A DNA stretch of 64,000 bases from Pseudarthrobacter sp. NS4 (GTDB lineage Bacteria; Actinomycetota; Actinomycetes; Actinomycetales; Micrococcaceae): contig NZ_CP103288.1 in NCBI RefSeq assembly GCF_024758005.1, positions 2,418,001 to 2,482,000 of the forward strand, given 5' to 3'. The number at the start of each line of letters is the position of its first letter. Position 1 is the first letter of the stretch. A program made the position numbers and the translations under genes. Shown piece by piece: positions 1 through 64,000 of this stretch. The notes under the pieces are model-generated. The model did not search any database and was not told the DNA's origin. It was given only the letters and a program-made list of their open reading frames with translations.

Positions 1-228
1 TCTTCGGGTCATCGACGCCAGGAGGTCGTGGTGGAAGACGATGGCGTCCACGGGCCGGGCGTCCACGAACAGGACCGCAACCGTCCGGGAGTGGACCACG
101 GTGTACGGGGTGAGGTCATCCACCCAGGAATGGATCCCGGTGTACTCCTCGACAAACCGTGACCGAGCAGGCTTCCGACGGCGATCCTTTCTCGACGTCC
201 GGGAGTTAGCGTTGTGCGTCGGGAACAA
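1..228 (-). CDS. Partial hypothetical protein (C-terminus outside window)
   Basis: The minus strand is open from about position 228 to the left edge. Below position 170 the codons end almost always in G or C, the pattern of real coding DNA here, and the peptide reads like a folded protein (...HSWVDDLTPYTVVHSRTV...). The first 20 or so residues are Arg/Lys rich. The start is uncertain; a TTG at 228 is one option. No domain is recognised. The plus-strand frames over the same bases look like shadows. Confidence 0.35.
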   Translation of the reverse strand, partial: MFPTHNANSRTSRKDRRRKPARSRFVEEYTGIHSWVDDLTPYTVVHSRTVAVLFVDARPVDAIVFHHDLLASMTRR

Positions 229-278
229 ACACGATGGCTCGTTCCAGTGAGCGGGTGGGGAGGCCTTGGTCACCTCTA

Positions 279-307
279 TTGACTATGGCTGCACCCCGCG
301 CTATACC
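279..307 (+). promoter_or_regulatory. Candidate sigma-70 type promoter
   Basis: TTGACT at 279-284 and TATACC at 302-307 are separated by 17 bases, close to a vegetative consensus. No convincing ORF starts until 530, so a transcript from here would have a leader of roughly 215 nt that includes the 19-bp palindrome at 393-411. Assignment is by pattern only. Confidence 0.35.
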
Positions 308-392
308 TCAACTAAGTCCAGCAGCAGGCCCCGCATCAGCTCATCCGGAGACCGCTGTGACAGCCCCCAACTTCCCCAGCTCCCCGCAGAAT

Positions 393-411
393 TCTGCTCT
401 TAAAGAGCAGA
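393..411. repeat. 19-bp palindrome (9-bp arms, 1-nt centre)
   Basis: TCTGCTCTT and AAGAGCAGA are perfect inverted copies around a single A. The symmetry and short centre suggest a protein-binding operator rather than a hairpin. It lies about 90 bases downstream of a candidate promoter and 120 bases upstream of the small membrane protein gene at 530. No other feature is supported between 229 and 529. Confidence 0.45.
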
Positions 412-529
412 CGCGCGCCTCACCCATGAACCTGCGAACTCCGAGGTTCAGCCTGGGCTAATGCCCACACCGTGAATAACCCACACCTCACCGGCAAACC
501 GCCGAACCTTTTCGAGGAGAAGTGTCGCA

Positions 530-781
530 GTGGACACGCTTCCAGCAGTGCTCCTTGTCATCGGCGCGGCATTTGGCTGGATCGGCCTGACCGGCATCGT
601 CGTCCTCCATCTTCGCCGCAGACGGAACGGGTCAACCCTGGTCGCCTCGGCCGCTGATGAAATTGAGCACCCGGTGAGGCCATGGCCGGCCCGGCTTCAC
701 CGAAACCGCGCCGCTGCACGCCCTCGGGGGATGAGCCTCCGACGAGCACGAGGCAGCGGCACCACCCACCAGTCCGGATAA
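530..781 (+). CDS. Small membrane protein, unknown function
   Basis: An 83-residue protein starting at a GTG, with a GAGGAG ribosome site about ten bases upstream. Residues 3-27 form one hydrophobic membrane helix (LPAVLLVIGAAFGWIGLTG), followed by a basic stretch (HLRRRR) that would sit inside the cell by the positive-inside rule. The rest is polar and Arg/Pro rich. A second small membrane protein gene starts 17 bases downstream, so the two are probably co-transcribed. No family recognised. Confidence 0.55.
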   Translation: MDTLPAVLLVIGAAFGWIGLTGIVVLHLRRRRNGSTLVASAADEIEHPVRPWPARLHRNRAAARPRGMSLRRARGSGTTHQSG

Positions 782-797
782 CCTTTGGGAGCAAACG

Positions 798-1076
798 TTG
801 AATGCCGAAACGATCTTCGGATTCAGCATCGGGTACCTTGCCGCCCTTGTCGGCATCTTCATCCTGTGCCTGCCGTACCTCATCCTCTTAGTGGCGCTGC
901 TGATAGCGGCCGGCATCCTTCAGCTGCTGTTGCTGCCTTTCGCCCTCTTGGTCCGGAAACTGCGGCGAACAAGGCCGCGGCCAACTCCTGACAACTCATG
1001 GATCCTGAACCGGTCGGACAGACAGCCCTCCGAGCAACTCCTGCCGCCCAGGCGGCACGGGGCGGCGCCCCAGTAA
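798..1076 (+). CDS. Small membrane protein, unknown function
   Basis: A 92-residue protein starting at TTG with a GGGAG ribosome site (TTGGGAGCAAACG) just upstream. Residues 8-52 are strongly hydrophobic and long enough for two membrane helices with a tight turn near the Pro-Tyr at about 27. A basic segment (RKLRRTRPRP) and a polar tail follow. It sits directly downstream of the gene at 530. The function is not recognisable. Confidence 0.55.
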   Translation: MNAETIFGFSIGYLAALVGIFILCLPYLILLVALLIAAGILQLLLLPFALLVRKLRRTRPRPTPDNSWILNRSDRQPSEQLLPPRRHGAAPQ

Positions 1077-1673
1077 AGAGCTTTCTGCGCCCGACTGCCC
1101 GCGCCCCGCAGCATTGAGGAGCACATGGTCACCTCCCGCGCCGCCCCGCCTTGGGGAGCTACAGGAGCGTGTCCTCATCAGTGACGACGGTGGACCGGCC
1201 CCCTAAAAAAGACGGTGGCACCGGCCCACGGCAGCGGCCTTCCCTGCTCGGGCCCACCATCACCGGCTACCACATCCTGGGGGCAGCCGGTGGTCTTAGC
1301 CCGCTTCCGGGCACGGGTCTCGATCGTTGGATGCTGGCTAGGGTCGCATGATGCCTCCAGGGGACGCAGAGCGGTGGGTGAGCTCCGCGTCCACAATGTG
1401 AAGGAGCGCCTGCGCCGCGGCCGACCTGTCCGTCTTGAGCCGGAGTCCGTCCGAGCACGTGCTTCCGCCGGAGGAGATCCGATACCGGAACGACCGGCCA
1501 GCGCCGGAAGGACTTGAAGATCCCCCGCAATCACATCCCTTTAGAGACTTTTCCCACAGCCGGCATCGCCCTCGTGCCCACGCCCCTTACATGCTCCGGG
1601 CTCGCCAAAGACCTGCATCAACTACGCCGTTAGACTGGCCGGATAAGGACGGATTGGGGGATCCTCGGCTGCG
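1077..1673. other. About 600 bp without a supported gene
   Basis: Several overlapping open frames exist on both strands, but none has a ribosome site together with biased third positions, and their translations are low-complexity Arg/Pro/Gly sequence typical of shadow frames in GC-rich DNA. Degenerate gene remnants cannot be excluded. Confidence 0.4.
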
Positions 1674-2363
1674 GTGCGGCTGTTCCACTGGTCGGTCACA
1701 GCCAGCGAACCAAGGATCACTTTGACCTTCTTCCAGGACTTCCCCATACCCGCCCCTCCCCCGCGTGGTCGCACTGTCCGGTACGTTCCTCCACCATGGG
1801 CCGGCGCCCCGCGGTATGAGCTTCCCGCCGTAGAGCACGTGGGGCAGTTCCTGCACAGCAGCCCCACTCTCGTGATGGCGATCAGGAGCGCCAACGTGTT
1901 CTCGACGGGCTGTACCTTCGACGTGTCCTGGATCTTCCGCCGAAGTGATGAGGATGATGAACGGTGGGCTGCACTGAACGCCGTCTTCTTCCGCGGTGGC
2001 CCACGACTCCAAGATGGGGTAATTTCGCTGGATTCCATGTTGCTCTTCGGCGTGCAGCTCAATGACGGCACGAAGGCCAGTACGGGGTCCAGCGCGATGC
2101 AAGAGATACCTTCGGACCCTACCCGCCGGCCGGAAGCACCCGTCCTCGATTTCAGAGGCTCCGGCGGGAACGGCGGAGATGAGGAGATGGCAGGCAGCGG
2201 GTCGCTTTGGCTGTGGCCGCTCCCGCCGGCAGGGGACCTCCGGCTACTTGCACAGTGGAAAGACTTCGGCATGGAGGAGAGCTCCATCGTGCTGGACGGA
2301 GCACATTTGCGGGAGGCCGCGGCACGGATGCAGCCGTTCTGGCCTGGAGCGGCTCAGCCATGA
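1674..2363 (+). CDS. Conserved-looking hypothetical protein
   Basis: A 229-residue soluble protein with no signal peptide or membrane segment. Its composition is ordered throughout, with a plausible hydrophobic core (...VISLDSMLLFGVQLNDG...) and an acidic patch RRSDEDDE near residue 92. The C-terminal third is Gly/Asp rich, then SLWLWPLPPAGDL. The start is a GTG without a clear ribosome site and may be wrong. The stop overlaps the ATG of the next gene (ATGA), so the two are translationally coupled. Family not recognised. Confidence 0.6.
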   Translation: MRLFHWSVTASEPRITLTFFQDFPIPAPPPRGRTVRYVPPPWAGAPRYELPAVEHVGQFLHSSPTLVMAIRSANVFSTGCTFDVSWIFRRSDEDDERWAALNAVFFRGGPRLQDGVISLDSMLLFGVQLNDGTKASTGSSAMQEIPSDPTRRPEAPVLDFRGSGGNGGDEEMAGSGSLWLWPLPPAGDLRLLAQWKDFGMEESSIVLDGAHLREAAARMQPFWPGAAQP

Positions 2364-2518
2364 CGGACCTTAACAATGTCGTTCTGGCCGTGCTCTTCAC
2401 GGCCATCTTTTTCTACGTCCTCTACGGAGTGATCCGCGCCGCGGTCCGCGACGGCATCGGCCAGGCCGACGAGCAGCGCAGGAAACATGAGGAAGGGCTG
2501 GCCATGGATGGCTGGTAA
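2360..2518 (+). CDS. Small membrane protein (52 aa)
   Basis: The ATG at 2360 overlaps the stop of the preceding gene as ATGA, the usual mark of coupled translation. The product begins MTDLNNVVLAVLFTAIFFYV, with one membrane helix at about residues 6-25, then an amphipathic acidic/basic tail. Its end overlaps the start of the next ORF. It probably works with one of those neighbours at the membrane; nothing more specific can be said. Confidence 0.6.
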   Translation: MTDLNNVVLAVLFTAIFFYVLYGVIRAAVRDGIGQADEQRRKHEEGLAMDGW

Positions 2519-3284
2519 GCCGACTTGGCAGCGGGTGACTACCCCTCCTGACTGGATGGCAGCCCAATCCCAAAACCTTTCACCGTCGACGCTCATCCTG
2601 GTGGTTTTTGGTCCTGGCCTGCTGGCCTTCTTCGTCGTCCAGACCATGTTCGGATATTGGCCCTCTGTTGCCGCCTTCGTGGTACTTGAGGCCGGCGTAC
2701 TGTTGCTGATCCGGCAAGACTACAGGCGGGGCTGGCTCCGACGGGGGCTACCAGCAGCGCCGGAACGGCCGCATGTAGGGTGTAATTGCATCAAGCAACG
2801 ACGTTCGGGGGAAACAATGCTTGAAAACGCTGCACGGCCAACCCAGCCGCCACCACCAGCAGATCACCGCCACATCCAGCAATCGGACCTGCCAGCAGAA
2901 CAGATCTACACCCGGGAACCGGCGCCCAAAGGCCGCTTAGCCGGTTGCGTTCTCGCAGTCCTTCTCAGTGGTTGGGCGCTCATCGTTCCGATTGCGCTCA
3001 TTGATCGACTCAAAGACGCTTCCGAGTCAGCGGTAGGTGTTATCACCGGGATCATCGTGGTGAGCGCCGTGATCACGGCCACTCTGGGCTGTATTCGTCT
3101 TTCCGCTGCCAGGGACAAGCGCAAGTCGCTGTCCTTTACACTCATTGCGACCCTCACGACAGCTATCGCGGTCTCGGTCATTTCCGCCACACGGCTGGAG
3201 TACGGACTACTCCTGCTCGCCCCAGCCCTGCTGGCGGGACTTCCGGCGTTGGGTGCATTAGCCAGGGACGCCCGAACGAACTAG
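2508..3284 (+). CDS. Membrane protein ORF, possibly two genes merged by a frameshift
   Basis: The reading frame encodes 258 residues with an AAGGAAG-like ribosome site upstream of the ATG at 2508. It has two hydrophobic blocks: about 30-65 in the first part and several helices after about residue 145. The joining segment (about 85-105) looks non-coding. In the frame one base over, codons become G/C-ending and stop at a TAG at 2776-2778. That TAG is followed by a TAGGGT -10-like box and then GGGGGAAAC before an ATG at 2818. The likely original layout is one small membrane protein ending near 2778 and a second (155 aa, about four helices) at 2818-3284. The stop codon shares CTAG with the convergent peptidase gene. 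Confidence 0.55.
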   Translation: MAGKPTWQRVTTPPDWMAAQSQNLSPSTLILVVFGPGLLAFFVVQTMFGYWPSVAAFVVLEAGVLLLIRQDYRRGWLRRGLPAAPERPHVGCNCIKQRRSGETMLENAARPTQPPPPADHRHIQQSDLPAEQIYTREPAPKGRLAGCVLAVLLSGWALIVPIALIDRLKDASESAVGVITGIIVVSAVITATLGCIRLSAARDKRKSLSFTLIATLTTAIAVSVISATRLEYGLLLLAPALLAGLPALGALARDARTN

Positions 3285-4696
3285 AGCGGCGACAAGGACT
3301 GCACCCGTTGGCAGAGGGCGGCGAGAAACAGGGCTTCGGCAAGGATCGAATTTCGCAGTTCGCCCACGTGAACGGATTCGTTGGCTCCATGCGCACGCGA
3401 ATCGGGGTCTCTGGGTCCTGTCAGCAGGATGGAGCAGCCGGGATGGTGCCGGCTCAGCTCTGCCACGAACGGGACTGAGCCGCCAGTGCCTCTGGTCACC
3501 GCCTCGGTTCCCCATGCCGCCCCGAGTGCCCATAGGGCTGTCTGCGCCATCCGGTCGCGCGGCGCCATCGCGAAGGGCCTGGTCTTTGTGCCCGGAGTGA
3601 ATGTCACTTCGGCGCCAAAAGGGGCGTGCTTCAGGGTGTGCCGGCGGACCGCTTCCATGGCTTCGTCCGGGTCATTACCGGGCGGAATCCGGAGGCTGAA
3701 CTTAACGGCGGCCGCTGGAATCAGGGTGTTTGGAGCGGTTGCTATGGGCGGGGCATCCAGCCCGATGAAGGACAGCGCCGGCTGGCTCCACAGTCGGGAG
3801 TTGATCTTTCCTGCGCCCGCCAGCTGAATACCATCCGGGACGCCGGCATCACGCCGGAATTCCTCCTCCGAGAAATCCGGACCTTCGGTGCTTGTTGTTA
3901 CGAGGCCTTCGACGGCGACTGAACCATCATCGTGGTGGAAGGTGGCCATTAGGCGGGCAAGGACGGTGGGGGCATCCAGGGCGGGACCGCCGAAGCTGCC
4001 TGAATGCAGCGCATGATCCAGGGTTCGCACTTCGATGGTCCCGTCGACCAGTCCTCTCAGGCTGGTCGTGAGGGCAGGAGTTCCGATTTTCCAGCTGCCA
4101 GCGTCAGCAACGATGGCTGCCTCCGCCTGGAAACGTGGCTTATGCTGCCCAAGGAGGGCCGGCAGCGTGGGCGACCCCGATTCTTCTTCTCCTTCGATGA
4201 AGAAGGTCAGGCCCAGGCCGTTGCGCGATCCTAGGACTGCGTCCAGGGCGCGTACAGCAGCAACATGCATCAGGATTCCTGCCTTGTCATCGGCCGCTCC
4301 ACGCCCCCACAGGCGTCCATCCCTAACAAGAGCAACAAATGGGGAATTCTCCCATTCCTCGGCCGGGCCAGGCGGCTGGACGTCGTGGTGGGCATAGAGC
4401 AGCACCGTTGCCATGCCGGGAGCGGCAGGCCTCGCGGCGAAGACCCCGGGTGCCCCAGGTACGCCCGCCGGGTCGGTGGCGCGCATGATTTCCGCGTCAG
4501 CAAAACCTGTCTCACGGAGCAGCTCCCGGACGTTCCCCGCACTTTGCTCCAGGGCACTGGGCTCGAAGTCGGGCCAGGCGATGCCGGGTACTGCGACCAG
4601 CCCCGCCAGGACTTTCACTGTCACGGACATCCCGGCGTCAACGGCGGATGCCAGTCTTGCCACGGTTTCCCGTGGCAGCCTGCCTGCGTCTTTCAT
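3281..4696 (-). CDS. M20 family metallopeptidase (dipeptidase)
   Basis: A 471-residue cytoplasmic zinc peptidase of the M20/M25/M40 family, expected to hydrolyse short peptides or acylated amino acids. Hallmarks in order: LLYAHHDVQPPG (metal-binding His and Asp) near residue 85, GRGAADDKAG (metal Asp) near 110, EGEEESGSP (catalytic and metal Glu) near 150, VADAG near 180, a dimerisation lid in the middle, and the C-terminal metal His in GANESVHVGEL. The ATG at 4696 is preferred over an in-frame extension to 4792 that reads as basic non-coding sequence. The neighbouring genes are unrelated. Confidence 0.88.
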   Translation of the reverse strand: MKDAGRLPRETVARLASAVDAGMSVTVKVLAGLVAVPGIAWPDFEPSALEQSAGNVRELLRETGFADAEIMRATDPAGVPGAPGVFAARPAAPGMATVLLYAHHDVQPPGPAEEWENSPFVALVRDGRLWGRGAADDKAGILMHVAAVRALDAVLGSRNGLGLTFFIEGEEESGSPTLPALLGQHKPRFQAEAAIVADAGSWKIGTPALTTSLRGLVDGTIEVRTLDHALHSGSFGGPALDAPTVLARLMATFHHDDGSVAVEGLVTTSTEGPDFSEEEFRRDAGVPDGIQLAGAGKINSRLWSQPALSFIGLDAPPIATAPNTLIPAAAVKFSLRIPPGNDPDEAMEAVRRHTLKHAPFGAEVTFTPGTKTRPFAMAPRDRMAQTALWALGAAWGTEAVTRGTGGSVPFVAELSRHHPGCSILLTGPRDPDSRAHGANESVHVGELRNSILAEALFLAALCQRVQSLSPL

Positions 4697-5049
4697 GGGA
4701 CCATGGCTCCGACCGCGCCGCTTCGTGAATCGATAGAGATAAGCGTACTTCTCTTTTCGTTGTTGGAAGTAGTTGAATCTTTTCCGGCGCACTCGCTTAA
4801 GCCGACTCCTCGAAGTGGTGCCCGGAAGTCTGCTGGGGTTTTCGTGACAGGACTTCGCACCCGAAAATCATCATGGGCACAACCAGGACGGGCCGCTTCA
4901 GTGAACGGGTCGCCCCCTGGGTGCTGCAGCGGCTGACAGATTACGGATTCGATGTGCACCAGGCTAAAAGACGCCAGGACGTCCCGGTGCGACGCCGCGC
5001 AGGGTCCAGCCTTGGCCGGGCCGTCCCTGCTTTGTGCTTCTCATGTCTC
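4697..5049. other. Gap without a supported gene
   Basis: About 350 bases between the peptidase start and the end of the NmrA-like gene. It should hold the peptidase promoter near its left side. A plus-strand frame from 4873 and minus-strand frames exist but lack coding-type third positions; no repeat stands out. Confidence 0.4.
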
Positions 5050-5930
5050 CTACCTGGATGTGGTGGGGACCCAGACGTCGCGGTCACGGCGGGCGAACTC
5101 AGCGAAACTGGTCGGGTCCCTGCCAAGTACGTCGCGGACGGTGTCCGTCAAGCCAGCGGCGAGGCCAAGCCTCACAGTGGTGTAGATGGCTGCAGTGACA
5201 ATGGTCATGCCCCAGGGCATGCCCAGGGCCCGGCGGGCGTGCCGGAGGTAGCGGATCACGCCCGGACGGTTATACCGGACGGGCCCGCCGAGTTCCGCGG
5301 TCAGGATTAACGCAACCTGTTCATAGGTCAGCGCTTCGTTCCCCGTGACGGCCAAGGCAGTGTTGCGGTGCGCTTCCGGATGCAGCAGGGCTGCAGCAGC
5401 CACGGCACCAACGTCCACAGCATCGACAAAGGCGGTCGCGCCGTGGCCGGCCGGGACGACGAGTTCGTCACGGTCGCGGACGTCCGTGAGGTGTGTGCTC
5501 GAAAGGTTCTGATGGAAGAACGCAGCCCGCACGAACGTCCACTCGGCCCCGGACGCGCGGATCCACGATTCAATGCGGGCATACGGAACGAGTTTGTTCT
5601 TCTCCGCACCTTGAAGAGACAAGAACACTATCTGTTCCACGCCCTGGATGCGCGCGTACTCCAGGGCCGGAAGGATTTGTTTCCCCGGCTTGCCCAAATG
5701 GGGCGGGCGCAGGAGGAACATCCGGTCCACACCCGCGAACGCCCCAGCCCAGGTCGCCTTCCAGGTGAAGTCAAGGGCGACGGGCTCCACCCGGTCATCG
5801 AACATCCTCTGCACGGAGCCCGTGGTGCGCGCGGCGCGCGGACAGCACAGCCGGCGGCGAGCAGCTGATCGACCACGACACTACCGACATTGCCCGTAGC
5901 CCCCGTCACCAGAACTACCCTGTCCGCCAT
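5050..5930 (-). pseudogene. NmrA-type NAD(P)-binding protein, frameshifted
   Basis: The gene begins MADRVVLVTGATGNVGSVVV, a clear GxxGxxG Rossmann dinucleotide fold (residues 9-15), but this frame fails after about residue 31. The rest of the protein (RTTGSVQRMFDDRVEPVAL... FVDAVDVGAVAAAALL... TGNEALTYEQVA...) continues in another frame to the stop at 5050. The shift falls within the CG-repeat run around 5822-5842. The joined product would be about 290 residues, the normal size for NmrA/YtfG-like quinone oxidoreductases or redox sensors. Either the gene is inactivated or the GC run carries a sequencing error. Confidence 0.75.
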
Positions 5931-6366
5931 GCCCCTCTCCCACTTGTTCCTTCAGAACCAGTTGCGCAGAGTGTGATGATCCACTCGATGACTAATACAA
6001 CGCCGGTAACGTCAGGAACGGAAGCCCGCAGATCCCCTATCGGCGAACTTCCATTCCCAAGAGCACACTGACATGGACCGCGGCATCAACACCAGCAGGA
6101 TCAAGCGGACAGGGTACAAGCGGGCAGGCGCAACCGGCCGAAGACGATACCGTGGGGGCCCCAAACAGGCACCACCTATGTCCCCGAGGTCACCAGCGAA
6201 TACCCCTCGCCCGATACATTAATGTCGTCCGCGGGACCGGCATCCGTTCGATCCCAGGCGTACCCCTGTGGTTGGAGGAGGGGTCAACTGCGGCGGTGGT
6301 CTTGGTTTCGTCGGTCACCGGCTCATGCTATGTGTGGCGGGCCCCCAGCAGCCGTAGACTCGGCCC
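5931..6366. other. Gap without a supported gene; leaderless promoter at its end
   Basis: About 435 bases with no convincing ORF. The only clear signal is TAGACT at 6355-6360, a -10 element placed six bases before the ATG of the lipoprotein gene at 6367, consistent with leaderless transcription. Confidence 0.4.
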
Positions 6367-6891
6367 ATGAAGACGGGTTGGGGGATCCTGGGAGTGGCTG
6401 CGCTGGCCGCGGTCACGCTGCCGGCAGCGGGCTGCAGTACAGCGTGTCCGGCTATTGGCTACGTCAGCGGCATTGAGGTGATCGTTGAGGGCGACACGAC
6501 GCTAATCGACGAGGTTCAGCTGTGCACGGATGAGGGCTGCTCGGCGCCGGAACCCACCGCGGCACCTGTCCCTGCCCCGTCCGTGGCCGTCACCGATGAC
6601 TGGGTACAGCTACCTAATGGGGGCTTCTCCCCCGCTCCGGGTTCACGTGTCCAGCCGCCAACCTACCCCGACACCCACTACATCGGCAGCAGGAAGGAAG
6701 GCAATACCTGGAGGTTTACCGTCATCCTCGGCCCGGCACCAACCCGTATCACCTTGCGCGCTCTTGCTGAGGACGGCTCCTTGTTGGCCGAGCAGGTGAA
6801 CGACCTGGAATGGACCAGGGACGACCCGTTCAACCCCTGCCCGGGGCCGGTCACTACTCCCCCGGTCTTGTTCCTGGTGGGTGAACGATGA
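6367..6891 (+). CDS. Lipoprotein, unknown function
   Basis: A 174-residue protein with a lipoprotein signal: short n-region, hydrophobic core, and lipobox LPAAGC with Cys at about residue 23. The mature part has paired cysteines (LCTDEGCSAPE) and a beta-rich C-terminal domain (WRFTVILGPAPTRITLRAL). The start is supported by a -10 box (TAGACT, 6355-6360) only six bases upstream, suggesting a leaderless message. It is first of three tandem lipoprotein genes and overlaps the second by four bases (ATGA). No known family recognised. Confidence 0.75.
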   Translation: MKTGWGILGVAALAAVTLPAAGCSTACPAIGYVSGIEVIVEGDTTLIDEVQLCTDEGCSAPEPTAAPVPAPSVAVTDDWVQLPNGGFSPAPGSRVQPPTYPDTHYIGSRKEGNTWRFTVILGPAPTRITLRALAEDGSLLAEQVNDLEWTRDDPFNPCPGPVTTPPVLFLVGER

Positions 6892-7340
6892 ATGCCAGTA
6901 CTGAAAGCCGCCCCCGGCTCGCAGCTGTCGCCGTCTGCAGTGTGATGTTGGTGGCAGCACTGACAGCCTGCGGAGTTCAGCCGGGCCCTCCTCCACCTGG
7001 TTCCAGCCCACCCCCAGGCATTTCCGTACTGCCCATCGAGACAGTCTCGCCGCAGTACGGCGAAATCCAAGTGGACCGAAGTACTGATCCAATGCCGACC
7101 GTACCTTGGCAGCTAGTGAGGGTGGACCGGCAGGAGAACAGGGTCTACCTCTCGGCGTCCACCACCGGCTGCAGTCATCCCAAAGGTGTCAGAGCCACGG
7201 AAAGTGGCTCGTCCATCCACATCACCGTCACAGGCACGGGTGAAAGTGAACCATGCAGCATGCGGCACGTCACCTTGATCGGCTACGTCCAGCTCGGCAC
7301 CATAGGCGACCGGAAAATCACCGGCTACACCAGCTCATAG
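6888..7340 (+). CDS. Lipoprotein, unknown function
   Basis: A 150-residue protein with signal peptide and lipobox LTAC (Cys near residue 28), a Pro-rich linker (PGPPPPGSSPPPG), then a compact beta-rich domain with two further cysteines (TTGCSHPKG and SEPCSM) that could form a disulfide outside the cell. The ATG overlaps the previous stop, so it is translated with that gene. Similar size and layout to its neighbours suggest related cell-surface roles; the function is unknown. Confidence 0.72.
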   Translation: MNASTESRPRLAAVAVCSVMLVAALTACGVQPGPPPPGSSPPPGISVLPIETVSPQYGEIQVDRSTDPMPTVPWQLVRVDRQENRVYLSASTTGCSHPKGVRATESGSSIHITVTGTGESEPCSMRHVTLIGYVQLGTIGDRKITGYTSS

Positions 7341-7413
7341 CGATAGCCAGGCCCTGGGTGCAGTTGACCTGCATGTAGGCTCAGTGGACAGAGAGCCTGA
7401 GGGGGCAGCGCTG

Positions 7414-7848
7414 ATGAAGAACACCCGCATCCTTGCCGCAACATTCGCCGCGGCACTCCTGCTGCCCGGCTGCACTTCAACGCCGAAGATCAGCGCGCTG
7501 GAAGCTCCAGCTGGAGCAGAAGACCAACTGCCTGCCGACGTCACCATCTGGCCGGATGACGAGATTCCTGCCAGCAGTGTGAGGTTCCTCGTCGAGCACA
7601 ATGAGGTCAGATATTTCGGTGCGAAAAGCACCGATGGCCGGCGGGCATGCGTGGCCGTCCTACCGAGGGACAGGCAGGCCTCCTGGATTGCCGGTTGTTC
7701 CGATCTGAGGGATGACCGGGAAGTAATTCATGTGAGCGGGACCGGAGTCGTTGAGACCGTATTGGTGTCCGACGGCTTTGACGTCGACAAGCTCATAGGC
7801 GACGGGTGGAAGCCCATCCACAAGAATATCGTCATCGCCACACCCTAG
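7414..7848 (+). CDS. Lipoprotein, unknown function
   Basis: A 144-residue protein starting MKNTRILAATFAAALLLPGC, a textbook lipoprotein signal with lipobox LPGC. The ATG at 7414 has GAGGGGG about ten bases upstream and is preferred over the in-frame GTG at 7384, which would put charged residues before the signal. The mature domain has a cysteine pair (RRACVAVL, WIAGCSD) like its neighbour. Third member of the tandem lipoprotein set, 73 bases after the second gene. Confidence 0.72.
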   Translation: MKNTRILAATFAAALLLPGCTSTPKISALEAPAGAEDQLPADVTIWPDDEIPASSVRFLVEHNEVRYFGAKSTDGRRACVAVLPRDRQASWIAGCSDLRDDREVIHVSGTGVVETVLVSDGFDVDKLIGDGWKPIHKNIVIATP

Positions 7849-7930
7849 GCTGCTCCCGCCCTGAACTGAACGTTCGTGGTGCGAGGGCAGTTGGATGATA
7901 GACGGGCGATAAAACGTAGGTCGGGAATTA

Positions 7931-7966
7931 CAAAAGACCCCCGGAACGTTCCGAAGGCCTTTGTTG
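7931..7966 (+). terminator. Possible terminator after the lipoprotein cluster
   Basis: An imperfect stem (AAAAGACCCCCGGAAC opposite GTTCCGAAGGCCTTT) with a perfect central GGAACGTTCC, followed by a T-rich stretch. It lies about 85 bases after the last lipoprotein stop. Confidence 0.4.
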
Positions 7967-8049
7967 CTTCTATTAATCTATTTACGGCGTTACCAAATCA
8001 ATAAACACTGTTCTCGGTCGTACTTCGAAGCGACCGTCTCTGTCGGCAT

Positions 8050-8085
8050 CCTGGACAAGGTGCTGATTACAACACCTTGTCCAGG
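8050..8085. repeat. Perfect 13-bp inverted repeat, 10-nt loop
   Basis: CCTGGACAAGGTG at 8050-8062 is matched exactly by CACCTTGTCCAGG at 8073-8085 around ctgattacaa. There is no T tract on either side, so a simple intrinsic terminator is not the obvious reading. It could be a transcription end point of another kind, an operator, or a remnant of a mobile element end. Confidence 0.6.
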
Positions 8086-8218
8086 CTTACTGATCTGCTC
8101 CTGTCACTTAAACTGCGACCACTTCCGTTACACATGCAAATCGGATCGCAGCCTATTGCATAAGGACTCGCGAAATCTTCAGCAGCAGGGGACCTGAGCC
8201 CGACACAGCTGCCCTTGC

Positions 8219-9232
8219 CTAACGGGCCTCGGCCAACGGCTCGTTATCTGCATCGCTTGCGAGCGCGGCCGGCAGCGGCAACCCATACTTCTCGCACAGG
8301 AATCGGGTTTGGCAGTACCGCTGCGCGTCGGCGGCCACATTGCCGAGGACCGCTGAGTTCATACCGGCACCAATGAGGATGCCCACGAACGGCACCACCT
8401 TTGCGACGCTCTGAACCGGAACCCTGGAGCCGGCCGGACCAAGGTGCTGCATCAACTTCTCAAGGCCGGCCAGCAGACGGTGGTCGGCGCGGAGTTTGTC
8501 CGACCACCTAACGCGGCCGTTGATCGCTTCGGCTGCACGTGCGACGTCACGCAGCGGCTCGACCTTCGCTGCTTGCGCCATGAATGACCGGCGTACCAGG
8601 CGTTGGATAAAAATTTGTTCATCGGGGTCTTTAGCGTCGTAGCCGTAGGAATATGCGACGCGCGATGCAATCGATGTGGACAGGACTTGGATGACGAGAA
8701 TGTCGGCTGTCATCGCGACAGGAATACCGGCCACGGGAGTCAGAGCCAGCACACCCATGGCCCCACCCTCCAGCGCGCCAAACGTCCGCCACGTGAGGGT
8801 ATTGAATTTCAGCAGTCGATCGCAAACCTTAAGGTCATGCTGCCGCAGTTCGGTGAAACTGTTGAGGTCCAGACCTCGCTTGCGGGCGAGCTTCTCAACG
8901 CTTTTCGGGTCGTTGAGCTCCATCGCCCAGTCGTTGACCAGCTCCAGAAGCGATGCCGCACCTGCGAGCGCTGGCCGCACGGCCGCGGTGGAAACAGCGT
9001 CGCCAGCACGGCGAACCGGTTCCTTGACCGCCTCTGGCACAGCCGCCGTGACCCTGTCCACGGCCTTTCCTGTTACCTCGCCGGTGCGCTCGAGCGCACT
9101 GCTCGCCCAGTTCGGCAGGCCACGGCGGTTGTTACGCCGTTGCCAGTGCTCGTTGAGCTTGTCCCACACTTGCCCCTCGTAGGCACTCATCGGCGTTGCG
9201 CCATCGACGAGCGGGTCTGTGTATGTGGTCAC
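8219..9232 (-). CDS. EcsC family protein
   Basis: A 337-residue protein of the EcsC family, named after a Bacillus protein of an ABC exporter locus; the biochemical role is unknown. After a polar N-terminal 50 residues there is an amphipathic helix-rich stretch, then two hydrophobic segments (MGVLALTPVAGIPVAMTADILV and VVPFVGILIGAGMNS) that may associate with the membrane, and a family-like C-terminus ending near YGLPLPA. The GTG at 9232 is chosen because GGAGAA lies about seven bases upstream; the longer frame to 9325 has no such site. Confidence 0.75.
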   Translation of the reverse strand: MTTYTDPLVDGATPMSAYEGQVWDKLNEHWQRRNNRRGLPNWASSALERTGEVTGKAVDRVTAAVPEAVKEPVRRAGDAVSTAAVRPALAGAASLLELVNDWAMELNDPKSVEKLARKRGLDLNSFTELRQHDLKVCDRLLKFNTLTWRTFGALEGGAMGVLALTPVAGIPVAMTADILVIQVLSTSIASRVAYSYGYDAKDPDEQIFIQRLVRRSFMAQAAKVEPLRDVARAAEAINGRVRWSDKLRADHRLLAGLEKLMQHLGPAGSRVPVQSVAKVVPFVGILIGAGMNSAVLGNVAADAQRYCQTRFLCEKYGLPLPAALASDADNEPLAEAR

Positions 9233-9374
9233 TGAGATTCTCCATTTCGACTGTGATTGCTCGATCCATGTTGCCCTACAAGCTGAGACACATGGGTAAG
9301 GGCGCTCTGTGTCATCACTGCGCATTATTGAAAGTTGTCAGCTGTGGGAGTGCGGCGAGCAAATCTCGCCGTAC

Positions 9375-9427
9375 GGGTGGAAGGAGATTTGTCGCTTGGG
9401 CGTAAACCGAAAGGTCTCCTTCCACCC
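9375..9427. repeat. 13-bp inverted repeat, large stem-loop
   Basis: GGGTGGAAGGAGA at 9375-9387 is the exact complement of TCTCCTTCCACCC at 9415-9427, with a 27-nt spacer that can fold further. It starts about 20 bases after the stop of the DUF4352-like gene (minus strand) and lies upstream of the EcsC gene. It may end transcription of the former, although it has no T tract. Confidence 0.45.
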
Positions 9428-9445
9428 CAGTCTGGTCATGACCCA

Positions 9446-10081
9446 TTAAGGGATCTGAATGCGCGCAGCTTCCTGCAGCAGCGGATCGGAGATCATCACC
9501 GTCGCGGCGCCAGGAGCGATATCGAACGCGATGAAGCCTCGCGACTTATCCCCGGGCAAGACTTCCCCTGAGCCCAGCTGGTTGTCTGCAAACATGCTCA
9601 GGTCGGCCTTGCGCCCCTCAGCATCTTTGGCGGAGAAATAGAGCGGGTTGGAGCTGGTCGTGCCCTTCTCGGTTTCCCACAGCACGTCCAGGAGCAGGTA
9701 GGTGCCGTTCTTGGGCGGAGTGGCAAACGCCGTCGTACTGACGGTGTCCGTCCTGACTGCGGAGACGATGGTGATCCGGGCAACGTCGCCGTTGCGCATC
9801 TCCACAGTGAACGGCGTCCCTACCATCGGGGCGGCAGGCGCCGCAGGAGCAGGTGCGGGAGCGGACAGCGCCGGTGCCGCCGCCGGCTGTGCTGCCTCGG
9901 TTGGGGTCGAGGGGACGGTGCCACTGCCAGCAGTGTCGGTGCCTCCGCCGGAGCAGGACCCCAGCATGATGCCGAGAAGCACCACGGCGGCCGGGATGAC
10001 GTAGCGCTTCTTCTTGTAAAACGGCCGCTGCATGGGGCCCTGGGGAGCGGGCGGCACAGGGGCAAAGTTCTGGTGGGACAT
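9446..10081 (-). CDS. DUF4352-like lipoprotein
   Basis: A 211-residue protein. A Pro/Gln-rich cytoplasmic N-terminus ends in PFYKKKRYV, followed by a hydrophobic segment and lipobox-like LGSC at about residue 43, then a Gly/Ala/Pro linker. The C-terminal domain (about 105-211) matches the DUF4352 immunoglobulin-like pattern: GTYLLLDVLWETEKGTT, LYFSAKDAEGRKAD, GEVLPGDKSRGFIAFDI. These domains sit on the outer surface. The ATG at 10081 is favoured over an upstream ATG at 10144 that overlaps the previous gene's coding end. Confidence 0.7.
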   Translation of the reverse strand: MSHQNFAPVPPAPQGPMQRPFYKKKRYVIPAAVVLLGIMLGSCSGGGTDTAGSGTVPSTPTEAAQPAAAPALSAPAPAPAAPAAPMVGTPFTVEMRNGDVARITIVSAVRTDTVSTTAFATPPKNGTYLLLDVLWETEKGTTSSNPLYFSAKDAEGRKADLSMFADNQLGSGEVLPGDKSRGFIAFDIAPGAATVMISDPLLQEAARIQIP

Positions 10082-10128
10082 GATGGAGCCTTTCAATGGT
10101 GCGATGGATGATGCGGGGGTAGAGATAG

Positions 10129-10791
10129 CTACTGCTTTTCCCATTTGCCGCAGCGGGTTGAGTTGAAGTCCTGGCCGGCTGAGAGCGTGACCACGGGGCG
10201 GCCGCCGCCTGGGATGTCGTTTTCGATGATGTCGCCGCCGTTGCTGCCGCTTCGGTAAATTCCCCAGTAGCAGGTGGAGCCGACTGCCGCCGCGGCCCTA
10301 TAGGTGCCGGGCTCGATGTCGCTTCCAACCGTCCAGGTGCCGTCCCCGACCGTGTTGGCGGCCTTCGTCTTCTCGGCTCCGGTGACTGCCTCTTCGCGGG
10401 CCTTCACCGCGGCCTCTGCAGTTTTGACCGCAGCGTCGGCCTTGCCGACCTCGGCTTCCTTAGCCGCGACCTTGGACTCGCGGGACGCCATGCCGTTCTC
10501 GAGGGTGTCGTACTTGCCCTTGATTGATGCGTAGCTGGAGAGCGCGGCATCGCGCTCAATCTCGACCGTGGACTTCTCATCGGCCAGGGACGTGTACGCT
10601 TCGCTATTCTTTGGATCCGGGAGTGCAGTACCGAAGGCAATCCCGCCGGCGAAGAGTACGACGGCGGCGCTCGCCAGAAGGATCGGCTTCCTGCGGCGGG
10701 ACTTTCCTGACTTCCCGGGCTGTCCGTGGGCAGCTTCGGCAGAGACCTCGCCTTCTGGCCCGTGCGCCGGGCTGGTGTCATTGGTCAACAT
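10129..10791 (-). CDS. Membrane-anchored coiled-coil protein
   Basis: A 220-residue protein whose ATG at 10791 has AGGAAGAG just upstream. Residues 1-30 are polar and basic (KSGKSRRRKP), residues 31-52 one membrane helix (ILLASAAVVLFAGGIAFGTAL), residues 65-130 a predicted coiled coil (ESKVAAKEAEVGKADAAVKTAEAAVKAREEAV). The C-terminal domain contains GTWTVGSDIEPGTYRAAA and TCYWGIYRSGSNGGDIIEN, a secreted beta-domain pattern often seen in actinobacterial surface proteins. It is divergent from the restriction operon and shares its promoter region. Confidence 0.65.
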   Translation of the reverse strand: MLTNDTSPAHGPEGEVSAEAAHGQPGKSGKSRRRKPILLASAAVVLFAGGIAFGTALPDPKNSEAYTSLADEKSTVEIERDAALSSYASIKGKYDTLENGMASRESKVAAKEAEVGKADAAVKTAEAAVKAREEAVTGAEKTKAANTVGDGTWTVGSDIEPGTYRAAAAVGSTCYWGIYRSGSNGGDIIENDIPGGGRPVVTLSAGQDFNSTRCGKWEKQ

Positions 10792-10948
10792 ATTCTCTTC
10801 CTCTGTTCGTGGATAACCGCAGAACGGCGGCGGGATACTGATCCCCCAATACGCGGTTCCCCGCCGCCGCCGCAGCTCCGGAAGATCCCTTCCTTCTTGG
10901 CTGCAGAACGAACCTACGATCCGCTGGCCTCCGCCGCGGCGAACATGC

Positions 10949-10968
10949 CTGATAACACGGGTTATCAG
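10949..10968. promoter_or_regulatory. Perfect palindromic operator candidate
   Basis: CTGATAAC and GTTATCAG flank a 4-base centre (acgg). It lies in the divergent gap between the coiled-coil protein gene and the restriction operon, 31 bases upstream of the operon's TAGGCT -10 box (10999-11004). An operator for the helix-turn-helix protein encoded first in the operon, giving autoregulation, is a natural hypothesis. Confidence 0.5.
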
Positions 10969-11038
10969 CACAAGAGGAGGATTGTCGCACCCCGTCGCTA
11001 GGCTGATGGGACGACGATCACCACCGAAGGGGGCGGGC

Positions 11039-13102
11039 ATGGAAACATCAGGCGGGACTTTGCGCATGACGCTCTCCGACGTCGCCTCGCTTGCCCAGGT
11101 CCAGCGCCCGGTCGTCTCCATGTGGCGCAAGCGCAGCAGCACAGGCCCGCTGCCTTTCCCAGCAGCCGCGGCGACGCTTCAGGGAGTCGAAGTGTTCGAC
11201 GCCGATGAGGTCACCGCCTGGCTCCGGGCAACCGGCCGGGGCAACAACCCCGAGGCGCACAACGACGTCGCGGTTTACGCCAAGCTCATGGCGGGGGCAA
11301 GCGAAGCACCCCGGGACAGCCGCCATACCTTCGACGGCCTCACCTCGCTCCTAGCCCTGAAGGTCATTACTGGAAAAGCTCTCAGCCGAAGCAGCGGCGC
11401 GGAGCTTCTTGATGCTGCCGACGAGGCGGACCCGGACGACGTTTTCCTTTATTCCGAGCTGGAAGCCCTCGGTTCCGCGCTTCCAGGGCTGGCCAACTTC
11501 GCTGACAGACTGGCGGACAGTGCTTTCAGTGCGTCGGCAGCGTTCGAGAAGCTGCTGGGCCACCGATTCAAGGAAGGCCTGCGCGAGCACGCAGACACCG
11601 CGCTGACGGACGCCGCACTTAAACTCGTCGCTGCCGCAGCCATCGAACTCGCCTCCACCCTGGACGGCAAGGCCCTGTTCGTCGATTCCACTCCCGGTGG
11701 AAGTGACGTGATGCTCAGCATCGTGCAGCGGTTCGGCGAATCAGCGCCGGTCACCTTCCTGGCAGCGGACCACGACGGCGGCGCCTCACGGTTGGCGCGC
11801 CGGCGCCTCGCGGTGCATGGCACGGAGAGCGGACCGGTGAAGGTCGACGCCAAGGGTGCCTTTGCCGTCAACGGCCCGGCTATACACGTCGCGCAGTACC
11901 CCGCTCCGGGCGCTCCCGCCCTAGGCACCACCGGCGTTCTGTCCGGCATTGAGAACATCGTGCTGCAGATGGATGACTCCCAGCGGGCGGTGGTCGTCGC
12001 TCCTGCCCGGGTGCTCTGTGACGCCCTGGCCGGAGAACCGGGCAACCTCCGCTCGGATCTCCTGCGGTCCGGCCGCGTGCGTGCCATCGTCCGGCTTCGG
12101 CCCGGGATGCTTCGCGCCAAACCGCGGGAACCGCAGGCACTGTGGGTACTGGGCCCGTCCCTTGCGGACGTGCCCATCGCCGAACGGTGGACCATGGTGG
12201 CGGACCTGAGCACCACGCCGCTCACCCTCGACGTGAGCCAGGACCTGATCAGCGATGTCGCCGCCTCCATGGGTGACCGTGCCACCATCCGCGCCCACTC
12301 CTTCAGGTTCGCCCGGCTGGTCCAGACCCGCATCCTGCTCGCCGGCACCGGCGCACTCGTCAGCGTCCCTCCCGGAAGAAGTACGACGGCGGCAGCCGGC
12401 GCCGAAGGAGCGCTTCGGATTGATGAACTCGTCCGCGCCCTGTCCTCCCCGGCGGCCGAGCCGTCAGCACTGCCGGCCGTTCTGCCCAGCGATTCCAACG
12501 CCCCGTTCCCTCCTGCTACGGTCCAGGAGCTCATCAACTCCGGAAACCTCAAGTACCTCAAAGGCATCCGCGTTGAAGAAGCTGACCTCAACGGCAAGAC
12601 CGGAACCAAGATCCTGGGCCGCGAGGAACTGATGGACCCGCACACCGCACCACAGCGGTTCATCACCCTCCTGGACTTCGCCGCGAAGTACCCGGCAGGG
12701 CGCCTCACCGAACCGGGTGACGTCGTCTTCTGTACCAGCCCGCGGCCCGCCGCCATGGTGGACGCGGAGGGCGGCGCCGTCGTCGTCTTTCCTGCCCGGA
12801 TCCTGAGGATTGACGCCGGTGACCCGGGCGGCTTGATGTCCGACGTCGTCGCCGCTGACATCAACGGCCTCAACCCAGCGGACAAAACCTGGCGCAAATG
12901 GCACCTTCGCCGCACACCGGAAGTCCAGCGCCAGCCACTGGCGAAGGCCCTGCAAACCCTGCAACACGAGCAGGCCCAAGCCCGTGAACGCGTCAAACAA
13001 CTGGAAGAACTCGCTACCCTGATTACGGACGGCGTAGCGGGCGGAAGCCTTACCCTGACAGACCCCATTTCCATCGCCGCACCAGAAGAAGGAACAGCAT
13101 AA
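11039..13102 (+). CDS. HTH + degenerate N6-methyltransferase + specificity-like fusion protein
   Basis: A 687-residue protein that opens the type I restriction operon. Residues 10-60 form a helix-turn-helix/excisionase-like domain (TLSDVASLAQVQRPVVSMWRKR). Residues about 75-440 align by eye with the HsdM encoded next door: DSTPGGSDVML (216-226) in place of DPCCGSGGMFV, LAADHDGGASRLARRRLAVHG in place of YGQELNERTWRMAKMNLAIHG, and AQYPAPG (285-291) where catalytic NPPF should be. It therefore should not methylate DNA. Residues about 495-620 resemble a target-recognition domain, and 640-675 a coiled coil. The ATG at 11039 follows GGGGGCGGG. The stop overlaps hsdM (TAATG). It may be a DNA-binding regulator or accessory subunit. 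Confidence 0.75.
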   Translation: METSGGTLRMTLSDVASLAQVQRPVVSMWRKRSSTGPLPFPAAAATLQGVEVFDADEVTAWLRATGRGNNPEAHNDVAVYAKLMAGASEAPRDSRHTFDGLTSLLALKVITGKALSRSSGAELLDAADEADPDDVFLYSELEALGSALPGLANFADRLADSAFSASAAFEKLLGHRFKEGLREHADTALTDAALKLVAAAAIELASTLDGKALFVDSTPGGSDVMLSIVQRFGESAPVTFLAADHDGGASRLARRRLAVHGTESGPVKVDAKGAFAVNGPAIHVAQYPAPGAPALGTTGVLSGIENIVLQMDDSQRAVVVAPARVLCDALAGEPGNLRSDLLRSGRVRAIVRLRPGMLRAKPREPQALWVLGPSLADVPIAERWTMVADLSTTPLTLDVSQDLISDVAASMGDRATIRAHSFRFARLVQTRILLAGTGALVSVPPGRSTTAAAGAEGALRIDELVRALSSPAAEPSALPAVLPSDSNAPFPPATVQELINSGNLKYLKGIRVEEADLNGKTGTKILGREELMDPHTAPQRFITLLDFAAKYPAGRLTEPGDVVFCTSPRPAAMVDAEGGAVVVFPARILRIDAGDPGGLMSDVVAADINGLNPADKTWRKWHLRRTPEVQRQPLAKALQTLQHEQAQARERVKQLEELATLITDGVAGGSLTLTDPISIAAPEEGTA

Positions 13103-14730
13103 TGCCCCCGAAAGTGAAGGTGGACCTTGCCCCGTCCACCATGAAGGAACTCAAGGACACCCTCTGGAAGGCGGCGGACAAGCTCCGCGGTTCGATGGAT
13201 GCCTCGCAGTACAAGGATGTGATCCTGGGGCTGGTGTTCCTGAAGTACGTGTCGGACGCGTTCGAGGAGCGGCGCGGGCAGATCCAAGCGGAGCTGGAGG
13301 CCGACGGGCTCAACGAGGAGCAGATCGCCCAACTGATCGACGACGTGGACGAGTACACAGGCCGCGGCGTCTTCTGGGTATCGCCCCGGGCGCGCTGGAC
13401 CTACCTTGCGGAGAACGCCAAGGGCCTGGATGCGGTGGACGGCGCGGCGCCGAAGTCCATCGGGCTGCTGATCGATGAGGCGATGGAGCTCATCATGGCC
13501 GACAACAAGAGCCTGGCCGCGACGCTCCCCAAGATCTACAACCGGGACAACGTAGACCAGCGCCGCCTGGGCGAGCTGCTGGACCTGTTCAACTCAGCAC
13601 GCTTCACCGGGCAGGGCGCCAGCAAGGCCCGCGACCTGCTCGGCGAGGTGTACGAGTACTTCCTGGAGAAGTTCGCCAAGGCCGAGGGCAAGCGCGGCGG
13701 CGAGTTCTATACTCCGGCCGGCGTGGTCCGCGTTCTGGTGGAGGTGCTGGAACCGCACCGCGGACGGGTCTACGACCCGTGCTGCGGCTCGGGCGGCATG
13801 TTCGTGCAGGCGGAGAAGTTCCTGGCCGCGCACCATTTAGAGGGCTCGGACATCTCCGTGTACGGTCAGGAGCTGAACGAGCGCACCTGGCGAATGGCCA
13901 AGATGAACCTGGCCATCCACGGCCTGAACGCCAACCTGGCCTCGCGTTGGGGCGACACGTTCGCGCGCGACCAGCACCCGGAACTGACCGGGAACAACGG
14001 CGCGGACTTCATCATGGCCAACCCGCCGTTCAACATCAAGGACTGGGCCCGCTCCGAGTCCGATCCGCGCTGGAAGTACGGCGTCCCGCCGGCCGGCAAC
14101 GCCAACTACGCCTGGATCCAGCACATCATTTCGAAGCTGGCGCCGGGCGGCAGCGCCGGCGTGGTGATGGCCAACGGCTCCATGTCCTCCAACTCCGGCG
14201 GCGAGGGCGAGATCCGCGCCCAACTGGTGGAGGCCGACCTCGTCTCCTGCATGGTGGCGTTGCCCACGCAGCTGTTCCGCAGCACCGGCATCCCGGTGTG
14301 CACCTGGTTCTTCGCGAAGGACAAGACCGCGGGACCCCGTGGCTCGGTGGACCGGACCGGGCAGGTGCTCTTTATCGACGCCCGAAACCTCGGGTACATG
14401 GTGGATCGCGCCGAGCGCGGCCTGTCCGACGAAGACATCGCCAAGATCGCCAACACGTACCACGCCTGGCGGGGCACCGCTTCTGCAGTGGAGGCAGGAC
14501 TGACGTACGACGACGAGGCGGGCTTCTGCTACTCGGCAAGCCTTGCGGAGGTCAAGGCTGCGGATTATGCGTTGACGCCTGGGCGTTATGTCGGAGCGGC
14601 GGATGTCGAGGACGACGGCGAGCCGATCGAGGAGAAGATCGCGCGGCTATCCAAGGAATTGCTGGAACAGTTCGACGAGTCCGAGAGGTTGGCGGCCCTC
14701 GTGCGCGAGCAGTTGGGGAGGGTGTCGTGA
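13102..14730 (+). CDS. hsdM: Type I restriction-modification methyltransferase subunit HsdM
   Basis: A 542-residue adenine-N6 DNA methyltransferase subunit. Residues 10-150 are the helical N-terminal HsdM domain (KAADKLRGSMDASQYKDVILGLVFLKYVSD). S-adenosylmethionine motif I DPCCGSGGMF begins at D225, and catalytic motif IV NPPF is at 307-310. It acts with HsdS to methylate target sites and with HsdR to restrict unmodified DNA. It is translationally coupled at both ends: its ATG overlaps the upstream stop and its own stop overlaps the hsdS start (GTGA). The size is normal for the family. Confidence 0.95.
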   Translation: MPPKVKVDLAPSTMKELKDTLWKAADKLRGSMDASQYKDVILGLVFLKYVSDAFEERRGQIQAELEADGLNEEQIAQLIDDVDEYTGRGVFWVSPRARWTYLAENAKGLDAVDGAAPKSIGLLIDEAMELIMADNKSLAATLPKIYNRDNVDQRRLGELLDLFNSARFTGQGASKARDLLGEVYEYFLEKFAKAEGKRGGEFYTPAGVVRVLVEVLEPHRGRVYDPCCGSGGMFVQAEKFLAAHHLEGSDISVYGQELNERTWRMAKMNLAIHGLNANLASRWGDTFARDQHPELTGNNGADFIMANPPFNIKDWARSESDPRWKYGVPPAGNANYAWIQHIISKLAPGGSAGVVMANGSMSSNSGGEGEIRAQLVEADLVSCMVALPTQLFRSTGIPVCTWFFAKDKTAGPRGSVDRTGQVLFIDARNLGYMVDRAERGLSDEDIAKIANTYHAWRGTASAVEAGLTYDDEAGFCYSASLAEVKAADYALTPGRYVGAADVEDDGEPIEEKIARLSKELLEQFDESERLAALVREQLGRVS

Positions 14731-15857
14731 CAACCGGACGAGCAAGCACCCTGAATCAATTCTTAGAGTTCAGGAACGGCAAAACATCTCCTGACCGGAC
14801 TGGCGAGGGGGCCTATGCAGTCTTTGGCTCAAATGGGGAGATAGGTAGATCAGACTCCACTAATGCGTCGGGCCCGCTGGTCGTCATTGGTCGCGTCGGA
14901 TCCTACTGCGGAAGTCTTTTCTACTCAGAAACCGACGCATGGGTCACTGATAACGCCATTGTTTGTTCGTCCAAGGATTCGAAGGACGTTCGCTACTGGT
15001 ACTACGCTCTGCAGACGTTAGATCTCAACGGAAGAAGTTCCGGGTCGGGCCAGCCCCTCTTGAATCAAAGTGTCCTCGGCGCCATCGCGTTTGATCCTCC
15101 GGAAATGGACGCGAGGCAGGCCATCGCAGAAGTTCTAGGCGCCCTCGACGACAAGATCGCCGCCAACATCAAACTCGCTGCCAGTTTGACGGGCTTACTC
15201 GATGCACAGTTCGAGCAGTTGGGGGTTAATTGCGAACCTCAAGATGATAGCCAGATCGTTTCTCTAGATGAGCTCATTGAGCTGAATCCAAAAGTAGCTG
15301 CCCCGAAGGAAGCAGAGCCGGTCTACGTCGACATGCAAAAACTGCCCACAGCCGGAATGAGTATCAGCGGGTGGGAGCGTCGCCCTGCCAAGGGTGGGGC
15401 AAGGTTTATGAATGACGACACCTTGATGGCCAGGATCACGCCCTGTTTGGAGAACAGGAAGACCGGGTTCGTGGATTTTCTGCCGGATGGTGAAGCAGCC
15501 ATCGGCTCTACGGAATTCATCGTCATGCGTTCCCGCCCCGGCATCCCGAAGCAACTGTCCTACTTTCTTGCCACTAGCGAACGGTTCAGAACCTATGCGA
15601 TTCGCCACATGGTCGGCACGTCAGGACGGCAGCGCGTCTCAGCGCTCAACCTAGCCGGATATGCCGTTTCGAAGCCAGATCCGGAAGCGCTTGCACGCTT
15701 CGGAGAGATCAGCACGGCCCACTTCAAGCTACTTAAGTCCCTGACTGACGAGAACCGCACCCTCGCAGCGACGCGTGACACACTCCTCCCTGAGATGATT
15801 TCCGGCAAGCTCCGGGTCAAGGATGCGGACAGGGTCCTAGAGGACGCCGAGGTGTAG
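14727..15857 (+). CDS. hsdS: Type I restriction-modification specificity subunit HsdS
   Basis: A 376-residue specificity subunit, starting at a GTG that overlaps the hsdM stop, with GGGGAGGG just upstream. It has the two-half layout of HsdS: target-recognition domain 1 (about 5-130), conserved helix 1 (ARQAIAEVLGALDDKIAANIKLAASL, about 130-160), domain 2 (about 180-320) and conserved helix 2 (FGEISTAHFKLLKSLTDENRTLAATRDTLLPEMISGKLRV). GC and codon bias are lower than in hsdM and hsdR, as expected for a subunit that exchanges recognition domains. An open frame extending upstream to 13779 is a shadow of hsdM. Confidence 0.92.
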   Translation: MTTGRASTLNQFLEFRNGKTSPDRTGEGAYAVFGSNGEIGRSDSTNASGPLVVIGRVGSYCGSLFYSETDAWVTDNAIVCSSKDSKDVRYWYYALQTLDLNGRSSGSGQPLLNQSVLGAIAFDPPEMDARQAIAEVLGALDDKIAANIKLAASLTGLLDAQFEQLGVNCEPQDDSQIVSLDELIELNPKVAAPKEAEPVYVDMQKLPTAGMSISGWERRPAKGGARFMNDDTLMARITPCLENRKTGFVDFLPDGEAAIGSTEFIVMRSRPGIPKQLSYFLATSERFRTYAIRHMVGTSGRQRVSALNLAGYAVSKPDPEALARFGEISTAHFKLLKSLTDENRTLAATRDTLLPEMISGKLRVKDADRVLEDAEV

Positions 15858-15877
15858 ACGCGGAACGCGATTTTGAG

Positions 15878-15904
15878 GGCACCCGGGGATAGTCCCCGGG
15901 TGCC
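15878..15904. promoter_or_regulatory. Strong hairpin between hsdS and hsdR
   Basis: GGCACCCGGGGA and TCCCCGGGTGCC form a perfect 12-bp stem with a 3-base loop, 20 bases after the hsdS stop and 40 before the hsdR start. No T tract follows, so complete termination is not expected; partial termination, RNA processing or protection could lower HsdR relative to HsdM and HsdS. Confidence 0.55.
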
Positions 15905-15944
15905 TGAGTAAGCTGAACAACAAATCGATTTTGGGGGAATCACC

Positions 15945-18900
15945 GTGACAGCACCAGCAGTGGCCTTTTCGGAAGCCGACTGGGAGGGCGCCGCGAAGGA
16001 GCGGCTCGGCGAGCTGGACTGGAAGCCCTTGGAGGGCCAGTCGATTGCGCCCGGCTCCGGGGAACGCGATTCGTGGTCCGAGCTTCTGATCCGGCCCCGC
16101 CTGCTCGCCGCCCTCCAGCGCCTCAATCCCGCCGTTCCCGCCCAGTACCTCCAGCAGGCACTGGCGGAAATCGCATCGCCCAAGTCGAACGACGCGATGG
16201 CCGAGAACCACCGCATCCACAACTGCCTCGTCGACGGCTACCGGCTGACCTACATCGACTCCGACGGCAACGAAGCCAACCCGACCATCCGGCTGGTCAG
16301 CCAGGCACCGGACCAGAACGACTGGCTCGCCGTCAACCAGGTCACCCTGGTGCAGGGCGACTACAAACGGCGCTTCGACGTCGTGCTCTACTGCAACGGC
16401 ATGCCCGTCAGCATCATCGAACTCAAGAAGGCCGGCAGCGCCCACGCCGACCTCCCCGGCGCCCACGCCCAGCTCCAGACCTACCTCCGCGAATTCCCCA
16501 TGGCGTTCCGCTTCTGCGTCTTCACCCTCGCCAGCGACGGGATCCAGGCCAAGTACGGTACGCCATTCACCCCTTTCAACCACTTCTCACCGTGGAATGT
16601 AGACGACGACGGCGTCCCCGTCCCCCAGGGCTACATGCTCGACGGCGATGCCGTCACCGCACTCGACACTGCGCTTGATGGCCTCTACAACCAGGAACGC
16701 TTCCTGCAGCTCACCCGCAACTTCACCGCCTTCGACCAGGGCCCCGGCGGTTTGGCAAAACGCATTGCCAAGCCGCACCAGTACTACGCCGTGACAAAGG
16801 CGGTCGCCAGCACCATCCAGGCCGTGGAAAGCAACGGCAAGGCCGGCGTCGTCTGGCACACCCAAGGCTCCGGCAAGTCCATGGAAATGGAACTGTATGC
16901 CAACATGGTGGCGCGTGCACCCAAGCTGAAGAACCCCACCGTCGTGGTCATCACCGACCGGAACGAGCTCGACGGCCAGCTGTATGAAGGCTTCGACCGC
17001 AGCCTGCTCCTCGCCGAATCGCCCAAGCAGATCAGGAAGCGCTCCGAACTGCGCGATGAGTTAAGCAACCGGACAACAGGCGGCATCTACTTCACCACCC
17101 TGCAGAAATTCGGCCGGAGCAAGTCCGAGAAGGACGCCGGCGCCGACCACCCGCTGCTGTCCGACCGGCGCAACATCATCGTGGTGGTGGACGAGGCGCA
17201 CCGCTCGCACTATGACGACCTGGACGGCTACGCCCGCCACCTGCGCGACGCACTCCCCCATGCCACGTTGATCGCATTCACCGGAACTCCGATCTCTTTC
17301 GATGACCGGAACACCCAGGACGTCTTCGGCGACTACATCGACATCTACGACCTGTCTCGGGCTGTGGAAGACGGCGCGACTGTGCCCGTGTACTTCGAGC
17401 CGCGGCTGATCAAGGTGGAACTTTCCGAAGGTGTCACGGAAGAGGACCTGGACAAATCCGCCGACGAACTGACCCTCGGCCTGGACGATACGGAACGTGC
17501 GCGCATCGAGGCGAGCGTCGCCGTCGTCAACGCCGTCTATGGTGCGCCGCAGCGCATCGCCGCGCTGGCCGAGGACCTGGTGGCGCACTGGGAAAACCGG
17601 CGCGAGCGGATGGGCAAGTTCATCGAGGCGCCGGGCAAGGCGATGATCGTGGGCGGGACGCGGGAGATCTGCGCGAAGCTGTACGCCGCGATTGTGGAGC
17701 TGCGCCCGGACTGGCATTCGGACGACCTGTCGAAGGGCAGGATCAAGGTGGTGTTCTCGGGCGATGCGACCGATGTGCCGCCGGTGTCCGACCATGTGCG
17801 CCGGGATTCGCTGAATGCCCAGGTCAAGGAGCGCCTCAAGAACGTCGACGACGAGCTGGAACTGGTCATCGTCAAGGACATGATGCTCACCGGCTACGAC
17901 TCTCCCCCGCTGCACACCCTGTACCTGGACCGACCCCTCAAGGGCGCGCTGCTCATGCAGACTCTGGCACGGGTGAACCGCACGTTCCGCGGCAAGGAGG
18001 ACGGGCTGCTGGTGGCGTACGCGCCGCTGGCAGAGAACCTTGCGAAGGCGCTGGGCGAGTACACGCAGTCGGACCGGGCGAACAAGCCGGTGGGCAAGAA
18101 CATCGACGAGGCCGTTGGGCTGACGGTTTCCCTGGTGGAGACGCTCCGCTCGCTGCTGGCCGGGTACGACTGGAAAGCCGTGCTGATGAAGGGCGGACCG
18201 AAGTCGTTCGTCAACGCAGTGACCGGAGCGGTCAGTTATCTGCGGAATCCTGCCACGCCGGGCAACCAGCCGGCGGACGGCGAAGAGTCGGTTGCAGCGA
18301 AGTACCGCAAGTTCTCCAGCCAGCTGTCCCGCGCATGGGCGCTGTGCTCCGGATCCGAGACGCTGGCTGAGCTGCGCCCCGAGATCCAGGTGTACGAGGA
18401 GATCCGCGTCTGGATGGCGAAGTACGACGCCGCCGACCGGCAGGCGAGCGGTGAGCCGGTGCCTGAGGAGATTCAGCGGCTGCTGGGGAACCTGATTGCG
18501 CAGGCGACGTCGTCCGGCGAGGTGCTGGACATCTACGACGCCGCCGGCATGCCGAAGCCGTCCCTGGATGACCTGACGCCGGAGTTCATTGCTAAGACCC
18601 AGAAGGCGCGGAACCCGCAACTGGCCATCGAGGCACTACGGAAGCTCATTGCCGATGAGTCCGCTTCCTCTACTCGGAACAACGTCATCCGGCAGCGGGC
18701 GTTCTCGGAGCGGATCACGGAGCTGATGAAGAAGTACACGAACCAGCAGTTAACGTCGGCTGAGGTGATTGCCGAGCTGGTGGAGCTGGCGCGTGAAGTG
18801 GCTGCTGAAGGCAAGCGCGGTGAGCAGTTCACTCCCCCACTGACTTCAGACGAGCTCGCATTCTACGATGCCGTGGCGCAGAACGAGTCTGCCGTGCAGG

Positions 18901-19133
18901 TCCAGGGCGAAGGCGTTCTGGCCGACATTGCGCGCGAGCTGGTTTCGGTGATGCGACGTGACGTGCGGACCGACTGGACTGTACGTGACGACGTTCGCGC
19001 CAAGCTGCGATCTTCGATCAAGCGACTTCTGGTCCGGTTTGGATACCCACCGGACAAGCAGCCCGAGGCCATCAAACTTGTCATGGAGCAGATGGAGTCC
19101 ATGGCGCCGCGTTTTGCCGAGAGCAGCGCATAA
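15945..19133 (+). CDS. hsdR: Type I restriction endonuclease subunit HsdR
   Basis: A 1062-residue translocating endonuclease, the motor and nuclease of the type I complex. The N-terminal nuclease domain (about 1-250) includes RFDVVLYCNGMPVSIIELKKAG, with the E-x-K core of PD-(D/E)XK nucleases. The SF2 helicase part has Walker A TQGSGKS (GSGKS at 308-312) and DEAH at 416-419, then helicase C-terminal motifs around MLTGYDSPPLHTLYLDRPLKGALLMQTLARVNR. The C-terminal helical region should contact HsdM/HsdS. Start at GTG 15945 with GGGGGAA upstream. It is separated from hsdS by 87 bases containing a strong hairpin. Confidence 0.95.
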   Translation: MTAPAVAFSEADWEGAAKERLGELDWKPLEGQSIAPGSGERDSWSELLIRPRLLAALQRLNPAVPAQYLQQALAEIASPKSNDAMAENHRIHNCLVDGYRLTYIDSDGNEANPTIRLVSQAPDQNDWLAVNQVTLVQGDYKRRFDVVLYCNGMPVSIIELKKAGSAHADLPGAHAQLQTYLREFPMAFRFCVFTLASDGIQAKYGTPFTPFNHFSPWNVDDDGVPVPQGYMLDGDAVTALDTALDGLYNQERFLQLTRNFTAFDQGPGGLAKRIAKPHQYYAVTKAVASTIQAVESNGKAGVVWHTQGSGKSMEMELYANMVARAPKLKNPTVVVITDRNELDGQLYEGFDRSLLLAESPKQIRKRSELRDELSNRTTGGIYFTTLQKFGRSKSEKDAGADHPLLSDRRNIIVVVDEAHRSHYDDLDGYARHLRDALPHATLIAFTGTPISFDDRNTQDVFGDYIDIYDLSRAVEDGATVPVYFEPRLIKVELSEGVTEEDLDKSADELTLGLDDTERARIEASVAVVNAVYGAPQRIAALAEDLVAHWENRRERMGKFIEAPGKAMIVGGTREICAKLYAAIVELRPDWHSDDLSKGRIKVVFSGDATDVPPVSDHVRRDSLNAQVKERLKNVDDELELVIVKDMMLTGYDSPPLHTLYLDRPLKGALLMQTLARVNRTFRGKEDGLLVAYAPLAENLAKALGEYTQSDRANKPVGKNIDEAVGLTVSLVETLRSLLAGYDWKAVLMKGGPKSFVNAVTGAVSYLRNPATPGNQPADGEESVAAKYRKFSSQLSRAWALCSGSETLAELRPEIQVYEEIRVWMAKYDAADRQASGEPVPEEIQRLLGNLIAQATSSGEVLDIYDAAGMPKPSLDDLTPEFIAKTQKARNPQLAIEALRKLIADESASSTRNNVIRQRAFSERITELMKKYTNQQLTSAEVIAELVELAREVAAEGKRGEQFTPPLTSDELAFYDAVAQNESAVQVQGEGVLADIARELVSVMRRDVRTDWTVRDDVRAKLRSSIKRLLVRFGYPPDKQPEAIKLVMEQMESMAPRFAESSA

Positions 19134-19264
19134 ATGAGGTGTTGCCACATTTCACGTTGCTCATGCCCACGTTCGTCGCGATCAAAAGTGCGCCTGGTCC
19201 TAGGTAGAGGCAGACCGTCTGACACGAAGATGCCGCCAGATATAGTCGCATCAAAGCATTCGCA

Positions 19265-19270
19265 TAGGCT
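19265..19270 (+). promoter_or_regulatory. -10 box for the gene at 19304
   Basis: TAGGCT matches the TANNNT -10 seen elsewhere in this window and would give a leader of about 27 nt. No clear -35 is visible. It suggests the ATPase gene can be transcribed independently of the hsd operon. Confidence 0.35.
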
Positions 19271-19303
19271 CGTTCCTCCCAGCAAAGTGAAAGCAAGTAA
19301 CGG

Positions 19304-21673
19304 ATGAAATCGATCTTCTTTGGATATCCAGAACGGCCCCACTCACAGGCAGAGTCCATGCGGACTACCGCCCGCCTGCTGATGGAACAAGGGTATGCAG
19401 AAACTGCGACCTGGGAGGCCCTAAGTGTAGGGGGCACCGTCGTCATTGACGAGGTGCTCAATGCCATCGACGAAGCGGACATGTGTGTTTTTGACATCAC
19501 TAGCATGAACCCGAATGTCCTCTTCGAAACGGGCTATGCCATCAGTCGCGGCAAGCAGGTCTGGCTGACGATCGACAGCTCCATACAAGCAGCATTCCCA
19601 TTGTGGAAAGAATTTTCGCTCCTCGGTCCCTTAGGCTTCACCCCCTACCGAAACAGTAATGAGTTGGTTAGCGAATTTCTAAGGGATGATCCGCTAGAAA
19701 CATTGGTGCCGATTTACGACTCGCTTATTGAACCCAGCCTTCCCGATACATCACTGCCTCGTCGTTCGATTTTGTACTGCACTACTTTCGAACCATTCGA
19801 GGCTTCAAATCGGCTCGATAATTTCATTGATGAAAGAAAGCAAAAAGGGCTGAATGTACTTGTTTCTGACCCCAAAGAGTCCAGCCTAAACCCAATCAAC
19901 TGGTATGCGCCGATTTTGCTTCGCTCCGCCGGCGTGCTGATCAGCTTCTCCGGAGCGCAACGGAACAAAGCCGAAATCCACAATAAGCGCCACTCATTAG
20001 TGGCGGGTCTGGCGGCAGGCTTCGAGATACCCATCCTATTGGTCGCAGAGAATGACTACCTAGCTCCATTTGATTACGAGTATCGGCTTCACACTTACGA
20101 TTCAAGCGATGAGTGCGTCGGTATCGCACGTAAATGGCTCAACAGCCTAGAGTTCGAACGCATATCATGGAAGAATGCACGTAGTGGCGTTTCAAACCGG
20201 CTAAAGCAAATCCGCTTTGGCGAACATGTAGCAGAAAATGAAAGCGACAGCCTCGGAGATTACTTCATCGAGACCGCAGCATATGGAGACGTCGTCCTCG
20301 CCCGTAATGCGATATTTATCGGGCACCGCGGGACGGGCAAAACAGCAAATGCCCTGCAGGCCTTTGTCGCGGTTAAGGAAAACAAGAACAACCTTGCAGT
20401 TCTAATCAAGCCGCCTGGGTTCGAATTTTCAGCAATTATGCATCTGGTAAGCAAACTACCAAGAGTCCAACACGAATATTTCTTCGACGCATTGTGGCGG
20501 TTTGTCGTGCAGACGGAGATAAGCAGCGCGGTCCTGAAGAGTATCGAGGACAGGCTATCAGGCGTGCCTCGGACCCAAGCGGAATCAGAGTTTGTTAATT
20601 ATGTAGACGGCACCCCCTTCAACATACGATCCGACATCTCGGTCCGCATTGATCAGGCTCTAGATGCCCTCCTCCTCACTCTCGGGGACACGACGACACT
20701 CGAAACGAACCGCGACCACATAAACGAAGCATTTCATTCAAATGCTCTTGCCGAGCTGCGTCATAATCTTGGGCCCGTACTCAAAGATCGTACGCGAGTT
20801 GCTGTGTTTGTCGATAATTTGGACAAAGGATGGGAAAAGGGTGCTGATTTCAATGTGATGGCACGCTTCATATTGGGGCTCCTGGTCGCAGAGGGGCGAC
20901 TGGCTCAAGACTTCGCTCGGCACGATTCTTGGCGGGATAAGATCAAATTGACTGTAGCTATCTTCCTCCGCAGTGATATATACACTTACTTGGCAATCGA
21001 AGCGCGAGAACCCGACAAGCTCCCTATTTCAACTGTCGTATGGAGAGACAGGCAGACGTTACTTTCGGTGATTGAAGAACGTTTCTTGGCGAGCCGTTAT
21101 AGTCGCGGCGACTCCGAGGAGCTATGGACTCAGTATTTCTGCGGGACGGTCAGCGGCATCGGCGTCAAGGAATACCTCGGGAAGGTTGTCTTGCCTCGTC
21201 CGCGAGACATCGTCTACTTCTGCAATGCTGCTGTGGGAAGAGCCATAGACAGACGCCATGAGAGGGTTGAAGAAGATGATTTCCTGGCAGCGGAGGAGAC
21301 ATATTCGCGATACGCGTACGAAGCCCTTTTGGTTGAGAACGGAGTAACGATTCCAGAAATGGAAGAAGCTCTTTTCGGTTTTCTCGGCTGCAGGCACATT
21401 CTCAGCGTAGGTGAAGCAAAACGAGCTATCCTTAACGCTGGCGTCGCCGACTCCCGCGTTGACGCACTACTAAGAAAACTTGTATCCATGTCGTTCCTTG
21501 GGATTGAAACGCGACAAGGCGAATTCACGTATCCCGAAGCGGGAATCGACCTAAAAAGAAGTATGAAACTGGCTAGTATTTTGGAGCCCTCAACTGAATC
21601 CCAGAGAGTCGCTGTTCATCCAGCCTTCTTCAACTTCCTTGCTGTGGAACGGAACGCTACTGAAGGAATTTAG
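19304..21673 (+). CDS. Two TIR/nucleoside-hydrolase-like domains fused to an Sll1717-type P-loop ATPase
   Basis: A 789-residue protein. Residues 1-130 (MKSIFFGYPERP...EADMCVFDITSM, then NPNVLFETGYA at 69-79 with a likely active Glu at 75) resemble the nucleoside deoxyribosyltransferase/TIR-like NAD-hydrolase fold. Residues about 150-275 look like a second, related fold ending in HNKRHSLVAGLAAGFEIPILLV and LAPFDYEYRL. Residues about 305-700 carry a P-loop ATPase: FGEHVAENESD, Walker A GHRGTGKT (340-347), Walker B-like VFVDNLD (D504, D507). The last 80 residues look like a winged helix. GC is clearly lower than its neighbours, implying transfer. The position beside a type I restriction locus suggests an antiphage sensor-effector; this is inference. 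Confidence 0.8.
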   Translation: MKSIFFGYPERPHSQAESMRTTARLLMEQGYAETATWEALSVGGTVVIDEVLNAIDEADMCVFDITSMNPNVLFETGYAISRGKQVWLTIDSSIQAAFPLWKEFSLLGPLGFTPYRNSNELVSEFLRDDPLETLVPIYDSLIEPSLPDTSLPRRSILYCTTFEPFEASNRLDNFIDERKQKGLNVLVSDPKESSLNPINWYAPILLRSAGVLISFSGAQRNKAEIHNKRHSLVAGLAAGFEIPILLVAENDYLAPFDYEYRLHTYDSSDECVGIARKWLNSLEFERISWKNARSGVSNRLKQIRFGEHVAENESDSLGDYFIETAAYGDVVLARNAIFIGHRGTGKTANALQAFVAVKENKNNLAVLIKPPGFEFSAIMHLVSKLPRVQHEYFFDALWRFVVQTEISSAVLKSIEDRLSGVPRTQAESEFVNYVDGTPFNIRSDISVRIDQALDALLLTLGDTTTLETNRDHINEAFHSNALAELRHNLGPVLKDRTRVAVFVDNLDKGWEKGADFNVMARFILGLLVAEGRLAQDFARHDSWRDKIKLTVAIFLRSDIYTYLAIEAREPDKLPISTVVWRDRQTLLSVIEERFLASRYSRGDSEELWTQYFCGTVSGIGVKEYLGKVVLPRPRDIVYFCNAAVGRAIDRRHERVEEDDFLAAEETYSRYAYEALLVENGVTIPEMEEALFGFLGCRHILSVGEAKRAILNAGVADSRVDALLRKLVSMSFLGIETRQGEFTYPEAGIDLKRSMKLASILEPSTESQRVAVHPAFFNFLAVERNATEGI

Positions 21674-21729
21674 TTTTTGATTCTCCGAAGGCCATTAGTC
21701 GCCTGGTCGGGATGAAGCCCAAGGTAACC

Positions 21730-21767
21730 GGAGCCCTGTGCTGCACTGTATTGCAGAACAGGGCTCC
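21730..21767. terminator. Likely shared hairpin terminator between convergent genes
   Basis: GGAGCCCTGT (21730-21739) pairs with ACAGGGCTCC (21758-21767), and the loop holds a second pairing, CTGCA with TGCAG. It sits between the convergent ATPase gene and nrdF. Poor T tracts make efficiency uncertain. Confidence 0.55.
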
Positions 21768-21831
21768 TGCTTCAATCAGTTGCATCAGTCCCGGGAGCGT
21801 TATTCGCAAGTAAGACGGAGAGGCAAGAAAC

Positions 21832-22839
<1,008 letters not shown>

Positions 22840-22846
22840 TTAAAGC

Positions 22847-22878
22847 GTACGACGGCGGGCGGGCACCCGCCGTCGTAC
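22847..22878 (-). terminator. Intercistronic hairpin between nrdE and nrdF
   Basis: GTACGACGGCGGG and CCCGCCGTCGTAC form a perfect 13-bp stem with a 6-base loop in the 91-base gap. On the minus strand it is followed by GCTTTAACTTAG, a weak U-rich run, so it may partly stop transcription or stabilise the upstream message. Confidence 0.5.
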
Positions 22879-22897
22879 TGGCACATTTAGTTGAAAA

Positions 22898-25018
22898 TTA
22901 AAGCATGCAGGAAACGCAACCCTCTACCTCAGTCCCTTCCAGCGCGAGCTGGCGGAGACGGATGTAGTAGATGGTCTTGATGCCCTTCTTCCAGGCGTAG
23001 ATCTGGGCCTTGTTGATGTCGCGCGTGGTGGCGGTGTCCTTGAAGAACAGCGTCAGGGACAGGCCCTGGTCCACGTGCTGGGTGGCAGCGGCGTAGGTGT
23101 CAATGACCTTCTCGTAGCCGATCTCGTACGCGTCCTGGTAGTACTCCAGGTTGTCGTTCGTCAGGTACGGCGCCGGGTAGTACACGCGGCCCAGCTTGCC
23201 TTCCTTGCGGATCTCAATCTTGGACGCCACCGGGTGGATCGAGGAGGTGGAGTTGTTGATGTAGGAGATCGAGCCGGTGGGCGGAACGGCCTGCAGGTTC
23301 TGGTTGTAAATGCCGTGCTCCATGACCGAAGCCTTCAGCGCCAGCCAGTCAGCCTGCGTGGGGATGTGCACGTTCTTGAACAGCTCCGCAACCTTCTCAG
23401 TCTGCGGCACCCATTCCTGCTCCGTGTACTTGTCGAAGAACTCGCCGGAGGCGTACTTGGACTTCTCGAAGCCGCCGAAGGTCTGGCCGGTCTCGATGGC
23501 CAGGAGGTTGGAGGCGCGGACAGCGTGGTACACCACCGAGTAGAAGTAGATGTTGGTGAAGTCCAGGCCCTCTTCAGAACCGTAGTGCACCCGCTCGCGC
23601 GCCAGGTAACCGTGCAGGTTCATCTGGCCCAGGCCGATCGCGTGGCTCTGGTCGTTGCCCTTGGCGATGGACGGCACCGAGGTGATGTTGGACATGTCCG
23701 AGACAGCCGAGAGTGACCGGATGGCCGTCTCGATGGTCAGGCCGAAGTCCGGGCTGTCCATGGTCTTGGCGATGTTCAGCGAGCCCAGGTTGCAGGAGAT
23801 GTCCTTGCCGGTGTCGGCGTAGGACAGGTCATCGTTGTACGTGGTGGGCTGGGAGACCTGGAGGATCTCCGAGCACAGGTTGGACATGATGATCTTGCCG
23901 TCGATCGGGTTGGCCCGGTTCACGGTGTCCTCGAACATGATGTACGGGTAGCCGGACTCGAACTGGATCTCGGCGAGGGTCTGGAAGAACTCCCGGGCCT
24001 TGATCTTGGTCTTCTTGATCCGGGAATCATCCACCATCTCGTAGTACTTCTCGGTGACCGAGACGTCGGAGAACGGCATGCCGTAGACGCGCTCGACGTC
24101 GTACGGCGAGAACAGGTACATGTCCTCGTCCTTCTTGGCCAGCTCGAACGTGATGTCCGGGATGACAACGCCCAGCGAGAGGGTCTTGATGCGAATCTTC
24201 TCGTCCGCGTTCTCGCGCTTGGTGTCCAGGAAGCGGTAGATGTCCGGGTGATGCGCGTGCAGGTACACGGCACCGGCACCCTGGCGGGCACCGAGCTGGT
24301 TGGCGTAGGAGAAGCTGTCTTCGAGAAGCTTCATCACGGGGATGACGCCGGAGGACTGGTTCTCGATCTGCTTGATGGGCGCGCCCACCTCGCGGATGTT
24401 GGTCAGCGCAAAGGCCACGCCGCCACCGCGCTTGGACAGCTGAAGCGCAGAGTTGATGGACCGGCCGATCGACTCCATGTTGTCTTCGATGCGCAGCAGG
24501 AAGCAGGAGACCAGCTCGCCGCGCTGCTTCTTGCCGGCATTCAGGAACGTGGGCGTGGCCGGCTGGAAGCGGCCCTCGATGATCTCGTCCACCATCTGCA
24601 GGGCGAGCTGCTCATTGCCGCGGGCCAGGTGCAGGGCAACCATGCAGACGCGGTCCTCGTAGCGCTCCAGGAAGCGCTTGCCGTCAAAGGTCTTCAACGT
24701 GTAGGACGTGTAGAACTTGAACGCGCCCAGGAACGTTTCGAACCGGAACTTCTTCTTGTACGCACGGTTGAACAGCTCGCGGATGAAGTTCATCGTGTAC
24801 TGGTCAAGCGTCTCGCGCTCGTAGTACTCGTTCTTCACCAGGTACTCGAGCTTCTCCTCCAGGTCATGGAAGAAGACGGTGTTGTTGTTCACATGTTGCA
24901 GGAAGTACTGGTGTGCAGCCTCGCGGTCAGCCTCAAACTGGATCTCGCCGTTGGGGCCGTACAGGTTCAGCATGGCGTTCAGCTCGTGATAGCCCAGGCC
25001 TTTGTAGGCGGCCGGCAT
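22898..25018 (-). CDS. nrdE: Class Ib ribonucleotide reductase alpha subunit NrdE
   Basis: A 706-residue catalytic subunit that reduces ribonucleoside diphosphates. It contains the N-terminal all-alpha segment ([17 protein letters not shown]), the ten-stranded barrel with CSEILQ and NLGSLN active-site loops, and a C-terminal cysteine pair (EGCVSC) that takes electrons from NrdH. The ATG at 25018 gives the usual family length and starts 20 bases after the nrdI stop. A TTG at 25069, overlapping the nrdI end, is an alternative. The longest frame, to 25153, is not credible. Confidence 0.95.
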
Positions 25019-25038
25019 CTCGGGCTTTTGGGCCCTGG

Positions 25039-25533
25039 TTACTTCTGTGTCTGCGACAGTCGTGTCCAAAACGTGTCCAATCCATTGTTTACGCGGGCCA
25101 CGTCTTCTGGCGTGCCCATTAATTCGAAGCGGTAGAGGTGCGGTACTCCGCACTTGGCGGCGATGATGTCCCCCGCCATGCAGTAGTTGTCCCCGAAGTT
25201 AGTGTTGCCGGCACCGATGACCCCGCGGAGCAGTTGCCTGTTCTGCGGGTTGTTCAGGAACCGGATGACCTGCTTGGGGACGGAGCCCTCTCCCCCGGTG
25301 CCGCCGTACGTGGGCACCACCAGCACAAACGGCCGGGTGGCGAGAAGGGGTGCATCCTTGGCTAAAAGCGGAATCCGGGCCACGTCACGGCCAAGCTTCG
25401 AGACAAAGCGGCTGGTGTTCCCGGATGCCGAGGAGAAGTAGATGAGCTGGCTGCCGGTGACAACCGGCGGGACAGGCCGGGAGGATTCCACGCGCTGAGC
25501 CACGTGGGAGTCCTGTGCTGTTGGTGCTGCCAT
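25039..25533 (-). CDS. nrdI: Flavodoxin-like ribonucleotide reductase activase NrdI
   Basis: A 164-residue FMN protein that activates the dimanganese cofactor of NrdF. The FMN loop [11 protein letters not shown] is at about residues 35-45, with [17 protein letters not shown] and [12 protein letters not shown] further on, all typical of NrdI. The ATG at 25533 has a good GAGGTGA site and is preferred over the longer frame to 25668. It is slightly longer than enterobacterial NrdI because of a polar N-terminal extension, as in other actinobacteria. Confidence 0.95.
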
Positions 25534-25579
25534 GGGAGTCACCTCAGCTGCTTGATGGTTGCCGGCAGGGAAAGGGTCC

Positions 25580-25825
25580 CTATGCCACAGAGGAAACAGC
25601 GGAGAGAGCCAGTTCCTCGATCTTGTCCGGGCGGAAGCCTGACCAGTGGTCCTGGTCCGTGACCACAACGGGTGCCTGCATGTAGCCCAATGCCTTCAGG
25701 CGCTCAAGGGCCTCGGCGTCCTGGGAGATGTCAACGCTCTGGTAGGTGATGCCCTTTTTGTCGAGCGCCCGGTAGGTGGCGTTGCACTGAACACACGCAG
25801 GTTTCGTGTAAACCGTTACGGTCAT
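25580..25825 (-). CDS. nrdH: Glutaredoxin-like protein NrdH
   Basis: An 81-residue redox protein that delivers electrons to NrdE. It begins [14 protein letters not shown] with the CxxC active site at residues 11-14, and contains [11 protein letters not shown] near the C-terminus as in NrdH proteins that accept thioredoxin reductase. The ATG at 25825 is preceded by AAGGGGACAGG. First gene of nrdHIEF; the palindrome at 25884-25900 lies just upstream. Confidence 0.95.
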
Positions 25826-26172
25826 GGTTCCTGTCCCCTTTTCTGGAAAACTTGCTCGTCCGGTGTCCCCGCCCAAGCTGTACCTAGATACTACATCTAG
25901 TGCAGACGCCTCTTTGGAACCCCAAGATGATGTATTACAAGTATGTCATTTTATGCACTTTTAATCCACAGGCAGGTGCCCTCAAAATGTCCGGAATCCC
26001 GCCGATTTTGTGGACACCATCCACATCCTGTGGAGTACTTAGCCACATTTACCGCCCAGCGTGTCGGCGAAAAGGCGGCGTGTCGGGAACGCACCCAGGC
26101 CGTGTCGAAGCCCACAGCACACCACACCGGAGGCACCATCCCGGCACCCAAATCCGAACGCCCGGAATCCCC
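25826..26172. other. nrd promoter region and gap
   Basis: About 350 bases with no supported gene. The half next to nrdH is AT-richer and contains the palindrome at 25884-25900; the rest is the downstream region of the regulator gene ending at 26173. No clear terminator is seen. Confidence 0.35.
25884..25900 (-). promoter_or_regulatory. Candidate NrdR box upstream of nrdH
   Basis: CTAGAT and ATCTAG flank a 5-base centre, within a longer partly symmetric ACTAGATGTAGTATCTAGGT (minus strand). NrdR boxes are AT-rich palindromes with TAG/CTA ends in front of ribonucleotide reductase genes, so the position fits. The nrdR gene itself is not in the window. Confidence 0.45.
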
Positions 26173-27897
26173 TCATCCGGACGTTGACGGCAGCGACGCC
26201 AGCAGGCCCAAGGCGCGGTCCAGCAGATCATTCATGCTTCCCCTGGCAGCCCCGGCCACAGCCTGCCTCGCTACTGCATCAGCACGGGCCACATCACCAT
26301 AGTCCAATGCTGCACGGGCTTCGGCGAGCAGAATCTCAACCTGCATCCACGTGTAGGAATCGGTGACGCGTCCGCAGAGGGTCCCTGCGTTCTGCATCCA
26401 CTCCAGCGCAGTTTCCGCATTGCCCTCCAGGAGATGCGTGAGCCCGATGGTCTTTGCCGCAAGTCCTTCCCAACAGGGGTCCTGCAGCTGGCGCGCGAGT
26501 GCGAAAGTTGCCTCCGCCTCCTCCCTCACCACCGCAGGCCGCTCGCCGGCGGCAAGGCGGGCGTGGGCCAGCCACCCTTCCGGCCAGGGCCGGAACGCTG
26601 CCCATCTCTCAGTGCGCGCAATCTCACACGACTGGCGTGCCCACTCCGCTGCCTCGTCCGCGCGGCCCAGAATGAAGAGGCTTCGCGCGCCAACTCCCAG
26701 GTTCCATGCTTCACGCCTCGCCGCTCCGGCTTTCCGGCTTAGCTCCACGGCATCTCCGAACCGGTCCGCCGCAGGCTCAAGCCTGCCCCAATCACTGAGG
26801 TTCATGGCTTCAAACCCGGCGATGGCGGCCGAAAGGGAGGCGTCCCCGGTGGTCAGGCCACGCGCAGTCTCCAGGTATCCCGCAGCGCTGGTCCGTCGGC
26901 CGGCCAGGATGTCCACGTAAGCCAGTTCTGACAGCGCTTTGGCCGAGACGGATTCCGCGCCTGCCGCTGCCGCCAGGTCAACAGCGGCGGCAAGGATGAT
27001 GGAGCCTTCGTCGTCATAGCCACGGATGGAGTGGACCAGCGCGGCGCCAAGCTCGGTCAGGCAACGGCTCTGCAGTTCCTTGTCGCCGGACAGCTCGGCT
27101 GCAGCTGACGCTCCCCGAAGGCATTCGATCCCGGCGTCGGCCGCGCCGGCCGACAGCGCCGCCAGCCCCGCCTCACACAAGGTCTCGGCTGAAGCACGGG
27201 CTGAGACGCCCGGTATTGGTCCCGCAATGGCGGGCCGGACCGCAGCGCGGATGGCCGGCGTCGGCTTTGTCCCAAGTTCGGCTGTGAGCATGGCCTCGCT
27301 CGCGGCTGCCTGCCGGAGGGCAGCAGCCGTGTCACCGGAGGATGCCAGTGCCTTGACCAGCAGGACATGCGGCCCCTCCTCCAGTGGCGCCCTCTCCACC
27401 ATTGCACGGGAGAGCTCCACGGCCCGGGGGAAGTCACGGCCGGAAAGTGCACGCAGCGCTGCCTGCCTCAGCGCACTAAGCACCTCGCTGTCGACGCGCT
27501 GGCGCTCCACCAGGAGCCAGGACTCAAATCCCGGCGATCCCCTGACCTCGATTCCTTCCAGGAAATACCCTTCAGGAAGTTCGCCATCCTGTACGGCTTG
27601 CGGGAGGTTGGCCACGTCCGCCACGACGTCCATACCCGGCGGGAGCGAAACCGGATTGCCCCTGAACGCATTGACCAGGCCCGTTTTCCGCCGCAGTTCT
27701 GCCAAGGTCCACCGGAGGGCCCCCATGGGATCGTCGGCGTCAGCAAACAATTCATCCACGAGGACCTGGCGGGAGACCGGCTTTGATGATCTGACCAGCC
27801 TGCCCAGCACCGCCCAGGATTTATGCCCCCTGGGTGCGGGTATCGGCTGGCCATCGCGTTCGAGGCCCAATCTGCCGATCAACCGAAGACGCAGCAC
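26173..27897 (-). CDS. SARP/BTAD-like transcriptional regulator with TPR region
   Basis: A 574-residue protein. Residues 1-95 form an OmpR/SARP-like winged-helix domain (LRLIGRLGLERDGQPIP, HKSWAVLGRLVRS, DELFADADDPMGALRWTLAELRRK). About 100-230 is the bacterial transcriptional activator domain (LLVERQRVDSEVLSALRQAALRAL, GPHVLLVKALASSGDTAAALRQ). The remainder is TPR-like helical repeats. There is no NTPase domain, unlike the large AfsR type. It is likely a DNA-binding activator with a ligand- or partner-sensing TPR part. It starts at GTG, 19 bases after a small partner gene on the same strand. Confidence 0.75.
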   Translation of the reverse strand: MLRLRLIGRLGLERDGQPIPAPRGHKSWAVLGRLVRSSKPVSRQVLVDELFADADDPMGALRWTLAELRRKTGLVNAFRGNPVSLPPGMDVVADVANLPQAVQDGELPEGYFLEGIEVRGSPGFESWLLVERQRVDSEVLSALRQAALRALSGRDFPRAVELSRAMVERAPLEEGPHVLLVKALASSGDTAAALRQAAASEAMLTAELGTKPTPAIRAAVRPAIAGPIPGVSARASAETLCEAGLAALSAGAADAGIECLRGASAAAELSGDKELQSRCLTELGAALVHSIRGYDDEGSIILAAAVDLAAAAGAESVSAKALSELAYVDILAGRRTSAAGYLETARGLTTGDASLSAAIAGFEAMNLSDWGRLEPAADRFGDAVELSRKAGAARREAWNLGVGARSLFILGRADEAAEWARQSCEIARTERWAAFRPWPEGWLAHARLAAGERPAVVREEAEATFALARQLQDPCWEGLAAKTIGLTHLLEGNAETALEWMQNAGTLCGRVTDSYTWMQVEILLAEARAALDYGDVARADAVARQAVAGAARGSMNDLLDRALGLLASLPSTSG

Positions 27898-27916
27898 GAG
27901 GTCAATGTAGCAACGC

Positions 27917-28216
27917 TCAGGCAGCCAGCACCATAGCCGCTGAGGGCCTGAAGCGCGCCAGGAGTCCAGCCTGTGCCGGCGCCCCCAACTCGCTGATCAG
28001 CACGCCGTGAACAATCCCGAATGCCCGCAGGCGGGCTATCTCCGAACCGTCCCAGTCCTCAAGCGCAGCGGCCGCGCCGGCTGCCATCGGCCGGGCCGCG
28101 TCTGCCAGGATTTCCAGGGTCGCTCGTTCTGCGGCGGTCCCTTCAGCCACGATGCGTTCGGCTGTGAGGCCCAGGAAGGTGTTCAGTTCTTCTGTGGTCT
28201 TTGTGATCGTTTCCAT
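27917..28216 (-). CDS. Small helical protein, putative partner of the SARP-like regulator
   Basis: A 99-residue, mostly alpha-helical acidic protein starting METITKTTEELNTFLGLTAERIV. No membrane segment or known domain. It lies 19 bases upstream of the SARP-like regulator and is surely co-transcribed with it, and its 5' end faces the divergent LysR gene. The ATG at 28216 is preferred to the longer frame to 28414, which runs into the LysR gene. Confidence 0.55.
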   Translation of the reverse strand: METITKTTEELNTFLGLTAERIVAEGTAAERATLEILADAARPMAAGAAAALEDWDGSEIARLRAFGIVHGVLISELGAPAQAGLLARFRPSAAMVLAA

Positions 28217-28373
28217 ACCAGAAGCTTCCGGCAGCAGCATGTGACGCCGGGTGTGATGGTCAAAGGCAGGAAGATCCCGGCTGTCACACGCAACATCACA
28301 TGCCGCTTTTCCGGCCGTGGGTGCCGGGTCCTGCAGCTTCTTCAGCGCCGGGGCGGCAGAGTACTGTGGGCTG

Positions 28374-29291
28374 GTGGTAAATCCGGTGCACCTGAAGACC
28401 TTGATGGAGGTCACGCGGCTTGGCTCCTTCGCGGCCGCTGCCGCAACCCTGGGCTACACGGCCTCTGCCGTCTCCCAACAGATGTCCGCACTGGAACGGG
28501 ACACCGGCGTGGTCCTGTTCCAGCGCTCGGCGCGGAGCGTGGTACCCACGGAAGCCGCCGTCGTCATGACCCGGCATGCCGCCAAGGTGCTCACGGACAT
28601 CGAGGCACTGATGGCTGCCGCCGCCAAAACCCAGGACAGTGCCAGCCAGGAACTCCGGCTTGGAATCTTCCCCAGCCTGGCAACGTATGTCCTGCCGCGG
28701 ATCCTGAAGAATCCGGCGTGGAAGAACCTGGGCATCGACCTGAAAGTGTCCGTGGCCGAACCCGGGCAGACCATCCAGGGACTGCGCACCGGCGGTGAAC
28801 TGGACCTTGCCGTGGTCTTCCAGGTGGGACAGACCGGCGTGGCGTGGCCGGCCACCATCAACCGGCAATGGATCGGGGACGACGACTTCCGGGTGGTCCT
28901 GCCTGCAGGCTGGGGGTTCCGGCCGGACGCGAAAGTAGCGGCAGACCACCTCTCCGAGATGCCCTGGATCATGCACCACCCCGGCACCAGCGACGCCATG
29001 GTGATCGAGCGGCTCTTCGCCGGCTGCAACCTCCACCCCCGGGTGGTGGCACACAGCGACGACTTCCACGCCAGCCTGGAGATGGCGGCCGCCGGCCTGG
29101 GCGCGGCACTGGTTCCCGAACTGGCGCTCCGGAACAAACCGGAGGGCGTAGTAGTGCTGGATGTTCCCGAGATCCGGCTGGCCCGGAACGTGTTCGCGCT
29201 GCTGATCAATGACCGGAAAACCGCCCGGGTGCAGCTTTTTGTTGACCTGCTGGCCGAAACCCTCGCCGGGATGCGCACCGCAGTCAATTAG
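28374..29291 (+). CDS. LysR family transcriptional regulator
   Basis: A 305-residue regulator. The winged helix-turn-helix occupies residues 1-60 (HLKTLMEVTRLGSFAAAAATLGYTASAVSQQMSALERDTG), followed by the linker helix and an effector-binding domain from about 90 (LRLGIFPSLATYVLPRIL). The GTG at 28374 comes six bases after TACTGT (28362-28367), a -10 placement consistent with a leaderless message. It is divergent from the small gene at 27917-28216, a classic arrangement for LysR-controlled targets, so that operon may be its target. Confidence 0.88.
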   Translation: MVNPVHLKTLMEVTRLGSFAAAAATLGYTASAVSQQMSALERDTGVVLFQRSARSVVPTEAAVVMTRHAAKVLTDIEALMAAAAKTQDSASQELRLGIFPSLATYVLPRILKNPAWKNLGIDLKVSVAEPGQTIQGLRTGGELDLAVVFQVGQTGVAWPATINRQWIGDDDFRVVLPAGWGFRPDAKVAADHLSEMPWIMHHPGTSDAMVIERLFAGCNLHPRVVAHSDDFHASLEMAAAGLGAALVPELALRNKPEGVVVLDVPEIRLARNVFALLINDRKTARVQLFVDLLAETLAGMRTAVN

Positions 29292-29336
29292 GCCTGAATG
29301 CTGGAATGCTCCGCGGTTCGGGTCTATGTTGAGAAT

Positions 29337-29843
29337 ATGAACAAGGTAGCGAGCCAGCACTTTGGCGAGATTGAACTCAATCACGGCAGGGACCACCTCA
29401 TCGCCGCAAAGCACGAGCTGCGCGGTCAACCGCTGGAACTCGACCTGAACATCAACGCCCACGACCACTTCGACGAAGCGGCGCTGCGCAAGGTGGACTA
29501 CCGTCTGCGGTTCCTCCCGGAGCTCGTGGACGAGGTCCGGGACATGATCGCCGAGGAACTGGACCAGGAAGGCACCAACCCGCAGGAGTACCTGCAGTTC
29601 CACTGCAACGCCCTCAAGGATGAGCACCTGCACAAGGTCTTTGGCGTGGAGGACCGCAGCCAGCTCACCAAGGACGTTTTCCTGAAGGCCCTGAAGCTGG
29701 GACACGTCGGGATCTTCCCCGGCCAGCCCGAACGCTACTTCGTTATGGATTTCACCCTCGGCGAGCACTTCACGGACGAGGTCCTGGTGGCTTCTGCCGA
29801 CGAGGACGGCGTGGTGGACGACGAGATCCTCTGGGAGTCCTAG
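29337..29843 (+). CDS. DUF2004 family protein
   Basis: A 168-residue soluble acidic protein of the DUF2004 type: HFGEIELNH near the N-terminus, the HDHFDEAALRKVDYRLRFLPEL stretch, and RYFVMDFTLGEHFTDEVLVASADEDG near the end. Function unknown. The ATG at 29337 lies six bases after TATGTT (29325-29330), another leaderless-type start. It is transcribed toward metE and ends before the tandem hairpins. Confidence 0.72.
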   Translation: MNKVASQHFGEIELNHGRDHLIAAKHELRGQPLELDLNINAHDHFDEAALRKVDYRLRFLPELVDEVRDMIAEELDQEGTNPQEYLQFHCNALKDEHLHKVFGVEDRSQLTKDVFLKALKLGHVGIFPGQPERYFVMDFTLGEHFTDEVLVASADEDGVVDDEILWES

Positions 29844-29879
29844 GTTTCGACGGGCTCACCCACCAAACAAAAAAACGAC

Positions 29880-29910
29880 GTCGGCTGGTCACCTGAAGTG
29901 ACCAGCCGAC
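29880..29910 (-). terminator. Intrinsic terminator of metE
   Basis: GTCGGCTGGTCAC and GTGACCAGCCGAC form a perfect 13-bp stem with a 5-base loop. Read on the minus strand, it is followed by a T run (CGTCGTTTTTTTGTTTGG), the standard form of a rho-independent terminator for the metF-metE operon. Confidence 0.85.
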
Positions 29911-29923
29911 CGTTCGCCCGCTT

Positions 29924-29960
29924 CTCAAGGTCCGGCGCGCTGAGCGCACCGGACCTTGAG
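29924..29960. terminator. Second hairpin downstream of metE
   Basis: CTCAAGGTCCGG and CCGGACCTTGAG plus an inner GCGC/GCGC pairing make a 17-bp stem with one mismatch and a 3-base loop, 26 bases after metE. It has no T tract of its own and precedes the main terminator, so it may act as a 3' stabilising stem. Confidence 0.5.
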
Positions 29961-29986
29961 CCTCTGCGGGCTCTCTTACAGAGTTG

Positions 29987-32329
29987 CTACTTGGCGGCTT
30001 CCAGCAGGTCCGCGCGGACCGCCTGGGTTGCCTTGACCAGGTTGCGCAGGGACTCTTCGGTCTCGGCGTAGCCACGGGTCTTCAGGCCGCAGTCCGGGTT
30101 GACCCAGAGCTGGCGGGACGGGACGTGCTTGACGGCCGTGGCCAGCAGCTCGGTGACTTCCTGCTCGCCCGGGACACGCGGCGAGTGGATGTCGTAGACG
30201 CCCGGACCAACACCGCGGCCGAAGCGGTGGGACTCGAGGTCGTGAACAACCTCCATGCGGGAGCGTGCAGCCTCGATGGAGGTGACATCGGCGTCCAGGC
30301 CGTCGATCGCGTCGATGATCACACCGAACTCCGAGTAGCAGAGGTGGGTGTGGATCTGCGTGGCGTCGGCAACACCGGCGGTGGCCAGGCGGAAAGAGTC
30401 AACGGACCACTTCAGGTAGTCGGCGTGGTCAGCCTTGCGCAGCGGGAGGAGTTCGCGCAGGGCGGGCTCGTCCACCTGGATGATCTTGATGCCGGCGGCT
30501 TCCAGGTCGGCGATCTCGTCGCGCAGGGCCAGGCCAACCTGGTTGGCGGTCTCGCCCAGCGGCTGGTCGTCGCGGACGAAGGACCAGGCCAGGATGGTCA
30601 CCGGACCGGTGAGCATGCCCTTCATCGGCTTGCTGGTCAGGGACTGCGCGTACTCGGCCCACTTCACGGTGATGGGGGCGCTGCGGGTGACATCGCCCCA
30701 CAGAATGGAGGGACGGGTGCAGCGGGAGCCGTAGGACTGGACCCAGCCGTGGACCGTGACGTCGAAGCCTTCAAGGTTTTCGGCGAAGTACTGGACCATG
30801 TCGTTGCGCTCGGGCTCGCCGTGGACCAGGACGTCGTAGCCGAGCTCTTCCTGCAGGTTCACGACGCGCTTGATCTCGTCCTTCATCAGCTGCTCGTACT
30901 GCTCGTCGGTCAGGTCGCCCTTGTTGTTGCGGGCACGGGCCGAACGGATCTCTGAGGTCTGCGGGAATGAGCCGATGGTGGTGGTGGGCAGCGGCGGCAG
31001 GTCCAGTGCTTCTTCCTGGGCTGCTTCACGGACCGGGTACTCGGAGCGGCTGAAGTCAGCGGCGGTCAGGGCCTCGGTGCGGGCGCGGACGTCCTCGCGG
31101 CGGACGCCTTCCGCGGTGGCGCGGGACGCGATCACAGCGGTTGCCTCGTCGATGGCTGCCTTGGCGGCAGTGGGATCGGCCAGGTACGACGCGAGAGTCT
31201 TGACCTCGACGGCCTTCTGGTCAGAGAACGCCAGCCAGCTGCGGAGCTGCTCGGACAACTGGGTTTCCTCGGCAACATCGTGCGGGACGTGCTGCGTGGA
31301 GGTGGAGGTGGAGACGGCGAGCTTGCCGGCCGCTGCCTTCAGTTCGTCCAGCTTCGCGGCGGAAGCGGCGAGGTCGTTGCGCCAGATGTTGTGGCCGTCA
31401 ACGACGCCGGCAACCAGGGTCTTGTTGCCCAGGCCTGCCAGGGCGGCTGCGGACGGAACCGCACCCTTGAAGACGTCGATGTGCAGGGCGTCGATGTTGG
31501 TGGCGGCAAGGGTGCCGAGCTGGCCGTCGAGGGCACCGTACGGGGTGGAGACGAGGATCTGCGGGCGGCTGGCGGCAGCGGCGAGTACCTCGTAGGCACG
31601 GGCCACGGCTGCTTCGATTTCTGCGGCCGGGGTGTCCTGGTCAACCACGAGGGCCGGCTCGTCCAGCTGGACCCAGCTGGCTCCGGCGGCGGCAAGCTTT
31701 TCGAGCAGCTGGACGTAGACGGGCAGGATGTCCTCGAGGCGGGACAGCGGAGCGAAACCGGCCGGAGCGTCGTCGGAGGCCTTGGAGAGCAGCAGGTACG
31801 TGACCGGGCCAACGATGTACGGGCGGGTTTCGATGCCGTTGGCCAGGGCGAAGGCAAACTCGTCAACCTTGGCGGTGGAGGCGAGGGTGAACTTTGTCTC
31901 GGGACCGATTTCCGGCACCAGGTAGTGGTAGTTGGTGTCGAACCACTTGGTCATTTCCAGCGGCTGCTGTTCCTTGTTGCCGCGGGCCAGGGTGAAGTAG
32001 CCGTCGATGTCCAGCTGTCCCTCGGCATTGAGGAGCTTGCCGAAGCGGGCCGGTACGGCGCCGAGGTGGGCGGTGGTGTCCAGCACCTGGTCGTAGTAGG
32101 AGAAGGTGCCGGGAACGGCTGCGGCCTCTGTCAGGCCGAGCTCCTGCAGCCGCTTGGCAACGGTGAGCTGGATGTCCTTGGCTGCTGCGTCCAGGGCGGC
32201 GGCGTCGATCTTTCCTGCCCAGTACGCCTCGACGGCCTTCTTGAGCTCGCGGCGGCGGCCGATGCGGGGGTAGCCCAGGATGGACGCAGCGGGGAACGGA
32301 GTGGAGTTGGGCGTGTTGTTTTCAGTCAT
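29987..32329 (-). CDS. metE: Cobalamin-independent methionine synthase MetE
   Basis: A 780-residue zinc enzyme that transfers the methyl group of methyltetrahydropteroyl-polyglutamate to homocysteine. Two barrels: the N-terminal one starts LGYPRIGRRRELKKAVEAYW, the catalytic one contains IGSFPQTSEIR, THLCYSEFG (zinc His and Cys, about 660-665) and WVNPDCGLKTRGY (third zinc Cys, about 747). The ATG at 32329 gives normal length. It is downstream of metF in the same direction (59-base gap), so the methyl donor and its user are co-expressed. No B12 riboswitch was recognised. Confidence 0.97.
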   Translation of the reverse strand: MTENNTPNSTPFPAASILGYPRIGRRRELKKAVEAYWAGKIDAAALDAAAKDIQLTVAKRLQELGLTEAAAVPGTFSYYDQVLDTTAHLGAVPARFGKLLNAEGQLDIDGYFTLARGNKEQQPLEMTKWFDTNYHYLVPEIGPETKFTLASTAKVDEFAFALANGIETRPYIVGPVTYLLLSKASDDAPAGFAPLSRLEDILPVYVQLLEKLAAAGASWVQLDEPALVVDQDTPAAEIEAAVARAYEVLAAAASRPQILVSTPYGALDGQLGTLAATNIDALHIDVFKGAVPSAAALAGLGNKTLVAGVVDGHNIWRNDLAASAAKLDELKAAAGKLAVSTSTSTQHVPHDVAEETQLSEQLRSWLAFSDQKAVEVKTLASYLADPTAAKAAIDEATAVIASRATAEGVRREDVRARTEALTAADFSRSEYPVREAAQEEALDLPPLPTTTIGSFPQTSEIRSARARNNKGDLTDEQYEQLMKDEIKRVVNLQEELGYDVLVHGEPERNDMVQYFAENLEGFDVTVHGWVQSYGSRCTRPSILWGDVTRSAPITVKWAEYAQSLTSKPMKGMLTGPVTILAWSFVRDDQPLGETANQVGLALRDEIADLEAAGIKIIQVDEPALRELLPLRKADHADYLKWSVDSFRLATAGVADATQIHTHLCYSEFGVIIDAIDGLDADVTSIEAARSRMEVVHDLESHRFGRGVGPGVYDIHSPRVPGEQEVTELLATAVKHVPSRQLWVNPDCGLKTRGYAETEESLRNLVKATQAVRADLLEAAK

Positions 32330-32388
32330 GGCAAAGTCCTTGGATGGTGTGGAGAAGGCTGTGTGATGGGGTGGAGTCCGGTGCGGAC

Positions 32389-33357
32389 TCAGCTGGCGAG
32401 CTGGCGCTGCAGGATTGCGGAGCGCCGGCTGGCGGAGCGGGAATGCCGTGGGAGTGCCAGCTTGTCCAGCACCTCCAGCGCGCTCTCGTGTTCATTGAAG
32501 GTGTACAGGTGGATGCCCTGGGCGCCGGCGTCGAGGGCAGCCTTGGCCAGGTCCACCGTGGCGCGGACACCAACCCTGCGCCGTTCGGCGTCGCTGTCTG
32601 CGGAAGCGAGGCGGGCAACGAGCTCCGGTGCCGGCTCGACTCCGCTGAGTTCGCCCAGCCGCTTCACCCGGCGCAGGCTGGTGAATGGCATAACGCCCGG
32701 AATGATCGGGATGGTGACCCCGGCACGGCGGGCCCGGGTCAGGAGGTCCGCGAACTGCTCAGCGCGGAAGTAGACCTGGGTGATGGCGAAGTCGGCACCG
32801 GAGCGCTGCTTGGCAAGCAACACCTCCACGTCGTGGTCCTCGGTGGGTGATTCCGGGTGGCGGGTGGGGTAGGCAGCCACTCCCACGGCGATTTTGCCGG
32901 CGCAGAGCAGTGCCGACCGGCGCTGTTCAACCCGGCGGATGAGCTCTATCAGGTCCTGCGCATACCGCAGGGAGCCAGGAACGGGCGGTGCGCCGTCCTG
33001 CGGCCGGTCGCCGCGCAGCGCCAGGATGCCCCGCACCCCGGTGTCCAGGAGGTCACCGACGATCTCCGCCAGTTCCTGGGGCGTGTTGCCAACGCAGGTC
33101 AGGTGGGCCAGCGGCCGGAGCGTGGTTTCCAGCAGGAGCCGGTTGATGAGTTCGACGGCGGTGTCCCGGTTTGAGCCACCGGCACCATAGGTGACGGAGA
33201 CGTAGTCCGGGTCCGTGGTCTCCAGTTCCCGGATGGTATTCCAGAGGGACTCTGCCGCGGCCGGAGAGCGGGGCGGGAAGAGTTCGTAGGAGAGCGCCAC
33301 AGGGGTGGCCGTGTCGGATAGATTTGGATGCGCTTCAATAAGGCTTGGGGGTGACAT
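32389..33357 (-). CDS. metF: Methylenetetrahydrofolate reductase MetF
   Basis: A 322-residue FAD enzyme that makes 5-methyl-THF for MetE. Seen: ALSYELFPPRSPAAAESLW at the start, DYVSVTYGAGGSNRDTA, HLTCVGNTPQELAEIV, LALRGDRPQDG, FAITQVYFRAEQF, IPIIPGVMPFTSLRRVKRL. These are all family hallmarks. The ATG at 33357 is preceded by AAGGACGC; the longer frame to 33504 encodes leader sequence. First gene of metF-metE, with a long untranslated leader. Confidence 0.95.
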   Translation of the reverse strand: MSPPSLIEAHPNLSDTATPVALSYELFPPRSPAAAESLWNTIRELETTDPDYVSVTYGAGGSNRDTAVELINRLLLETTLRPLAHLTCVGNTPQELAEIVGDLLDTGVRGILALRGDRPQDGAPPVPGSLRYAQDLIELIRRVEQRRSALLCAGKIAVGVAAYPTRHPESPTEDHDVEVLLAKQRSGADFAITQVYFRAEQFADLLTRARRAGVTIPIIPGVMPFTSLRRVKRLGELSGVEPAPELVARLASADSDAERRRVGVRATVDLAKAALDAGAQGIHLYTFNEHESALEVLDKLALPRHSRSASRRSAILQRQLAS

Positions 33358-33720
33358 TTGCGTCCTTGGCTTTGGGTCGTTGTTAGCCACCGTCAGCAGA
33401 TGTGACGGCAGGCCGGCAATGAATTTGAGTTTGGGGAACACGGAAAAACTCCACAAGGACGCAGCCGCGACTGTTACGCCTGAAATGAAGGTTCCCGCGA
33501 GCAAATGTCAGGCCCACATGGGGGCACCCACACCCTCCAGAACGGAGGATCGCTGACACGTTACCGAGGTAACTTGTATAAGACTCTAGGAGGGGCCGGA
33601 AAAGCATTCAAGTCGGCCTCCGAATTAAGACGCAGTCTTACGCCTTGTTTCGCTTCGGTAGTGAATTATCTTCGCCGAACAGCTTCTCCTGTTACTGCCG
33701 TGGCACCGCCGCCGGCCGCC
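33358..33720. other. metF leader and gap, no protein gene
   Basis: About 360 bases. Next to metF it should be a transcribed leader of roughly 200 nt containing a CCTCC/GGAGG stem (33534-33548) and an open frame with a Cys-Gly-Cys motif. SAM-I, SAM-IV and cobalamin riboswitch signatures were looked for and not seen. The other end follows the TPR protein gene of the MoxR operon. Confidence 0.35.
33560..33573 (-). promoter_or_regulatory. Operator-like palindrome at the metF promoter
   Basis: GTTACC and GGTAAC flank two bases. On the minus strand the preceding TTATACA could be a -10 box (33575-33580), so the palindrome would cover the transcription start, a usual place for a repressor site. No match to known methionine regulators is claimed. 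Confidence 0.35.
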
Positions 33721-34479
33721 CTACCAGGGCCGGTCCGGCCCGGGGGCGTACTCCGTGTCCCGGAGGTACTCCTCCCGCTCGCGTCCGCTGTTGCGTTCGC
33801 GCTGGGCTTGCCGGGCACTGTCCTCAAGTTGCTCCAGCTGGCTTTGCTGCGGGGATTCCGGCTCCTCCGGAGCGTCCTCCTGCGGTGTCACCTCCGTCGA
33901 AACCGGGGGCTGTCCGGCAGCAAGCTTTTGGTTCAGGCGGCCCTTCGCTTCAGTCAGCTGCTCCCCCGCCTGCCCGGCGGCACCGGCGGAAAAACATCCC
34001 GCCGGTGCGGCATCCACAATGTCCAGGGCCTCCCCGTACAGGGCAGCGGCCGACGCCGGATCCTCCGTCAGGAGCCTGGCGTCACCGGCCTTTTCAACGG
34101 CCAGGCTGAGGTTGACCCGGATGATGCACTCGTCGGCAGATCCACGCGGCACGGCGTCCAACGCGTCCTCGAACAGGGGCCGGGCCGCTGCATAGTCCCC
34201 GGCGAGGACCTGGGCGTCGCCCGCGGCGAACGGAGCCTTGTGAGGTTCGACGACGTTGGCCAGGCCCAGTCCTTCAGCTGCCGTTTTGGCCTCAGCGGCG
34301 TCCCCGGCAGCAAACGCACTGGCCGCCTGCCCGGCGAGGAGTCCCACACTCAGCAGCTTTCCGGCCAAGCAGAGCAGAAGCAGCACCGGCAACGCAGACC
34401 AGAGCAGGAGACGCCGGCGCCGTGGCGTTTCCCTGCTGTTCACGCCTGCTTTCGTTCGGCCGCGCTTCGTGCGGATCAT
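33721..34479 (-). CDS. Membrane-anchored TPR-like protein of the MoxR-vWA operon
   Basis: A 252-residue protein: a basic N-terminus (RRRRLLLW), one membrane helix (about 23-45), then Ala-rich helices resembling TPR units (AQVLAGDYAAARPLFEDALDAVP, DPASAAALYGEALDIVD), and a Gln/Glu-rich charged tail with many Arg. It is the last of six genes; its ATG overlaps the preceding stop (ATGA). TPR membrane proteins commonly accompany MoxR and vWA proteins, probably as assembly partners. Confidence 0.68.
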   Translation of the reverse strand: MIRTKRGRTKAGVNSRETPRRRRLLLWSALPVLLLLCLAGKLLSVGLLAGQAASAFAAGDAAEAKTAAEGLGLANVVEPHKAPFAAGDAQVLAGDYAAARPLFEDALDAVPRGSADECIIRVNLSLAVEKAGDARLLTEDPASAAALYGEALDIVDAAPAGCFSAGAAGQAGEQLTEAKGRLNQKLAAGQPPVSTEVTPQEDAPEEPESPQQSQLEQLEDSARQAQRERNSGREREEYLRDTEYAPGPDRPW

Positions 34480-35498
34480 CTGGCCTCCTCCGTTGCGGTA
34501 CCAGAGGGGGACGCAGAACGGGAGTCAAGTCGAGGCGCGGTACGAGGGGCGGCACCCGGCAGTTCACGGAGCCGCCGAAAGACCACGCCCGCCTCCACCA
34601 GGCCCAGGGCGAAGGCGCCGGCAGCGAAGATCAAGTAGAGCTCTGCCCGGCCCGGCAGGGATCCGGCGTCCTGGATGTGTTCCAGCGCACCGGGGCGGGC
34701 CTGCTGCATCATCGCCGCCACCGGATCACCGGCTGACCGGTGGACGTACGGCACACCCAGCTGCCCCGCAATGTCCCGGAGCCGTGCTTCGTCGATCCTG
34801 GACACCGCGTCCCTGGTGGTTCCCCCGCTCCCGTCCCGGACGTACGGCGCGTCCGGGGCGCCGTCGTCGGACTCGAGGCCCGTGTTCTCCTTCATCCGGC
34901 CGCCTGCCGCAGTGCCATAGCCCAGCACGGCTCCCCCGGCCACCAGGCCGTTGTCCAGTTCCAGGGGTTGGGGCTCCCTGGCACTTGTCTGTTCGCCGTC
35001 GCCCAGGTAGTAGACGAGGCGTGGCCGTTCCGGGTAGCTGTCCCGTGCTCCGGCGAGGCGTTCGGCCAGCACCTGCCGGGCAGCGGTGATGCTGCTTCCC
35101 TTGGCATAGGCGGTCACCTCCGGCTCAAGGACTGACGTGATGGTTTCCAGGGCGAGGGTATCGGTGGTCAGCGGCATCCGGACGTGTCCCTTGGTGTCAA
35201 AGGTGATCAGCGAAAACCGCGCCCCTGGCAGCTCTTCGGCGATGGCCATAATGTCCTGCCGCACGCCTTCCATGCGGGGCGCCCCGTTGTCATAATCCTC
35301 GGCCACCATGCTGGTGGTGGTATCCACCACGAAGAACACGTTGAGGTCTGCGGTGGCCGCCTGCACCGAGCCGCCGGGCAGTCCCGGCCGAACTACGGCG
35401 ACGGCAAGGAGCACCACCAGCAGGCCCCGCCGGAGCCAGCGGGCTTTCACCATCCGGGGCCGGATTCTGCGCAGGATCATCATTCTGCGACCGGTCAT
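34476..35498 (-). CDS. Membrane protein with von Willebrand factor A domain
   Basis: A 340-residue protein with membrane helices at each end (about 20-45, and LYLIFAAGAFALGLVEAGVVF near 290). The vWA domain lies between, with the metal-site motif DTTTSM in place of classic DxSxS (VVDTTTSMVAED), TFDTKGHVRMPLTTD and YYLGDGEQTS. vWA proteins bind partners through a divalent cation. The ATG at 35498 overlaps the preceding stop as ATGA. The atypical DxTxS site may be weaker or regulated. Confidence 0.75.
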   Translation of the reverse strand: MTGRRMMILRRIRPRMVKARWLRRGLLVVLLAVAVVRPGLPGGSVQAATADLNVFFVVDTTTSMVAEDYDNGAPRMEGVRQDIMAIAEELPGARFSLITFDTKGHVRMPLTTDTLALETITSVLEPEVTAYAKGSSITAARQVLAERLAGARDSYPERPRLVYYLGDGEQTSAREPQPLELDNGLVAGGAVLGYGTAAGGRMKENTGLESDDGAPDAPYVRDGSGGTTRDAVSRIDEARLRDIAGQLGVPYVHRSAGDPVAAMMQQARPGALEHIQDAGSLPGRAELYLIFAAGAFALGLVEAGVVFRRLRELPGAAPRTAPRLDSRSASPSGTATEEAR

Positions 35499-36511
35499 AG
35501 CCGCAACCGCCACAGCGCTGCGCACAGGGCGAGGCCGGACAGGAGGGCAAGGATCAGGGGCAGAGCGGGCTCGTCCGAAACGACGGCACGGGGCGCACCC
35601 TCCAACACTGCTGTTTCGGTTTCCTCCACCGCCGCCACAATGCCCGGGATGGCCTCCGGGTTGTCCAGCGCGTAGTAGGCGCCGCCGGTGGACTCGGCGG
35701 CCGCCCTCAGCTGTGCTCCCGGCTGCTCCGGACCGGAACCATAGTCGAGGTCGCCCGGGTTGAGGGCGTAAACGTGAACCGCCCTGTCCTTCGCCACAGC
35801 CGCCGCCTCCGCGAGGCTCATGATCGGTTCACCCGACAGGAAATTGTCTGTGGCCAGCACCACCGACCGCGAGCGCTGTGGGGCCTCTCCATCCTTGGCT
35901 TTGCCTTCGCCAGTGCGCTGTGCCGGGAAGCTGTTGAGGCATGAGGCCAGGCCATCCCCGATCAAGGATGAGCCGCGGCCGCTCCAGGTCCCGTCGAGGA
36001 ACCCGGAACTGCCGGGTTTTCCGCTGAAAGCGTCCCGTGCCAGCTTCAGCTGTTCCTGGGCGTAGCCGTAGTCGTCGGTGAGCGGAAAGACCTGGATGGC
36101 CGTACTGTCGAAAATCGTCAGGCCGATCCGTTCGCCGTCGAACCCGGCGGCCAGCCCGGCAAAGACGTCAACCACCGCCGCATCGGTGTTGCTCATCGAG
36201 CCCGACGCGTCCAGGCACAGCATGATGTCCCGGTTGTGCTGCTCCGGCCGGGTTGTGGTGACTTCCACCGGCCGCGCCGCGGCCACCGCCGTGGACACCA
36301 GCAGCGAGGCGCAGGCGAGGGCGGCAACCGCAAGCCACCGCCGGTGCCGCCGCAGCGCCGCCTGGTATTCCGGCAGCATGGTGAGCCGGTCACCATGCGC
36401 TGCGGGCCGCCGTCGGGCGTTGGCGTTTCCGCCGGCGCGGAACGCAGCCCAGGCGCATCCGGCCGTGGCCAGGACAGCCGGCGGAAGAACCCACCAGAAC
36501 ATCAGCTCCAT
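35495..36511 (-). CDS. Membrane protein with von Willebrand factor A domain
   Basis: A 338-residue protein with membrane segments at residues 4-25 and 62-80 and a C-terminal helix (LPLILALLSGLALCAALW). The vWA domain carries the canonical metal site DASGSMS (about 101-107), then GLTIFDSTAIQVFPLTDDY and VLATDNFLSGE. It pairs with the next vWA protein; such pairs are thought to be assembled by the MoxR ATPase. The start overlaps the preceding gene by ten bases. Confidence 0.8.
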   Translation of the reverse strand: MELMFWWVLPPAVLATAGCAWAAFRAGGNANARRRPAAHGDRLTMLPEYQAALRRHRRWLAVAALACASLLVSTAVAAARPVEVTTTRPEQHNRDIMLCLDASGSMSNTDAAVVDVFAGLAAGFDGERIGLTIFDSTAIQVFPLTDDYGYAQEQLKLARDAFSGKPGSSGFLDGTWSGRGSSLIGDGLASCLNSFPAQRTGEGKAKDGEAPQRSRSVVLATDNFLSGEPIMSLAEAAAVAKDRAVHVYALNPGDLDYGSGPEQPGAQLRAAAESTGGAYYALDNPEAIPGIVAAVEETETAVLEGAPRAVVSDEPALPLILALLSGLALCAALWRLRL

Positions 36512-36972
36512 GTCCGCACCGCCTGCCGGGCACTGGCGGCCGATGCGGAAACGGGAGGCAACGGCTCCGTGCCGAACTCGGCCGGGTACAGCAGCCCGAC
36601 GGCGGCTGCGGCCGCAGGAAGGGGGTGCCGTTCCAGGTCCTGGCGGGTCATCCGGAGCGCGTCCACACCGGTGGCGTCGCGGACGAACCTGCGGAGCAGC
36701 AGGCTGATTTCCTGGTGGGAGGCCCGGAGGCCGAGGTGCCCGGCAGCTGCGTCCCGCTCGACGTCGTCAATGCGTTGCAGGTAGGCGGCTCTGAGTGCGG
36801 AGAGATCCGTCAGGGCGGCCGGTCGCTGGACCGGCTCCACCGTAACCGGTTGCCGTGTGGAAACGAGGACGAAGACGTACCAGCCTGCCACCAGGGCCAG
36901 GAGCGCGGCGCCCGCCCACATCCAGAGCGGGTTGTACTGGAGTGGGCCGTAAAAAGCGGGATCAGCCTGCAC
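36502..36972 (-). CDS. Small membrane protein of the MoxR-vWA operon
   Basis: A 156-residue protein beginning VQADPAFYGPLQYNPLWMWAG with one membrane helix (about 17-38) and a helical cytoplasmic domain (LSALRAAYLQRIDDVERDAAAGHLGLRASHQEISLLLRRFVRDATGVDALRMTRQDL). It occupies the position of the DUF4381-like small protein in other MoxR loci. The GTG at 36972 has GGAAAGG upstream and overlaps the DUF58 gene by 11 bases. The longer frame to 37203 is a shadow of DUF58. Confidence 0.7.
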   Translation of the reverse strand: MQADPAFYGPLQYNPLWMWAGAALLALVAGWYVFVLVSTRQPVTVEPVQRPAALTDLSALRAAYLQRIDDVERDAAAGHLGLRASHQEISLLLRRFVRDATGVDALRMTRQDLERHPLPAAAAAVGLLYPAEFGTEPLPPVSASAASARQAVRTWS

Positions 36973-37861
36973 GGCGGTGCCTTTCCAGGAGGGCGAACAG
37001 TGCGGTGACCACCTCGTGGCTGCCGTCCACCTCGCCCATGGTGATGCCTGCCTGGCGCAGCATGGCGTGGCGCGCGGCCTCGCGTTCCGCGTTTGCCTTC
37101 GTATATGCAGCCGCCACAGCTGCGGACTGCGCCAGGTTTCCGGGGAGGAGGGCAAAATCGGCCACGCTGTAGAAGTCTCCCGCGGTGCCGGCTGCGTGGT
37201 CATCCGGTGAGGAGGCCAGCTCCGCGTCGCGGACGGTGAGCCAGAGAATTTCGTGCTGGGCGCGAAGCCGGCGAAGCAGCCGGCTCATTTCGGAACTTGC
37301 GGCTACCTCGTCGGCCACGACAAAGAGCAGGTTGCGTCCCTTGACGGTCCTGGCCACGTGCTCCAGCTGGTCCTCAAGCCTGCTGGCGGGAGCTTCCAGG
37401 CGGACACCCTCATTGACGTGCCGCAGGAGCCGCTCCAGGTGGGCTTCGCCGGCCTTGGCCGGAATGGTCCGGGTACCGGCAGAGTCACCACTGACCAGCC
37501 CCACCACATCCCCGTGCCGGTGGGCCAGGTACCCCATCACCCCCAGCGCCATGACGGCGATGTCCTTCTTGGGCTCCCCCGCCCGGGAAACGGCCGCCAT
37601 GTTTCGCCCGGTGTCGGCCACGAGGATGAGCGTCTGGCGGCGGACTGCCACGTACCGCCTGATGAGCGGGGAACCGTGGCGCGCCGTGGCCTTCCAGTCG
37701 ATGTCGCGCACTTCGTCACCGGGCACATAGGCGCGGAGATCATCGAAGTCCAGGCTGCGGCCCCGGAAAACGGAACCGTACTCGCCGTCGAGCATACCGC
37801 GGGCTTTGCGGTGGGCGAAGATGGCCATCTTCGACTTCACGCGCAGGAGGAGGCTGGTCAC
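36962..37861 (-). CDS. DUF58 domain protein
   Basis: A 299-residue soluble protein with the DUF58 signature GSVFRGRSLDFDDLRAYVPGDEVRDIDWKATARHG (about 30-65) and a vWA-like fold after it (LILVADTGRNMAAV). DUF58 proteins nearly always follow moxR and are thought to be part of its chaperone target complex. It starts at GTG seven bases after the moxR stop. Confidence 0.88.
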   Translation of the reverse strand: MTSLLLRVKSKMAIFAHRKARGMLDGEYGSVFRGRSLDFDDLRAYVPGDEVRDIDWKATARHGSPLIRRYVAVRRQTLILVADTGRNMAAVSRAGEPKKDIAVMALGVMGYLAHRHGDVVGLVSGDSAGTRTIPAKAGEAHLERLLRHVNEGVRLEAPASRLEDQLEHVARTVKGRNLLFVVADEVAASSEMSRLLRRLRAQHEILWLTVRDAELASSPDDHAAGTAGDFYSVADFALLPGNLAQSAAVAAAYTKANAEREAARHAMLRQAGITMGEVDGSHEVVTALFALLERHRRAG

Positions 37862-37868
37862 GCCGGCC

Positions 37869-38882
37869 TCAGGGGGTCTGGACCGCGGCCACGACGGCGT
37901 CGATCACCGACTCCACCGGCACCTGTTCGGCCACCGCGTCAAAGTTGAGGATAAGCCGGTGGCGCAGCACCCGGTGGGCCAGCGCCTTGACGTCCTCCGG
38001 GAGGACATGGTCCCGGCCGTCCAGGAGGGCCACCGCGCGGGCGGCCTGGCTGAAGGCGATGCTGGCGCGCGGGCTGGCGCCGAACTCAACGAAGCTGGCC
38101 AGCCGCGGATCGATGTACTGGCGGGCATTCCGGGTGACGCCGACCAGCCCAACGATGTAGTTGATGATGGACGGGTCGATATAGATGCGTCGGACAATCT
38201 CCTGGACCCCGGCGACCGCATCCAGGGACGCGGCGGCGGCGGGCGCCTGTTCAGGGGTGAACACTCCCGCGTCGATGCGGCGGATGACCTCCGCTTCCTC
38301 AGCCGGCGACGGGTAGTCCAGTACGTCCTTGAGCATGAACCGGTCCATCTGGGCTTCCGGGAGCTGGTAGGTGCCCTCCTGCTCGATGGGGTTCTGGGTA
38401 GCCAGCACCAGGAACGGCGACGGCAGCCGATAGTCCTGGCCGCCGATGGACGTCTGCCGTTCCTGCATTGCCTCCAGCATGGCGCTCTGGGTCTTGGCGC
38501 TGGAGCGGTTGATCTCGTCCAGCAGCACGATGTTGGCGTGGACGGGGCCCAGCTGGGTGACGAAGGTTCCCTTGGCGGCGTCGTAGATCTGGGTGCCCAC
38601 AATGTCGCTCGGCAGCAGGTCCGGCGTGCACTGGATCCGGCGGAACTCGGCACTGACCGCTTCAGCCACCGCCTGGGCCGCTGTGGTTTTGGCCAGGCCC
38701 GGCACGCTCTCCAGGAGGATATGGCCCCCGGTCAGCAGGCCCACCAGCAGGGATTCCCGCAGCCGGGCCTGCCCTACCACCTTGGCCTCAAAACTCCGGC
38801 TGATACTGGCCACCACCTGTTGTGCCCGGGCCAGCTCCGCCGGTTCGATCCTCGCGGACGCGCTGGTCTGGAGCACTGTCAT
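37869..38882 (-). CDS. MoxR family AAA+ ATPase
   Basis: A 337-residue ATPase, probably a chaperone that loads or matures the vWA proteins of the operon. Walker A is ESVPGLAKTTAA (the MoxR GLAKT variant), Walker B IVLLDEINRS, sensor LVLATQNPIEQEGTYQLPEAQMDRF, arginine finger region FGASPRASIAF. The ATG at 38882 is chosen although its AGGGGG lies very close, because the upstream in-frame ATG at 38939 overlaps a TAGGAT -10 box (38938-38943). First gene of six. Confidence 0.9.
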   Translation of the reverse strand: MTVLQTSASARIEPAELARAQQVVASISRSFEAKVVGQARLRESLLVGLLTGGHILLESVPGLAKTTAAQAVAEAVSAEFRRIQCTPDLLPSDIVGTQIYDAAKGTFVTQLGPVHANIVLLDEINRSSAKTQSAMLEAMQERQTSIGGQDYRLPSPFLVLATQNPIEQEGTYQLPEAQMDRFMLKDVLDYPSPAEEAEVIRRIDAGVFTPEQAPAAAASLDAVAGVQEIVRRIYIDPSIINYIVGLVGVTRNARQYIDPRLASFVEFGASPRASIAFSQAARAVALLDGRDHVLPEDVKALAHRVLRHRLILNFDAVAEQVPVESVIDAVVAAVQTP

Positions 38883-39016
38883 TCCCCCTGATGGCTGTTC
38901 GTGGCTGTGCGGGCCGGCCGGCTGCACCCCGCCCGCCATCCTATCCAAGACCAGGCCTGCCAGTCCGGCAATGGGGACCCCTCCCCTTCAACGGCGGGCA
39001 GGTCTATTCTTTTGAC

Positions 39017-39220
39017 ATGAGCGAGCTTCCAGCCAGTTACAAGGAGTTTCTCGCCGACAAAAGCGAGATGTTTATCAGCACGGTCAAGCCTGTCCTGCAG
39101 CAGTCCGCAGCGGAGAGGCTTCACGGGGTCCGGGTTGTCTACAACCCCGGCTCCACCGGCCACCAGGCCCACCTTGACGACAGCATCCCCTTCGGTGTGG
39201 TGGTCGAAGACATCGACTAG
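39017..39220 (+). CDS. Small conserved-looking protein, unknown function
   Basis: A 67-residue soluble protein (MSELPASYKEFLADKSEMF... NPGSTGHQAHLDDSIPFGVVVEDID). The start is supported by TATTCT (39005-39010) six bases upstream, a leaderless placement. It is divergent from moxR. Its stop codon shares CTAG with the convergent permease gene. No known domain. Confidence 0.6.
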   Translation: MSELPASYKEFLADKSEMFISTVKPVLQQSAAERLHGVRVVYNPGSTGHQAHLDDSIPFGVVVEDID

Positions 39221-40086
39221 CCCCTGACGGCTCCGGACAGCGCAAAAGATCCGCCTGCGCCCTTGGCCACAATGACGTAAAGGGCCAGCACAGGCAGTGA
39301 ATACAGGACCGAGAACGCGGCCAGCTGGCCGTACGCCACTGCACCGTGCTGTCCGAAGAAGCTGTAGATGGATACGGCCGCGGGCTGCCGGGCCTCGGAC
39401 AGGAGCAGCACGAACGGAACGAAGAAGTTTCCCCAGGCCTGGATGAACACGAAGATGAACACCACGCCCAGGCCCTGCCGCATGAGCGGCAGCACGATGG
39501 TCCGCAGGGCGGTCATCCTCGACGCTCCGTCCACCCATGCGGCTTCCTCAAGGGCGGCCGGGACGCCGTCCATGAAGTTCTTTGTCATCCAGATGGCCAT
39601 GGGCAGTGTTGTGGTGGCCATAAAGAAGATGGTGGCCGGCATGGAGTCCAGCAGCTCCAACTGGACGAACAGGCCGTATACGGGAACCATGATGGCGGTG
39701 ATGGGCAGGCAGGTCCCGAAGAGCACCGCGTACAGGAACGGCGTGTTGAACCGCGAGCGGTACCGGGAGAGCGGGTAGGCGGCCAGCACGGCGGCTACGA
39801 GTGTGACCGCACCGGTACCGGCCGACAGCACCATGCTGTTCCACAACGGCTGCAGCAGCAGTTCGGGGGTCAGGATCGCGGCGAAGTTCTGCAGGCCGGG
39901 CTGCCGCGGCACTTTCGTTTCATGGCCGGCTTCGGGGTCCAGGGAACCCAGCACGAGCCACAGCAGGGGCAGCAGGAAACAGGCGCCCACCAGCAGCAGG
40001 ACCAGGTCCGCCGGGGCGGTGCTGCGCCGGAGCGGTACTGCCGGCCGGACCGGGGCCGGCCACCGTGTCCTGACGGGGGCGGTCAT
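39217..40086 (-). CDS. Carbohydrate ABC transporter permease (MalG type)
   Basis: A 289-residue inner-membrane subunit with six hydrophobic segments and the EAA loop EEAAWVDGASRMTALRTIVLPLM (about 180-200), the contact site for an ATPase. It follows the MalF-type permease with a four-base ATGA overlap. No ATPase gene is present in the cluster, so it probably uses a shared MsmK/UgpC-type ATPase encoded elsewhere. Confidence 0.92.
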   Translation of the reverse strand: MTAPVRTRWPAPVRPAVPLRRSTAPADLVLLLVGACFLLPLLWLVLGSLDPEAGHETKVPRQPGLQNFAAILTPELLLQPLWNSMVLSAGTGAVTLVAAVLAAYPLSRYRSRFNTPFLYAVLFGTCLPITAIMVPVYGLFVQLELLDSMPATIFFMATTTLPMAIWMTKNFMDGVPAALEEAAWVDGASRMTALRTIVLPLMRQGLGVVFIFVFIQAWGNFFVPFVLLLSEARQPAAVSIYSFFGQHGAVAYGQLAAFSVLYSLPVLALYVIVAKGAGGSFALSGAVRG

Positions 40087-40964
40087 GGCCGGGGCTCCCG
40101 GAGCATCCGGATATAGGCCCCGCCGAACGCGGCGCCGATGAGGATCAGCACCGTAGCCACGGCGGTGCCGTATCCGATGTCGCCGAACTTGAAGGCCTCC
40201 TGATAGGCCAGGATGGGCAGGGTGGCGCTTGCGTTGGCGGGGCCGCCCGCCGTCATCACCCAGATGAGCGTGAACACGGCCAGTGTCTGCAGCGTGATGA
40301 GCATCAGGTTTGTGGCGATGCTCCCACGGATCATGGGTAGCGTAATAAAGACCAGCCGTTGCCAGCCGCCGGCACCGTCCATCTGCGCCGCTTCGGCCAC
40401 CTCCGCGGGAACGTCATTCAACGCCGCCCGGTACACCAGCATGGAAAACGCGGTGCCGCGCCATACGTTTGCCAGCATCACCGCCACCATCGGGAACGTG
40501 TACAGCCAGTCCGTCTGGCCAAGGCCCAGCCCGCGCAGCAGCTGGTTCAGGGTTCCGTCCCTGCTGAAGTAGGCGTAGGCGGCAAAAGCGGCCACGATTT
40601 CCGGAAGTACCCAGGCGGCCACCACGGCAATCCCCACAAGGGAGGACACTGCCGGACGCGCCCGGCGCATCAGCACGGCGATGGCAAGGCCCAGCAGGTT
40701 CTGGCCCAGCACTGCCGACCCTCCCACAAACAGCACGGTGAGCACCAGGGAGAGCGGAAAGGCGGGATCTGCAAGCAGCCGCTGGTAGTTTTCCAGCCCC
40801 ACCCACTCGGGGTTCCTGGCGCTGCGGCCGGTCAGCCCGGCGTTGGTGAGCGAGGCCTGGAACGCCCAGAGCACTGGGCCTGCGAGGAACACCAGCAGGA
40901 GCAGGACGGCAGGGAGGACCGGCAGGTAGCGGACCAGCTGCCGCGCCCGGTGGCTAAGCAGCAC
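40083..40964 (-). CDS. Sugar ABC transporter permease (MalF type)
   Basis: A 293-residue permease with an N-terminal helix (LPAVLLLLVFLAGPVLWAF), five further helices and the EAA motif EVAEAAQMDGAGGWQRLVFITLPMI. It pairs with the downstream MalG-type permease. It starts three bases after the stop of the binding-protein gene, so the order binding protein-MalF-MalG is a single transcription unit. Confidence 0.92.
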   Translation of the reverse strand: MLLSHRARQLVRYLPVLPAVLLLLVFLAGPVLWAFQASLTNAGLTGRSARNPEWVGLENYQRLLADPAFPLSLVLTVLFVGGSAVLGQNLLGLAIAVLMRRARPAVSSLVGIAVVAAWVLPEIVAAFAAYAYFSRDGTLNQLLRGLGLGQTDWLYTFPMVAVMLANVWRGTAFSMLVYRAALNDVPAEVAEAAQMDGAGGWQRLVFITLPMIRGSIATNLMLITLQTLAVFTLIWVMTAGGPANASATLPILAYQEAFKFGDIGYGTAVATVLILIGAAFGGAYIRMLREPRP

Positions 40965-40967
40965 AGG

Positions 40968-42323
40968 TTACTTTCGGACGGTCTCGTCGCCGCCCACAAT
41001 TTCGGTGACCGCTGCGTCGTAGTCGGCGGCAGCCTCCTCCGGTGTCCTGCTGCCGGTGATCACCGCCTCCGTTGCCTCCTGGACTGCAGCCGAGATCCGG
41101 GGATAGTCGGAGGTTGCGGGCCGGTAGCGGGTCACGGAGACGAGGTCCGAGACGTCTTTCACGAACGGGTTGGCATCCAGGTAGCCGGGCTCGGCAGCGA
41201 CATCAGTCCGGACGGCAATCTGCGAACTCTCAACAGTGAACGCGAGGGAATTCTTCTGGTTGAGCGCTGTGGTGAGGAACTTGAACGCCAGGTCAGGCTC
41301 TTTCGTCTCCGCGCCCACTGCCAGGGTCCAGCCACCGGACATGCTCACGGCACCGGGATCCCCGCCGTCACGGGTGGGAAACGGTGCCACACCCATGTCC
41401 TCTTCGTAGCCCGGCCACTCGTAGCTCCCGCCTTCCTGCCAGAACGACGGCGCGTAGGAACCTTCCACGGTGGCGCCCAGCTTCCCGTTGGGGAACCATT
41501 CGCCGAACACCTTCTTCCAGACGTTGGCGTCCAGGGCCTCAGCCGGTGACACAGCGAGTTGCTCGTCGTACAGAGTCTTGAGGAAGGCCAGTGAATCCGT
41601 GAACCCGGCCGAGCCCACAACCCACTTCTTCGAATCCTCGTCATAGAGCCTGGACCCCGTGCCGTACAGCAGTTCATAGAAGCCCTGCATCACGGTGCCC
41701 TCGCCGGTGCCCTTGCCCGCGTACATGTTGAATGGGACCACGGTGGGATCGTTGGCTTTGATTTTCCTGGCTGTGTCCAGGATGTCCTGCCAGCTGCGCG
41801 GCTGCCAGGGGTCACTGATCCCGGCGGCGGCGAGGACTTTCTTGTTGTACCAGATGGCCCTGGTATCGGTGCCCAGCGGCACTGCGTACGTACCGCCGTC
41901 GTCCGCTTTTCCTGCTGCCTTGGCGGCGTCATTGAATTTGTTCCAGTCCTCCCAGCCCTCAAGATGGCTGTCCAGCTTCAGGAGGTACCCGGCGTCAACG
42001 TCGGATCGGACTTTGAAGGTGTCCTCGTAAAACACATCCGGCGCCGTGGATGGGGAACGCAGGGCGAGGGCCAGCCTGGTTCCATAATCGTCGTCGTTGC
42101 CCTGGATGGGCTGCAGCTCAACGGAGACTCCCTGGTTTGCCGCCTCGAACTCCTGCTTGGCGGCCTGGAACATGGTGTCCAGGGCAGTGAAGGAATCGGT
42201 CTTCTGGTAGGCCACCTTCAAAATCTTGGAACCACCGTCGTCGGGGCTTCCGGGGGTGCAGGCCGTCAGCGCAACAACAGCCGAGGCAATCAGGGACATG
42301 GTCTTGAGGGCCCGGCGACGCAT
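40968..42323 (-). CDS. ABC transporter sugar-binding lipoprotein
   Basis: A 451-residue extracellular solute-binding protein, family 1. The signal peptide has lipobox LTAC (Cys at residue 22). Two-lobed binding-protein features follow (APDVFYEDTFKVRSDVDAGYLLKLD; TYAVPLGTDTRAIWYNKKVLAAAGI; GGWTLAVGAETKEPDLAFKFL). The substrate is likely an oligosaccharide or glycoside; the sequence does not show which. First gene of the importer, 118 bases downstream of the ROK regulator on the same strand. Confidence 0.9.
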   Translation of the reverse strand: MRRRALKTMSLIASAVVALTACTPGSPDDGGSKILKVAYQKTDSFTALDTMFQAAKQEFEAANQGVSVELQPIQGNDDDYGTRLALALRSPSTAPDVFYEDTFKVRSDVDAGYLLKLDSHLEGWEDWNKFNDAAKAAGKADDGGTYAVPLGTDTRAIWYNKKVLAAAGISDPWQPRSWQDILDTARKIKANDPTVVPFNMYAGKGTGEGTVMQGFYELLYGTGSRLYDEDSKKWVVGSAGFTDSLAFLKTLYDEQLAVSPAEALDANVWKKVFGEWFPNGKLGATVEGSYAPSFWQEGGSYEWPGYEEDMGVAPFPTRDGGDPGAVSMSGGWTLAVGAETKEPDLAFKFLTTALNQKNSLAFTVESSQIAVRTDVAAEPGYLDANPFVKDVSDLVSVTRYRPATSDYPRISAAVQEATEAVITGSRTPEEAAADYDAAVTEIVGGDETVRK

Positions 42324-42441
42324 GGTGCTCCATTCGGTCTAGAGCTGCGGACCCCTTTGTCAGCGGATCCCCAGCCGCGGCAATATGCACATGCTAGATG
42401 GCTGCGCTGCGGCAAGCAAGGCACCCGTCCAATGCGTCAGG

Positions 42442-43695
42442 TCAGCTCTCCAGCAGGAGCCGTTGGGCCCGGGGGGCAAGCGCGTGTTCAAGGACCAGCG
42501 AGGCAGCACCAATGGCGCCCACGTCCTCCCCCACTCCGGTGCCCACCACCTCGATGGGGTGGATCAACCGGGCAGCACTGTGGGCATCCAGCAGCGGCGG
42601 CACCTTCTCGAGGAAGCGTTCCGCCATGCCGCTCCAGAACGGTCCGCCGAAGACCACCCGTTCAACGTCCAGCGTGTTGGTGACCACTGATACCGCCCGG
42701 GCAACCAGCACGGCAGACTTGTCCATGATGGCGGCGGCGCGTTCGTCCCCGCCGTCCGCCAGTTCGCACAGCCGGGCAAAACTTTGCTGGATTTCGGCTC
42801 CGCTGTTTCCGGAACGTGAGCCGTCCAGGATTCCCGCCGCCTCGGCTTCCGCCACCAGCACCTGTGGAATGCAGGAGGATTTCACGCAGCCGCGCAGTCC
42901 GCAGTCGCACGCTGGCCCGTCCGGGTCCACCACGATGTGGCCGATTTCGCCGGCGTTGCCGGACGTTCCACGCACCACTTCGTCGTTGAGCACGATGCCG
43001 CAGCCGATGCCGGTCCCCATGTACATAAAGACGAAGCTGCCGGCGCCGCTGGGGCCACCGGCCCAGGTTTCGGCGACGGCGGCGCTGGTGACGTCCTTGT
43101 CCACCAGGACTGAGTAACCGGTTGCCTCGGACAGCGCGTTGCGCAGCTCCACCCGGTCCCAGCCGGGAAGCAGCGGAGGATCCACCACCGTGCCGTTGTC
43201 CAGGTCGATGGGGCCCGGGGCTGCGACCCCCAGTCCGGCGATCCTCTCCAGGTCCACCCCCGAGTCCGCCACGAGCTGGGAGATCTCGTCGGCGATGGTG
43301 CTGATGACGGCGGAGGGATCGTTTCCGCCAGGAGTCCTGATCTGCGAATGCTGCACCACCGCGCCCACGAGGTCCAGGACCACGAAAGTGCTCACCGCGG
43401 GGTCGAGATGGACGCCCAGGGCGAACATGCCTCCGGGGTTGAGGCGAAGGATGGTGCGGGGTTTGCCGGGGCCGCTGCCTTCCTTCCCGGCTTCGACGAT
43501 GAGGTTCTGGTCCAGGAGGCGGCGGGAGATATTCGAGATGGTCTGCGGCGACAGGCCCACGATCTGTGCGAGTTCCACCCGGCTCAGCCCGCCTGAGGAC
43601 CTGCGGATCGCATCGAGGATCACAGTGAGGTTGAAGTCCCCCATCCGGGGCAGGTTGGTTCCGCGCCTCGGTGAGGACTGGCGGATCTCAGTCAC
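42442..43695 (-). CDS. ROK family transcriptional repressor
   Basis: A 417-residue NagC/XylR-type regulator. Winged helix at about 20-75 (GLSRVELAQIVGLSPQTISNISRRLLDQNLIV), then the ROK sugar-kinase-like domain (LGVHLDPAVSTFVVLDLVG; GLGVAAPGPIDLDNG) with the zinc motif CDCGLRGCVKSSC near 250. It probably represses the neighbouring importer and is released by a sugar. Stop at 42442; start ATG at 43695. It may also be co-transcribed with the importer. Confidence 0.92.
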   Translation of the reverse strand: MTEIRQSSPRRGTNLPRMGDFNLTVILDAIRRSSGGLSRVELAQIVGLSPQTISNISRRLLDQNLIVEAGKEGSGPGKPRTILRLNPGGMFALGVHLDPAVSTFVVLDLVGAVVQHSQIRTPGGNDPSAVISTIADEISQLVADSGVDLERIAGLGVAAPGPIDLDNGTVVDPPLLPGWDRVELRNALSEATGYSVLVDKDVTSAAVAETWAGGPSGAGSFVFMYMGTGIGCGIVLNDEVVRGTSGNAGEIGHIVVDPDGPACDCGLRGCVKSSCIPQVLVAEAEAAGILDGSRSGNSGAEIQQSFARLCELADGGDERAAAIMDKSAVLVARAVSVVTNTLDVERVVFGGPFWSGMAERFLEKVPPLLDAHSAARLIHPIEVVGTGVGEDVGAIGAASLVLEHALAPRAQRLLLES

Positions 43696-43810
43696 GGTCT
43701 CCCCTAAACATCTTGGGCCACGTGGTTGTGGTGATGCTTGAATCGTACGTTACGCATGGGCCCAGACACATAGGTACGGCGCCGTGGCGCGGTGTGGCAC
43801 AGACCGGCGT

Positions 43811-45031
43811 TTATCCGGGGCCGCGCCGGACGCTGCACGTCACAGTGAACTTGGGATTCTGGCCTTTCACGGCGGTGGGTCCCACGTACCGCTCCAGTGC
43901 GGGCAGGTAGGGCAGGTGCCGGTTGAAGACAGTCCACAGCTCCCCGTTTGGCTCGAGCACCCGGCCCGCGGCTTCGATCATTTTCAGCCCGGCCCCTGCG
44001 TGAACGCCGGCGCCGACATGGAACGGCGGATTGAGCAGCACCAGGTCCGCGCTGCCGGCCTCCACGGTGCTGAGGGCATCGTCCTGCAGGACCGTAATGC
44101 TGTCCTGCAGTCCGTTGACGCGGGCAGTTGCCTGCGCAGAGGCCACGGCAGCAGCCGATTGGTCCGTGGCCGTGACAGCGGATCCCGGAGAGTGCCGGGC
44201 ATACATCGCCGCGAGGATCCCGGTGCCGCAGCCCAGGTCGATCGCGTGGCGGGCCGGCTTCATCGACGGCAGGAAGGTCAGCAGGAACCTGGTGCCGATG
44301 TCGAGTTTCGGGCCGGCAAAGACCGCCCCGTGCGCGGCCACATCGAGGTCCAGTTCGGCAAGATGTTCGACGACGGGAAACCGCTCCGGTCCGGTGCCCG
44401 CTTTTGCGCCGCTGGCAAGGATGACGCGGGACTTTCGCCGGGCCAGCTGGGGCTGCAACGAGTGGAAGAACCGTTCAAGGACAGTGTTCATGCCGAGCGA
44501 CATGTGCTTCACCCTGCCGCCCGCCAGAAGGACAACATCGTCAGGCGCGTACCGGGCTACGGCCGCCGCGGTCTGCTCCAGCTCGGCCAGGGTCTTGGGC
44601 AGCTGCAGGAGCACCGTTTGTGCTTCCGCCAGGAGTCCGGGACCGAGCGGCAACTGCTCAAAGCCTGCCAGGCCCGCCGTCGCGCCGTCGCCTGCCCCGG
44701 GGGCGCTCCCCTTCGTGGCCGCAGTCCGTAGTTCTTCCGCGTTGAGGCGCAGGGCCCGTTCTCCGGTGATCAGGTCCTGGTGCACGCGCACGGTGCCGGG
44801 GCTGAGCACCGCGAGCGCACCCAGGGTCAGCGCGCCGTAGCGGTCGCCGATGACCGCCACCGTGCTGCCGGCCTCCACATGTTCCGCTGCCGTTTCAAGG
44901 AGCAGCCGGTCGGTGGCGTCCCACGCCTGGAGGTTGGGCGCTTCCACGTCGGGCCGCCGCCGAAGGGTCCGGAAGACGTCCTCAAGACTGTTTGATGCCA
45001 CCTGTTGCCTGCCGCTTTCTTCCGTATCCAT
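43811..45031 (-). CDS. Class I methyltransferase of RsmC/RlmG type
   Basis: A 406-residue protein. The N-terminal half is a degenerate methyltransferase-like domain (AVIGDRYGALTLGALAVL). The C-terminal half has the SAM motif AIDLGCGTGILAAMYA and the catalytic NPPFHVG, the signature of the 16S/23S rRNA guanine-N2 methyltransferases RsmC and RlmG. The double-domain layout also fits those enzymes. The ATG at 45031 has GGGAGC upstream; the extension to 45304 overlaps the flavoprotein gene and is not real. Lies 35 bases after the flavoprotein gene. Confidence 0.85.
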   Translation of the reverse strand: MDTEESGRQQVASNSLEDVFRTLRRRPDVEAPNLQAWDATDRLLLETAAEHVEAGSTVAVIGDRYGALTLGALAVLSPGTVRVHQDLITGERALRLNAEELRTAATKGSAPGAGDGATAGLAGFEQLPLGPGLLAEAQTVLLQLPKTLAELEQTAAAVARYAPDDVVLLAGGRVKHMSLGMNTVLERFFHSLQPQLARRKSRVILASGAKAGTGPERFPVVEHLAELDLDVAAHGAVFAGPKLDIGTRFLLTFLPSMKPARHAIDLGCGTGILAAMYARHSPGSAVTATDQSAAAVASAQATARVNGLQDSITVLQDDALSTVEAGSADLVLLNPPFHVGAGVHAGAGLKMIEAAGRVLEPNGELWTVFNRHLPYLPALERYVGPTAVKGQNPKFTVTCSVRRGPG

Positions 45032-45066
45032 TGCTCCCGCGCTGCGTGGCGCGTTCCCGCGGCGGG

Positions 45067-46149
45067 TCAGCCCCACGTTACCGTTTCCGCGGCGGGGGCG
45101 ATCCCCGGCAGCTTCAGGACCGCCGCCACCGCCGCACGGCCGGCCCGGTTGGCGCCGATGGTGGACGACGACGGGCCGTAACCCACCAGGTGAACCCGCG
45201 GTTCGGCTGCGACCTGCGTCCCGTCCATCACGATGCCCCCGCCCGGCCGGCGCAGGTGAAGCGGCGCAAGATGTTCGAGCTCCGCCCGGAACCCCGTGGC
45301 CCACAGGATGACCTCCGCCTTCAGGAGCCGCCCGTCGGTGAGCCGGACGCCGTCGGGCTCTATGGCGGTGAACATGGGCTGCCGGTCCAGCGCGCCGCGT
45401 GCTGCCGCCGCCCGGAGGGCAGGCGTCCAGACCAGTCCCGTCGCAGAAACCACGCTCTGCGGCGGAAGTCCCTTGCGGACCCGTTCCTCAACGAGTGCCA
45501 CAGCATCGTGGCCGGCGCGGGAGTCGAACTCCGCGTCGCGCCACACCGGCTCACGCCGGGTGAACCAGCTGGTGGAAGTGACCTGGGAAATCTCGTCCAG
45601 GAGTCCGACGGCGGAGATCCCGCCGCCCACCACGATGACGTGCAGGCCCGCAAACTCTTCGGCTGCCACGTAGTCGGCAACGTGGAGTTGCCTGCCGCGG
45701 AAGGTGGACTGGCCCGGGTAGATGGGCCAGAAGGGCCGCGTCCAGGTTCCGGTGGCGTTGATGACAGCCTTGGCGGCCCACTTCCCGCGTGAAGTGGTGA
45801 TCCCCAGCCTCCCTGCCGGGTCGCTGTCCTCCCGGCTGACAAACTGCACCTTCACGGGGCGCAGGACGGACAGGCCCAGCTCCTCCTCGTACTCCCGGAA
45901 ATAGCGTGTGAGGAACTCCGAGCTGGGCTCCCTCGGATCAACGGCAGGCTTCGCAATGCCGGGAAGATCACTGATGCCGTTGACGGTAGCCATCCGCAGG
46001 CTCTTCCAGCGGTGCCGCCACGCACCCCCGGGGCCTACTTCGGCGTCGAACACCACATAGCCCAGGCCGCGGCGCTGGAGATGGTAGGCGGCCGACAGGC
46101 CAGCCTGGCCGGCGCCAATCACGGCCACGTCAACGTCAGTTGGTTCCAT
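45067..46149 (-). CDS. FAD/NAD(P)-binding oxidoreductase (flavin monooxygenase-like)
   Basis: A 360-residue flavoprotein of the CzcO/flavin-containing monooxygenase group. FAD site VAVIGAGQAGLSAAYHL (residues 8-24), GGAWRHRWKSLRM, a second Rossmann site for NADPH HVIVVGGGISAVGLL (about 170), and ILWATGFRAEL near the end. The substrate cannot be told. It starts divergent from the cyclopropane synthase gene and may share an operon with the downstream methyltransferase. Confidence 0.85.
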   Translation of the reverse strand: MEPTDVDVAVIGAGQAGLSAAYHLQRRGLGYVVFDAEVGPGGAWRHRWKSLRMATVNGISDLPGIAKPAVDPREPSSEFLTRYFREYEEELGLSVLRPVKVQFVSREDSDPAGRLGITTSRGKWAAKAVINATGTWTRPFWPIYPGQSTFRGRQLHVADYVAAEEFAGLHVIVVGGGISAVGLLDEISQVTSTSWFTRREPVWRDAEFDSRAGHDAVALVEERVRKGLPPQSVVSATGLVWTPALRAAAARGALDRQPMFTAIEPDGVRLTDGRLLKAEVILWATGFRAELEHLAPLHLRRPGGGIVMDGTQVAAEPRVHLVGYGPSSSTIGANRAGRAAVAAVLKLPGIAPAAETVTWG

Positions 46150-46439
46150 GGGAGCGGGCCCGTCCAGGCCGTTCTTACGATTCGGAGGAAAGGGCGGCAG
46201 TCACTCCCCCATGATAATCGCGCCGGGAAGGCCGGCCGCCGGCACGGCCTTTCCCCGGGCTTGGGCCATTTGCCGGGCGGTGACGGCTTGGCGCCGGCAC
46301 CTTCAGGCAAATTTGTGCATGCTGATGCCTGACAGCAGGGCGCGCCGGCCTTAGGGTGGGGCCATGGGACCGGCCCGGGAGGGCAACGGATCCAGGGTGC
46401 CCCGCATGGGGCGGCCTGGGTGGGAGAAAGGCAGCCATC

Positions 46440-47762
46440 ATGACCACAGAACGCGGCGCAGCAGCCAAACTCGCCACTGCCCTGGGCATTGTCCTGGGCA
46501 CGGAACAGATACCCCTGCGCCTGCGCGCCTGGGACGGCTCGGAAGCCGGACCGGAAGGGGCTCCGGTCCTGGAGTTCCGTTCCCGCCGGGCCCTGCGCCG
46601 GATGATCTGGTCCCCGGGACAGATGGGGCTAAGCCGGGCATATGTTGCAGGAGAGATCGATGCCCCCGGTGACATCTTCGAGGCCTTCTCTGCGTTGAGT
46701 TCCGCCGGGAAGCTTGCGGAGCCGGGTCCCTTCCTGCCGCCCACCCTGGCTGAGTTCTGGACCCTGGTGCGTATTGCGATCCGGTTGGGAGCCGTGGGGC
46801 CCAACCCGGCTCCGCCCCCGGAAGAGGCGCGGATCGGCAAAACTGGCAGGCTGCATTCCCGCCGCCGCGACTCGGCCGCCATCTCCCACCATTACGACGT
46901 TGGCAACGACTTCTACGGACTGGTACTGGGACCGTCCATGGTCTACTCCTGCGCGGTGTGGCCGGAAAACGGCTTCGAAACGCAGGGTCCCGGCTCAAGC
47001 AGCCGGCTCGTGGAAGGGCTGGATGCGGCGCAGGAAACGAAGCTCGACCTGGTCTGCCGCAAACTGGGGCTTAAGCCGGGGATGCGTGTACTGGACGTGG
47101 GCTGTGGCTGGGGCAGCTTCGCCCTCCACGCCGCGGGGACATACGGCGTCACGGTGGTGGGCGTGACGCTTTCCTCCGAGCAGGCCAACCTGGCACGCAA
47201 GCGCGCCGCCGAAGCGGGGTTAACCGAGAAGGTGGACATCCGGGTCCAGGATTACCGGGACGTCGCCGACGGACCCTTCGATGCCATCAGTTCGATCGGA
47301 ATGTCCGAACACGTGGGCCGGGATCAGACCCCCGGGTACGCCGCGGCCCTGTTCGCGCTTCTCCGCCCGGGTGGCCGCCTGCTCAACCACGCCATCTCCT
47401 GGAACGCCGGCCCCGCCAAACCGGATCCCGATTCTTTTATCCCCCGCTATGTCTTTCCCGACGGCGAGATGATCAGCCTGGGTGAGATCGTCACGGCTTT
47501 GGAGCGTGCCGGCTTCGAGATCCTTGACGTTGAAGCATTGCGGCGGCACTACGCCCTGACCCTGCGTGCCTGGGTCAGGCGGCTGGAGGACAGCTGGGAC
47601 CACGCCGCCAGCCTGACCAGCCTGGGCCGGGCACGGGTGTGGCGGCTGTACATGGCATCCAGTGCGCTGGGTTTCGAGAATGGCCTGACGGGCGTCAACC
47701 AGGTTTTGGTACAGCGCCCGGGCGGGGAAGAGCCTCCGCTGCGCCGTACGGCCTGGGTCTAG
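46440..47762 (+). CDS. Cyclopropane-fatty-acyl-phospholipid synthase family methyltransferase
   Basis: A 440-residue SAM enzyme that adds a methylene or methyl group to unsaturated lipid acyl chains. Seen: ISHHYDVGNDFYGLVLGPSMVYSC, SAM motif VLDVGCGWGSFALHAA, VGVTLSSEQANLARKRA, ISSIGMSEHVG and FPDGEMISLGEI. The ATG at 46440 has GAGAAAGGCAG upstream; frames beginning at 46356-46364 start in the leader right after a TAGGGT -10-like box. Divergent from the flavoprotein gene. Confidence 0.9.
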   Translation: MTTERGAAAKLATALGIVLGTEQIPLRLRAWDGSEAGPEGAPVLEFRSRRALRRMIWSPGQMGLSRAYVAGEIDAPGDIFEAFSALSSAGKLAEPGPFLPPTLAEFWTLVRIAIRLGAVGPNPAPPPEEARIGKTGRLHSRRRDSAAISHHYDVGNDFYGLVLGPSMVYSCAVWPENGFETQGPGSSSRLVEGLDAAQETKLDLVCRKLGLKPGMRVLDVGCGWGSFALHAAGTYGVTVVGVTLSSEQANLARKRAAEAGLTEKVDIRVQDYRDVADGPFDAISSIGMSEHVGRDQTPGYAAALFALLRPGGRLLNHAISWNAGPAKPDPDSFIPRYVFPDGEMISLGEIVTALERAGFEILDVEALRRHYALTLRAWVRRLEDSWDHAASLTSLGRARVWRLYMASSALGFENGLTGVNQVLVQRPGGEEPPLRRTAWV

Positions 47763-47825
47763 CAGGCCCTCCGGCGCTCAAGCGGGCCCCGACCCTGCAC
47801 GATGCAGCTTCGGGGCCCTTAAACA

Positions 47826-47862
47826 AGAAGAGGAACCATCCTTGGCGGATGGTTCCTCTTCT
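47826..47862 (-). terminator. Terminator of the first tRNA-Ala gene
   Basis: AGAAGAGGAACCATCC and GGATGGTTCCTCTTCT make a perfect 16-bp stem with a 5-base loop, 22 bases beyond the tRNA 3' end. The minus strand continues into TTGTTTAAGG, a short T-rich run. Confidence 0.75.
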
Positions 47863-47884
47863 GCTCTCCCGCTGGAGATACCCG

Positions 47885-47957
47885 TGGAGCTGAGGGGACT
47901 CGAACCCCTGACCCCCTGCATGCCATGCAGGTGCGCTACCAGCTGCGCCACAGCCCC
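47885..47957 (-). tRNA. tRNA-Ala (anticodon GGC)
   Basis: A 73-nt cloverleaf. The acceptor stem pairs GGGGCTG with CAGCTCC (one G-U) and A73 follows. The D arm has AGCTGGTAGCGC, the anticodon stem CCTGC/GCAGG encloses loop ATGGCAT with anticodon GGC (reads GCC), and the T arm is GGGGTTCGAGTCCCC. CCA is not encoded. Identical to the copy 195 bases upstream on the same strand. Confidence 0.95.
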
Positions 47958-48114
47958 GGACTTTCGCTGTTCCGGGCGATTCCCCCGGAGCAACCTGATC
48001 AGCTTAATGCACTTTGGCCCGATACGCCAATCGGAGAGGAACCCCTGGTTGCGGGTGGAGGCCCTGTGCTGGATGGCTCCCTGCAGTGTGGGTACGGGCA
48101 CGCAGGAAAAACAA

Positions 48115-48146
48115 AATCCGCCGGAATCACATGATTCCGGCGGATT
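48115..48146 (-). terminator. Terminator of the second tRNA-Ala gene
   Basis: AATCCGCCGGAATCA and TGATTCCGGCGGATT form a 15-bp inverted repeat with a very short centre, six bases beyond the tRNA end. The plus-strand AAAAACAAAA gives the U-rich run TTTTGTTTTT on the transcript. Confidence 0.85.
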
Positions 48147-48152
48147 GTCCGG

Positions 48153-48225
48153 TGGAGCTGAGGGGACTCGAACCCCTGACCCCCTGCATGCCATGCAGGT
48201 GCGCTACCAGCTGCGCCACAGCCCC
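48153..48225 (-). tRNA. tRNA-Ala (anticodon GGC), second copy
   Basis: Identical over its 73 nt to the gene at 47885-47957, with the same GGC anticodon. It is transcribed first (minus strand) and has its own terminator between the two copies, so each may be a separate unit. The flanks outside the tRNA show little similarity beyond the terminators' function. Confidence 0.95.
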
Positions 48226-48338
48226 GAATTATTGCTGCTCCTCAGAGCTTTTCCGGGCTTCCCCGAAGCAACTCAAATATCTTAGAACAGCAATTCCGAA
48301 AATTCCAAATCGGGAATATTCGGGATGTTTCCGTGGAT

Positions 48339-48740
48339 TTACTCGCTCTCGGACGACGCCGTGGCCTTCGCCGAGGCGTCGTCCCCCAACTGGAGGTCCA
48401 CTACCGGGCAGTCCTTCCAGAGGCGTTCGAGGGCGTAGAACACCCGGTCTTCTTCATGCTGGACGTGGATGACAATGTCCGAGTAATCGAGCAGGACCCA
48501 GCGGCCGCCGGAGCGTCCTTCGCGGCGGACGGGCCGCAGGTCCTGCTTGGCGAGCTCTTCCTCAATGCCGTCCACAATGGCGTTGACCTGGCGTTCGCTG
48601 GGTGCGGACGCAATGAGGAAGACGTCGGCCAGAGCGAGGCGTTCACTGACATCGAGGGCAACGATGTCCTGGGCAATCTTGTCCGCAGCTGCCTTTGCGG
48701 CTGTGCGGGCAATGGTGATGGATGAATCTGATGCAGTCAC
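48339..48740 (-). CDS. rsfS: Ribosome silencing factor RsfS
   Basis: A 133-residue protein that binds ribosomal protein uL14 and blocks subunit joining when nutrients fall. Family features: IVALDVSERLALADVFLIASAPSERQVNAIVDGIEEEL, then GRWVLLDYSDIVIHVQHEEDRVFYALERLW. A short Ala/Ser/Glu tail follows. Start at GTG with AAGGAG upstream. The order nadD, membrane protein, rsfS in the same direction matches the widely conserved nadD-rsfS pairing. Confidence 0.95.
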   Translation of the reverse strand: MTASDSSITIARTAAKAAADKIAQDIVALDVSERLALADVFLIASAPSERQVNAIVDGIEEELAKQDLRPVRREGRSGGRWVLLDYSDIVIHVQHEEDRVFYALERLWKDCPVVDLQLGDDASAKATASSESE

Positions 48741-48780
48741 GGGACTCCTTGTTGGGTTAAAAAGTATTGCTGCTGACCGG

Positions 48781-50061
48781 TCAGCTGGACATGCCGCTGA
48801 TGATCAGGAAAACGCCGGCGACGAGCGCCGCTATGCCGAAGATCAGGATGCAGAGCTGCAGGACCTGGTTCCGCTGTGCCCTGGCGAGTCCGGCGGTCGC
48901 CGCATCCAGGGGGTCGAGCCCATAGGCCGAGCTTGCCGGAACCCTGGGAAGCTCCTCGAAGAGGTCCTCCGACTGGTTCTCCGGAAATACCACGGGTTTA
49001 GGACGGGCAGCTGCCCTCGCGGCAGCCTCAGCACGCGCGATAACCTGGGAACGGCCCGGCGCAGCGTCCGCAGCATCAGGGCTGGTCCCCCTGGTGGGGC
49101 GCCGCTTGCCGGAACCTGCCGGCTTGACCTTTGTACCGGGCCGCGTGGCCACGGGAACATGGGAGGTTGCGGGCGGTTTCATCACCGGACGGTCAACGCC
49201 AGGAACCTGCACAAACTCCAGCGGGGTCACCATGGCCAGATTGTTGGCCGTAGAGGGGGCTGGCCGGTCCTTGGCCTCCTGTTCCTTGCCTGGTGAAGCG
49301 GGAGACCCGGCCTGCTCCGCCAGCTTCTGTTTGGCCATCGCCCGGCGGTTCATGACAGCAGCGCGTTCTGCCAGGGCGATCTGTTCGGCGAGGATGTCCG
49401 GATCAACTGCCTCCGGGTCCATGGAAGCTATGTGCTCCATCTTGGCGATCTGGTTCTTCGCCTGCTCCGCAATCAAAGACCGGGCGGCCAGGGCCTGTTC
49501 AACAGTAATCCCCTCGGGGACAGCGGGACGGTGACCGGCCGCGGACTCATTTTTGGCATCAGCGGTCCTGGCCTTGGGGCCGGCAGGGTCCTTGGCAGCC
49601 TTGTTTTCGGATTTCGCCGGGGCGGATGGCCGGGGATCAGCAGCTGACGGTCCGGCTGCCGGCCCGACTTTTACGGTGGGATCGGCTGCGGGCGGCACAA
49701 TGGCGGTGGCCGCTGTCAGGGTCTGTTCCTTGAGCTGCTGCAGGCGCAGCTGGCGACGGGTGGGGGCACCGCCGCTGGCGAGCTGGCCCTCTTTTTCTTC
49801 CAGTTCCTTGATGGTGCGCAGGGCTGCACGGTCGCGGGCGCGGATCTGTGAGGACCGCTGGGTGTGGGTCTGCTCGGGGGCGGGGCTGGAGCCGCGGCCC
49901 GGCTGGCTGGGTGCCGCCTGGCTTGCCGGTGTCGGTTTGGCAGCCTCACGATTGATGGCAGGGGAAAGCTGGTCCGTGCCTGTGGACACGGACGCCTGTT
50001 GAGCATCCCTGGCCTTCCGGAGTTCCCGGCGGCTGCGGATGGGGGGCTGTTCCTGACTCAT
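48781..50061 (-). CDS. Low-complexity protein with C-terminal membrane anchor
   Basis: A 426-residue protein between nadD and rsfS. The N-terminus has SRRELRKARDAQQ, then charged helices (RTIKELEEKEGQLASGGAPTRRQLRLQQLKEQT) and long Ala/Pro/Lys-rich disordered stretches. One membrane helix is at the very end (VLQLCILIFGIAALVAGVFLII). It is probably a tail-anchored cytoplasmic protein. The ATG at 50061 comes seven bases after the nadD stop. Function unknown. Confidence 0.75.
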   Translation of the reverse strand: MSQEQPPIRSRRELRKARDAQQASVSTGTDQLSPAINREAAKPTPASQAAPSQPGRGSSPAPEQTHTQRSSQIRARDRAALRTIKELEEKEGQLASGGAPTRRQLRLQQLKEQTLTAATAIVPPAADPTVKVGPAAGPSAADPRPSAPAKSENKAAKDPAGPKARTADAKNESAAGHRPAVPEGITVEQALAARSLIAEQAKNQIAKMEHIASMDPEAVDPDILAEQIALAERAAVMNRRAMAKQKLAEQAGSPASPGKEQEAKDRPAPSTANNLAMVTPLEFVQVPGVDRPVMKPPATSHVPVATRPGTKVKPAGSGKRRPTRGTSPDAADAAPGRSQVIARAEAAARAAARPKPVVFPENQSEDLFEELPRVPASSAYGLDPLDAATAGLARAQRNQVLQLCILIFGIAALVAGVFLIISGMSS

Positions 50062-50068
50062 TGAGAAC

Positions 50069-50683
50069 TCATTCAGTACTGGCTGGTTCACGTGCTTCGG
50101 AAGATGACTGGTTCCCGCCTGCCGGCGCGTGGGCGTAGAGACCGTACTTGGCGATGTACTGGACCACGCCGTCCGGTACCAGGTACCAGACGGGGTTGTT
50201 CGCGGCCACGCGGGTCCGGCAATCCGTGGAAGAGATGGCCATGGCCGGAACCTCGAGGAGGCTGACGTCGTCCCGTCCCATCCCGTCGAGGATGTGGCCG
50301 GGCCGTGTCACGCCAACGAAATGGGCCAGCGACCACAGCTCGTCAATGTCCTTCCACGACAGGATTTGCGCCAGGGCATCCGCCCCCGTGATGAAGAACA
50401 GGTCCGCGTCCGGGCGCTGCACCCGCAGGTCCCGGAGCGTGTCAATGGTGTACGTCGGTCCGGGGCGGTCCACGTCCACCCGGCTCACGGTAAAGCGCGG
50501 ATTGGAGGCCGTGGCGATAACTGTCATGAGGTACCGGTGTTCGGGCTCACTGACCTGCTTGTGGGACTTTTGCCACGGCTGGCCAGTGGGTACGAAAACC
50601 ACCTCGTCCAGGTCGAACTCGGCAGCCACTTCACTGGCGGCGACCAGGTGGCCGTGATGGATGGGATCGAACGTCCCGCCCAT
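50069..50683 (-). CDS. nadD: Nicotinate-nucleotide adenylyltransferase NadD
   Basis: A 204-residue enzyme that adenylates nicotinate mononucleotide in NAD synthesis. The nucleotidyltransferase motif [12 protein letters not shown] is at residues 2-13, [21 protein letters not shown] in the middle, and the ISSTDCRTR (ISSTxIR-like) motif near 165. The ATG at 50683 and the adjacent GTG at 50686 (better spaced from GAGG) are both possible. It lies just downstream of a small membrane protein gene. Confidence 0.93.
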
Positions 50684-50738
50684 CACGCCCAGCCTCAGCC
50701 TGCCATTGGCACCGCTGTGGTGCAGAACGCGGGAAATG

Positions 50739-50969
50739 TTAGTGGCCCTGCCCGTGATCGTGCTTGTTGGGGTGCTGGCGGTGCGGGTCCGCGTGCTCCT
50801 CAGTGGCAACGTGGCGGTTGCCCAGGTTGGAGTAGGACAGCGTGATGAACATCAGCACCAGCAGGACGGCGAAAATGACCACGCCGAAGACCCACGGCTC
50901 AGCCCACAGCGGCGCGAGTTCGTGTTCTTCGCCTTCGGCGATGGTCGTGGCGATCTGCTGGAACAGCAT
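50739..50969 (-). CDS. Small membrane protein with His-rich tail
   Basis: A 76-residue protein with one membrane helix at about 27-47 ([18 protein letters not shown]) and a C-terminal tail rich in His and Asp ([24 protein letters not shown]) that might bind metal. It lies between proA and nadD on the same strand. The ATG at 50969 is preceded by AGGGGAGAAC. Function unknown. Confidence 0.8.
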
Positions 50970-51048
50970 GTTCTCCCCTAGGGTTCAAAGGTTTTTGGCA
51001 GCGGAAGTTCCCGCTGCTTTCTGGCGTCTGGTCTATGTTACCGCGTTG

Positions 51049-52428
51049 CTACCCGCGGACCTGGCCCTCGCCCTGCACGATCCATTTGGTGGTGGTGAGT
51101 TCGGTCAGGCCCATGGGGCCGCGGGCGTGCAGTTTTTGCGTGGAGATGCCCACCTCAGCACCGAGGCCCAGTTCCCCGCCGTCCGTGAACCGGGTGGACG
51201 CGTTGACGATGACGGCAGCGGAATCCACTTCCGCTATGAACCGCTCGGCGTTGGACAGGTCGTTGGTAAGGATCGCCTCGGTGTGGCCTGTGGACCAGGT
51301 GCGGATGTGCTTGACGGCCTCGTCCAGGCTGTCCACCATGGCCACCGCGAGGTCAAGGTTCATGTACTCGGTACCCCAGTCCTCGTCCGTGGCCGGTTGG
51401 GACTCAATGGAGGCCGGCAGGGCGGCACGGATGCGCTCATCGGCGTGCAGCCGGACCCCGGCCTTGCTCAGGGCTGCGGCGACGGCCGGAAGCACGGAGG
51501 ATCCCGAGTGGACCAGGAGCGTCTCCACCGTATTGCATACGCTGGGCCGCTGGGTCTTGGCGTTGAGCAGGATTTCCACGGCCATGTCCTCGTTCGCGGA
51601 CTCGTCGATGAAGATATGGACGTTCCCCTCCCCCGTTTCAATGACCGGCACGGCGGAATTGGTGACCACTGTCTGGATGAGGTCGCGGCCGCCGCGGGGA
51701 ATCAGCACGTCCACCCTGCCCCGGGCACGCATCAGCACGTTGGCGCCGGCCCGGCCGTACTGGTCAACGGTCTGCACGGCGTCGGCAGGCAGGCCTACAG
51801 ACTCCAGCGCTTCACGGAGCACTTGTACAAGGACTTCATTGGTGGCCTCGGCCGCACTTCCGCCGCGCAGGATCACGGCGTTGCCGCTCTTGAGCGCCAG
51901 CCCGGCAATGTCCACCGTCACGTTGGGGCGGGCTTCGTAGATGGCGGCCACCACGCCCATGGGGACGTTGACCTGGCGCAGGCGCAAGCCATTGGGGAGG
52001 GTTTGGCCGCGGACCACGTTGCCGACGGGGTCCGGCAGGTTTGCCAGGTTTTCCAGCGCAGCCACCAGCCCGGCGATGCGGGTTTCATTAAGAGTGAGCC
52101 TGTCCAGCAGGGCGGTTGAGGTGCCGTTGGCCTTTCCGGTGGCCACGTCCCTGGCGTTGGCAGCGAGAATCGCCTTGCTGTTCTCCTGCAGGGCCACCCC
52201 CACCGCGCGCAGTGCTCTGTCTTTCCAGGCCCGGTTGGCCATGGCTATCCGGCGGGCCGCATGGCGGGAACGGTCGGCAATAGCGTGGACGGCAGCTTCA
52301 ACGTCAGCCCCGGACAAGGGGACGTTGGCTGATTCCGGCGCTGCTGCGGGCGCTGGCTGCTGCGCCCCGGGCGCGGCAGCAGTATCTCCGGAGTTTTCAG
52401 CAGTCTGGTGAATCAGGGCCTCAGTCAT
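51049..52428 (-). CDS. proA: Gamma-glutamyl phosphate reductase ProA
   Basis: A 459-residue NADPH enzyme, second step of proline synthesis. Aldehyde-dehydrogenase fold with the catalytic Cys in KTQRPSVCNTVETLLVH; also VPMGVVAAIYEARPNVTVD, VDVLIPRGGRDLIQTV and FTDGGELGLGAEVGISTQKLHARGPMGL. The N-terminus carries about 35 extra Ala/Pro residues compared with E. coli ProA. Directly downstream of proB in the same direction. Confidence 0.97.
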   Translation of the reverse strand: MTEALIHQTAENSGDTAAAPGAQQPAPAAAPESANVPLSGADVEAAVHAIADRSRHAARRIAMANRAWKDRALRAVGVALQENSKAILAANARDVATGKANGTSTALLDRLTLNETRIAGLVAALENLANLPDPVGNVVRGQTLPNGLRLRQVNVPMGVVAAIYEARPNVTVDIAGLALKSGNAVILRGGSAAEATNEVLVQVLREALESVGLPADAVQTVDQYGRAGANVLMRARGRVDVLIPRGGRDLIQTVVTNSAVPVIETGEGNVHIFIDESANEDMAVEILLNAKTQRPSVCNTVETLLVHSGSSVLPAVAAALSKAGVRLHADERIRAALPASIESQPATDEDWGTEYMNLDLAVAMVDSLDEAVKHIRTWSTGHTEAILTNDLSNAERFIAEVDSAAVIVNASTRFTDGGELGLGAEVGISTQKLHARGPMGLTELTTTKWIVQGEGQVRG

Positions 52429-52454
52429 GTTCCAAGTTTAGGCGAGGCTGGAGC

Positions 52455-55302
<2,848 letters not shown>

Positions 55303-55566
55303 TTACTCTGCAGCTGCAGCAGCAACGATGTTGACGACGCGGCGACCGCGGCGGGTACCGAATTCAACGGCTCCCGGGGTCAGTGCGAACAGGGTGTCGT
55401 CGCCGCCACGGCCAACGCCGGCGCCCGGGTGGAAGTGGGTGCCACGCTGGCGGACGATGATTTCGCCTGCGGAAACTACCTGGCCGCCGAAGCGCTTAAC
55501 GCCGAGGTACTGAGCGTTGGAATCACGACCGTTGCGAGTGGAGCTCGCGCCCTTTTTATGTGCCAT
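55303..55566 (-). CDS. rpmA: 50S ribosomal protein L27
   Basis: An 87-residue protein with the invariant start [20 protein letters not shown], whose tail reaches the peptidyl transferase centre. [23 protein letters not shown] follows, as in all L27. It has no Firmicutes-type cleavable extension. Cotranscribed with rplU (61-base gap). Confidence 0.98.
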
Positions 55567-55627
55567 CTGATGTGCCTGCCTCTAAATTCTGGGGAATCTG
55601 CTGAAAAACCTGAACAGTAACCGGTGG

Positions 55628-55936
55628 TTACTGAATGCCAGTGATCTTGACCTTGGTCAGTTCCTGGCGGTGACCCTGGCGCTTCTTGTAACCGGTCTTG
55701 TTCTTGAACTTCTGGATGACAATCTTAGGACCGCGGAGGTCCTGGAGGATCTCAGCCGTGACAGTCACCTTGGCCAGGTCGGCAGCGGCGGAGGTGACCT
55801 TGTCACCGTCTACCAGGAGCAGCGCGGGCAGCTCAATGGTGCTGCCAGCTCCACCGGCGACGCGGTTGAGGGTAACGAAGTCTCCAACGGAAACCTTCTC
55901 TTGGCGGCCGCCTGCGCGGACAATCGCGTACACCAC
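55628..55936 (-). CDS. rplU: 50S ribosomal protein L21
   Basis: A 102-residue protein ([26 protein letters not shown]...[20 protein letters not shown]). The GTG at 55936 gives the normal family length; a GTG four codons upstream at 55948, closer to a GAGAGAAG site, would add SSQ residues. First gene of the rplU-rpmA unit, behind a leader of about 170 nt. Confidence 0.97.
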
Positions 55937-56233
55937 TTGGGAACTCACTTCTCTCGACGTTTATTACAAAATTTGCGTGCGGCGCCCGGCTCTGTAGTGG
56001 CTGGGCTTCCGCTGTGCCTCAACGCCGTGGGTTCGCGGGGGAACCCGTGAGCTATCCCCGAAGGGGTCATAACCCAAGTGTTGGCGTAAGCACCGAAGAA
56101 CTAGACTACGCTAATTTCGTCTTCGGCCGCAAATGAGGCTGGTTCCGGCGCGTTGGCTGTGATAGTAACCACAGGACAACCCGGCGGCGGGACCGCGCCT
56201 CACCATACTACCGGCGGAACGGCCCGCAGCCGC
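55937..56233 (-). other. rplU leader region
   Basis: About 300 bases without a protein gene. Between the promoter and rplU the transcript could fold a CCCC-TTC-GGGG stem and a GGGTTC/GAACCC stem near 56030-56060. Leaders of ribosomal protein operons often mediate feedback, but no known leader class was recognised. The rest is the downstream end of the thiamine gene. Confidence 0.35.
56111..56140 (-). promoter_or_regulatory. rplU promoter
   Basis: On the minus strand TTGCGG is followed after about 18 bases by TAGTCT, then the leader of rplU. The spacing and the TANNNT -10 are like others in the window. Positions are approximate. Confidence 0.45.
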
Positions 56234-57772
56234 TCAGGAGTGGAGCCGCGGCGCGTCGAAGAAGTCCACTTCCAGGCGGCAGGACTGTTTGAAGGCAGTC
56301 ACCATCTCGGCCCGCTCATCATCCGACGCCTTGCGGCCGGCTCCGTCCACGATGGCGATGGCCTTGCGCGTGGCTTCGGCAAAGTCTGCGTCAGCGTAGG
56401 TGCGGAGCCACTCGGCATAGGGGTGGCCCGCCGGTTCGCCAGCGGCAACGAACTGGGCGTGGAGGGTTTTGCCCACTTCGGCATAGAGCCAGAAGCACGG
56501 CAGGACCGCGGCCGCCAGCACCGCGTAACTGCCCGATGAGGATGCCGCCAGCAGGTGGTCCACGTAGGACTTGGTAACCGGGCCCAGTTCGGGCCGGACG
56601 GGGCGGGTGCTCAGCCAGGACCGGTGCAGCTCAGACTCCACTTCGAGGCACTGCCGGGCGGAGGCAGCCCAGAACAGCTGCTCTGCCTCCGTGGGTGCCA
56701 GGGCGCTTGCCCGCGCCAGCACCCGCGAGTACCCGTTGAGGTAGATGGCGTCCTGGGCGAGGTAGTAGGCGAACTCCTGCTCGGGCAGGCTGCCCGAGGC
56801 GAGTCCGCGGATGAACTCCAGCGCGTAGATCGCGTTGAGGTCCTCGTCGGCTTCGGCCCGCAGCCGTGCAGCGAAACCTCCGGAATGCGGAACCGGGCGC
56901 AGGTGGTGGAAGTGGTGGACGGGCCCGTTGCCTGTTCCCACCTCCAGACCTTCGGAAGCTTCGAGCGCGGCTGCCAGCCATGGCTTCACTTCCCGCAGCG
57001 ACGCCTCCCAGTCCCCCAGCCGCGCCTGCACCGTTGCCATCGCCGATGAGAGGGAACAGCCGGTGCCGTGGCTGTTGCGCGTTGCCACCCGCTCCCCCGG
57101 CACCTCGACTACTTCGGCGCCCAGCATGCCGGTGGTGTTGACCAGCGCATCCGGGCATTCCGTCCCGTCCAGGTGGCCTCCCTTGACCAGCACTGTAGTT
57201 CCGGTGGCTGCAGCGAGGCGCCTCCCCTGCTCGAGCGCCCCTGCCCAGGAGTCCTGCAGGTCTTCGCCTACCAGCATGGCGAGTTCGGCCAGGTTGGGGG
57301 TAATGAGGTGGGCGAGCGGCAGCAGGTCGCGCAGCGCCGCTTCGGCGGACTCCTGCAGCAGCCGGTCACCGCTGGTGGCGACCATCACCGGGTCGAGGAC
57401 CACGACGGCGGGGCGCACCTTTTCGAGCCACTTGCGGACAGCTGCGATGACATCGGCGTCGCCCAGCATGCCAATTTTTACCGCGTCGATGCTGATGTCA
57501 TCACTGATGGCGTCCAGCTGTCCTGTGAGGAAGGACGCCGGCGGGACGTGGACCGCCGTCACGCCGCGGGTGTTCTGGGCCGTGAGGGCGGTAATGGCGG
57601 CCATGCCGTATCCCCCGTGCGCGGCAATGCTTTTCAGGTCCGCCTGGATACCGGCGCCGCCGGACGGGTCCGATCCCGCAATGGAAAGGACACGGGGCAC
57701 GTCCCGGCCCGTTCCCGGTTGGGCAGGCGTGGCCTGGAGAGCTTCCACGGGCATAACAAGAGTTGTAGACAA
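56234..57772 (-). CDS. thiD: ThiD-TenA fusion: HMP(-P) kinase and aminopyrimidine hydrolase-like protein
   Basis: A 512-residue two-domain thiamine enzyme. Residues about 20-285 are ThiD ([66 protein letters not shown]), phosphorylating hydroxymethylpyrimidine. Residues about 310-510 are TenA-like ([42 protein letters not shown]), which salvages thiamine pyrimidine. A TTG at 57772 is chosen because AAGGGA of the riboswitch expression platform lies six bases upstream; the ATG at 57754 is 24 bases away. Confidence 0.92.
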
Positions 57773-57778
57773 GAGACA

Positions 57779-57853
57779 TCCCTTCGCCGGTACTAGCCGG
57801 ACAGGTTCAACGGGTGTGGATCTCAGCCGGCCCTTCGCGCGGCACCCCGTGTC
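57779..57853 (-). ncRNA. TPP riboswitch (THI element)
   Basis: On the minus strand the conserved TPP blocks occur in order: GGGGTGCC, GGCTGAGATC, ACCCGTTGAACCTG, GGCTAGTACCGGCGAAGGGA. The final AAGGGA doubles as the ribosome site of the ThiD-TenA gene, so ligand binding should hide it and block translation. Confidence 0.95.
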
Positions 57854-57861
57854 GGTTCCCC

Positions 57862-57892
57862 AGCCTAGCTTTTTTCGCGGTGGCAGGCGCAA
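57862..57892 (-). promoter_or_regulatory. Promoter of the TPP riboswitch-thiD unit
   Basis: TAGGCT (57862-57867, minus strand) is a -10 box, with TTGCGC (57887-57892) a possible -35 at 19-base spacing. Transcription would start a few bases before the riboswitch. Confidence 0.5.
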
Positions 57893-57966
57893 GGTGACAC
57901 ATTGCGACCGGATGCCCTGCCCTTAAGTCCCGATGCCGTTTGACCCTTTGTTGCCGTTTAACGCAG

Positions 57967-58005
57967 GATGCCCGGCCTGCCACTGCTTGTGGCTGGCCGG
58001 GCATC
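57967..58005 (-). terminator. Hairpin terminator after rne
   Basis: GATGCCCGGCC pairs with GGCCGGGCATC, with an inner CCAC/GTGG pairing and a small loop, just beyond the rne stop. The T tract is weak, so efficiency is uncertain. Confidence 0.6.
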
Positions 58006-58016
58006 GACGGGTTCCC

Positions 58017-61000
58017 CTAAAGCTCGGAGGCAGGAACTCCAACCCCCAGGATGATGGGCGCCTCGGCCGGCTTGGCGGCAGCGGCCTTGTCGGCACCCGA
58101 GGCGGTGGCCGGTTCCGGCGCCTTGGCAGCGTGCGAGTGTCCTGTGCTTGGTGCCGGTGCCTTCTCGTGCTGCTGGACGGACGTCTCGTTGGCGGCACCC
58201 TGCGCCCGGCTTGCGCTGCGGTTGCGCCGCGGCCTGCGCTGACGGGACTGCTCAACAGTGTGGTCGGACCAGTCCTTCTCCACTGCTGCGGGGACGGACT
58301 GCTGCTGGGCCTTGGCCGGTTCCGGTGTGGAAACCTGGGATTCCGGCTGTTCTGCCGGGGTTCCGACGGCGGGAGCAGGCTCGCCCAGATGGGCAAACGC
58401 TTCTGCCAGCCGGTCCAAAGTGAGGGCCGGTTCCGCCTGCTGCCCTTCCGCGTGCTCGACGAACGGCAGGACTACCTTCTCTCCGCCAAACGTCAGGACA
58501 GCAGCGGGCCGTGAGGAGGCATCGGCGTCGTGCTTCTCCGCTTCAGCCGGCGTGGCAGGCTGGACAGGCTGCACCTGCCGGGCAGCCGCCACCTCGTCGT
58601 CGTGCAGGTGCGCCGCGTGGGCAGCGGCAGCAATGTTGGCCAGCGCCAGCCTGGTGGCTTCCGCTTTTGCATGGCGTTCGGCGTCTGACGGGTCCGGGTG
58701 GACGGTGTGCACGTGCACGGCGGCGGCAGCCGGGGCAGCATCAGGCTGCTGGCCGCCGCGTCCGCGCCGGCGCTTGCGGTCCTGACGGACACCGGGCTGG
58801 TTGCTGTCGGTCCGCTGGCCCTCGCTGCGGTGTCCTTCAGCACGGGCATCAGGGCGGCTGTCGGTACGCTGCACGTGGTGCTCGGCTGCAACGATGTTGG
58901 CGCGGCGGTGCTCCACCGGATCATCGTGGGTGACCACGCCGCGCCCGGCGCAGGCCTCGCACTGCTCCCCGAAAACCTCCAGGAGCCCGGTACCCATGCG
59001 CTTGCGGGTCATCTGGACCAGGCCCAGGGACGTGACTTCGGCAACCTGGTGCTTGGTGCGGTCGCGGCCCAGGCATTCGACCATGCGGCGCAGGACCAGG
59101 TCCCGGTTGGATTCAAGGACCATGTCGATGAAGTCGATCACGATGATGCCGCCGATGTCGCGGAGGCGGAGCTGGCGCACCACTTCCTCGGCAGCTTCGA
59201 GGTTGTTCTTGGTGACTGTTTCCTCGAGGTTGCCGCCGCTGCCGGTGAACTTGCCGGTGTTCACGTCCACCACTGTCATGGCTTCGGTCCGGTCGATGAC
59301 CAGCGAACCGCCGGAAGGCAGGAAGACCTTGCGTTCCAGAGCCTTGTGGATCTGCTCGTCAATCCGCCAGGCCGCGAAGATGTCCTGGTCCTTGGTCCAC
59401 TTCTCGAGGCGGCCCACGAGGTCCGGGGCCACGTAGGTGACGTAGGCCTCGATGGTGTCCCAGGCTTCTTCGCCGGAAACGATCAGCTTGGAGAAATCCT
59501 CGTTAAAGACGTCACGGACCACCTTGATGGTGAGGTCGGGTTCGCCGTACAACAGTTCCGGGGCCAGGACCTTGGTGGAGGTGGACTGGCTTTCGATGCC
59601 TTCCCACTGGGCACGCAGCCGGTTGATGTCGTGCGTCAGCTCTTCCTCGGACGCTCCCTCGGCGGCGGTGCGGACAATGACGCCTGCCTGCTCCGGGAGA
59701 CGGTCCTTGAGGATGCGCTTGAGGCGGTTGCGTTCGACGTCGGGCAGCTTCCGGGAGATGCCCGTCATGGAACCGCCGGGAACATACACGAGGTAGCGGC
59801 CCGGCAGCGAGATCTGGCTGGTGAGGCGGGCGCCCTTGTGGCCGACGGGGTCCTTGGTTACCTGGACCAGGACGGTATCGCCGGATTTGAGGGCGTTTTC
59901 GATGCGGCGCTGCTTACCTTCGAGGTTGACGGCCTCCCAGTTCACCTCGCCGGCGTACAGGACGGCGTTGCGGCCACGTCCGATGTCAACGAAGGCTGCC
60001 TCCATGGAGGGCAGCACGTTCTGGACCTTGCCCAGGTAAACGTTGCCGATCAGCGAATCCTGCTGGGTCTTGGACACGAAGTGTTCGGCCAGGACGCCGT
60101 CCTCAAGGACGGCAATCTGGATTCTGTCGTCGCGCTGCCGGACGATCATCTGGCGGTCAACCGATTCGCGGCGGGCCAGGAACTCTGCCTCGGTGATGAC
60201 GGTGCGGCGGCGTCCGGTGTCGCGGGACTCGCGCCGGCGCTGCTTCTTCGCCTCCAGGCGGGTTGAACCCTTGACGCTGGTGACCCGGTTGCTGACGGCA
60301 GGTTCGCTGACCGCGCGCGGCGCGCGGACACGGGTCACGGTGTTGGGCGGGTCGTCATTCCCGCCGCCGGTCAGCTCAAGGTCCTGGTCGCCACGACGGC
60401 GGCGGCGACGGCGGCGGGACGTGACGCCTTCTTCCAGCTGCCCGGCCTGCTCTTCGTCGGCCTCGTCAGCGGAAATGTCTTCAGTATCGCTGTCGGTTCC
60501 AGCCTCCACGTCACGCTCGTCGGCGCGGCCGCGGTTCCGGCGGCCACGGCCCCGGCGCCTGCGGCGGCTGGCGGAATCCTCGGCGTCGCCGTCTTCGGCG
60601 TCGTCCTCTTCAGGCTCTTCGGCGGCGGCTGCCGCGGGGCGCACCACGGTACTGAGGTCCGGGGCCTGGAACAGTACGGAGGTGGGGGAAGCAGGTTCCA
60701 TGAACAGGGAGCCGAACGGGCTGGCGGCCGCGGGCGCCGCTGCGGCAGGTGCGGTTTCCTCTTCGGCCCCGGGATCTTCTTCGGCCCCGGCTTCCGGGGC
60801 GCCGGCCTCGGGGGCAACGGCTTCCGGGGCAGTCTTCGACGGCGCCTGGCCGGCTTCAGGGGCTGCAGAGGCCCCGGACGGCACCTCCACTGCCGGAGCG
60901 GCATCCGGGGCTTCCGTCACCGCGTCCGCCACGACGGGCGTTTCCTGCTCCGCGGGAACGGCATCAGCCGCTGCCGTGTCAGCTTCCCGGGCCGGTGCGG

Positions 61001-61436
61001 AGGTTTTGCGGGTGGCAACACGACGGCGGCGGACCGCCTTGGTTTCGGCTTCCGCCTCGGGGGCAGCCACGGGCGGCGCGCTCTCTTCGGCTCCGGCGGC
61101 AGTATCTGCAGGGCCGCCGGTTCCTGCTGCTTCGTCTCCTGCTCCTTCGTCGGCGAAGGCCGGGAGCGGCACGGCGTCCGCTTTCTTGCGCGAGCGGGTG
61201 CGGCGGGCGGGTGCCTTGGTTTCGGCGGCGGCAGCTTCCACGTTTTCGGCGGTCGCGTCGTCGGCAGGTCCGTTCTCCGCAGCGTTCTCTGCGTCCGTGT
61301 TCCCGGTTTCTCCGGTCAGGCCGTCGTCGGCCTTCGGTGCTGCTTTGCGGCGGCTCCTGGCAGCCCTCTTGGGTGCAACAGCGGCGTCCGCAGCCGCAGC
61401 ATCATCATTAACGGCCAATTCTTGTTCATTTTCCAT
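58017..61436 (-). CDS. rne: Ribonuclease E/G
   Basis: A 1139-residue endoribonuclease central to mRNA decay and rRNA processing. As in other actinobacteria, the catalytic core is in the middle, between two long disordered arms. The N-terminal arm (1-430) is rich in Ala/Glu/Pro, then Arg-rich (SRRRRRRRRG). The core starts at RQMIVRQRDDRIQIAVLEDG with an S1 domain (GNVYLGKVQNVLPSMEAAFVDIGRGRNAVLY). Catalytic acidic residues are in VVDVNTGKFTG and IIVIDFIDM, and the zinc-link is CEAC (EQCEACAGRG). The C-terminal arm is again basic. ATG at 61436 with AGGAGC upstream. Confidence 0.96.
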   Translation of the reverse strand: MENEQELAVNDDAAAADAAVAPKRAARSRRKAAPKADDGLTGETGNTDAENAAENGPADDATAENVEAAAAETKAPARRTRSRKKADAVPLPAFADEGAGDEAAGTGGPADTAAGAEESAPPVAAPEAEAETKAVRRRRVATRKTSAPAREADTAAADAVPAEQETPVVADAVTEAPDAAPAVEVPSGASAAPEAGQAPSKTAPEAVAPEAGAPEAGAEEDPGAEEETAPAAAAPAAASPFGSLFMEPASPTSVLFQAPDLSTVVRPAAAAAEEPEEDDAEDGDAEDSASRRRRRGRGRRNRGRADERDVEAGTDSDTEDISADEADEEQAGQLEEGVTSRRRRRRRRGDQDLELTGGGNDDPPNTVTRVRAPRAVSEPAVSNRVTSVKGSTRLEAKKQRRRESRDTGRRRTVITEAEFLARRESVDRQMIVRQRDDRIQIAVLEDGVLAEHFVSKTQQDSLIGNVYLGKVQNVLPSMEAAFVDIGRGRNAVLYAGEVNWEAVNLEGKQRRIENALKSGDTVLVQVTKDPVGHKGARLTSQISLPGRYLVYVPGGSMTGISRKLPDVERNRLKRILKDRLPEQAGVIVRTAAEGASEEELTHDINRLRAQWEGIESQSTSTKVLAPELLYGEPDLTIKVVRDVFNEDFSKLIVSGEEAWDTIEAYVTYVAPDLVGRLEKWTKDQDIFAAWRIDEQIHKALERKVFLPSGGSLVIDRTEAMTVVDVNTGKFTGSGGNLEETVTKNNLEAAEEVVRQLRLRDIGGIIVIDFIDMVLESNRDLVLRRMVECLGRDRTKHQVAEVTSLGLVQMTRKRMGTGLLEVFGEQCEACAGRGVVTHDDPVEHRRANIVAAEHHVQRTDSRPDARAEGHRSEGQRTDSNQPGVRQDRKRRRGRGGQQPDAAPAAAAVHVHTVHPDPSDAERHAKAEATRLALANIAAAAHAAHLHDDEVAAARQVQPVQPATPAEAEKHDADASSRPAAVLTFGGEKVVLPFVEHAEGQQAEPALTLDRLAEAFAHLGEPAPAVGTPAEQPESQVSTPEPAKAQQQSVPAAVEKDWSDHTVEQSRQRRPRRNRSASRAQGAANETSVQQHEKAPAPSTGHSHAAKAPEPATASGADKAAAAKPAEAPIILGVGVPASEL

Positions 61437-61875
61437 ATGCAGCAGCGCTCCTGCCCCTGATGTACCGCCACATCCGGCACCCATTGGGCACATATTGTCA
61501 AAACCCGCAGGCGTTGACAGAAGTCAAGTGGATACTCCCAGGTTCGCACCGGCGTTGGGGTGCGGCAGCCCGTGGGAGCCGGCGGGATGTCCTGAAACCC
61601 GTTGTTCTGCGTGCTACAACCAGGTGCCGCCCAATGGAGTCGCGGGAGTCTGGATCGGAAGCATCCGAAGCCTGCCCTGCTCGTCATTGGCGGTCTTGAG
61701 AACAAGCCACCGGACCGGAGTCCGAATGTGGATCGGCTTCCAGCCACGTTTATTCTCTCATACCCCGGCTAAATCCCGGCGGAAGCGGGAGCTGTAGTCG
61801 CCTGCCTGGGGATGGCTTCCAGCCGCCGGCGTTACAATCGGGCAAGGAGCACCGGACGAAAAGGACGCCATACCA
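61437..61875. other. Divergent gap between rne and the VKOR gene
   Basis: About 440 bases without a supported gene. It must contain the rne promoter and 5' untranslated region (minus strand) and a promoter for the divergent gene; TACAAT at 61833-61838 is a good -10 for the latter. No strong hairpin or palindrome was noticed. Confidence 0.4.
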
Positions 61876-62544
61876 ATGCCCAGCATCTCCCCCGCCAGCA
61901 GCACCCATGCCGCGGACCGGACCCTCGGCCCGGACAGCACCACAGCAGCTGTCCCCACGATGACCCGCGACCGTCCTTTCGGCTGGCTGCTGGTGATCAC
62001 CGGCGCCATCGGCTGGCTGGCCTCCGGAACCCTTGTCCTGGAAAAACTCGCGGTGCTCCAGGATCCCAACCACAGCACAGTGTGCGACGTTAATCCGTGG
62101 ATCTCCTGCGGCGATGTCATGAAGACCTGGCAGAGTTCGCTGTTCGGCTTCCCCAATATGTTCATCGGGATCGTGGCGTTCGCCGTCGTCATCACCGTGG
62201 GCATGGCGCTGCTTTCCGGGGCTGCCTTTGCCCGGTGGTTCTGGGTGGGCCTGCAGACAGGCGTCACGCTCGGTTTCATCTTCGTTGTGTGGCTGTGGTC
62301 CCAGGCCCTCTACGACATCCGCATCCTCTGCCCGTTCTGCATGATTGTTTGGGCGGCCATGATCCCCCTCTTCGTCTGGGTGACCATCCGGAACATCACC
62401 GCCGGCGTCATCCCCGTCCCGTCCGGCGCCGCCCGTGTCCTGGGCGACTCCGGCTGGATCATCACCGCGCTGCTGTACGTTGCCGTCATCGCCACCATCT
62501 TCTTCGCATTCATCCAGGTGTTCGCAGGAACATCAGGGTACTAA
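61876..62544 (+). CDS. Vitamin K epoxide reductase (VKOR) family membrane protein
   Basis: A 222-residue membrane protein with about five helices. It has the VKOR cysteine set: the loop pair CDVNPWISC and the active-site CPFC (about residues 155-158) next to a helix end, used to reoxidise an extracytoplasmic thiol oxidase (DsbA) with quinone. The first 35 residues are polar. TACAAT at 61833-61838 is a likely -10. No DsbA gene is adjacent. Confidence 0.9.
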   Translation: MPSISPASSTHAADRTLGPDSTTAAVPTMTRDRPFGWLLVITGAIGWLASGTLVLEKLAVLQDPNHSTVCDVNPWISCGDVMKTWQSSLFGFPNMFIGIVAFAVVITVGMALLSGAAFARWFWVGLQTGVTLGFIFVVWLWSQALYDIRILCPFCMIVWAAMIPLFVWVTIRNITAGVIPVPSGAARVLGDSGWIITALLYVAVIATIFFAFIQVFAGTSGY

Positions 62545-62687
62545 TCTTCGCTGCAAAGATGAGTACTCATTACTCGTGCCGCAGCAACCCTCTCAAGATC
62601 TAATGGAAGCGTGGACTGTGGAAAGACCGGTCCAGAGCGGACGGCAGTCCCTCTAAAGAAATGCCTTCAGAGAGAGGATCAGTTGCA

Positions 62688-62963
62688 ATGAGGAAATATG
62701 GTCTTGGGGCAGCACTACCGATGGCGCTCGGGCTCTGCCTGGCCGGTGCGATCGGTACGCCCGCCGTCGCCGCAACTCCGCCGGCCGCGGAACAGTCACC
62801 AGTGGGCGGAACCAATGCCCACCCGCACTTCGTCATGACAGGCAGTGGCTGCGTGGACATTGACCAGGTCCGGTTTGAACCCGGCGCAAGGGGACTGCAT
62901 CGTGGCGCGCAGGAATCGGGACCGTCCCAGGGACCCTGGCACGGTGCCTGCCCTAATCCTTAG
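62688..62963 (+). CDS. Small secreted protein, unknown function
   Basis: A 91-residue protein with a signal peptide (MRKYGLGAALPMALGLCLAG... VAA) and probable cleavage after AVAA. The mature part is short (PHFVMTGSGCVDIDQVRFEPGARGLHRG... GPWHGACPNP) with two cysteines that may pair. The ATG at 62688 follows GAGAGGATC; the frame from 62661 would place a charged extension before the signal. Gene is followed by a strong terminator. Confidence 0.6.
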   Translation: MRKYGLGAALPMALGLCLAGAIGTPAVAATPPAAEQSPVGGTNAHPHFVMTGSGCVDIDQVRFEPGARGLHRGAQESGPSQGPWHGACPNP

Positions 62964-63032
62964 TTGGAACAACACCACAGCAACACTGCCGGCTAACACC
63001 CTCCAGGCCGGACCACCGTCAAAGGAGAACAG

Positions 63033-63058
63033 TGAGGCCCCGGTTGCCCGGGGCCTCA
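63033..63058. terminator. Bidirectional terminator between convergent genes
   Basis: TGAGGCCCCGG and CCGGGGCCTCA form an 11-bp stem with a 4-base loop between the secreted protein gene and ndk. The T tracts are short, but the stem is strong and well placed. Confidence 0.65.
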
Positions 63059-63112
63059 ACTGTCCGTTCACGCCATTGTGGGAGCACCAGGGGCACGCCC
63101 GTGCCTGATTGA

Positions 63113-63538
63113 TTACAGGCTGTCCTGGAACCAGATCTTGATCTCGCGTTCGGCGGAGTCAGTGGAGTCCGAGCCGTGCACCAGGTTCTGCTGGACCTTC
63201 ACGCCCCAGTCACGGCCGAAGTCGCCGCGGATGGTGCCCGGTGCCGCCGTCGTCGGATCCGTGGTGCCGGCCAGCGAGCGGAAGCCCTCGATGACGCGCT
63301 GGCCTTCAAAGATGGCCGCCACGACGGGGCCGCTGAGCATGAACTCCACCAGGGGCTCGTAGAACGGCTTGCCCACGTGCTCTTCGTAGTGCTGCTCCAG
63401 CAGGTCGCGGGTGGCCTCCACCTTCTTCAGCTCAACCAGGGTGTATCCCTTGGCTTCGATCCGGGCCAGGATGGCCCCGGTGAGGTTACGGGCGACGCCG
63501 TCGGGCTTGATCAGGACGAGGGTGCGCTCAGTGGTCAC
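63113..63538 (-). CDS. ndk: Nucleoside diphosphate kinase
   Basis: A 141-residue kinase that balances nucleoside triphosphates through a phospho-histidine. It has RTLVLIKPDGVARNL at the start, GPVVAAIFEG in the middle, and the active-site His (H121) in NLVHGSDS. The GTG at 63538 has GGAGC upstream and gives the normal family length; the frame to 63574 is an extension. Confidence 0.97.
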   Translation of the reverse strand: MTTERTLVLIKPDGVARNLTGAILARIEAKGYTLVELKKVEATRDLLEQHYEEHVGKPFYEPLVEFMLSGPVVAAIFEGQRVIEGFRSLAGTTDPTTAAPGTIRGDFGRDWGVKVQQNLVHGSDSTDSAEREIKIWFQDSL

Positions 63539-63592
63539 AACTGCTCCAATGCGTTGGTGTGGGTTTCGGGACAAGTCTACGGGGGCTGTGTG

Positions 63593-64000
63593 TCAGGGTG
63601 TCTGCAGCTGCCCGGGGCCGGCCGGGTCATCGGGGTGGGCGGCTTCCCATTCGGTCTGTTCGCGGGCGCGCTGGGCAGCTTCACGGTCCAGCCGGATGCC
63701 GGTGCGGATGCCGTACCACCAGGCCACGGCGAACAGGCCCCCCACCAGGAACATGGCAGGCTCGAAGATGCCCGTCAGGACCAGGACGATCTGCAGGATC
63801 CAGCCGAGCCCGATGCCCCAGGGTTTGCTGAGGAACGCGCAGGCAACGATCATCACGACACTGAGCGCGATCCCCACGCCCAGGATGAGCGCCGGCGGGA
63901 ACTCTCCCCGGCGGAGCCCGAAGACGGTCAGGGTGGCGAAGAACATCACGAAGGCCTCAAGGAGCAGCACGGTGGAGGCAAACATGACTTTGGTGGAACG
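63593..64000 (-). CDS. DUF4233 membrane protein (5' end outside window)
   Basis: A partial protein of at least 136 residues that remains open to the window edge. Four hydrophobic segments (VLLLEAFVMFFATLTVFGL, LILGVGIALSVVMIVACAFL, GLGWILQIVLVLTGIF, MFLVGGLFAVAWWYGIR) and a polar tail match the DUF4233 family, usually encoded between folC and ndk. An internal ATG at 63985 might be the start, but residues before it (STKV) look like part of the protein. Function unknown. Confidence 0.8.
   Translation of the reverse strand, partial: RSTKVMFASTVLLLEAFVMFFATLTVFGLRRGEFPPALILGVGIALSVVMIVACAFLSKPWGIGLGWILQIVLVLTGIFEPAMFLVGGLFAVAWWYGIRTGIRLDREAAQRAREQTEWEAAHPDDPAGPGQLQTP

Follow-up and report, generated by a model that had tools for sequence, protein, structure and literature searches.

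The open reading frame at 19304–21673 of the 64,000-nucleotide stretch of Pseudarthrobacter sp. NS4 DNA analysed here (the window) encodes a protein of three modules, an NDT/DNPH1-like domain, a Rossmann-type domain lacking the catalytic Glu, and an Sll1717/STAND-type ATPase with a winged helix (Table 1). The gene is located in a slot of differing anti-virus genes, and its product is therefore probably an undescribed anti-phage protein. We consider it fairly likely that it constitutes a one-gene system, in which an ATPase switch gates an N-glycosidase and the outcome is abortive infection.

Table 1. Features of the three-module gene and its surroundings, with positions in the window.
Feature	Position	Strand	Evidence
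706-aa gene, family not assigned, directly before hsdM	10982..13102	+	family scans; relatives
hsdM	13102..14730	+	family scans
hsdS, start approximate	14727..15857	+	family scans
hsdR	15945..19133	+	family scans
Promoter-like site CTGACA-16-TATAGT, match 10/12	19219..19246	+	promoter scan; not above chance
Three-module protein, 789 aa, ATG start	19304..21673	+	ORF translation, family scans, models
Domain 1, residues 1-134, DNPH1/NDT-like N-glycosidase-type fold	19304..19705	+	
Glu75, predicted catalytic Glu, 77/77 rows	19526..19528	+	alignment, DNPH1 comparison
Domain 2, residues 155-281, second Rossmann-type domain	19766..20146	+	model, hhalign, alignment
P-loop ATPase core, residues 300-680, Sll1717 family, STAND/NLR-like	20201..21343	+	NF047389, fold matches
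Walker A GHRGTGKT, 340-347; G340, G343, G345, K346 77/77	20321..20344	+	alignment
Walker B-like DNLD, 504-507; D504, D507 77/77	20813..20824	+	alignment
R556-x-D558, each 77/77	20969..20977	+	alignment
RPR, 632-634; P633, R634 77/77, R632 76/77	21197..21205	+	alignment
Winged-helix-like C-terminal tail, residues 686-779	21359..21640	+	full-length model
nrdF, right border of cargo slot	21832..22806	-	in 26/26 genus genomes

The gene starts 170 bp past the end of hsdR, and as proposed in the first-pass annotation a type I restriction locus with hsdM, hsdS and hsdR is located directly upstream. It ends 158 bp from the 3' end of nrdF on the opposite strand, where the neighbours are what we take to be nrdF, nrdE and related genes. 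The GC content of the frame, 0.509, is lower than that of both neighbours as first noted (0.644 in hsdR and 0.584 in nrdF), and from its GC3 of 0.551, against 0.848 and 0.865 respectively, it is compositionally foreign. The motifs NPNVLFETGYA with Glu75, GHRGTGKT and VFVDNLD are all found in the translation at the positions claimed for them. Of the -10 box that the gene was said to own, a promoter-like site does sit in the gap between hsdR and the frame, but the scan gives 4 sites against 2.3 ± 1.4 in shuffled sequences, and the box is thus within chance. In five related genomes the 706-aa gene accompanies the RM operon, at 50–79% identity, and its product is possibly an additional subunit of the RM system.

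The 3' side of nrdF was taken from 25 other genomes of the genus (L174 stops at 6.8 kb, at a contig end), and five of them, L149, L156, L161, L172 and L178, have an RM operon like that of the window beside nrdF. The window gene is found in none of these five, and in all of them the interval between hsdR and nrdF (19134–21831 in the window) holds other cargo; the scan of the slot covered 10 selected proteins from the five relatives and not every ORF. A SMODS cyclase (PADLOC E 6.9e-151) with a Sa_NUDIX/2TM effector (CBASS) is present in L156, PDC-M07A/B, 8xMP and a ThsB-like TIR in L149, PDC-M06B (PADLOC 1.8e-13) in L161, a DUF4365 protein with a weak Argonaute-associated PADLOC match (2.5e-8) in L178, and a ParE toxin by Pfam, with no PADLOC match, in L172. 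The three genes nearest nrdF in 20 genomes without that RM served as control (60 proteins), and there, among the best 25 of 87 families, strong PADLOC matches are few, namely one type I methylase, one PDC-S02 and one Tmn, with weaker general AAA-type matches in two or three. Different defence-type cargo in five of five relatives, together with the few strong matches in the control, indicates that the window gene occupies a defence cargo slot, and the defence setting first suggested holds at this locus. In L161 the RM operon has an internal deletion (3269–6482) through which hsdM and hsdS are lost and the start of the 706-aa gene is joined to hsdR, of which the last two thirds remain. L176, a genome without the window-type RM, has another HsdM-like methylase (2957–4021, 24% identity) about 2 kb from nrdF.

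Away from this slot the survey of neighbourhoods gave a weak picture. An N6-methylase lies within 15 kb of the gene in at least 3 of 40 other genomes (G702, G718 and G727), where about one is expected (hand count), so that linkage to RM is weak in general, and proximity to a restriction locus is not supported as a general property of the family. PADLOC matches show no clear excess in 142 immediate neighbours over 104 genes located beyond 6 kb. At most four of the 142 neighbours share any one Pfam family, and hence no recurrent partner was seen.

The family was sampled as 101 loci, 80 from genomes (of at least 317 confirmed) and 21 from viral contigs, and the 76 intact full-length relatives of at least 740 aa with both ends closed were aligned with the window protein to give 77 rows. 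Loci that are broken or cut (L052, L069, L071, L072, L074, L076, L078, L080, L081, L087, L090 and L091) and 13 viral loci that encode just the ATPase (L113–L125) were left out, as were two plasmid copies, L012 with an in-frame stop and L015 split in two; the full-length structure alignment A4 contains 58 of the 76 sequences and A3 all 76. Relatives match the window protein over its whole length, and lengths are uniform across the family, 743–816 aa. Eight of the viral loci (L105–L112) cover both N-terminal modules and the ATPase, and 14 of 18 plasmid records match at 80% coverage or more, including near-copies of one plasmid, mostly annotated as hypothetical protein. A full or nearly full-length copy is present in 3 of 295 genomes of the window's taxonomic family (G000, G141 and G266); the gene family is sparse, and patchy within this group. 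In G266 the start codon overlaps by one base the stop of a 961-aa gene, whose NPPF motif suggests a DNA methyltransferase. The tree of the 77 rows needs 23 changes for 19 phylum-level groups, with a minimum of 18 and a shuffled mean of 48.8, and since it is largely sorted by phylum the spread between phyla seems to have been limited. All three modules are under purifying selection.

The top match of domain 1 by both sequence and fold is DNPH1, and its nearest relatives are DNPH1 and the nucleoside deoxyribosyltransferases. Glu75 aligns with the catalytic Glu of DNPH1, which we take to be Glu104, and N71 is invariant in the same 77 rows and 19 phylum-level groups. The proposed similarity of the N-terminal fold to nucleotide-processing families is thus supported for domain 1, whose fold is of the nucleoside-hydrolase/TIR type and whose Glu is invariant. 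The position of DNPH1 Asp80, presumably the acid/base of that enzyme, was found via the D80A chain 8rpt and is hydrophobic in 76 of the 77 rows (I 55, V 21, T 1); with this Asp missing, cleavage of deoxynucleotides by domain 1 should not be assumed. By the offset of the match range Tyr24 of DNPH1 would correspond to F5. The Nuc_deoxyrib_tr profile (PF05014) gives 24.5 bits for residues 1–142 of the window protein, below the gathering cut-off of 28.8, and matches 61 of the 77 N-termini at E ≤0.01 (best 1.9e-8). The TIR family CAP12-PCTIR_TIR (PF10137) gives 18 bits with the window protein, below its cut-off of 24.7, and matches 10 rows at E ≤0.01, while DUF4062 is absent from the window protein in the Pfam scan and matches a single row. 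A PADLOC scan of the window protein gave a weak TIR match (E 0.0011). An N-terminal cysteine motif like CQYASGPCD precedes domain 1 in a subgroup (L086, L088, L089, L106 and L112), and in looser form in L079.

The AlphaFold2 model of residues 1–298 (pLDDT 93.2, pTM 0.91) has two consecutive alpha/beta Rossmann-type domains, and the order of elements in domain 2 is similar to that in domain 1. Of the two related folds first claimed, both are therefore modelled, but their mutual relation in sequence is weak, with a hhalign E of 0.008 for a single comparison and a probability of 5%. This weak alignment pairs E75 with V233, a position with V in 35, I in 21, L in 11 and F in 4 of the 77 rows, and as the second fold is without the catalytic Glu the label of a double TIR/nucleoside-hydrolase effector is misleading. 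Residues conserved in domain 2 are D189 (67/77), E192 (68/77), N227 (64/77), G235 (77/77), P255 (74/77) and D257 (76/77), and in each of the seven close pairs compared domain 2 has the lower pN of the two domains, for example 0.169 against 0.191 for the window protein and L002, 0.069 against 0.089 for L055 and L056, and 0.003 against 0.027 for L048 and L051. Domain 2 is conserved at least as well as domain 1. The conserved residues and the lower pN indicate that it is probably a functional pseudo-enzyme and not a decaying copy.

The ATPase belongs to the Sll1717 family, as the first-pass annotation had suggested, with 255.8 bits to NF047389 (cut-off 75) over residues 305–779 and the full model length, 1–454, and it appears STAND-like by model. 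R556-x-D558 is presumably sensor-1-like, and RPR is placed, we assume, like the GLPL region of NB-ARC. With the full-length model (pLDDT 90.2, pTM 0.85) VIA-align places Sso1545 first (13.9; 4.8 Å, 317 aligned), followed by RPP1 (13.7, where an rmsd of 17.3 over 410 aligned residues indicates displaced domains), NRC4 (13.6; 5.4 Å, 321), CED-4 (13.2; 5.1 Å, 310) and Cdc6 (12.7; 6.3 Å, 277), whereas Foldseek ranks Cdc6 first. The model thus appears to match STAND/NLR ATPases, the kind present in immune receptors of plants and animals, best with Orc/Cdc6 close behind, the two classes not being cleanly separated. In the Pfam scan every domain match of the window protein scores under its curated cut-off, including the best ATPase match, which is ORC-CDC6-like. 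The predicted elements of the C-terminus (H686–691, E699–701, H702–711, H716–728, E732–737 and E740–742) fit the winged helix expected there; the protein stops with it in the full model, and no sensor repeats (LRR, TPR, WD40) follow.

In the reading we favour, the C-terminal ATPase with its winged helix would keep the protein off, possibly in an ADP state, until a phage-linked trigger leads to nucleotide exchange and to the oligomerisation that the fold suggests. Oligomerisation would gather the N-terminal domains and switch on the N-glycosidase site around Glu75 in domain 1, and domain 2, itself catalytically dead, might complete or regulate this site, like the second protomer in DNPH1/NDT dimers. 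The active domain 1 would then cut the N-glycosidic bond of a nucleotide, and infected cells would stop or die. Because the DNPH1 Asp80 is absent, NAD+ is more likely than a deoxynucleotide as the putative substrate. Several results count against this reading: the tree follows the phyla fairly well, unlike that of a freely roaming gene, general linkage to RM is weak, a sensor repeat domain is lacking, the PADLOC TIR match is weak and the neighbours show no clear PADLOC excess, the Pfam scores are below their cut-offs, and STAND and Orc/Cdc6 are not cleanly separated. A more far-reaching version, which we find rather doubtful, is a minimal sensor-less NLR-like immune protein occurring in 19 phylum-level groups, where the fused dead/live DNPH1-type pair mimics the homodimer of DNPH1, the live half, having lost the general acid, is an NADase, the dead half is a nucleotide sensor reporting infection, and the STAND-type ATPase couples both.

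The gated enzyme could instead hydrolyse (modified) deoxynucleoside 5'-monophosphates such as 5-hydroxymethyl-dUMP and so hit phage DNA synthesis, as might be expected from the conserved catalytic Glu and from a top match by sequence and fold to DNPH1, which is a 5-hydroxymethyl-dUMP N-hydrolase in its PDB entries; with I or V in nearly all rows where DNPH1 has Asp80, F5 in the place of Tyr24, and an NDT-like defence effector linked to NAD+ by the title of a paper cited in PMC12887533, we regard this as unlikely. TIR, DrHyd and SLOG domains can also make signals (PMC9503650), and domain 1 might accordingly supply a separate effector with a signal nucleotide such as a cyclic ADP-ribose isomer, without being the killer itself, but a recurrent partner is missing from the immediate neighbours and such a role is quite improbable. 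It is also very unlikely that domain 1 is inert and the protein an ATPase that senses nucleotides and has a function in regulation or linked to DNA, which its Orc/Cdc6-like winged helix would bind. The first rank of Cdc6 in Foldseek, the sub-threshold ORC-CDC6-like Pfam match and the missing Asp80 would agree with it, whereas the invariant Glu75 and N71 and the position in a defence slot speak against it.

No description of the three-module architecture was found in the literature searched, in line with the earlier suggestion that the layout is undescribed. DNPH1/Rcl and the nucleoside 2-deoxyribosyltransferases (DrHyd) share the fold of domain 1 and the catalytic Glu in the same motif, but in the window protein the Asp80 position is hydrophobic, and a second domain devoid of the Glu and an ATPase follow in the same chain. 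Retron-Eco1 likewise uses an NDT-like protein in defence, described in PMC12887533 as an effector polymerising into filaments, and a paper cited there has NAD+ hydrolysis in its title, but the protein is part of a retron and without an ATPase fusion. Swarozyc (DUF4062), a TIR-like NADase against phage according to PMC13174449, also joins a TIR/NDT-related Glu enzyme to an auxiliary domain in defence, and differs by the DUF4062 domain. STAND/NLR proteins with TIR (plant TNLs, RPP1) have the same order of an N-terminal TIR-like fold, an NB-type ATPase and a winged helix; unlike them the window protein has no C-terminal sensor repeats and is of NDT/DNPH1 type by sequence, not TIR. A related ATPase module is found in the Sll1717-family ATPases and in DS-41 of DefensePredictor (NF053860, by name), but the window protein reaches 42 bits with NF053860 against a curated cut-off of 370, and both NF053860 (448 positions) and NF047389 (454) cover the ATPase only. 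From its name the NCBIfam entry DS41_1 should be the DS-41 of PMC13092281, where it is listed among 42 validated systems with homologues in Halobacteria. TIR, DrHyd and SLOG are taken as one clade in PMC9503650, with DrHyd members as NADases or cyclases, and PMC7159879 describes DrHyd fused N-terminal to iSTAND, an order like that of the window protein; iSTAND is there part of vWA-MoxR ternary systems, while the window ATPase retains its Walker motifs. The principle of a TIR-like enzyme with a STAND-type ATPase is already known, and what is new is that one half of the pair is without the Glu, that the Asp is missing and that there are no sensor repeats. If the favoured reading is true, a large family now mostly hypothetical in plasmid records could be annotated as a predicted immune system encoded by one gene, with E75 as catalytic and K346 as switch residue to test and a pseudo-enzyme as partner domain. 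TIR-plus-NLR logic would then reach into the deoxyribosyltransferase branch of the superfamily, and it would have to be asked how an ATPase of this kind recognises infection when it has no repeat sensors.

The Sll1717-family ATPase is also found alone and with other modules. In Pseudomonadota 34 of 398 genomes match at E ≤1e-15, 30 of them above the cut-off. Of 30 loci retrieved from this phylum, four (one being the centre genome) have the NDT pair, one has a nuclease-like C-terminus and four have an N-terminal extension, about 430 aa long and of an unassigned kind; another, L210, has a weak ATPase match and a C-terminus that in our reading may be cyclase-like, and the remaining 20 are stand-alone or partial. 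The ATPase is matched in 8 of 246 genomes of Actinomycetota, the window's included, and in none of 14 control genomes. The loci with the 430-aa N-terminal region are L202, L203, L205 and L206, while L117, L120, L124 and L186 have a C-terminal nuclease-like region with xxECKNY/FEIKNY, for which three scanned proteins gave no Pfam match. On the viral contig of L123 a stand-alone ATPase (3907–6875) is located on the strand opposite to genes that look like phage baseplate genes. On another viral contig, L107, a TPR-S (PF20308) protein (12588–13841) is encoded downstream of a full-length copy, and is a possible sensor partner.
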